Virus record (IMG/VR): IMGVR_UViG_3300027573_000129
Span: 1-21,893 of that record
Direction: 5' to 3' (one strand)
Origin: a virus
Length of the DNA stretch: 21,893 bases
The position numbers and the translations under genes were made by a program. The notes beneath the pieces were generated by a model. The model did not search any database. It saw only the letters and a program-made list of their open reading frames with translations, and was not told the origin of the DNA. Position 1 is the first letter of the stretch, and each line of letters begins with the position of its first letter. Positions 1-21,893 of the stretch are shown piece after piece.

Positions 1-1
1 A

Positions 2-202
2 AGAATTAATACACTTAGCACATCATCTCCCATCCCGCTCCAACTGTTGGGCTGTATAGCTGGGACGTTCAAGGCAGAACGCAAACTACACGAGCGATTT
101 GCGCAGCTACGCTCGCACGGCGAATGGTTTCACGCGACCGACGAACTCCTGGCGTTTATCAAGGCGCTGCTCCGCAGACGTGGGGTTGTGATCGATGGCT
201 GA
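2..202 (+). CDS. GIY-YIG-type nuclease (T5orf172/Mug113-like), 3' part only
   Basis: The reading frame is open from the window edge and ends in TGA, so only the last 66 residues are present. They contain the typical C-terminal pattern of the T5orf172/Mug113 branch of the GIY-YIG superfamily: a 'SPIPLQLLG' strand, then ERKLHERFAQLRSHGEWF (residues about 25-42 of the visible part), then a helix ELLAFIKALL. The GIY and YIG strands and the catalytic Arg and Glu would lie upstream and cannot be checked. Such proteins occur in phages and mobile elements as small DNA-cutting or DNA-binding enzymes. The stop overlaps the start of the next gene by 8 bp (ATGGCTGA), implying co-translation. Whether the full gene is intact is unknown. 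Confidence 0.72.
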   Translation, partial: RINTLSTSSPIPLQLLGCIAGTFKAERKLHERFAQLRSHGEWFHATDELLAFIKALLRRRGVVIDG

Positions 203-437
203 GCGTGAGCGTTTTGAGCCGATCACGGTGACCGTCAAGGAGTTCGGCGTGGTCTCGGGATTGAGCAAGGACAGCATTTACAAGCTCATCAACTCCGGCG
301 AGATCAGGTCGGTCGTGATTTGCGGCCGGCGTCTGATCGATATGGCCTCATATCGGGCTCTCGTGGCCCGCCCAAATCTGACGTCACCTAAGCGCGGGGG
401 AATGAGTGGGGGAAACCCAGCAAATGAGAAATATTAA
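195..437 (+). CDS. Excisionase-like helix-turn-helix DNA-binding protein
   Basis: An 80-residue protein with a MerR-like/excisionase-type (HTH_17) domain at about residues 9-57: TVKEFGVVSGLSKDSIYKLI forms the helix-turn-helix, followed by SGEIRSVVICGRRLI, the usual wing, and a helix ASYRALVA. In this family the helix contacts DNA and the wing the minor groove; members act as recombination directionality factors or small regulators. The tail after residue 60 is Gly/Ser/Pro-rich and probably disordered. ATG at 195 overlaps the upstream stop by 8 bp, suggesting translational coupling, which decides the start. A helically phased octamer array lies 46 bp downstream and could be its binding site (inference). 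It could equally be a transcriptional regulator. Confidence 0.75.
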   Translation: MAERERFEPITVTVKEFGVVSGLSKDSIYKLINSGEIRSVVICGRRLIDMASYRALVARPNLTSPKRGGMSGGNPANEKY

Positions 438-482
438 TAACATGAAATTGCTATCGCTTTTCCGACAGTACGGCGGCCACCC

Positions 483-521
483 CATCCGACCCTCATACGT
501 CAGCATATGTCGCCATACGAC
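483..521 (+). repeat. Four helically phased CATAYGWC-like octamers
   Basis: Copies are CATCCGAC (483-490), CATACGTC (494-501), CATATGTC (504-511) and CATACGAC (514-521). The start-to-start steps are 11, 10 and 10 bp, one DNA turn each. C, A, T, G and the final C are invariant. A further imperfect copy, TATACGTC, lies at 567-574. Same-face spacing at one helical turn is what cooperative small DNA-binding proteins such as phage excisionases use; the nearby HTH gene is the obvious candidate partner, but this is inference. Confidence 0.55.
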
Positions 522-585
522 ACGAAGCGCTAGGGTTTCTGCCGATCACCTCATTCCATTAGTCCGTATACGTCTGCCATTGAAG

Positions 586-623
586 CCCCCCACCGGGCCT
601 CGAATGGGGGAACAGGTGGGGGG
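586..623 (+). promoter_or_regulatory. Hairpin covering a ribosome binding site
   Basis: A perfect 9-bp inverted repeat, CCCCCCACC at 586-594 and GGTGGGGGG at 615-623, with a 20-nt loop. The right arm is most of the Shine-Dalgarno sequence AGGTGGGGGGA that precedes the ATG at 627. In RNA the stem would hide that site. The loop also has GGGGG at 606-610, which could pair with the left arm instead and free the site, so two alternative folds are possible. A regulatory role is inferred only from this geometry. Confidence 0.4.
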
Positions 624-626
624 ACG

Positions 627-698
627 ATGAGCGGGCGCCTGGACGCCATCCTCGCCGGCCTGGTGTTGCTCGGCGTCGTCCTCGGGTTGAGCATCTGA
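627..698 (+). CDS. Possible 23-residue single-span membrane peptide
   Basis: A 23-codon reading frame starting ATG at 627 and ending TGA at 696-698. The sequence MSGRLDAILAGLVLLGVV followed by LGLSI is almost one hydrophobic helix, long enough to span a membrane, with Arg and Asp near the N terminus. A strong Shine-Dalgarno, AGGTGGGGGGA, ends 2 nt before the start codon, with its AGGTGG core at a usual distance, and is hidden in a 9-bp hairpin. The start overlaps a TGA of a doubtful upstream frame as ATGA. At this length the case rests on the ribosome binding site and the hydrophobic pattern; no family is recognised. Confidence 0.3.
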   Translation: MSGRLDAILAGLVLLGVVLGLSI

Positions 699-719
699 TG
701 GCGAACCCGAGCGCGAGGC

Positions 720-737
720 ATTCTTTCCGGGAAGAAT
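720..737. promoter_or_regulatory. 18-bp dyad, possible operator
   Basis: ATTCTTTCCGGGAAGAAT is palindromic at 8 of 9 base-pair positions with no spacer; only T726/G731 breaks the symmetry. Such compact dyads are typical of sites for dimeric repressors. No cognate regulator can be named from this window. Confidence 0.3.
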
Positions 738-755
738 ACCCTAACAATGGCCAAT

Positions 756-791
756 CGAGCCGGGGCTCGGCCACCAGGGGCTCGGGTTTTT
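756..791 (+). terminator. Terminator-like stem followed by T run
   Basis: CGAGCC at 756-761 can pair with GGCTCG at 779-784, followed by GG and TTTTT at 787-791. A direct repeat GGGGCTCGG (762-770 and 777-785) offers two competing right arms. If real it would end transcription of the excisionase-like gene before the coiled-coil gene at 862. The 17-nt loop is long for an intrinsic terminator. Confidence 0.35.
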
Positions 792-824
792 GGTTGTTGG
801 ACTTAGGGGTTTCACCACTTGGAC

Positions 825-839
825 TCAGTTGGCAACTGA
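825..839. promoter_or_regulatory. Inverted repeat upstream of the coiled-coil gene
   Basis: TCAGTT (825-830), spacer GGC, AACTGA (834-839): perfect 6-bp arms with a 3-bp spacer, ending 22 bp before the ATG at 862. It could be an operator. No convincing -35/-10 pair could be assigned around it. Confidence 0.25.
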
Positions 840-861
840 CTATCTGATTTAGGGGATTCAT

Positions 862-1059
862 ATGGCTGAGCTGGCTGAGTTGGACGCTGACGCCTGCATC
901 GACATCGCCACAGAGATAATCGACGACCGCGACGCCACCATTGCCCGCCTGACCAAGGAGCGCGACGAAGCCCGCCGCAGCGCGGAGGCTCTGCGATCTG
1001 AGATCGCCCGGTTAACCATCTATTTGCGTGACATCGGCCAGGAGCATCCCCATAGATGA
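862..1059 (+). CDS. Short coiled-coil protein of unknown function
   Basis: A 65-residue acidic protein starting ATG with Shine-Dalgarno AGGGGA 5 nt upstream, which fixes the start. Residues about 5-25 are rich in Asp/Glu (AELAELDADACIDIATEIID), and residues 25-57 form a clear heptad-type coiled coil (DATIARLTKERDEARRSAEA continuing to IARL). No catalytic or metal-binding motif is visible. Small coiled-coil proteins of this sort are common among phage early or accessory genes and may be adaptors or inhibitors, but nothing here allows a function to be named. It is the last plus-strand gene, and a strong hairpin follows its stop. Confidence 0.6.
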   Translation: MAELAELDADACIDIATEIIDDRDATIARLTKERDEARRSAEALRSEIARLTIYLRDIGQEHPHR

Positions 1060-1063
1060 AAGC

Positions 1064-1098
1064 GGCGCCGAACGGGGGTGAGATCCCCGCCCGACGCC
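1064..1098. terminator. Strong hairpin between convergent genes
   Basis: GGCGCCG (1064-1070) pairs with CGACGCC (1092-1098) with one mismatch, and inside it CGGGG pairs with CCCCG around a short loop (1073-1089); a 2x2 internal loop separates the stems. It lies between the stop of the plus-strand gene at 1059 and the stop of the minus-strand operon at 1132. A second weaker stem is GGCCG 1104-1108 with CGGCC 1125-1129. There is no T run on either strand, so a bidirectional pausing or 3'-end-protecting role is more likely than a classic intrinsic terminator. Confidence 0.45.
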
Positions 1099-1131
1099 AT
1101 GTCGGCCGCGCGCAATGTTGAGGCCGGCCCG

Positions 1132-1329
1132 CTAGCGCAGCGGGTACACGGCGGGCGCGTACCCGATGAGCCCGAGCAGCATCATCACGATGATCAAGAC
1201 GCCGACCACCACGATCACGACCTGCACGATCCGGCCGAACGGCTCGGGCAGCGGGATCTGTAGAGCCACCCAGTAAATCAGCCCCAGAACAATGACGACG
1301 ACGAGCAGCGTGATCAGGAAACCGATCAT
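1132..1329 (-). CDS. Small two-span membrane protein, Thivi_2564-like; possible holin
   Basis: A 65-residue protein with two hydrophobic helices, about residues 3-23 (FLITLLVVVIVLGLIYWVAL) and 36-56 (VQVVIVVVGVLIIVMMLLGL), joined by a short loop containing LPEPFGR. The pattern of two Val-rich spans around a short polar loop resembles the small phage and bacterial membrane proteins often labelled Thivi_2564 family. Two-span proteins of this size can be class II holins, but no endolysin is adjacent, so lysis is only a possibility. ATG overlaps the upstream stop as ATGA. It is the last gene of the minus-strand late operon. Confidence 0.65.
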   Translation of the reverse strand: MIGFLITLLVVVIVLGLIYWVALQIPLPEPFGRIVQVVIVVVGVLIIVMMLLGLIGYAPAVYPLR

Positions 1330-1508
1330 GCGACGAGCCTCCCCGGCTCGCAGATCAGCACGAGATCGCCGACGCCGTCTCCGTTGTCGGCAAGCTCGAA
1401 GGTCATCTCCAGCGTCTGCCCCGGCTGCACCGGCTGCCCGGTGCCCATGTTGCTGCGGAGCTCGACCGGCACCGGCAGGCGGTTCGTAAAGCTAAGCAGC
1501 ACGATCAT
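1326..1508 (-). CDS. Small beta-rich protein of unknown function
   Basis: A 60-residue protein. The ATG at 1508 is preferred over longer frames because GGAGG lies 7 nt before it and it overlaps the upstream stop as ATGA. The sequence alternates short hydrophobic strands and turns (MIVLLSFTNRLPVPVELR, then GQTLEMTFELADNGDG, then DLVLICEPG), which suggests a small all-beta fold. No signal peptide, membrane helix or known motif is visible. Lying at the distal end of the tail operon beside a membrane protein, it may be a virion accessory or lysis-related protein, but there is no direct evidence for either. Confidence 0.55.
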   Translation of the reverse strand: MIVLLSFTNRLPVPVELRSNMGTGQPVQPGQTLEMTFELADNGDGVGDLVLICEPGRLVA

Positions 1509-1741
1509 TTCGCCGCCTCCAATAGTCTCCGCACCTCGTCGCACGGCTCCAGTACGGAAAGTATTTTGCCGTCAGCCAGCCACAGCACGCAGCGCGCCTC
1601 GGGGGTAGCCACCTTCTTACCCGTGCCCACCCCGGCGTGCAGGCTGGTGACATGGGATGGCATGACTGCGACCACCCCGCCATCGGCCCGGTGCAACAGC
1701 ACCATAGTCATGGCCAACGCGGCCGGCGCCAGTCCAAGCAC
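1505..1741 (-). CDS. Small conserved-looking protein of unknown function
   Basis: Up to 78 residues from GTG at 1741, which starts 1 nt after the upstream stop; an ATG at 1711 would give 68 residues. Neither has a good Shine-Dalgarno. The body reads as strands and turns: VLLHRADGGVVAVMPSHVTS, then a middle GVGTGKKVATPEARCVLWLADGK (in two pieces), then a C-terminal helix CDEVRRLLEAAK. The 'LHRxDG..V.V...HV' opening resembles small FlbD-like or phage regulatory folds, but I cannot assign a family. If the GTG start is used, the first 11 residues are hydrophobic (MLGLAPAALAM) without a positive n-region, so a signal peptide is doubtful. Confidence 0.5.
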   Translation of the reverse strand: MLGLAPAALAMTMVLLHRADGGVVAVMPSHVTSLHAGVGTGKKVATPEARCVLWLADGKILSVLEPCDEVRRLLEAAK

Positions 1742-1742
1742 G

Positions 1743-1928
1743 CTACGACGTGTTGACCGTGACGGCGTATTGCTGCGCGCCCGTCGGCCCCGGCGTTACG
1801 GTCGTCGCGCCGCCCGCAACGCCCACGCCGACGATATGGTTCGCCAGGCTCGCCGCCGCCGGGATCGTCGTGACGACCACCGAGCCGATGCCCGGCCTCG
1901 ATCCCGACAGCGTGTTGCTTGCCGCCAT
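1743..1928 (-). CDS. Small Gly/Val-rich protein of unknown function
   Basis: A 61-residue protein starting ATG at 1928, where the stop of the long upstream fibre gene overlaps as TGATG; the same frame stays open upstream but there it only shadows the fibre gene. The composition is rich in Ala, Gly, Val and Thr (VGVGVAGGATTVTPGPTGAQ) and poor in charge, suggesting small beta structure such as a decoration or a subunit interacting with the fibre encoded just before. No motif is recognised. The gene is kept because the tight overlap continues the unbroken chain of coupled genes in this operon. Confidence 0.5.
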   Translation of the reverse strand: MAASNTLSGSRPGIGSVVVTTIPAAASLANHIVGVGVAGGATTVTPGPTGAQQYAVTVNTS

Positions 1929-3460
1929 CAGGTGATCGTGATCACGGGATTGTAATAAGTCGTGGTGCTGGCGCGTCCGAGCCGCACCTGGCCCCGCACC
2001 CGGCCGGCAACCAGCGGCGTAAACACGACCTCCAGCTTCTGCTTTACCGGCGTTGGCGGCGAGCTGCTCCACGTCGCGGTCGATGTCGTGACGGCGGCGG
2101 CTGTTGTCAGCACCGTTGCCGGCAACGTCGTCGTGATGGTGGCGACCGGCGACGATGCCGTGCCCTGAAACTCCAGCACCAAGCTGATCTCGTCGTTGTT
2201 CAGGCTGGCGCTCGAAATGATCTCGACCGTCGCCGTCTTGCTGGTGCCCACCGCCTGCTGTTCCACGTCGAGCCAGAACCCGACCAGCGGATTGACGTAC
2301 TTATCGACCGTCGTATTGCTGACGAGCTTGTGGCTGAAGACACCCACATCGTCGGTCGCGCCGCCTGACAGCACAATCGTTCGTTCGGTCGTCAGCACGC
2401 CCGCCGGCTGATGGCTCTCGTTGACGATGTTCGTGCCGTCGTAGCAGTTGACCAGTTCCACGATGTCGCGGGTATTGTTGGCGAGGCTCGGGTTGAAACG
2501 CACGACGCCCGACGCGATGCGGCAGCTATCGAGCAATATCTTGGCGCCGGCCGCGTTCGGCGTTGCAATGCAGGTCGTCAACGCGCTGAGATCAACGCCG
2601 CGCGCGGTAACGATGACTGCTGCCGTGGTTGCCGATGAGACAAAGAGCTGCGCGCTGGGAATGGTTGAGCCCGCTGCGATTGCGCTCGCCGTATTCAGCC
2701 AGATAATTTCCAGCGGCCCGACTTGGGCGTTGAAGCATTGGTTTGCGTGCGAGAACTTGACCGTCGAGTTGTGCAAGACAAGCGTGCTGGCGCTGGCGGA
2801 TGCGATGCGGGCGCCGGTCGATGCCGCGTTGTTCAGGTACAATTGGCAGGCGTCGAGCCAGGCTGTCTTGTAGTTGCCGCTGGCGCCAATGGCGATCCCG
2901 GTTGCGCCCGAGCAGGCATAGCTCAAACCGTAGTGATAGATCGGGACGCCGGTATCGAGGGTCAGTTGCGAGCCCGACACCGTGCAGGTCGCGCCGGCCA
3001 GGAGATCGCCGGCAACCGGCGGCACGCTGCCGGCCCGGTTGACGCTGAGGATGTGCACCGCGGTAAAGCTCACCGCGCCGCCCGCGCCGTAGGTCGTGTT
3101 CGCCGTCTGCGTCTCGCTATGATCGGACGAGACAAACATGCGGTCGCCGGCCACGAAGCGGGCCGTGCCAACCGCGCCGTTCAGTGTTGGGATATCGCCA
3201 GCCGCGGCGCTCCAGCCATAGGCGCTCTGACCAGTTACGTTCGCGAATGTTGCGGTGCCGCTAACCACCGTGCCGTTGTTCGTCGTCGGCCAGGTCGGCT
3301 CGCTGGCTGCCGATGTGCCGGCAACCGTGCAGCGCATCACCCACTGCGCCTTCGGGGTTGACGTGATCCTTCGGACGAAGTTTCCGACCGTGTACCCGGT
3401 CGAAACCGCGAAGACCGGGACCGCAGCGTGGGCTACGCTGGAAGTGTACCAGTCGGTCAA
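1928..3460 (-). CDS. Putative tail fibre / beta-solenoid structural protein
   Basis: A 510-residue protein starting TTG at 3460, overlapping the upstream stop as TTGA; AGGG lies about 10 nt upstream. It is Ala/Thr/Ser/Val/Gly-rich, has no charged helical segments, and reads as repeated short strands. Its middle part, about residues 130-330, has rungs typical of a right-handed beta-helix or solenoid. The first 110 residues contain a small domain (GYTVGNFVRRITSTPKAQW) of the sort that starts many phage fibre proteins. The C-terminal 120 residues are strand-rich. Position at the end of the tail genes supports a receptor-binding or surface role. No sialidase, lyase or peptidase motif is visible. 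Confidence 0.6.
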   Translation of the reverse strand: MTDWYTSSVAHAAVPVFAVSTGYTVGNFVRRITSTPKAQWVMRCTVAGTSAASEPTWPTTNNGTVVSGTATFANVTGQSAYGWSAAAGDIPTLNGAVGTARFVAGDRMFVSSDHSETQTANTTYGAGGAVSFTAVHILSVNRAGSVPPVAGDLLAGATCTVSGSQLTLDTGVPIYHYGLSYACSGATGIAIGASGNYKTAWLDACQLYLNNAASTGARIASASASTLVLHNSTVKFSHANQCFNAQVGPLEIIWLNTASAIAAGSTIPSAQLFVSSATTAAVIVTARGVDLSALTTCIATPNAAGAKILLDSCRIASGVVRFNPSLANNTRDIVELVNCYDGTNIVNESHQPAGVLTTERTIVLSGGATDDVGVFSHKLVSNTTVDKYVNPLVGFWLDVEQQAVGTSKTATVEIISSASLNNDEISLVLEFQGTASSPVATITTTLPATVLTTAAAVTTSTATWSSSPPTPVKQKLEVVFTPLVAGRVRGQVRLGRASTTTYYNPVITIT

Positions 3461-4668
3461 GTTTCAAACCCTGCGAGCGAACACGCAAAATCAGCAAACG
3501 TCGCATCCGGCGAGGCCGGTGCCACCAGCGCAATCGAGTCGCCCTGCGCGAAGGTGATCGCCGCGCCGCCGGCCGACGCGAAGGTGCCGACCATTGCCCC
3601 GGCGGCTATCGTGATCGTGCCGACGCTGCTGAATGTCCCCGGCGCCGCGCTGGTCGCCTTCTGTACGTCGATCGCCGTCGATGCCGTGGCATTCGCCGTG
3701 CCGCGGGCCATGCTGGCGTGCCCGAGGTAGGCGCCGAAGTTGGCCGGGATCGTGACGGCTTTGGAGAGCCGATGAAGCAGCAGAAGCTGCGAGGCGGCAG
3801 GGGTACCCGGCGCGAAGCAGGACAGCACATAGCGGGGCCGCTGCACCGTCCAGAGGCTGGCATCGCGGTAGAGCATCGAGCCCGCCGCCGAGCCGAGCGC
3901 CCGGTCAATGATCGCCGAGAGCGTCGCCGGCACCGCGGCCGCCGGGCTCGCCGTCGCATTGCCCAGCACCTCACCCGCCGCTGCGGTCGGCAGCACCGCA
4001 ACCACGGTCGGCGTGATCCACGCGCCGCCGGCCCCCAGGAACTTGTCGGCCGCCGCATCGCCCGCGGCCGGCGCCGGCACCATGCCCGGCGTGCCGCCCG
4101 CCCCGGTGTCGCCCTCGAAGTTCGGCAGCAACGCCGCCGCCTCGGCCGCCGTCGCATTCACCCAGCGCGAGGTCGCGGCGTCGTACATGAAAAAGTCGGC
4201 GTCGGCCGGGCTGGTGATCGCAACGTCGGTCAGGTCGCCGAGCGCCGCCGTGGTGCCCTCGGCGCCGACCAGCTTCTGGTAAAGCGGCAGCCCGCTGACG
4301 GTATCGACGGCGGCCCAATCGAACGTTGCGGCCGAAGTGTGCGATACCATCACCGCGCCGAAGCCGTTGTCCGGCGCGATGATAAAATCCATCTCCGCGT
4401 AGGGCGTCGCCGGCATCCAATCGCCGCGCCACTGCGGCACCGGGTACGTCATCACGATGGGTCCGAGGGTGCTCCCATCGGACATCTGCATTGTAAAGAG
4501 GCCGCCCGAGATGTTGATCGCAACGGGCGTTATCGCTTCCGGCGGGTTGTCTTGCAGGTACTCGATGCGCTGATCGACATCGTAGAAATTCTCATCGACT
4601 TCAGCCGGCACAAGGTTGGCGCCCTTGCCCGCGCCCCAGGCGCCATCGGTGCGGTAGAGAATTGTCAT
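3457..4668 (-). CDS. Modular tail fibre protein
   Basis: A 403-residue protein; ATG at 4668 overlaps the upstream stop as ATGA, and the open frame before it only shadows the preceding gene. Modules in order: an N-terminal 'ANLVPAEVDENFYDVDQRIE' segment (residues 18-37), usual at the start of phage fibre proteins; a carbohydrate-binding-like WRGDW...Y..MDFII stretch (80-98); 'LGDLTDVAITSPADADFFMY' with 'RWVNAT' (143-173), a recurrent fibre module; a Gly-rich linker; 'GEVLGNATASPAAAVPATLS' and 'GSMLYRDASLW' (232-273), another fibre repeat; and an Ala/Thr/Gly-rich C-terminal domain of about 120 residues, probably the trimeric tip. It probably binds the host surface. Confidence 0.72.
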   Translation of the reverse strand: MTILYRTDGAWGAGKGANLVPAEVDENFYDVDQRIEYLQDNPPEAITPVAINISGGLFTMQMSDGSTLGPIVMTYPVPQWRGDWMPATPYAEMDFIIAPDNGFGAVMVSHTSAATFDWAAVDTVSGLPLYQKLVGAEGTTAALGDLTDVAITSPADADFFMYDAATSRWVNATAAEAAALLPNFEGDTGAGGTPGMVPAPAAGDAAADKFLGAGGAWITPTVVAVLPTAAAGEVLGNATASPAAAVPATLSAIIDRALGSAAGSMLYRDASLWTVQRPRYVLSCFAPGTPAASQLLLLHRLSKAVTIPANFGAYLGHASMARGTANATASTAIDVQKATSAAPGTFSSVGTITIAAGAMVGTFASAGGAAITFAQGDSIALVAPASPDATFADFACSLAGFET

Positions 4669-5915
4669 GGCGAGAGATCCGGCCCCGGTGTGTACGCCAC
4701 GATCAGCCCGGTCGGCGTCAGCGGTGGGGCCGGCTCCTCCGGCGCGGCCGGCTCCCCGCTGTTGATGCCGGCAATCCAGTGGCCGGAGCCGTGCAGCAGC
4801 ACCGCCGGCTTCTGCTCGAGCAGCGCCTCGGCCGCAGCCGGCGGCATGGGCGTGCCGTCCTCGGCGACAAAGGCGCGGCGGTTGTCTTCGATGCCGGTGT
4901 CGAGCGTGACGCCGATGAACATCTGAAACTCGGCCATCTCGACGGCGTAGATATTGTCTACCCAGACGGGCGCCGCCGGGATGCCGAGCGGGCTGTCGGC
5001 GGTCGGCAAATCTTCCGGCCCGAAATCGCAGCTCGACGGCACGCCCCACAGATTGCCGATGAGACCGGTCACGTCGTTAGCCACATCCCAGGCATTCTCC
5101 GTCAGGATCTCGTTGCCGCTGCCGCCGTCCACATAGTACGGCCCGAGCGCGTCGTCGGACTCGCGGTAGTCCAAATCATCGACCGCATACCAGAACTGGC
5201 ACGCGCTGTCGGTGCCCTCGGCGGTGTTGGCGTGCGACGTGCCGTCCGGGTCTTCAAGCTGCGGCGGGCCGTGCGTCGTGCAGGCATTCGAGAAGTCGAA
5301 GCTCAGAAGGATGTGGTGCCAGGTATCGGCCGCCAGCGCGAGGTTCGGGTTGACGAAGAAGTATTCCGGCCGGGCGTTGCGGGCGTCGGACACATCGACC
5401 GTGCTGATGGTGTGAGCATAGGTCTCGTCCGGGCCGGTGCCCCAGCCGGTGCCCGGCGACATGTCGGGCGGATCGCCGACCCAATCCTCGCCGCGGTACA
5501 GGTCGATCAGGCTGATCTGGTCGCCGATGTGCGTCAGCACGGCACGCCCCGCCATCTGCCAGTTCATCACCAGATACCCGACACCCTCTGCCGCGCAGTT
5601 GATGCCGACGTGCGACGGCTCGATGGTCTCCTCCCCGGTGATGGTGAACGAGGTCGGCGACAGGATCACGATCGGCGGATCGGGCGTGAAGCCGACCGGG
5701 TTCGCGACGTTCTCGAAGTTCGTCACCTGCGCGTGCTGGGTCAGCGGATCGCCAAACGTGAAGAGCGGCATGATGTAGCGGAACGGCGTGCCGAGCGGCA
5801 TCGCGTCGCCGGCTTCCCGCACCGCGTCTAGCGATTCCAGCGGCAGCCGGAACCACAGCGAGATGACGCCCTTGCGAAAGTCAGCGAGCCCGAGCGGCAG
5901 CGAAAGATAGCTCAC
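4665..5915 (-). CDS. Tail protein with LamG/concanavalin-like features
   Basis: A 416-residue protein. I prefer GTG at 5915 because GAGG lies 5 nt upstream and the sequence then opens as VSYLSLPLGLADFRK; a GTG 45 bp further upstream is open but falls within the preceding small gene. Residues about 14-25 (RKGVISLWFRLP) and 200-215 (AADTWHHILLSFDFS) match the strands that flank a LamG/concanavalin A-like jelly roll, a fold often used for carbohydrate binding. The region between contains many Asp, Gly and Trp residues. The C-terminal 40 residues are Pro-rich. Its place between hub-like and fibre genes suggests a tail-tip or adhesin protein. Confidence 0.6.
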   Translation of the reverse strand: MSYLSLPLGLADFRKGVISLWFRLPLESLDAVREAGDAMPLGTPFRYIMPLFTFGDPLTQHAQVTNFENVANPVGFTPDPPIVILSPTSFTITGEETIEPSHVGINCAAEGVGYLVMNWQMAGRAVLTHIGDQISLIDLYRGEDWVGDPPDMSPGTGWGTGPDETYAHTISTVDVSDARNARPEYFFVNPNLALAADTWHHILLSFDFSNACTTHGPPQLEDPDGTSHANTAEGTDSACQFWYAVDDLDYRESDDALGPYYVDGGSGNEILTENAWDVANDVTGLIGNLWGVPSSCDFGPEDLPTADSPLGIPAAPVWVDNIYAVEMAEFQMFIGVTLDTGIEDNRRAFVAEDGTPMPPAAAEALLEQKPAVLLHGSGHWIAGINSGEPAAPEEPAPPLTPTGLIVAYTPGPDLSP

Positions 5916-6060
5916 GGGTTCCTCTGCGCGCGGCAACCGGCGGCCCGGCGCCGTCGCCAAAATGCACGGCCAACCCGCCCCAATGCACTTCCTTCAGGTG
6001 CTCGGGCGGGTTCTCGCGGTACGGGTGCTCGGCCGAACCTTCGGGACCGACCGGCGGCAT
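5881..6060 (-). CDS. Small tail-region protein, 59 residues
   Basis: A short gene filling the gap between two tail genes. ATG at 6060 overlaps the upstream stop as TGATG, and the stop lies 35 nt inside the next gene. The N-terminal two thirds are hydrophilic and Pro/Glu/His-rich (EHPYRENPPEHLKEVHWGGL), followed by AVHFGDGAGPP; the last 15 residues are Arg/Ala-rich and overlap the next gene, so they are probably less constrained. No family is recognised. Its support is the overlapping start, continuation of the gene chain and a plausible protein-like composition. Without it there would be a gap of about 145 bp in an otherwise gapless operon. Confidence 0.5.
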   Translation of the reverse strand: MPPVGPEGSAEHPYRENPPEHLKEVHWGGLAVHFGDGAGPPVAARRGTRELSFAAARAR

Positions 6061-6539
6061 CAGGCCGCGCCCGCATAGCGGAACGTCTGCGTGCCGTTGT
6101 TCCTGGTGCCGCTGCCGGCCGGGATGAAGCCCTCCGATTCAGCCACGGTATAATCGCTCATCCCAGGCGCCGGCTGGCTCGATGTGTTCGGTCCCGGAGG
6201 CGCCGCGTTGCCGGCGGAATCGAAGGTTATCTCCAGCGCCCGGTCGGCGATGACGTACTGGCTCGGATCGTCCGGGTTCTCGATCCGCACGTCTTCCGAG
6301 ACGCGCGAGCGCTCGGTGTTGACGTTGAAATCGACACCCGGCATCGGCAGCGCCTGCGGCATCTGCCCGACTGTGCCCCAGCAGATCAGGCCGGGAGTGG
6401 TGCCCTCGGGGTCGAACTCGGGCGGCCTGGGTATCCTGTACCGCTGGTAATTCTGCGCGATGGCGTCGAAAGTCGGGAGCGCCGGCAATTGCGGCTTGAA
6501 GGCCATCCACAGCGGAATGCCGGATGGGTTTACCGACAC
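6060..6539 (-). CDS. Tail-tip protein of unknown fold
   Basis: A 159-residue protein starting GTG at 6539, with GAGG 8 nt upstream, 3 nt after the stop of the hub-like gene. The N-terminal 50 residues are Pro-rich (PSGIPLWMAFKPQLPALP and RYRIPRPPEFDPEG), the middle is strand-like with acidic residues (VDFNVNTERSRVSEDVRIEN, then ALEITFDSAGN), and the end is Gly/Ser/Thr-rich. No enzymatic motif, signal peptide or membrane segment is visible. Co-location directly after the hub-like protein and before adhesin-type genes suggests a small tip or spacer component. I do not recognise the family. Confidence 0.55.
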   Translation of the reverse strand: MSVNPSGIPLWMAFKPQLPALPTFDAIAQNYQRYRIPRPPEFDPEGTTPGLICWGTVGQMPQALPMPGVDFNVNTERSRVSEDVRIENPDDPSQYVIADRALEITFDSAGNAAPPGPNTSSQPAPGMSDYTVAESEGFIPAGSGTRNNGTQTFRYAGAA

Positions 6540-6542
6540 GGG

Positions 6543-8405
6543 CTACGCCTCAAGATTGATCTGTTGCGGGATCGGCAGCGGCTGCACGGCCGGCAGGTAC
6601 ACCGTCTCGAAGTCCTGCCCTTCGCCGGCAACCGGCGTCATCTGAAAGCACAGCCGCGTCGGGTAGTGCGACAGCGCGTCGATGGGGTCGCTGGTGGCAT
6701 TCACCACCGCGATCTGATCGTCCATGCCGCCGGTTATCGTGATGCTCTGCAACGCCTCGTCGCGGTCGAAGGCGAGCAGGTTCACCCCGTCGTCGTCGAT
6801 GCCGAAATCATCGAGCGATTGGTACACGAGATCGGCGGTCGGCAGCATTACCTCGGCGCCGCTCATCTGCTGATAGCCGGCGTCCACATAGCCCAGCTCG
6901 ACATACCCGGGCGTGCCCGCCGCCGCCGTGACTGTGCCGCCGTGCCCGATGGCGCAGCCGATGGTCAGGTCCACATAGTGCGGCCCGCTGCCGCTGGCCG
7001 CGAAGCTGTAGCCGGTGATCTTGCCGATGGCCTCGCCCGATGGCAGGCGCCGGTCCACGATGTGCGCGTTCATCCGCAGCGTCGCCGCGATGCCCGTCGC
7101 CCACGGCACCCGGCACTGTACCTCGATAGCCCGAGCCCGCCGCCGCAATTCGGCCCGGCCGAGCAGCAGCAGGTACTGCACGCTCATGTTGCCGCGGTCG
7201 GTGTTGAGATAGCTCGCCCGCCGAGTGTCGCCGACAGCCAGCCCGAGCGACGGGTCGGTGATCGTGTCCTCGGCGCTGATCGATATCTTCCCGACGTTCT
7301 CCTCGTTCTCCGGCTCGGCGAGCAGCGCCTGGATGTCGGCCGGCAGCGAGCAGCGCACCACCTCGACCCGCCCGCGATCCGCCGCCCAATCGAACAGCGT
7401 GAATTGCTCGATGGCCGAGATTGGGAAATCGACGTAGTAATCCGAGTAGCCGCCGAAAAAATAGTTGGTGCGGGTCCACTGCGGCAGCCCGGTCTCCTGT
7501 GCCTGCGTCAACTCATCGAGCGCGTCTTGGCCGAGTTGCCGGTACTTGACGCGGTAGTTGTACCGCTTGAATCCTTTCGGTGCCTCGAACGCTCCGGTGG
7601 CTGCGTTTACCGTCCAGCCGCCGCCGAAATCGGTGTTCGGCTTCGGCCAATCGTTCTTTAGCCCGTCGCCGGTCAGCGATGAAATTACGCCCGATTTCAA
7701 TTTGGGGATCATCCCGCCGCCGGCCCGCACGTCTACCTGCATGCGGTAGATCGACTTGTGGACGACGCAGATGTTGTACACATCCCAGGTCACGTCGATG
7801 ACGCCGTGCCCGGTCTGCCGCCAGGCGAGCGTCCCTTCGAGATCGACGCGCGACAACGGCGGCTGCGAATAGGACGCGCTGAAGCTGTCGTAGGTGTGGT
7901 CCGCCTCGCCTATCGTCAGCGTGCCGTCCTCGCCCTCCAGTTCGTCGGAGTGCGTCAGCGCCAGTGTGTCGCGCGCGATGTGCCACTGCGCGCCGTAGCC
8001 GTTGAGCACCACGTCCGGGTCATCCTCGCCGGCCGCAATCCATATCGGGTCGTAGTACGGCAGCGTCTTCAGCGTCTCGGCGTAATTGCGCTTCACCTCG
8101 TCGTAATCCGGCGGCCTGGCGGCGAACAGCAGCCGCACCGCCTCGCCGTCGATGCTCTCGGGAACCGCCACCAGGCGCCCGCAGAACAGCGGCACGATGC
8201 CCTCGCCGCTGTCCCACGACAGCCAGCACCACTGCACCCGGCCCGGCGCGAGCAGTCCGGTGCCGGGGTTGATCACCGTCATGGTGAGCCCGGCGAAGTC
8301 GCCCTCGGCCTGGGTGATCTGTAGCTCGGTGATCGCTTCGTCTTCGACGGCGTGCACCAGCGGGTCGAAGGCTATCGGCGCCGCCATCCACGCGAAATAA
8401 AACAC
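6543..8405 (-). CDS. Large tail hub / baseplate-like protein
   Basis: A 620-residue protein starting GTG at 8405, just after the upstream TAG. The opening VFYFAWMAAPIAFDP, the segment DFAGLTMTVINPGTGLLAPG (about 36-55) and then WCWLSWDSGEGIVPLFCGRL (about 59-78) are the signature of hub-type tail proteins that I know from alphaproteobacterial prophages; they resemble the strand-rich first domain of gp27/gpD-like hubs. The segment ARPPDYDEVKRNYAETLKTL follows. The C-terminal half (about 370-500) contains SISAEDTITDPSLGLAVGDT and a second beta domain. The hub closes the tail tube and binds the tip. Exact family is not certain, but position after tape measure and a distal tail gene fits. Confidence 0.7.
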   Translation of the reverse strand: MFYFAWMAAPIAFDPLVHAVEDEAITELQITQAEGDFAGLTMTVINPGTGLLAPGRVQWCWLSWDSGEGIVPLFCGRLVAVPESIDGEAVRLLFAARPPDYDEVKRNYAETLKTLPYYDPIWIAAGEDDPDVVLNGYGAQWHIARDTLALTHSDELEGEDGTLTIGEADHTYDSFSASYSQPPLSRVDLEGTLAWRQTGHGVIDVTWDVYNICVVHKSIYRMQVDVRAGGGMIPKLKSGVISSLTGDGLKNDWPKPNTDFGGGWTVNAATGAFEAPKGFKRYNYRVKYRQLGQDALDELTQAQETGLPQWTRTNYFFGGYSDYYVDFPISAIEQFTLFDWAADRGRVEVVRCSLPADIQALLAEPENEENVGKISISAEDTITDPSLGLAVGDTRRASYLNTDRGNMSVQYLLLLGRAELRRRARAIEVQCRVPWATGIAATLRMNAHIVDRRLPSGEAIGKITGYSFAASGSGPHYVDLTIGCAIGHGGTVTAAAGTPGYVELGYVDAGYQQMSGAEVMLPTADLVYQSLDDFGIDDDGVNLLAFDRDEALQSITITGGMDDQIAVVNATSDPIDALSHYPTRLCFQMTPVAGEGQDFETVYLPAVQPLPIPQQINLEA

Positions 8406-8408
8406 GGC

Positions 8409-8849
8409 CTACTGTTCTTCGAGTTCGAGCGACCAGCCCACCGCGGCGCCCCACTCGTCGGTGTTGGTGCTGTAGCTGATGACCATCATGTCGAGCTGCG
8501 GCCGGAAATACGTCCATAGGCCCGCGGTGCGCGACGAGCCGCTGACGACGGTGCGCTGCGGCGAGCCGCCGGCTGTCAGGTATCCGAGCTCGCTGACGCA
8601 ATCGACCGTCACCGGCATGCCGGGCCACACGCCATCCAGCGCGGGCGCCTCCTGATCGGCGCAGGAGATCGTGCTCTTGTACTTGCGCATCTGCACCGGG
8701 CTGAGATCGATCAGCCCGCCATTCACGGTGCGCGCGATGGCGCCCGCGGCGTCGATAGGATCGAGCGTCTGTGAAAGTCCCCTGGCCGCGTAGGTCGGGA
8801 GGCCGGGGCCGCTGATGACGAGCAGGGTAGGAGAGGTGCTGGTGATCAT
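8409..8849 (-). CDS. Distal tail protein
   Basis: A 146-residue protein; ATG at 8849 overlaps the tape-measure stop as ATGA. It is mostly beta-like: TLLVISGPGLPTYAARGLSQ, then RTVNGGLIDLSPVQMRKYKS, a Cys/Asp segment STISCADQEAPALDGVWPGM, and a C-terminal YFRPQLDMMVISYSTNTDEW. No enzymatic residues stand out. In long-tailed phages the first gene after the tape measure usually encodes the distal tail ring (Dit) or an equivalent to which the hub binds; the small size and beta character are compatible. That role is inferred from position, not from a recognised Dit motif. Confidence 0.6.
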   Translation of the reverse strand: MITSTSPTLLVISGPGLPTYAARGLSQTLDPIDAAGAIARTVNGGLIDLSPVQMRKYKSTISCADQEAPALDGVWPGMPVTVDCVSELGYLTAGGSPQRTVVSGSSRTAGLWTYFRPQLDMMVISYSTNTDEWGAAVGWSLELEEQ

Positions 8850-10396
8850 TGCAGCAGCCCCGCGCGGCGCCCACCGGCCAGCATGCCGGCCCGCCGAGCC
8901 TCGCGCGTCAGCCCGCCGACAATGGCGTTGTCGGCTTGCAGCGCAAAGCTGCCGCCGGGAAACACAAGGTTAACTGTGGCGCCGCCGCCTGCCACCAGCC
9001 CGCCGCCGGCAAAGCTCGGGATCGAGCGCGCCCGCACCATGCCGCCCTGCGCGAAGCTGCCGAACGGGTTACGGAGGTTGTTGAGCGCCTCCATGAACTG
9101 CGGCCCCCAGCGCTCGACCGCCCGCGCCCGCATGACGTATTCGCCGTCGCTGAGCCGCGCGAGGATGCTGTCCGAAGTCGGGCCGCCGGGACCGCTGACG
9201 TAGCCGCCACCCGCCATGCCAGGGATCGGCGCCTCGGCGACTACCTGCGGCGGCGCATTGCCGGTGATCCACTTGATGCCATTGATGACGGCATTAATTG
9301 CGTCCATCACCTGGCCGAGCGAGGCCTTGGCGGCGTCGGCCAACGCCTGCCACGGGAGCGCGTTGGCGATCAGCTCGGTGAAGCCTTTCCAAACGTCGGC
9401 GATCTCTTTGAACTGTTCGACAAAGAAGCTCTTCAGGTTTTCAAGGGCCGTTGCCCAATTATTGAGCCCTTGGGTCAGCGCCGGATACCAATAGACCACC
9501 AGCGGTTGGATTATGCTTTCGATAGCGTCGCCCAGCCGGTCCCAAGCGGCCTCGTAATCATCCAGTCGTTTCTTCACTTCGGGGTCGAATGCCCGGCCGG
9601 TCTGTTGCAGTTGCTGGTTGATCTTGTCCAAGGCGCCGCTCTCGGCCAGCCGCGTGATCGAAATAGCTATTCGCGACCACTGCCTGCCGAACATTTCCGT
9701 GCCGACAGCCGCTGCCTGCAATGGGTTGGTGCCTTTCAGCTCGTTGAGCTTTTGGGCGAACTCGACCAGCGCTCTGCGGGCACCATCGGTTTGGTTGCTG
9801 AACCTGAACTGGTTGATGCCGAGTTCATCGAAGGCTTTGGCGGCCGGCGCGAACGCGTTCTGTTGTGCCTGGGACAGCGTGACGGAAAACTTCGCCAACG
9901 CCTGCCGCGCCAACTCGGTCTTGACGCCGGCACCTTCCATCACCTCCTGAAGAATCTTCACGTCCTGCCCCGAGAACGCCCCGCCCGTCGCCTCCGAGAT
10001 GTTGCGCAACTCGGTGAGGTTCTCGGTCACGCTGCCGATGGCTTTGGTGACGCCGGCCACCGACGCCACCGCAGTCGCAGCCGCGGCGGCCACACCTCGA
10101 AAAGCCCCGACAATCCCGGTGATGCCCTTGGCGGCGCCGACGCTGCTTGTGCCAAGTTCGTCTTGCGCCCGGCTCGCGTCGCGCAGCGAGCGGGAATACT
10201 TTCGCACCTCGGCCTCGGTGCTCTGAAAATCCTTCGACACCTTGTCGAGCCGGGTACGGTCGCCGGTCTTCGCCGCCTCGTCGGCCGCAAGCTTCAGCTC
10301 CTTGCGCATGTCGCGCAGGCTACGCTCGGCCAGCGCCAGGTCGGCGCGCATCTTGCTGCTGTCGGCGCCGATCTGGATCGTGAGATTATCGGGCAT
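8846..10396 (-). CDS. Tape measure protein (short)
   Basis: A 516-residue protein starting ATG at 10396, 3 nt after the stop of the chaperone extension. Residues about 15-80 form a charged coiled coil, 91-120 are hydrophobic (GITGIVGAFRGVAAAAATAV), and the rest is mainly helical. Near residue 400 is the motif GGYVSGPGGPTSDSILARLS followed by DGEYVMRARAVERWG, which is highly characteristic of the C-terminal region of phage tape measure/minor tail proteins. The protein sets tail length and passes into the host during infection. At 516 residues it is short for a siphovirus, predicting a tail of some 75-80 nm by the usual 0.15 nm per residue. No peptidase or lysozyme domain is visible. Confidence 0.85.
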   Translation of the reverse strand: MPDNLTIQIGADSSKMRADLALAERSLRDMRKELKLAADEAAKTGDRTRLDKVSKDFQSTEAEVRKYSRSLRDASRAQDELGTSSVGAAKGITGIVGAFRGVAAAAATAVASVAGVTKAIGSVTENLTELRNISEATGGAFSGQDVKILQEVMEGAGVKTELARQALAKFSVTLSQAQQNAFAPAAKAFDELGINQFRFSNQTDGARRALVEFAQKLNELKGTNPLQAAAVGTEMFGRQWSRIAISITRLAESGALDKINQQLQQTGRAFDPEVKKRLDDYEAAWDRLGDAIESIIQPLVVYWYPALTQGLNNWATALENLKSFFVEQFKEIADVWKGFTELIANALPWQALADAAKASLGQVMDAINAVINGIKWITGNAPPQVVAEAPIPGMAGGGYVSGPGGPTSDSILARLSDGEYVMRARAVERWGPQFMEALNNLRNPFGSFAQGGMVRARSIPSFAGGGLVAGGGATVNLVFPGGSFALQADNAIVGGLTREARRAGMLAGGRRAGLLQ

Positions 10397-10399
10397 CGG

Positions 10400-11007
10400 T
10401 CAGTCGTCCAGTTCCTTCAAGGTTGCCTTCGTCGCCTTGTCGTCGCCCTGCGCCGCCAGCCGGCCGAGCACGAGCTGCTCGCGCATCTCGCGTCGCCTGC
10501 GATGCCCTGCGATGGCCAGGAAGGCGCCTATTTGGCGAGGGGTATAGTCGAGCACGTCAGCGGCGTTGTGCCCGTGTGCGATCAACTGCTCGGCGGCGGC
10601 GGCGTATTCGTAGCCGCTGCCCTGCCAGCGCGGAGCCCGGCGCCGCCGTCGATCAGCCTTCCGAGCTTTTCCATAAAAGGGCCGAAACCGTCCGGCATCG
10701 TCAGGTCGAGCACCGCGCCGATGCACTCGGCGGCGTCATCGAGCGACATCGCGTCGGCGATATTGTCGGCCGCATCGGGCTGCCCGGCAGCCTCGGCGAT
10801 GATCGAGCCCACCGCATCCGGCGCAGCGATGACGACGGCCTCGAAGTCGAGCGCCGGGGCGCCCGCGGCGAACAGCTTTCGCAACTCGGGGAAGCGCAGC
10901 AATAGGCTCGCGATCTGCCGCACGCCGAGCCCGCGCAGCTCGACCTCGCTGCCGCCATTGATTCGGACGGTGCGGCGCTGCGGTACAATGTCGATCAGCG
11001 AAACCAT
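10400..11007 (-). CDS. Tail assembly chaperone, long form made by -1 frameshift
   Basis: The second frame (10400-10675) has no usable start downstream of 10681 and only a GTG at 10726 inside the first gene, yet it encodes a plausible protein segment: GSGYEYAAAAEQLIAHGHNA, then DYTPRQIGAFLAIAGHRRRR and a charged tail. It lies in -1 relative to the upstream gene, exactly as lambda gpT relative to gpG. Slippage at CCCTTTT would join 111 residues of the short form to 91 residues of this frame (202 in all), with the junction reading DGFGPF-YGKARK. By analogy the long form would bind tape measure and tube subunits during tail assembly. The frameshift itself is inferred. Confidence 0.75.
10582..11007 (-). 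CDS. Tail assembly chaperone, short form (gpG-like)
   Basis: A 141-residue protein between tail tube and tape measure, the standard place of the tail assembly chaperone. ATG at 11007 overlaps the tube gene stop as TGATG. It begins MVSLIDIVPQRRTVRINGG with an ELRGLGVRQIASLLLRFPEL segment (about 24-43), typical of this functional class, followed by an Ala/Asp-rich helical region (60-110). The last 30 residues, Gly/Ala/Arg then TNTPPPPSS, are low in complexity and encoded in the overlap with the second frame, as expected if they are a mere readthrough of the frameshift zone. It guides polymerisation of the tube around the tape measure and is absent from virions in related phages. Confidence 0.75.
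   Translation of the reverse strand: MVSLIDIVPQRRTVRINGGSEVELRGLGVRQIASLLLRFPELRKLFAAGAPALDFEAVVIAAPDAVGSIIAEAAGQPDAADNIADAMSLDDAAECIGAVLDLTMPDGFGPFMEKLGRLIDGGAGLRAGRAAATNTPPPPSS
10675..10681 (-). other. -1 ribosomal slippery site CCCTTTT
   Basis: In the chaperone frame the RNA reads GGC CCT TTT ATG; the heptamer C CCU UUU is a full X XXY YYZ match, allowing both tRNAs to re-pair in -1 (CCC UUU). It lies in the overlap of the two chaperone frames, about 93 nt before the short-form stop. A 6-bp stem (10640-10645 with 10626-10631, one G-U pair) lies 29 nt downstream, too far to be the usual stimulator, so a stimulator is not established. Confidence 0.65.
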
Positions 11008-11519
11008 CAGGGCGGCACCACCGCCTCGCCCATGAACGCGAGCATCAGGTTATCGTAGGTCCACTCGTCTAGCGTGAGATTGAGGGTCGCGTTCATCTCG
11101 TGCACGACTTCGAGATCCTTGGAGCGCACGCCGAAGCGCGCGGAGTAATGCGGGAGTGGGGTGATGTCGGGCGCAAACTCGAACACGGGCACGTTGCCGA
11201 GATCGCGGTACGCAACATCCGGGTCGATCATCACCGAAACGACGCCCTTGCCGATGTAGTAGTTGTCCACCAGCGGTGCCACGATAGCGGTGTCCGGGTG
11301 GGTGATAGTGCCAAAGATGCCCTCGTCATCGATCAGCACCGTGCCGGTCAACTCCATCTGGCCCCACTCGTCTTGAATGAGCCCGATGGCATTCGCCGGG
11401 CGAAACATCACCCGGTTAAGTTCCATAATGATATTTGGCCCGATATCGTTGGCACCCTCGAATTTTATCTTGCCGATGATCTCGCTCTTGGCGAGTACAT
11501 TGAACGTGCCGGCTGCCAT
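11007..11519 (-). CDS. Major tail tube protein
   Basis: A 170-residue protein immediately before the chaperone and tape measure genes. Start ATG at 11519 is fixed by AAAGGAG 6 nt upstream. The protein is strand-rich with few Cys, as expected for a tube subunit: it opens MAAGTFNVLAKSEIIGKIKF, continues with TGTVLIDDEGIFGTITHPDT and VSVMIDPDVAYRDLGNVPVF, and ends EWTYDNLMLAFMGEAVVPP. The strongest ribosome binding site in this part of the operon precedes it, fitting a product made in many copies. Assignment rests on position and beta character; I do not recognise the precise family. Confidence 0.75.
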   Translation of the reverse strand: MAAGTFNVLAKSEIIGKIKFEGANDIGPNIIMELNRVMFRPANAIGLIQDEWGQMELTGTVLIDDEGIFGTITHPDTAIVAPLVDNYYIGKGVVSVMIDPDVAYRDLGNVPVFEFAPDITPLPHYSARFGVRSKDLEVVHEMNATLNLTLDEWTYDNLMLAFMGEAVVPP

Positions 11520-11531
11520 GCGTGGCTCCTT

Positions 11532-12044
11532 TCAGTCGAGCTTGTTGATAGCTTCGCGGATGGCGGCCAGCGCCTTCGGCCGCAGCGCCGTCGCCGGCCC
11601 GCGCAGAAAGCGCATCGCCTGTATGGTCGGGCGGCGCCGGGTAAAGCTGCGCACCGTCACCGGGCGCCCGCCGGTCGGGCGGCCGAAGACGTGGCTGAGC
11701 CGCATGCTGTGCGCCCGCACCGGCACCCGGCCGCCGCGGCGCCGGCCCGGCGCGCCATATTCGAGCGCCCCGGCGATCACCGCTTCCCGCGGATGCGCGC
11801 TGTCGCCAACCCGCACCCGGCCGCGCACATAGTTCGGGCGCACATCCACATAAGCGCGGGTCAGCGAGCGCAGCCGCCCGGTGCGCGACGGCTCGCCGGC
11901 CTTGACGCGCACCAGCAGCTCGTTCGTCAATCGCCGGATGACGGGTTCGAGCCGCTTCTGAACCTGCTTCGGCAGTTCGGCGAAGCGCGCCGTGAGCCGC
12001 CCGGTGTCGCCCTCGTCGATGCGGAAGTCGATGCCGCCGGCTAT
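11532..12044 (-). CDS. HK97 gp10-like head-tail/neck protein, atypical start
   Basis: About 170 residues. The body is a typical HK97 gp10-like protein: IDFRIDEGDTGRLTARFAEL, then PKQVQKRLEPVIRRL, then SRTGRLRSLTRAYV, a GRVRVGDSAHPREAVIAGAL stretch with EYGAPGRRRGG, and a C-terminal helix ALRPKALAAIREAINKLD. No ATG, GTG or TTG lies in frame near the expected N terminus; the frame is open upstream but shadows the preceding gene. The best-placed candidate is ATA at 12044, overlapping the upstream TAG as ATAG, in the pattern of the ATGA overlaps elsewhere here; ATC at 12032 is an alternative. The next GTG would remove about 40 conserved residues. Function in this family: completion of the neck or tail end. 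Confidence 0.72.
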   Translation of the reverse strand: MAGGIDFRIDEGDTGRLTARFAELPKQVQKRLEPVIRRLTNELLVRVKAGEPSRTGRLRSLTRAYVDVRPNYVRGRVRVGDSAHPREAVIAGALEYGAPGRRRGGRVPVRAHSMRLSHVFGRPTGGRPVTVRSFTRRRPTIQAMRFLRGPATALRPKALAAIREAINKLD

Positions 12045-12490
12045 GGCGCCAGGTCGTCCAGCTTGAAGACGTACTGAAACGTCAGCGTGATATCGACCCG
12101 GTGCTCCTTCGCCTCCGCATCCGGCGGCGCCACGAGGCAGCCCTCGTATCGGATGACGCCGTTCGTGCCGATGGCGGCGTCGAGCGGCGCATCGGTCAGC
12201 ACCGCTGCCACAATCGCCGTGCGGTAGCGCGACAGCAGCACCCCGGCATCGGCCGAGCCGCCGGCCCGCACATAGACGGTGATTGCCGGCGACAACTCCA
12301 TGCGCTGGATCTCGGAATGCCGGATCTGCGGCGGCTGATCGCGCAGCGCCTCCACGCCGTCGTGGATCACCACCGCGGGCCGCGCCAGCCCCGCCACGTC
12401 GAGCGAGTTGCGCACCACGGCAGCGACGCCCGGCACCGCGGCGCACAGCGCCGCCAGCCGCGACAGGATCGCCTCGCGCTGGTCAGCCAC
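12041..12490 (-). CDS. Tail terminator-like protein
   Basis: A 149-residue protein starting GTG at 12490, with an 8-bp overlap with the stopper gene (GTGGCTGA). It opens with a helix MADQREAILSRLAALCAAVP, then VAAVVRNSLDVAGLARPAVV, a strand-rich middle SPAITVYVRAGGSADAGVLL and helix SRYRTAIVAAVLTDAPLDAA, and ends DITLTFQYVFKLDDLAP. This helix-strand order and the final strand 'HRVDITLTFQY' are like gpU/tail terminator proteins, which cap the tube and bind the head connector. It precedes rather than follows the gp10-like gene, so the order is swapped relative to HK97. Role assigned from fold pattern and position. Confidence 0.6.
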   Translation of the reverse strand: MADQREAILSRLAALCAAVPGVAAVVRNSLDVAGLARPAVVIHDGVEALRDQPPQIRHSEIQRMELSPAITVYVRAGGSADAGVLLSRYRTAIVAAVLTDAPLDAAIGTNGVIRYEGCLVAPPDAEAKEHRVDITLTFQYVFKLDDLAP

Positions 12491-12836
12491 GGCAGAGCAG
12501 GTTCAACCGCACCAGTTGCCCGTCGTGGACAATCGGTGCGATCTGCTTGATTTCGGTCGCATCGCCGTTGATGACGATGGGGTCATCACGCTTCGGCAGG
12601 TTCGGCGGACTGAATGCGCCGAGCCCGGTCGGGCTGAGAATGACGCGAATTTCGGTCACTTCGCCGGCCTCGATGTCCTGCGGACCGTATTGCCGCACCG
12701 CCGCCGGCACCGTCACTTGCTCCGCCACCGTGTTGGCGCCGGTTATCGGATCTGTCGTCCAGCGTTGCAGGGTCACGGCCTGCCCGTAGCCGGCCAACGC
12801 ACGGTCGAGCCGGGCGATCTCGGTTGCGGCTTTCAT
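12483..12836 (-). CDS. Head-tail joining / stopper protein
   Basis: A 117-residue protein; ATG at 12836 overlaps the adaptor gene stop as ATGA, which fixes the start although the frame is open far upstream. It opens with a helix KAATEIARLDRALAGYGQAV, then strands TLQRWTTDPITGANTVAEQV and PAAVRQYGPQDIEAGEVTEI, then RVILSPTGLGAF, and ends GQLVRLNLLCRG. Small strand-rich proteins of about 110-120 residues in this place are head-tail joining (SPP1 gp16/HK97 gp7-type) stoppers that seal the portal channel before tail docking. Family assignment is by length, pattern and position. Confidence 0.65.
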   Translation of the reverse strand: MKAATEIARLDRALAGYGQAVTLQRWTTDPITGANTVAEQVTVPAAVRQYGPQDIEAGEVTEIRVILSPTGLGAFSPPNLPKRDDPIVINGDATEIKQIAPIVHDGQLVRLNLLCRG

Positions 12837-13480
12837 ACCGACCAGAGCTTGTAAGGCGCCAGTAGCGTGCGCGTGCCCGGCGGCATCGCGCCGCCGCTGG
12901 TGCCGGCGCCGGATTCGCCCGCGTATACCTGCGCGATCACGTCTGGGATCGTCTCCGAGCGCAACGCCGGATCGCGCCCCGTAGCGTAGTGTCGCGCCGT
13001 CAGCCATTCTAAGGCGGCGGCCCGCAGATCGGCCGGGATCGTCGCGTACCCGGCCTCGTAGTCGATGACCAGCAGTGGCGAAGCCCACAAGGTCGGGCTC
13101 AGCGCCCCGTCGAGCCGGTAAAGCGCGCCCGTGTCGGGGAAGACTTCCAGCAGCTCCGCATCGAGGCCCACGCCGTTCTCGGCCACGACAACCTGCGGCA
13201 CGCCCGTCTCGCTCAGCACAATCGGCCATTGCCGTGTCGAGATCGGCTCGCCGAAGCCGCCGCAGTGCCCGCGGATCTGGTCGCGATAGGTCTGCACCGC
13301 AAAGGTGCGGTTGCAATAGTTCGACACTGCCGCCGACACCGCGTCGATCTGCATCGCCAGCGCCGCATCCTGCGTCGTGTCTTCCGGCGCGATGCCGAGC
13401 GCCAGCTTCGCCTCCTCAAGCGTGATCAGCGCCAGGCTCTCGGCCGGCGTCACGACCAATGTGAAGCGGTGCCCGTTCAT
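12833..13480 (-). CDS. Head-tail connector adaptor (gp6/gp15-like)
   Basis: A 215-residue protein starting ATG at 13480, overlapping the upstream stop as ATGA. Residues 9-60 carry the well-known adaptor pattern: VVTPAESLALITLEEAKLAL, then ALAMQIDAVSAAVSNYCNRT and FAVQTYRDQI. The middle is strand-rich, and a helix with PADLRAAALEWLTARHYATG (about 152-171) follows, as in the family, where the last helices embrace the portal. The C terminus is Gly-rich (GESGAGTSGGAMPPG) and ends LLAPYKLWSV. The adaptor forms a 12-mer ring below the portal and docks the stopper. Confidence 0.82.
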   Translation of the reverse strand: MNGHRFTLVVTPAESLALITLEEAKLALGIAPEDTTQDAALAMQIDAVSAAVSNYCNRTFAVQTYRDQIRGHCGGFGEPISTRQWPIVLSETGVPQVVVAENGVGLDAELLEVFPDTGALYRLDGALSPTLWASPLLVIDYEAGYATIPADLRAAALEWLTARHYATGRDPALRSETIPDVIAQVYAGESGAGTSGGAMPPGTRTLLAPYKLWSV

Positions 13481-13878
13481 GCCCGCTCGATGTCGTATTG
13501 CTCGAACAACTCGCGCAGATCGAGCGGCGGCCCGACGCTGCCGTCCGCCATCACCGGCACGACCCGATAGTCGCGCGTCTCCCACGATGCAATCGCCAGC
13601 ACTGGCCCCACCGGGCCGCGCTCCCCGCGCTCCCCAGGCTTGCCCCGGCTGCCGGCCCTGGCCGACACCGCCCAGCCATCGCCGGGCAACTCGCCGGGGT
13701 CGTCGTACCGCGCACGCCACTCGGAATCCCGAAAACTGACGAGATCGAATTTCCGGTATTGCCGCTCGGCATCGAACAGCCCGCACACCTCGCCGACGTA
13801 TGGCTCGGGACCGGGTTCGCCGGGGTCACCACGCTCCCCGCAAATTCCCTTTATGTTTCCGACTAGAACCCAAGTCAT
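13477..13878 (-). CDS. Collagen-like fibre or neck protein
   Basis: About 133 residues from ATG at 13878 (MTWVLVGNIKGICGERG); an ATG at 13890 and a TTG at 13917 are alternatives and none has a clear Shine-Dalgarno. Two Gly-X-Y stretches flank a compact domain: GERGDPGEPGPEP near the N terminus, the segment YVGEVCGLFDAERQYRKFDL with EWRARYDDPGELPGDGW, then GKPGERGERGPVGPV, and a C-terminal LDLRELFEQYDIERA. The middle segment resembles the carbohydrate-binding-like modules of phage fibres. Gly-X-Y runs would trimerise. It sits between portal and adaptor genes, so a neck or head fibre is plausible (inference). Its start lies within the antisense remnant described separately. Confidence 0.6.
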   Translation of the reverse strand: MTWVLVGNIKGICGERGDPGEPGPEPYVGEVCGLFDAERQYRKFDLVSFRDSEWRARYDDPGELPGDGWAVSARAGSRGKPGERGERGPVGPVLAIASWETRDYRVVPVMADGSVGPPLDLRELFEQYDIERA

Positions 13879-13998
13879 TTCAACGGTCATCCATACGATA
13901 GGGTTTACGCCAAGCAACGATATTGCTCTATCTGCGATGCCGAGAAATCAAAACGTCTAAGGGCAAAGTGGAGAGCCGAAGGAGTATTCAAAATATGA
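13867..13998 (+). pseudogene. Antisense remnant of a zinc-finger/HNH-type protein
   Basis: On the plus strand, 43 codons after a TAG at 13864 and ending TGA at 13996-13998 read as a coherent basic zinc-finger-like segment: NGHPYDRVYAKQRYCSICDA followed by EKSKRLRAKWRAEGVFKI. This fits the 'CxxGHP(Y/F)......RxCxxC....' fingers found in phage HNH endonucleases, with the first Cys replaced (HFNGH). There is no start codon in the frame and no upstream continuation. The segment lies between the ends of two minus-strand fibre-like genes, overlaps the start of one and the stop of the other by a few bases, and is richer in A+T than its flanks. It is probably the end of an inserted HNH gene. Confidence 0.5.
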
Positions 13999-14383
13999 AG
14001 TGATACAAATCTCCGCTTTCGACATCTATATACACGTCTCCATTTTTGCCCGTTTGTTCCGGCGCGCCGCGGCCACAATAAATCAGACTGCCCGGCGTGC
14101 CAGCCGCGCCCGGCGCACCGTCATGCACCTCTGTGAGCCGAGCGGCGACCGCATCAGTCAATGCTCTCTCGGCGTTGGCCGCGCGAAGTTCAAACTCAGC
14201 CCGGCTTGCCTGCAATGCTGCCATTTCTGCCCTGATCTCGGCGTGCAGCACGGACGCAGCGAGCCGTAATTCGCGTTCGGCGCGGCCGGCTATAGCGCCG
14301 AGTTCTTCGGCGATGATCTCAAGCGGCGACGGCGACACGATGGCCTGACCGGACGGCGGATAGGACGCCTTGCTTAACTGCAT
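13988..14383 (-). CDS. Coiled-coil protein with short collagen-like C terminus
   Basis: About 131 residues from ATG at 14383 (GAGAG upstream), overlapping the end of the portal gene by 65 nt; a GTG at 14338 with AGG upstream would cut the overlap to 20 nt. Residues about 20-90 form a long coiled coil (ISAEELGAIAGR-like start as LEIIAEELGAIAGRAERELR, then AEIRAEMAALQASRAEFELR). Then come GAPGAAGTPGSL and the fibre motif TGKNGDVYIDVESGDLYHFI, where it stops abruptly. In fibres this last motif usually continues into a longer domain, so the C terminus may have been cut by the neighbouring insertion. Probably a neck- or head-associated fibre or its fragment. Confidence 0.55.
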   Translation of the reverse strand: MQLSKASYPPSGQAIVSPSPLEIIAEELGAIAGRAERELRLAASVLHAEIRAEMAALQASRAEFELRAANAERALTDAVAARLTEVHDGAPGAAGTPGSLIYCGRGAPEQTGKNGDVYIDVESGDLYHFIF

Positions 14384-15746
14384 CGCCACTCTCGTCAGCA
14401 TCGTCCTCGGCATCCTCGGCATCTGCACCGGCAGGCGGCGCCGATGGCGGCGCATCCGGCCGCGGCGTCGGTTCCGGCACTTTGTCCCAGGCGCTCAGCG
14501 GAACGATCTGCTGCTGCACGCGCGGCTCGTCGCCGAACGGCATCGCCGGCAAATCTTCCTTCGCGCGCGCTTCGTTAGGCGAGAAAATCCCGCCCTGCAC
14601 GCCCCTCGCCAGCCCCTCGATGCGATCACGGAAGTTCGCCCGCAGCAACGCCTCCAGATCCAGCTCCAGATAATCATCGGGCCAGCCGGCGAGTGCGAAC
14701 AGCCGCCCGAAGCCGTCCTCGATCAGGTTTGCGCCGGAACCCAGCCCGGTGGACACCCAGAAGCCCATCATGCTTTCGGTCGAGCCCTGCGGCCCGGCCG
14801 AGTTCTGCAAGCTCAGCATCGGCAGCGGCACCCGGTACGCCGTGGCGATGCGCTGGTCGCTGATCTGCAAAAACTCCGCAAGCTGCGCGTCGCGGCTGTT
14901 CACCACGGCCGGAACCCACTTCATTCCGTCCGTCAGGATCGGCGTGCCGCCGCTGTTCGGTCCCTGCGTCTGCCGGTTCCAGCTTTCGCGCAGCTTCAGC
15001 GCCGCATCCGGGTTGTCGTGATAGCTGATGTCGGTCTGGATGACGCCCGATGGCCGCCCCTGGTTCTGTAAATAGGCCAGGTTGTGCGCCAGCACCGCAT
15101 TCGAGGCGGCCTCCTCCAGCAGCGATGCTTGCAACGGCGCGATGCCCCGCAGCGGGTTGCGCGGGTCGGGAAAGCGCAAGTGCAGCACGTCGCGCGCCGG
15201 CACCTGTTGCAACGCCGCCCGGTTGTCGGCGTACAGCCGCTCGACAATCGCATTGCCGGCCAGCGAATAGTAAAGCTCGCCGCTCGCGCCGACAGCCACC
15301 GAGCAGGCCCGCGGGTCCATCAGGTGGATCTCGGATATCTCGTAACGCTTGTTGCGGATCGCCAGCCCGAAGGCGGCACCCTCGCCGTAAAGGCAGTCGG
15401 TGAGATAGAGAAAGAAATCGCTCGGGCTCTGATAGCTGTTCGGTTTGCGCAGAATGCGCGACAGCGCCGAGTTCGTGACGCGATCCCGCCCCCCCTTGCC
15501 GTCGCTCTGCCAGTGCGTGCCGGGGCACATGCTGATGGTTTGCGCGTAAGCCTGCCGGCAGGCATAGACCACGGCCGACGAGCCATAGGGCAGCGGGTCG
15601 TGTCCGCATTGCCAGTAATTGAGCGGCCAGCTCGCCGGGACCACGCCGCCGCCCAGCGGCAGCACAAACCCCGGCATGAGCTGCTTCTGACGCGGGCCGA
15701 AGATGCGGCGAACCGCACCCGTCGCCCGCGCCATCAGTTGCGCCAT
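14319..15746 (-). CDS. Portal protein (HK97 family)
   Basis: A 475-residue protein starting ATG at 15746, directly after the upstream TAA. It matches the HK97-type portal layout: an N-terminal segment VVYACRQAYAQTISMCPGTH, a stretch SALSRILRKPNSYQSPSDFF with YLTDCLYGEGAAFGLAIRNK, then LYYSLAGNAIVERL and DVLHLRFPDPRNPLRGIAPL, a channel-helix region, GMKWVPAVVNSRDAQLAEFL with RIATAYRVPLPMLSL, and the typical late segment GGIFSPNEARAKEDLPAMPF. The last 60 residues are Pro/Asp/Glu-rich and disordered. Twelve copies form the DNA channel at one vertex. Here it follows the capsid gene instead of preceding it. Confidence 0.92.
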   Translation of the reverse strand: MAQLMARATGAVRRIFGPRQKQLMPGFVLPLGGGVVPASWPLNYWQCGHDPLPYGSSAVVYACRQAYAQTISMCPGTHWQSDGKGGRDRVTNSALSRILRKPNSYQSPSDFFLYLTDCLYGEGAAFGLAIRNKRYEISEIHLMDPRACSVAVGASGELYYSLAGNAIVERLYADNRAALQQVPARDVLHLRFPDPRNPLRGIAPLQASLLEEAASNAVLAHNLAYLQNQGRPSGVIQTDISYHDNPDAALKLRESWNRQTQGPNSGGTPILTDGMKWVPAVVNSRDAQLAEFLQISDQRIATAYRVPLPMLSLQNSAGPQGSTESMMGFWVSTGLGSGANLIEDGFGRLFALAGWPDDYLELDLEALLRANFRDRIEGLARGVQGGIFSPNEARAKEDLPAMPFGDEPRVQQQIVPLSAWDKVPEPTPRPDAPPSAPPAGADAEDAEDDADESGDAVKQGVLSAVRSGHRVAVAA

Positions 15747-16091
15747 TTAGGGCTTGTCGGGCTGGCGCGGTTCGGGGCGCGGCACGCTGCGCTCGGGCTG
15801 CCGGGCCGTGGACCCGCCGAGCGGCGGCTCCGGCGGCGGCTTTTCTTCCGGCGGCAGCGGCATGCCCGGCTTCAGGTCCGTGTCAACCGGCGACGCGAGA
15901 TAGGCCGCCTGTAACGCAGCAGACGGCATCTCAGGTGCGCTCGGCGCGGCCTTTTCGTCCGGGTGCATCAGCCCGAGCTTTGTCTTGTCGTTCTCCTCCT
16001 GCGTCGGCGTCGGCACCGATTGCTCGGTTACTGCCAGCGTCATGTTCGTCAGGTTCGCCCGCCGCGCTTTGTCCTGCTCGTAATCCGGCAT
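15747..16091 (-). CDS. Pro-rich, mostly disordered protein between capsid and portal
   Basis: A 114-residue protein, start ATG at 16091 fixed by AAAGGAG 8 nt upstream. The first 20 residues are charged (MPDYEQDKARRANLTNMTLA); the remainder is rich in Pro, Glu, Gln and Ser (PLPPEEKPPPEPPLGG, then ERSVPRPEPRQPDKP) and is predicted by composition to be unstructured. There is no membrane segment or catalytic motif. Genes of this type near capsid genes can be scaffold-like or head-decorating proteins, but since a protease-capsid fusion with its own coiled-coil delta region is present, a scaffold is not needed. No function can be assigned. Confidence 0.55.
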   Translation of the reverse strand: MPDYEQDKARRANLTNMTLAVTEQSVPTPTQEENDKTKLGLMHPDEKAAPSAPEMPSAALQAAYLASPVDTDLKPGMPLPPEEKPPPEPPLGGSTARQPERSVPRPEPRQPDKP

Positions 16092-16111
16092 CAGCCGTCT
16101 CCTTTGTGGTG

Positions 16112-16139
16112 AGCCTGCCCCACAACTGCAGGGCAGGCT
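16112..16139 (-). terminator. Strong hairpin after the capsid gene
   Basis: A perfect 9-bp stem, AGCCTGCCC at 16112-16120 and GGGCAGGCT at 16131-16139, with a 10-nt loop, 32 nt after the capsid stop in the transcription direction. It is one of few real gaps in the operon (80 bp). No T run follows, so it is more likely to protect or process the capsid mRNA 3' end, or to terminate weakly, than to stop transcription. Confidence 0.5.
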
Positions 16140-16171
16140 GTCGCCATGAGTAACGCCGCCGCTTCAAAGCC

Positions 16172-18121
16172 TCACCAACTCACCGATTGCGTCCACGCCA
16201 CCGTGCCGGTGCGCCGCAGCCCCCAGTTCATCGGCAGGATCATCCGAAGCGCGAGGCTGTCAGTCTGGAACATCGAGCGGCTCGGGCTGGCGACGACACC
16301 GGAACCCTGCGCGCCGGTCACCAGTTGCAGCGGCGTCGTGTCCTCGAAATGCAGGGTCGCCTGGTCGGACACATCGAAGCGGGGATCATCTCCCGTCACC
16401 GACATGAAATCGTCGGCGTTGAGCAGGATCACCATCCCCGCCGTTACGGTGCTCGACACGATCACCGGGTAGCCCATCAGGGTGTTGCTGGTGATCTCGC
16501 TGCGGAACGGGAAATCCGTTGCCGCGGTGCCCTGCGTCAGCAGGATCGAGTTCTTTTGCACCGGGTGCATGATCCACACCGGCTTGACGAAGGCATTCGC
16601 CGTCGCCAACACCGCGGTCAGCGCTTTGATATCGCCGACCAGCGCCGCAAACCCGCCGCCCGCGGTTGCCGTCGTGGCGCTGACGTTGTAGCGGATGCCG
16701 GCCGGGCGGATGGCGCTCGATATGATGTTGTCGATCAGCACCGAATCCACCGACGCCTGCGTGTCGTCCTGAATCAGTTGACGCAGGATCACCTCGATTT
16801 GCGGCGTCGAATGCTCGGCGATCTCGCGGGTGTAGCTCACGATGACGGCCATCTTTTTCAAGCCGAGCGTAATCGGCGTGAAGGCGGCCTGCCGCACCGG
16901 GATGGGCGCACCTTCCGCGACGAACGAGCCCGCCACGGTCGGCGTCGCCACCCGTGTCGGCATGCTGATCTGAGCAAACCGCCCCAAGGTCGCCCGGAAC
17001 CCGTAGGGCGCCAGCAACCCATAAATGCCGCCCGGCAACAGCGTGTTGACGAACTCGCCGTACTGCGTCGCAGCCAGCGTGTCGGCCCATCCGCTCGTCG
17101 TCGTAGTGGCCGGCGCCGTCGCCGTCCTGACGTACCAGTCGTGCGTCGCCTTGGTTACGTCGAAGTCGCCATAGCTGCCGTAAATGTCAGCCATCACCTT
17201 GTCGAGCGGCTCGTGCCTGACATGGCTCAGCACCTTGCCGACGCAGTGCCGGATGTAGAGAAAGCCCGGCTCCTCCTGCTTCTTCGGGATGGCCCACGAT
17301 TTCGGCGCCGCCGCCGGCAGCGGCTGGTTCGGCGCGTATACCGTCGTGCGGCTGGCCGGCACGGTGATCGGCTCGGCCTCGCCGCCCAGCGCCTTCTCGG
17401 CCCGCTCCCACGTCGTGATCTTGCCCTGTACCTCCTCGATCTTCGCCGTCAGGTCCGACAGCCGGCTAAGGTCGTTGTCGGGATCGACGCCGCCCATCTG
17501 GTCGCGCAATGCCACAAGCTCCTGCTGCGCGCCGGTAATTCTCTCGCTGATGTTCATGGGTTTCTGCTTTCGCGATACGTCACCTCGTTTGGCATGCACG
17601 CCATGAAACCCGCCCGTCGCCACCCGCTCTCCATCGGCATGCACGCCGAAGATCAGGCTTTGCCCTTGCGGGGAGATCCCGAGCGATTTCGCAATCGCCA
17701 GGGCATTCGGATTGGCGCCGACGCTGACGAGCGAACACTCGACCAACTCGGCTTCGAGAAAGCGGGTGCCGCCATTCTTCAGCGGCTCGAAATTGTCGCT
17801 GTGAAACCCGACGCTGACAGCGCGTGCGATGCCGGCCTTCACCAGCGCGTGGATCTCGCGCAACCGCTCGGACACCGGTTCCACCAGATCGAGCCAGCCG
17901 GTCAGCCGCCCCTTGCGGACGCCCACGTCGCGCCAGTGCCCGATCATGAATTTCGGGTCGTGCCCGAACAGCGCCACCGGGTGCTTGCGGAAGTTGTCGA
18001 GCTGCCAGCCCTGCGGCTCGATGATGTCGCCCATCCGGTCCAGGCTGGCATCGCTCATCACATATTCGAGCGGATCGTCGGCAGGCGGCGGCGCCGCCGA
18101 CCGCTTTTGTCGGATCTGCAT
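16172..18121 (-). CDS. Prohead protease-major capsid protein fusion (HK97 type)
   Basis: A 649-residue protein starting ATG at 18121, GGGAG 7 nt upstream. Residues 1-160 are a prohead protease of the HK97/U35 (S78) type: His54 in VALFGHD, Ser103 in IARAVSVGF, and Glu125/Glu128 in AELVECSLVSVGANPNA, the positions expected for its Ser-His-Glu triad. Residues about 160-190 form a linker, then 191-245 a coiled-coil delta-like region (ISERITGAQQELVALRDQMG). From about 300 on is the HK97-fold capsid protein, with PTRVATPTVAGSFVAEGAPI, then IVSYTREIAEHSTPQIEVIL and NTLMGYPVIVSSTV. An internal ATG at 17557 lacks a good ribosome site. Presumably the protease frees the capsid part during maturation. 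No ATG or stop separates the domains. Confidence 0.9.
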   Translation of the reverse strand: MQIRQKRSAAPPPADDPLEYVMSDASLDRMGDIIEPQGWQLDNFRKHPVALFGHDPKFMIGHWRDVGVRKGRLTGWLDLVEPVSERLREIHALVKAGIARAVSVGFHSDNFEPLKNGGTRFLEAELVECSLVSVGANPNALAIAKSLGISPQGQSLIFGVHADGERVATGGFHGVHAKRGDVSRKQKPMNISERITGAQQELVALRDQMGGVDPDNDLSRLSDLTAKIEEVQGKITTWERAEKALGGEAEPITVPASRTTVYAPNQPLPAAAPKSWAIPKKQEEPGFLYIRHCVGKVLSHVRHEPLDKVMADIYGSYGDFDVTKATHDWYVRTATAPATTTTSGWADTLAATQYGEFVNTLLPGGIYGLLAPYGFRATLGRFAQISMPTRVATPTVAGSFVAEGAPIPVRQAAFTPITLGLKKMAVIVSYTREIAEHSTPQIEVILRQLIQDDTQASVDSVLIDNIISSAIRPAGIRYNVSATTATAGGGFAALVGDIKALTAVLATANAFVKPVWIMHPVQKNSILLTQGTAATDFPFRSEITSNTLMGYPVIVSSTVTAGMVILLNADDFMSVTGDDPRFDVSDQATLHFEDTTPLQLVTGAQGSGVVASPSRSMFQTDSLALRMILPMNWGLRRTGTVAWTQSVSW

Positions 18122-18169
18122 GCAGTGCTCCCGAGCAGACGGCCGATGCCGTGCCCGCTGAGTGCGGTG

Positions 18170-19054
18170 TCAAAAACCCCAGAAAGAGCGCTGGTTGTTC
18201 ACCAACGCCGCCCGTTCCGGCGCCGTCAGGACGTAGTTGTTCCAGGCCACCGCCTCGACGTACTGACAGTTCGTCGTGAGGCCCCCGAGCACCCCCATGC
18301 TGCCCGCCGCCACATCAGTGCCGCCCGTCGCGTTCGTCGTCTCGACGTCGTCAATCCTGAAGATCGAAGACGCCGCCCCGGCAATCACCCCGAGCGCCGA
18401 GTGCCACGCATTCTCCGGCACCGCAGCATTCGTGTGTATCGTCACGCTGGCCGACTGCAGCAACCAGCTCGCCAGGACGCCGCCAGTCAGAATCCGGATG
18501 CCGTTGTTCAGCCGGATCGGCGTGCAGGTGCCGTTGCCGGCCGTCCGCTTCGCCACCCCGCTCAACGACGCAATCCCCGTCGTCGGCGTCACGCCGGCCG
18601 CCGTTATCACCAGGTCCGTGTTGGTCTCGGTCTGAAAACACGGCAAGCCGGCCGGCGTGCAGTTAAACACCAGGGTCGGCTGGTTCGCCGCCGTCGCCTG
18701 CACAATGTCCCGCGCGGCGCCACTCTGATCGTACCACTTCGTACCAAAACACGGCGTTGCGGCACAGTGCGCCAAAGCCGCCGCCGTATCTATCGGCGCG
18801 CCGGTGAACGAGGTAAAGCCGAGGAAGTAGATGTCCGTCTCGGCGTTGTCGGATGCCCGCCGGATGCGGATCGCCGGCCCCGCATAAGCCGAGCGCAGCG
18901 CGCGGAAAGAGTAAGCGCCGGTCGGCGTCGTAAAAGTGTCCAGCGGCGGCGCCGCCGCAGCCGCCACAATCCGATGCCCGCGATACGGAGCGTGCATGCG
19001 CGCCTCGGCCGCGTGCGCTACCAGCGCTAGCAGCAGCCCGACGATTAGGAACAC
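18170..19054 (-). CDS. Exported-looking GH54/ArfB-like beta protein
   Basis: A 294-residue protein starting GTG at 19054, two nucleotides after TAA of the gene before. The first 20 residues, MFLIVGLLLALVAHAAEARM, form a hydrophobic segment with A-x-A sites, resembling a Sec signal peptide though short in positive n-region charge. Residues 48-66 (YSFRALRSAYAGPAIRIRR) and 107-112 (WYDQSG) match the opening of the alpha-L-arabinofuranosidase B (GH54) catalytic-domain fold, a jelly roll also used in phage tail proteins for glycan binding. Six Cys residues follow the signal, an even number compatible with disulfides. The GH54 catalytic residues cannot be confirmed, so binding rather than cleavage is likely. 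Confidence 0.65.
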   Translation of the reverse strand: MFLIVGLLLALVAHAAEARMHAPYRGHRIVAAAAAPPLDTFTTPTGAYSFRALRSAYAGPAIRIRRASDNAETDIYFLGFTSFTGAPIDTAAALAHCAATPCFGTKWYDQSGAARDIVQATAANQPTLVFNCTPAGLPCFQTETNTDLVITAAGVTPTTGIASLSGVAKRTAGNGTCTPIRLNNGIRILTGGVLASWLLQSASVTIHTNAAVPENAWHSALGVIAGAASSIFRIDDVETTNATGGTDVAAGSMGVLGGLTTNCQYVEAVAWNNYVLTAPERAALVNNQRSFWGF

Positions 19055-19057
19055 TAC

Positions 19058-19417
19058 TTACAGCCCCGTGCCGGGCGTGACGTAGAGCGTCGCGGTGCCG
19101 CTGGCGGTGATGCCGGCAACGTGCGTGTTCTGGCAGCCCAGAATTTCGACGCTGCCCGGCGCCACCGGCAATCCCGAGGCAGTGGTGGCAACCACCGTCA
19201 CATCGCCGCAATTCACAAACACCGCGACGCTGCCGGCATTGTAAAGCCGCACATTCGGCACGCCCGGCACGGCCGTCTGCAACTGCACCCGGCTCGTCGT
19301 GCCGGTTGCCGATAGCGTTACGGTGGCGGCACCGTCGGTGCGGAATGCCTGTTGCGCCGCCGCCGCTCCCGGCAGCAACAGCAATGCCAATGCGATGGGC
19401 GCAATGCGTTTGGTCAT
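19058..19417 (-). CDS. Small beta-rich protein with Sec signal peptide
   Basis: A 119-residue protein. ATG at 19417 is preferred because it directly opens a signal peptide, MTKRIAPIALALLLLPGAAA, cleavable after Ala21 before QQ; a TTG at 19444 overlapping the terminase stop would add 9 residues in front. The mature part (about 98 residues) is strand-rich: RTDGAATVTLSATGTTSRVQ, PGVPNVRLYNAGSVAVFVNC, APGSVEILGCQNTHVAGITA, ending GTATLYVTPGTGL. This pattern looks like the small decoration or fibre-base proteins of phage heads. Two Cys could form a disulfide. Located between the terminase and capsid genes. A phage head protein with a signal peptide would be unexpected. Confidence 0.6.
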   Translation of the reverse strand: MTKRIAPIALALLLLPGAAAAQQAFRTDGAATVTLSATGTTSRVQLQTAVPGVPNVRLYNAGSVAVFVNCGDVTVVATTASGLPVAPGSVEILGCQNTHVAGITASGTATLYVTPGTGL

Positions 19418-19436
19418 GCGATCAGTGCCTCGATGC

Positions 19437-20987
19437 TCAGACAATCATGGTCTCGAGGTTTACCCGGCCGCGCGCCAGCGGCACCACGCCGCGCGCCATC
19501 TCCAATGCCACCATGCCGTCGATGCGGCTCGATGACAGCGCCTTGTGGAGCTTGCGATTGCCCGCGGCATCGCTCCACACCACGGCACCAGCCGCATTCA
19601 TCGTCAGCACCGGGTGCATCCCGTGCGCCAATTTCTTGTTCAGCAGATCACTCTCAAGCTCGCGCAGCGCCGGGCTCATGCTCGCCACGCCCTGCCCGAA
19701 CTCCACGAACTTCGCCATGTCGGCCTCGCCGAAGCCAACCTTCGCCAGCCACGGTTTCAGATGCTTCCAGCCCCACCTGTCAAAACCAATCTTACGCACG
19801 TCATATCGTGCAAACACATCGCGTAAATACTCAGCGACAAACTCATATTCGACGCTCTGGCCGGGAGCGGTATGCAAATACCCTTCCTTGTGCCACTGGT
19901 CATACGGCACCCGGTCGGCTCGAGCTTTCGTTGAAAGCCCTTGGCCCGGCAGCCAGAAGGTCGGGTGTACCTGCCATACGCCACCCACATCGCCGATCAG
20001 CACCAGCGCCGTGAGATCCGCCACGCTCGACAGATCGAGCCCGCCATACACCGGCACGCCGTCTATCGGCAGCGGCGCCGCACCGCACGACGCCCAAACG
20101 CTCGCCGACACAAACGGGTTGTTGGCTTCTACCCGCCGATTGCAAATGAGGTTCTCGTATTCCGCCTGTCGCGACGGCATACGCTTTGCGTCTGCCGCCA
20201 TAGCCAGCACTTCGTCTTTGTTCATAAAGATATCGAAGGCTGGGTTGGCTGCTCGTATCGCCTCCTCGGAAAACGGGTCCATTTCAGCCGGCGCAGATTG
20301 AAACCGGAGCACCGTCCTTGGATCGTGACCAGCCGCTGCGTCGTCAATCAGGATCGATAGCAAGTCATTCTCTGTCGAAGCCTGCGTGCTGATGATGATC
20401 GACAACGGTTGCGACTGCGCACCCGTGGCCGTCTCCAGCGCCTCATACAAACTCGATCTCGGCCCGCGCACTTGTCCTAACTCATCGAACAATGTCAGCA
20501 CCGGGCTTAGTCCAAACGCCGTGGTTACTTCCGCCGACAGCGCACGGTACAGCGTTCCAAGATCACGGCAGATAAGCTGCTTGGCCGTATCCCGGATGGT
20601 AACGCATTCGGACAATATCGGATTCAGACGCACAATTTTTGCAGCGAGGGAAAAGATTATTCCCGCCTGCTCCCGCGATTGCGCGGCGCTGTAAAGCTGG
20701 CTATTCGGTTTGGCCTCCGGTCCACAGAGGTGCAGCAGAAGGATCAGCGCACTCTCGGTAGTCTTTGCATTCTTGCGCCCGCGGGAAATGATCGCTCGGC
20801 GCGTGCCGGCCGGATTGTCGTAAATTGCCCGAAAGTCGTCCCTCATAAACGCCGCCATCTTCAGCGGCTGGCCGACATACGTCCCCTCGGGAACCCGACA
20901 AAACTCCTCTACCCATTTAATGTTTCTTTCGGCGCGCGTTTCTTGTACGGCCGGCGGTTTGCTAGTTGCTCGCCTACCGTCGCCCAT
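19437..20987 (-). CDS. terL: Terminase large subunit (Terminase_1/YmfN type)
   Basis: A 516-residue packaging motor from ATG at 20987; a TTG at 20993 would add two residues. The conserved opening RNIKWVEEFCRVPEGTYVGQ (21-40) shows the N terminus is needed even though it overlaps the HNH gene. Walker A is the variant SRGRKNAKT (68-76), Walker B is VLTLFDE (163-169), with the catalytic Glu169. The C-terminal nuclease has acidic residues Asp318 in GGLDLS, Asp403 in GFDRWGW and Asp490 in RIDGMVALEMA. It uses ATP to translocate DNA into the prohead and cuts concatemers. The stop overlaps the TTG alternative of the next gene. Confidence 0.93.
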   Translation of the reverse strand: MGDGRRATSKPPAVQETRAERNIKWVEEFCRVPEGTYVGQPLKMAAFMRDDFRAIYDNPAGTRRAIISRGRKNAKTTESALILLLHLCGPEAKPNSQLYSAAQSREQAGIIFSLAAKIVRLNPILSECVTIRDTAKQLICRDLGTLYRALSAEVTTAFGLSPVLTLFDELGQVRGPRSSLYEALETATGAQSQPLSIIISTQASTENDLLSILIDDAAAGHDPRTVLRFQSAPAEMDPFSEEAIRAANPAFDIFMNKDEVLAMAADAKRMPSRQAEYENLICNRRVEANNPFVSASVWASCGAAPLPIDGVPVYGGLDLSSVADLTALVLIGDVGGVWQVHPTFWLPGQGLSTKARADRVPYDQWHKEGYLHTAPGQSVEYEFVAEYLRDVFARYDVRKIGFDRWGWKHLKPWLAKVGFGEADMAKFVEFGQGVASMSPALRELESDLLNKKLAHGMHPVLTMNAAGAVVWSDAAGNRKLHKALSSSRIDGMVALEMARGVVPLARGRVNLETMIV

Positions 20988-21445
20988 CGACAATTCCCAG
21001 GTTCATAATCACCGTTAGTGTCTATCCGGTCGAGCGAGAGCCCAATCGGTGGCTCGCCCATGTCGCAAAGAAAGTTCTCGAATGTATCCCATCGCTGGCA
21101 AACCTTGATACCACGCCCACCGTAATATTCGAATGCATGGTTTTTTGCGTCCTGGCATCTCTGCCGCATGCCATACCAAGTGGTATAAGCTCGCGTCTGC
21201 CTGCGCGCCGCAGTGTGTCCGTGCTTCAGCCTCGATGTCAGTCCGAAGCCAGCAACAACTTCCTTAAGAAGGCAACCGCACGACCGTGTATGCCCAGTGC
21301 GCAGATGCCCACCGCTGACATTGCAGTACTTTCCGCAGTCGCACAAACAGAGCCATCTTGCCTGGCCATCTGCCGCGCGGCCTACCTGGGCTATAACTAG
21401 AAGGCGACCGAACCGCTTTCTTTGTAATGCAATAACCCGAGCCAC
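20909..21445 (-). CDS. HNH endonuclease with Cys-rich N-terminal finger (AP2/HNH-like)
   Basis: A 178-residue protein from GTG at 21445, 9 nt after the terminase small subunit stop; no nearby ATG is in frame. Residues 31-58 carry the finger W.CLCDCGKYC followed by TGHTRSCGC, and residues 88-165 the phage HNH core: TTWYGMRQRC, YYGGRGIKVCQRW, SLDRIDTNGDYEPGNCRWAT and EQLANRR. This is the family of standalone homing-type HNH proteins. Its last 26 codons overlap the terminase large subunit in another frame. Position between the terminase subunits could mean a role in packaging, as for some HNH partners, but the architecture is more like a selfish homing endonuclease. Confidence 0.85.
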   Translation of the reverse strand: MARVIALQRKRFGRLLVIAQVGRAADGQARWLCLCDCGKYCNVSGGHLRTGHTRSCGCLLKEVVAGFGLTSRLKHGHTAARRQTRAYTTWYGMRQRCQDAKNHAFEYYGGRGIKVCQRWDTFENFLCDMGEPPIGLSLDRIDTNGDYEPGNCRWATVGEQLANRRPYKKRAPKETLNG

Positions 21446-21454
21446 CAGTATTAC

Positions 21455-21850
21455 TCATTGCCACGGCTTACGGGTAATGCCAACTCCAGATCTCTTGTTG
21501 CCACGATGGTTTAATGTTGATTGTGGTGTTATACGCAGCGATGTCGCCAGCTTACGGACAGCCTCACTCTCGGCGCGCTGTTCCCTCAACACGGCAAGCA
21601 GTGTCTCCGTATCGTCGGTACGCTCAACCAACTCCGCTATCCTGTTGCCGATAACAACATGCCGACACAGTTGCGCAAGTAATGGAACGCTACCTGCATC
21701 GAACCAATCAGCAGGGTGCCCCGATACAATCGCTTGCCACACCTCAACTTGCTCATCAACAAGGTGATGAGGCGGCTTCAATCGCTCGACGACATCAAGT
21801 GTTTGCGGCGCCAGCATCAGCGATGCCGCCGATGGCCTGCCGCGCTTCAT
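21455..21850 (-). CDS. terS: Terminase small subunit
   Basis: A 131-residue protein starting ATG at 21850; a GGAG 12 nt upstream is only a weak ribosome site. The opening is basic (MKRGRPSAASLMLAPQTLDV), then RLKPPHHLVDEQVEVWQAIV, then HPADWFDAGSVPLLAQLCRH with a helix RIAELVER, the order seen in P27-like terminase small subunits, in which Pro-Pro-x-x-L and x-x-W precede ADWF and LL..LC.H. It recognises the packaging start and hands DNA to the large subunit. The last 20 residues (STLNHRGNKRSGVGITRKPW) are basic. It is the first late gene visible, and only 43 bp remain before the window end. Confidence 0.8.
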   Translation of the reverse strand: MKRGRPSAASLMLAPQTLDVVERLKPPHHLVDEQVEVWQAIVSGHPADWFDAGSVPLLAQLCRHVVIGNRIAELVERTDDTETLLAVLREQRAESEAVRKLATSLRITPQSTLNHRGNKRSGVGITRKPWQ

Positions 21851-21893
21851 CCGGGGGGGAGGCTCCGCTTATTCGAGACAAGCCGCAGGTAAG

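Follow-up and report, generated by a model that had tools for sequence, protein, structure and literature searches.

The window, by which we mean the whole stretch of 21,893 nucleotides analysed here, comes from a virus of bacteria; a scan of genome contigs for its host returned, among the matches listed, a distant one in a Planctomycetota assembly. On the minus strand of the window, two overlapping frames, here called G and T, are flanked by a major tail protein gene and a tape measure gene, and the gene order major tail – G/T – tape measure follows from the PHROG assignment of both neighbours. The features of the locus are as follows, in the order in which they are read.

11007–11519, minus strand: major tail protein, the upstream neighbour, matching PHROG 807 'major tail protein with Ig-like domain' (E 2.9e-24)
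10582–11007, minus strand: G, open frame for the zero-frame tail assembly chaperone of 141 aa, the short product
10675–10681, minus strand: slippery heptamer C_CCT_TTT in zero-frame register, by direct reading; CCCTTTN is invariant in 63 distinct homologues
10400–10681, minus strand: T, the part read in the -1 frame from the heptamer onwards, 91 aa beyond the shared ...GPF, stop codon included
10400–11007, minus strand: GT, the long product predicted from its parts to arise by a -1 shift (111 + 91 = 202 aa)
8846–10396, minus strand: tape measure protein, the downstream neighbour, matching many PHROG tape-measure families

G opens with the ATG at 11007 on the minus strand, while the ATG of the tape measure gene lies just beyond the stop codon of T (...GAC TGA CCG ATG). 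The G protein matches Pfam family PF23789 (Pre_tape_measure) with 53.5 bits against a curated cut-off of 27, as well as PHROG 5260 'tail protein'. Each of the 19 aligned members of the G family hits a tail family of PHROG; for six of them this family is named tail assembly chaperone. The predicted structure of T is confident and helical; a Pfam search assigned T to no family and its model gave no usable match among known folds. A sequence search against solved structures found no convincing match for either G or the T domain.

Two further frames on the minus strand of the window deserve mention. A single frame of 649 aa at 16172–18121 carries a prohead protease domain (PF04586, residues 46–143) together with an HK97-type capsid domain (PF05065, residues 385–590), a protease-capsid fusion comparable to PHROG 617. 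At 20909–21445, a 178-aa frame with a Cys-rich N-terminal half overlaps the start of the large terminase gene and, judged by eye, looks like a homing-endonuclease-type insertion.

The heptamer and the two frames

Direct reading from the G start at 11007 gives the junction ...GAC GGT TTC GGC CCT TTT ATG GAA... in the zero frame of the minus strand, with CCT at 10680–10678 and TTT at 10677–10675, and thus places C_CCT_TTT in the X_XXY_YYZ register. The initial annotation had located CCCTTTT at 10681–10675 in the zero frame and the second frame at -1, and both assignments are borne out: the open stretch of T begins 54 nt 5' of the heptamer and runs to the T stop codon at 10400. The peptide that a -1 reading of the junction would yield (GPF|YGK...) likewise matches the one given before. 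The coding strand of the window contains a single CCCTTT, where shuffles give 4.75 expected copies on both strands together, and in the homologous loci described below it is found in phase away from the slip site only twice in 44,814 codons.

Beyond the heptamer, the end of G had been described as a low-complexity Pro/Ala tail. It is indeed rich in Pro and Ala, but this stretch is largely the antiphase reading of a conserved block of T, GYEYAAAAEQL, and the composition of the G end is largely a by-product of that block.

Conservation of the junction among homologues

In order to follow the junction through related viruses, two scans of IMG/VR with G and T were made, which gave 47 loci with 31 sequences distinct at the junction; in all 31, T lies at -1 and CCCTTT[T/C/A] is in register. 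Two further scans with alignments brought the total to 63 distinct junctions, and many of these homologues were retrieved by the N-terminus of G, that is, independently of the junction. T at -1 together with CCCTTTN was found in 63 out of 63, the variants being CCCTTTC (23), CCCTTTT (20), CCCTTTA (19) and CCCTTTG (1). The operon alignment suggested by the initial annotation therefore shows both the heptamer and the -1 frame to be conserved in every distinct homologue; neither a separate T gene nor an overlap that had lost the heptamer was encountered in the same set.

The residues encoded at the site are less constant than the bases. The codon before the invariant Pro specifies A, D, G, V, R, S, P or N in the 63 homologues and always ends in C, while the codon after it encodes Phe (TTT or TTC) in 43 and Leu (TTA or TTG) in 20. 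Since the residues vary while the bases stay fixed, it is the slippery bases, beyond any requirement of the protein, that are conserved.

We also searched the -1 frame for codons from which T could be opened, before the heptamer and from there to the conserved Trp at the start of T. No ATG, GTG or TTG able to do so is present in 25 of the 64 sequences (window included). The earlier claim that T lacks a start of its own does not hold to the letter for the window, which has a GTG at 10726, 5' of the heptamer, and a TTG within the conserved helix of T; it is the homologues that close this loophole. Moreover, two of them (L005 and L015) display a -1-frame stop codon flush against the heptamer, so that T can be entered there only from G. 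The T domain itself has 25 invariant columns across 23 sequences.

Substitution at third codon positions follows the same junction. In the zero frame upstream of the heptamer it amounts to 0.45 and 0.35, and in the -1 frame from +40 nt to 0.29–0.40. Zero-frame third positions are the most variable ones upstream and for about 25 nt past the heptamer, -1-frame third positions from about 40 nt onwards, and both frames are coding in the stretch between about 25 and 40 nt past the heptamer. Within about 40 nt of the heptamer, coding constraint thus moves from the zero frame to the -1 frame.

Sequences flanking the heptamer

A close downstream hairpin had been described as not apparent, with a 6-bp stem 29 nt away. 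A stem can in fact begin about 9 nt after the heptamer (10666–10661 paired with 10640–10635), but it is not significant, as the downstream region folds no better than its shuffles (z -0.9; z +0.3 for an 85-nt fold). Among the homologues, RNAalifold on 27 sequences gave no covarying downstream stem, and folding of 37 non-redundant sequences at offsets of 0–20 nt past the heptamer gave no conserved one (mean z -0.61 to +0.39).

On the 5' side, one clade (L014, L017, L026 and others) carries a Shine-Dalgarno (SD)-like stretch, GGCGGTGT or GGAGGTGT, with pairing energies of -9.6 to -14.1 kcal/mol over a background of about -3.3; the corresponding place in the window is 10682–10700. There the stretch is moderate (-6.9, within the lowest 9% of its own gene). 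An SD-like stretch upstream of the heptamer is absent from the other clades and is not family-wide. Its distance to the heptamer is about 5–6 nt, and SD-like stimulators of -1 frameshifting usually act from a longer spacing than this. The Gly codon within the stretch is GGT in 33 of the 64 sequences, and GGT makes up 10% of the Gly codons of the window.

Origin of the -1 extension and comparison with known slip sites

The sequence data argue strongly for a programmed -1 frameshift that yields two tail assembly chaperones, G and GT, from one message, and we regard this as very probably correct. The sequences themselves show the anatomy of the junction, its conservation and the switch of coding constraint; the same pair in distant annotated phages and the high efficiency of C_CC.U_UU.Y in E. 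coli, both described below, add support. Weighing against it are the lack of a conserved downstream hairpin in the folds above, an SD-like stretch that is not shared by the whole family, and the CCCTTTA and CCCTTTG homologues, whose heptamers fall outside the class most efficient in E. coli. We infer slippage, its efficiency and the roles of both products as follows. Most ribosomes would pass the heptamer in the zero frame and make the 141-aa G, while a minority would slip, the tRNA-Pro on CCU in the P site and the tRNA-Phe on UUU in the A site re-pairing with CCC and UUU, and would continue in the -1 frame into a fused GT protein of about 202 aa. As in the lambda gpG/gpGT pair, coating of the tape measure protein would fall to G and recruitment of the major tail protein to the T domain.

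Could T instead be a separate gene, expressed from its own start codon through coupling or internal initiation? The -1-frame GTG at 10726 and the TTG within T would lend themselves to this in the window, yet the 25 sequences that offer no ATG, GTG or TTG before the conserved Trp, and the stop codons abutting the heptamer in L005 and L015, contradict it, and it leaves the invariance of CCCTTT without a reason; we consider it very unlikely. An invariant Pro and a common Phe at the site might also suggest that the heptamer is kept merely for Gly/Asp-Pro-Phe in the protein, with the overlap being incidental. This has next to no probability, as eight different residues precede the Pro and yet the preceding base is always C, Phe alternates with Leu (TTA) while TTT, TTA, TTC and TTG all keep the TT plus the T from the register of the previous codon, and the Pro is always CCT, which is a minor codon (it accounts for 6% of the Pro codons of the window and for 12.6% of those in relatives). 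Variable residues around fixed bases and an invariant CCT contradict it.

One gene disrupted by a mutation or a sequencing error would look the same, since one base change in a fused frame is all that is needed, but all 63 distinct homologues, which stem from many metagenomes, have the identical break at this place, as do isolated phages; this contradicts such an accident and makes it vanishingly improbable. Slippage of the RNA polymerase, or a -2/+1 event, has a precedent in the -2 shift reported for phage 9g on CCCUUUUUUU (PMC4276943), and in Vibrio phage KarBoss the frame call puts T off -1. Against this, the run at our junction is just CCCTTTT, and all close homologues have T at -1. Transcriptional slippage usually occurs on A or T runs longer than CCCTTTT. 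An origin of this kind is extremely unlikely, and programmed -1 frameshifting by the ribosome stays the preferred reading.

The tail-chaperone junction is a well-supported but unremarkable case of a frameshift device already known from phages, and it leaves the understanding of frameshifting unchanged. In annotation, the T extension will be missed or misnamed by gene callers. Furthermore, the 63 distinct junctions make up a large and clean collection of natural variants: the slippery bases stay the same throughout, and the residues encoded there change. A broader proposal, that C_CCU_UUN has become the fixed slip site of a widespread lineage of soil and environmental phages and works there with no conserved RNA stimulator, appears rather doubtful to us.

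The initial annotation had placed the heptamer outside the commonly cited set, which is contradicted by two published cases. C_CCU_UUU is the natural -1 frameshift site of West Nile virus (PMC11507841), identical in all seven bases, although that site belongs to a eukaryotic RNA virus with its own downstream structure and lies in an unrelated gene. In E. coli, where all 64 heptamers were tested, H_HH.U_UU.Y, including C_CC.U_UU.Y, is among the most efficient motifs (PMC4066793). CCCUUUU and CCCUUUC fall inside this efficient class, CCCTTTA (19 of 63) and CCCTTTG (1 of 63) outside it. Under the rather doubtful proposal above, the roughly 30% of members with UUA in the A site might point to different slippage rules in the host or to an unrecognised stimulator. 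The heptamer of the window is uncommon among the phage cases examined and experimentally validated elsewhere. The G/T junction of phage 9g (PMC4276943) shares the CCCUUU core at a tail chaperone junction, and differs in that its shift is reported as -2 and its U run is longer (CCCUUUUUUU).

The comparison with lambda G-GT made at the outset is sustained by the gene order, the -1 frame and a heptamer invariant in 63 homologues. As with lambda gpG/gpGT, the pair precedes the tape measure gene, and a -1 shift late in the first frame would give a long, minor fusion; the lambda heptamer, in contrast, is G_GGA_AAG, and the searches made gave no detectable sequence match of G/T to lambda G/T. The closest solved structure to the AlphaFold model of G (mean pLDDT 72) is the HK97 tail assembly chaperone 2OB9, with Z 6.5 over 87 residues at 3.1 A, a moderate value within the range that can reflect a common arrangement; the runner-up scores Z 3.1. 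Sequence identity is 10%, and the model gives supportive but moderate evidence that G may adopt an HK97-type fold.

Distant phage relatives include Serratia phage Smarc1 and Proteus phage Saba (Casjensviridae), which have a PF23789 G, the same gene order and T in -1, and whose records already annotate the joined frameshift product; their overlap holds A_AAA_AAG, where the lineage of the window has C_CCT_TTN. Across eight annotated phage records, the overlap contains A_AAA_AAG or T_TTT_TTY/T as its zero-frame heptamer, and T is at -1 in seven. The exception is KarBoss (L057): its overlap contains AAAAAAG, yet its T-like frame is off -1 relative to G, which may reflect a -2/+1 shift or an error in the sequence. 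Altogether, related phage lineages place different heptamers (CCCTTTN, AAAAAAG, TTTTTTY) in the same gene overlap.
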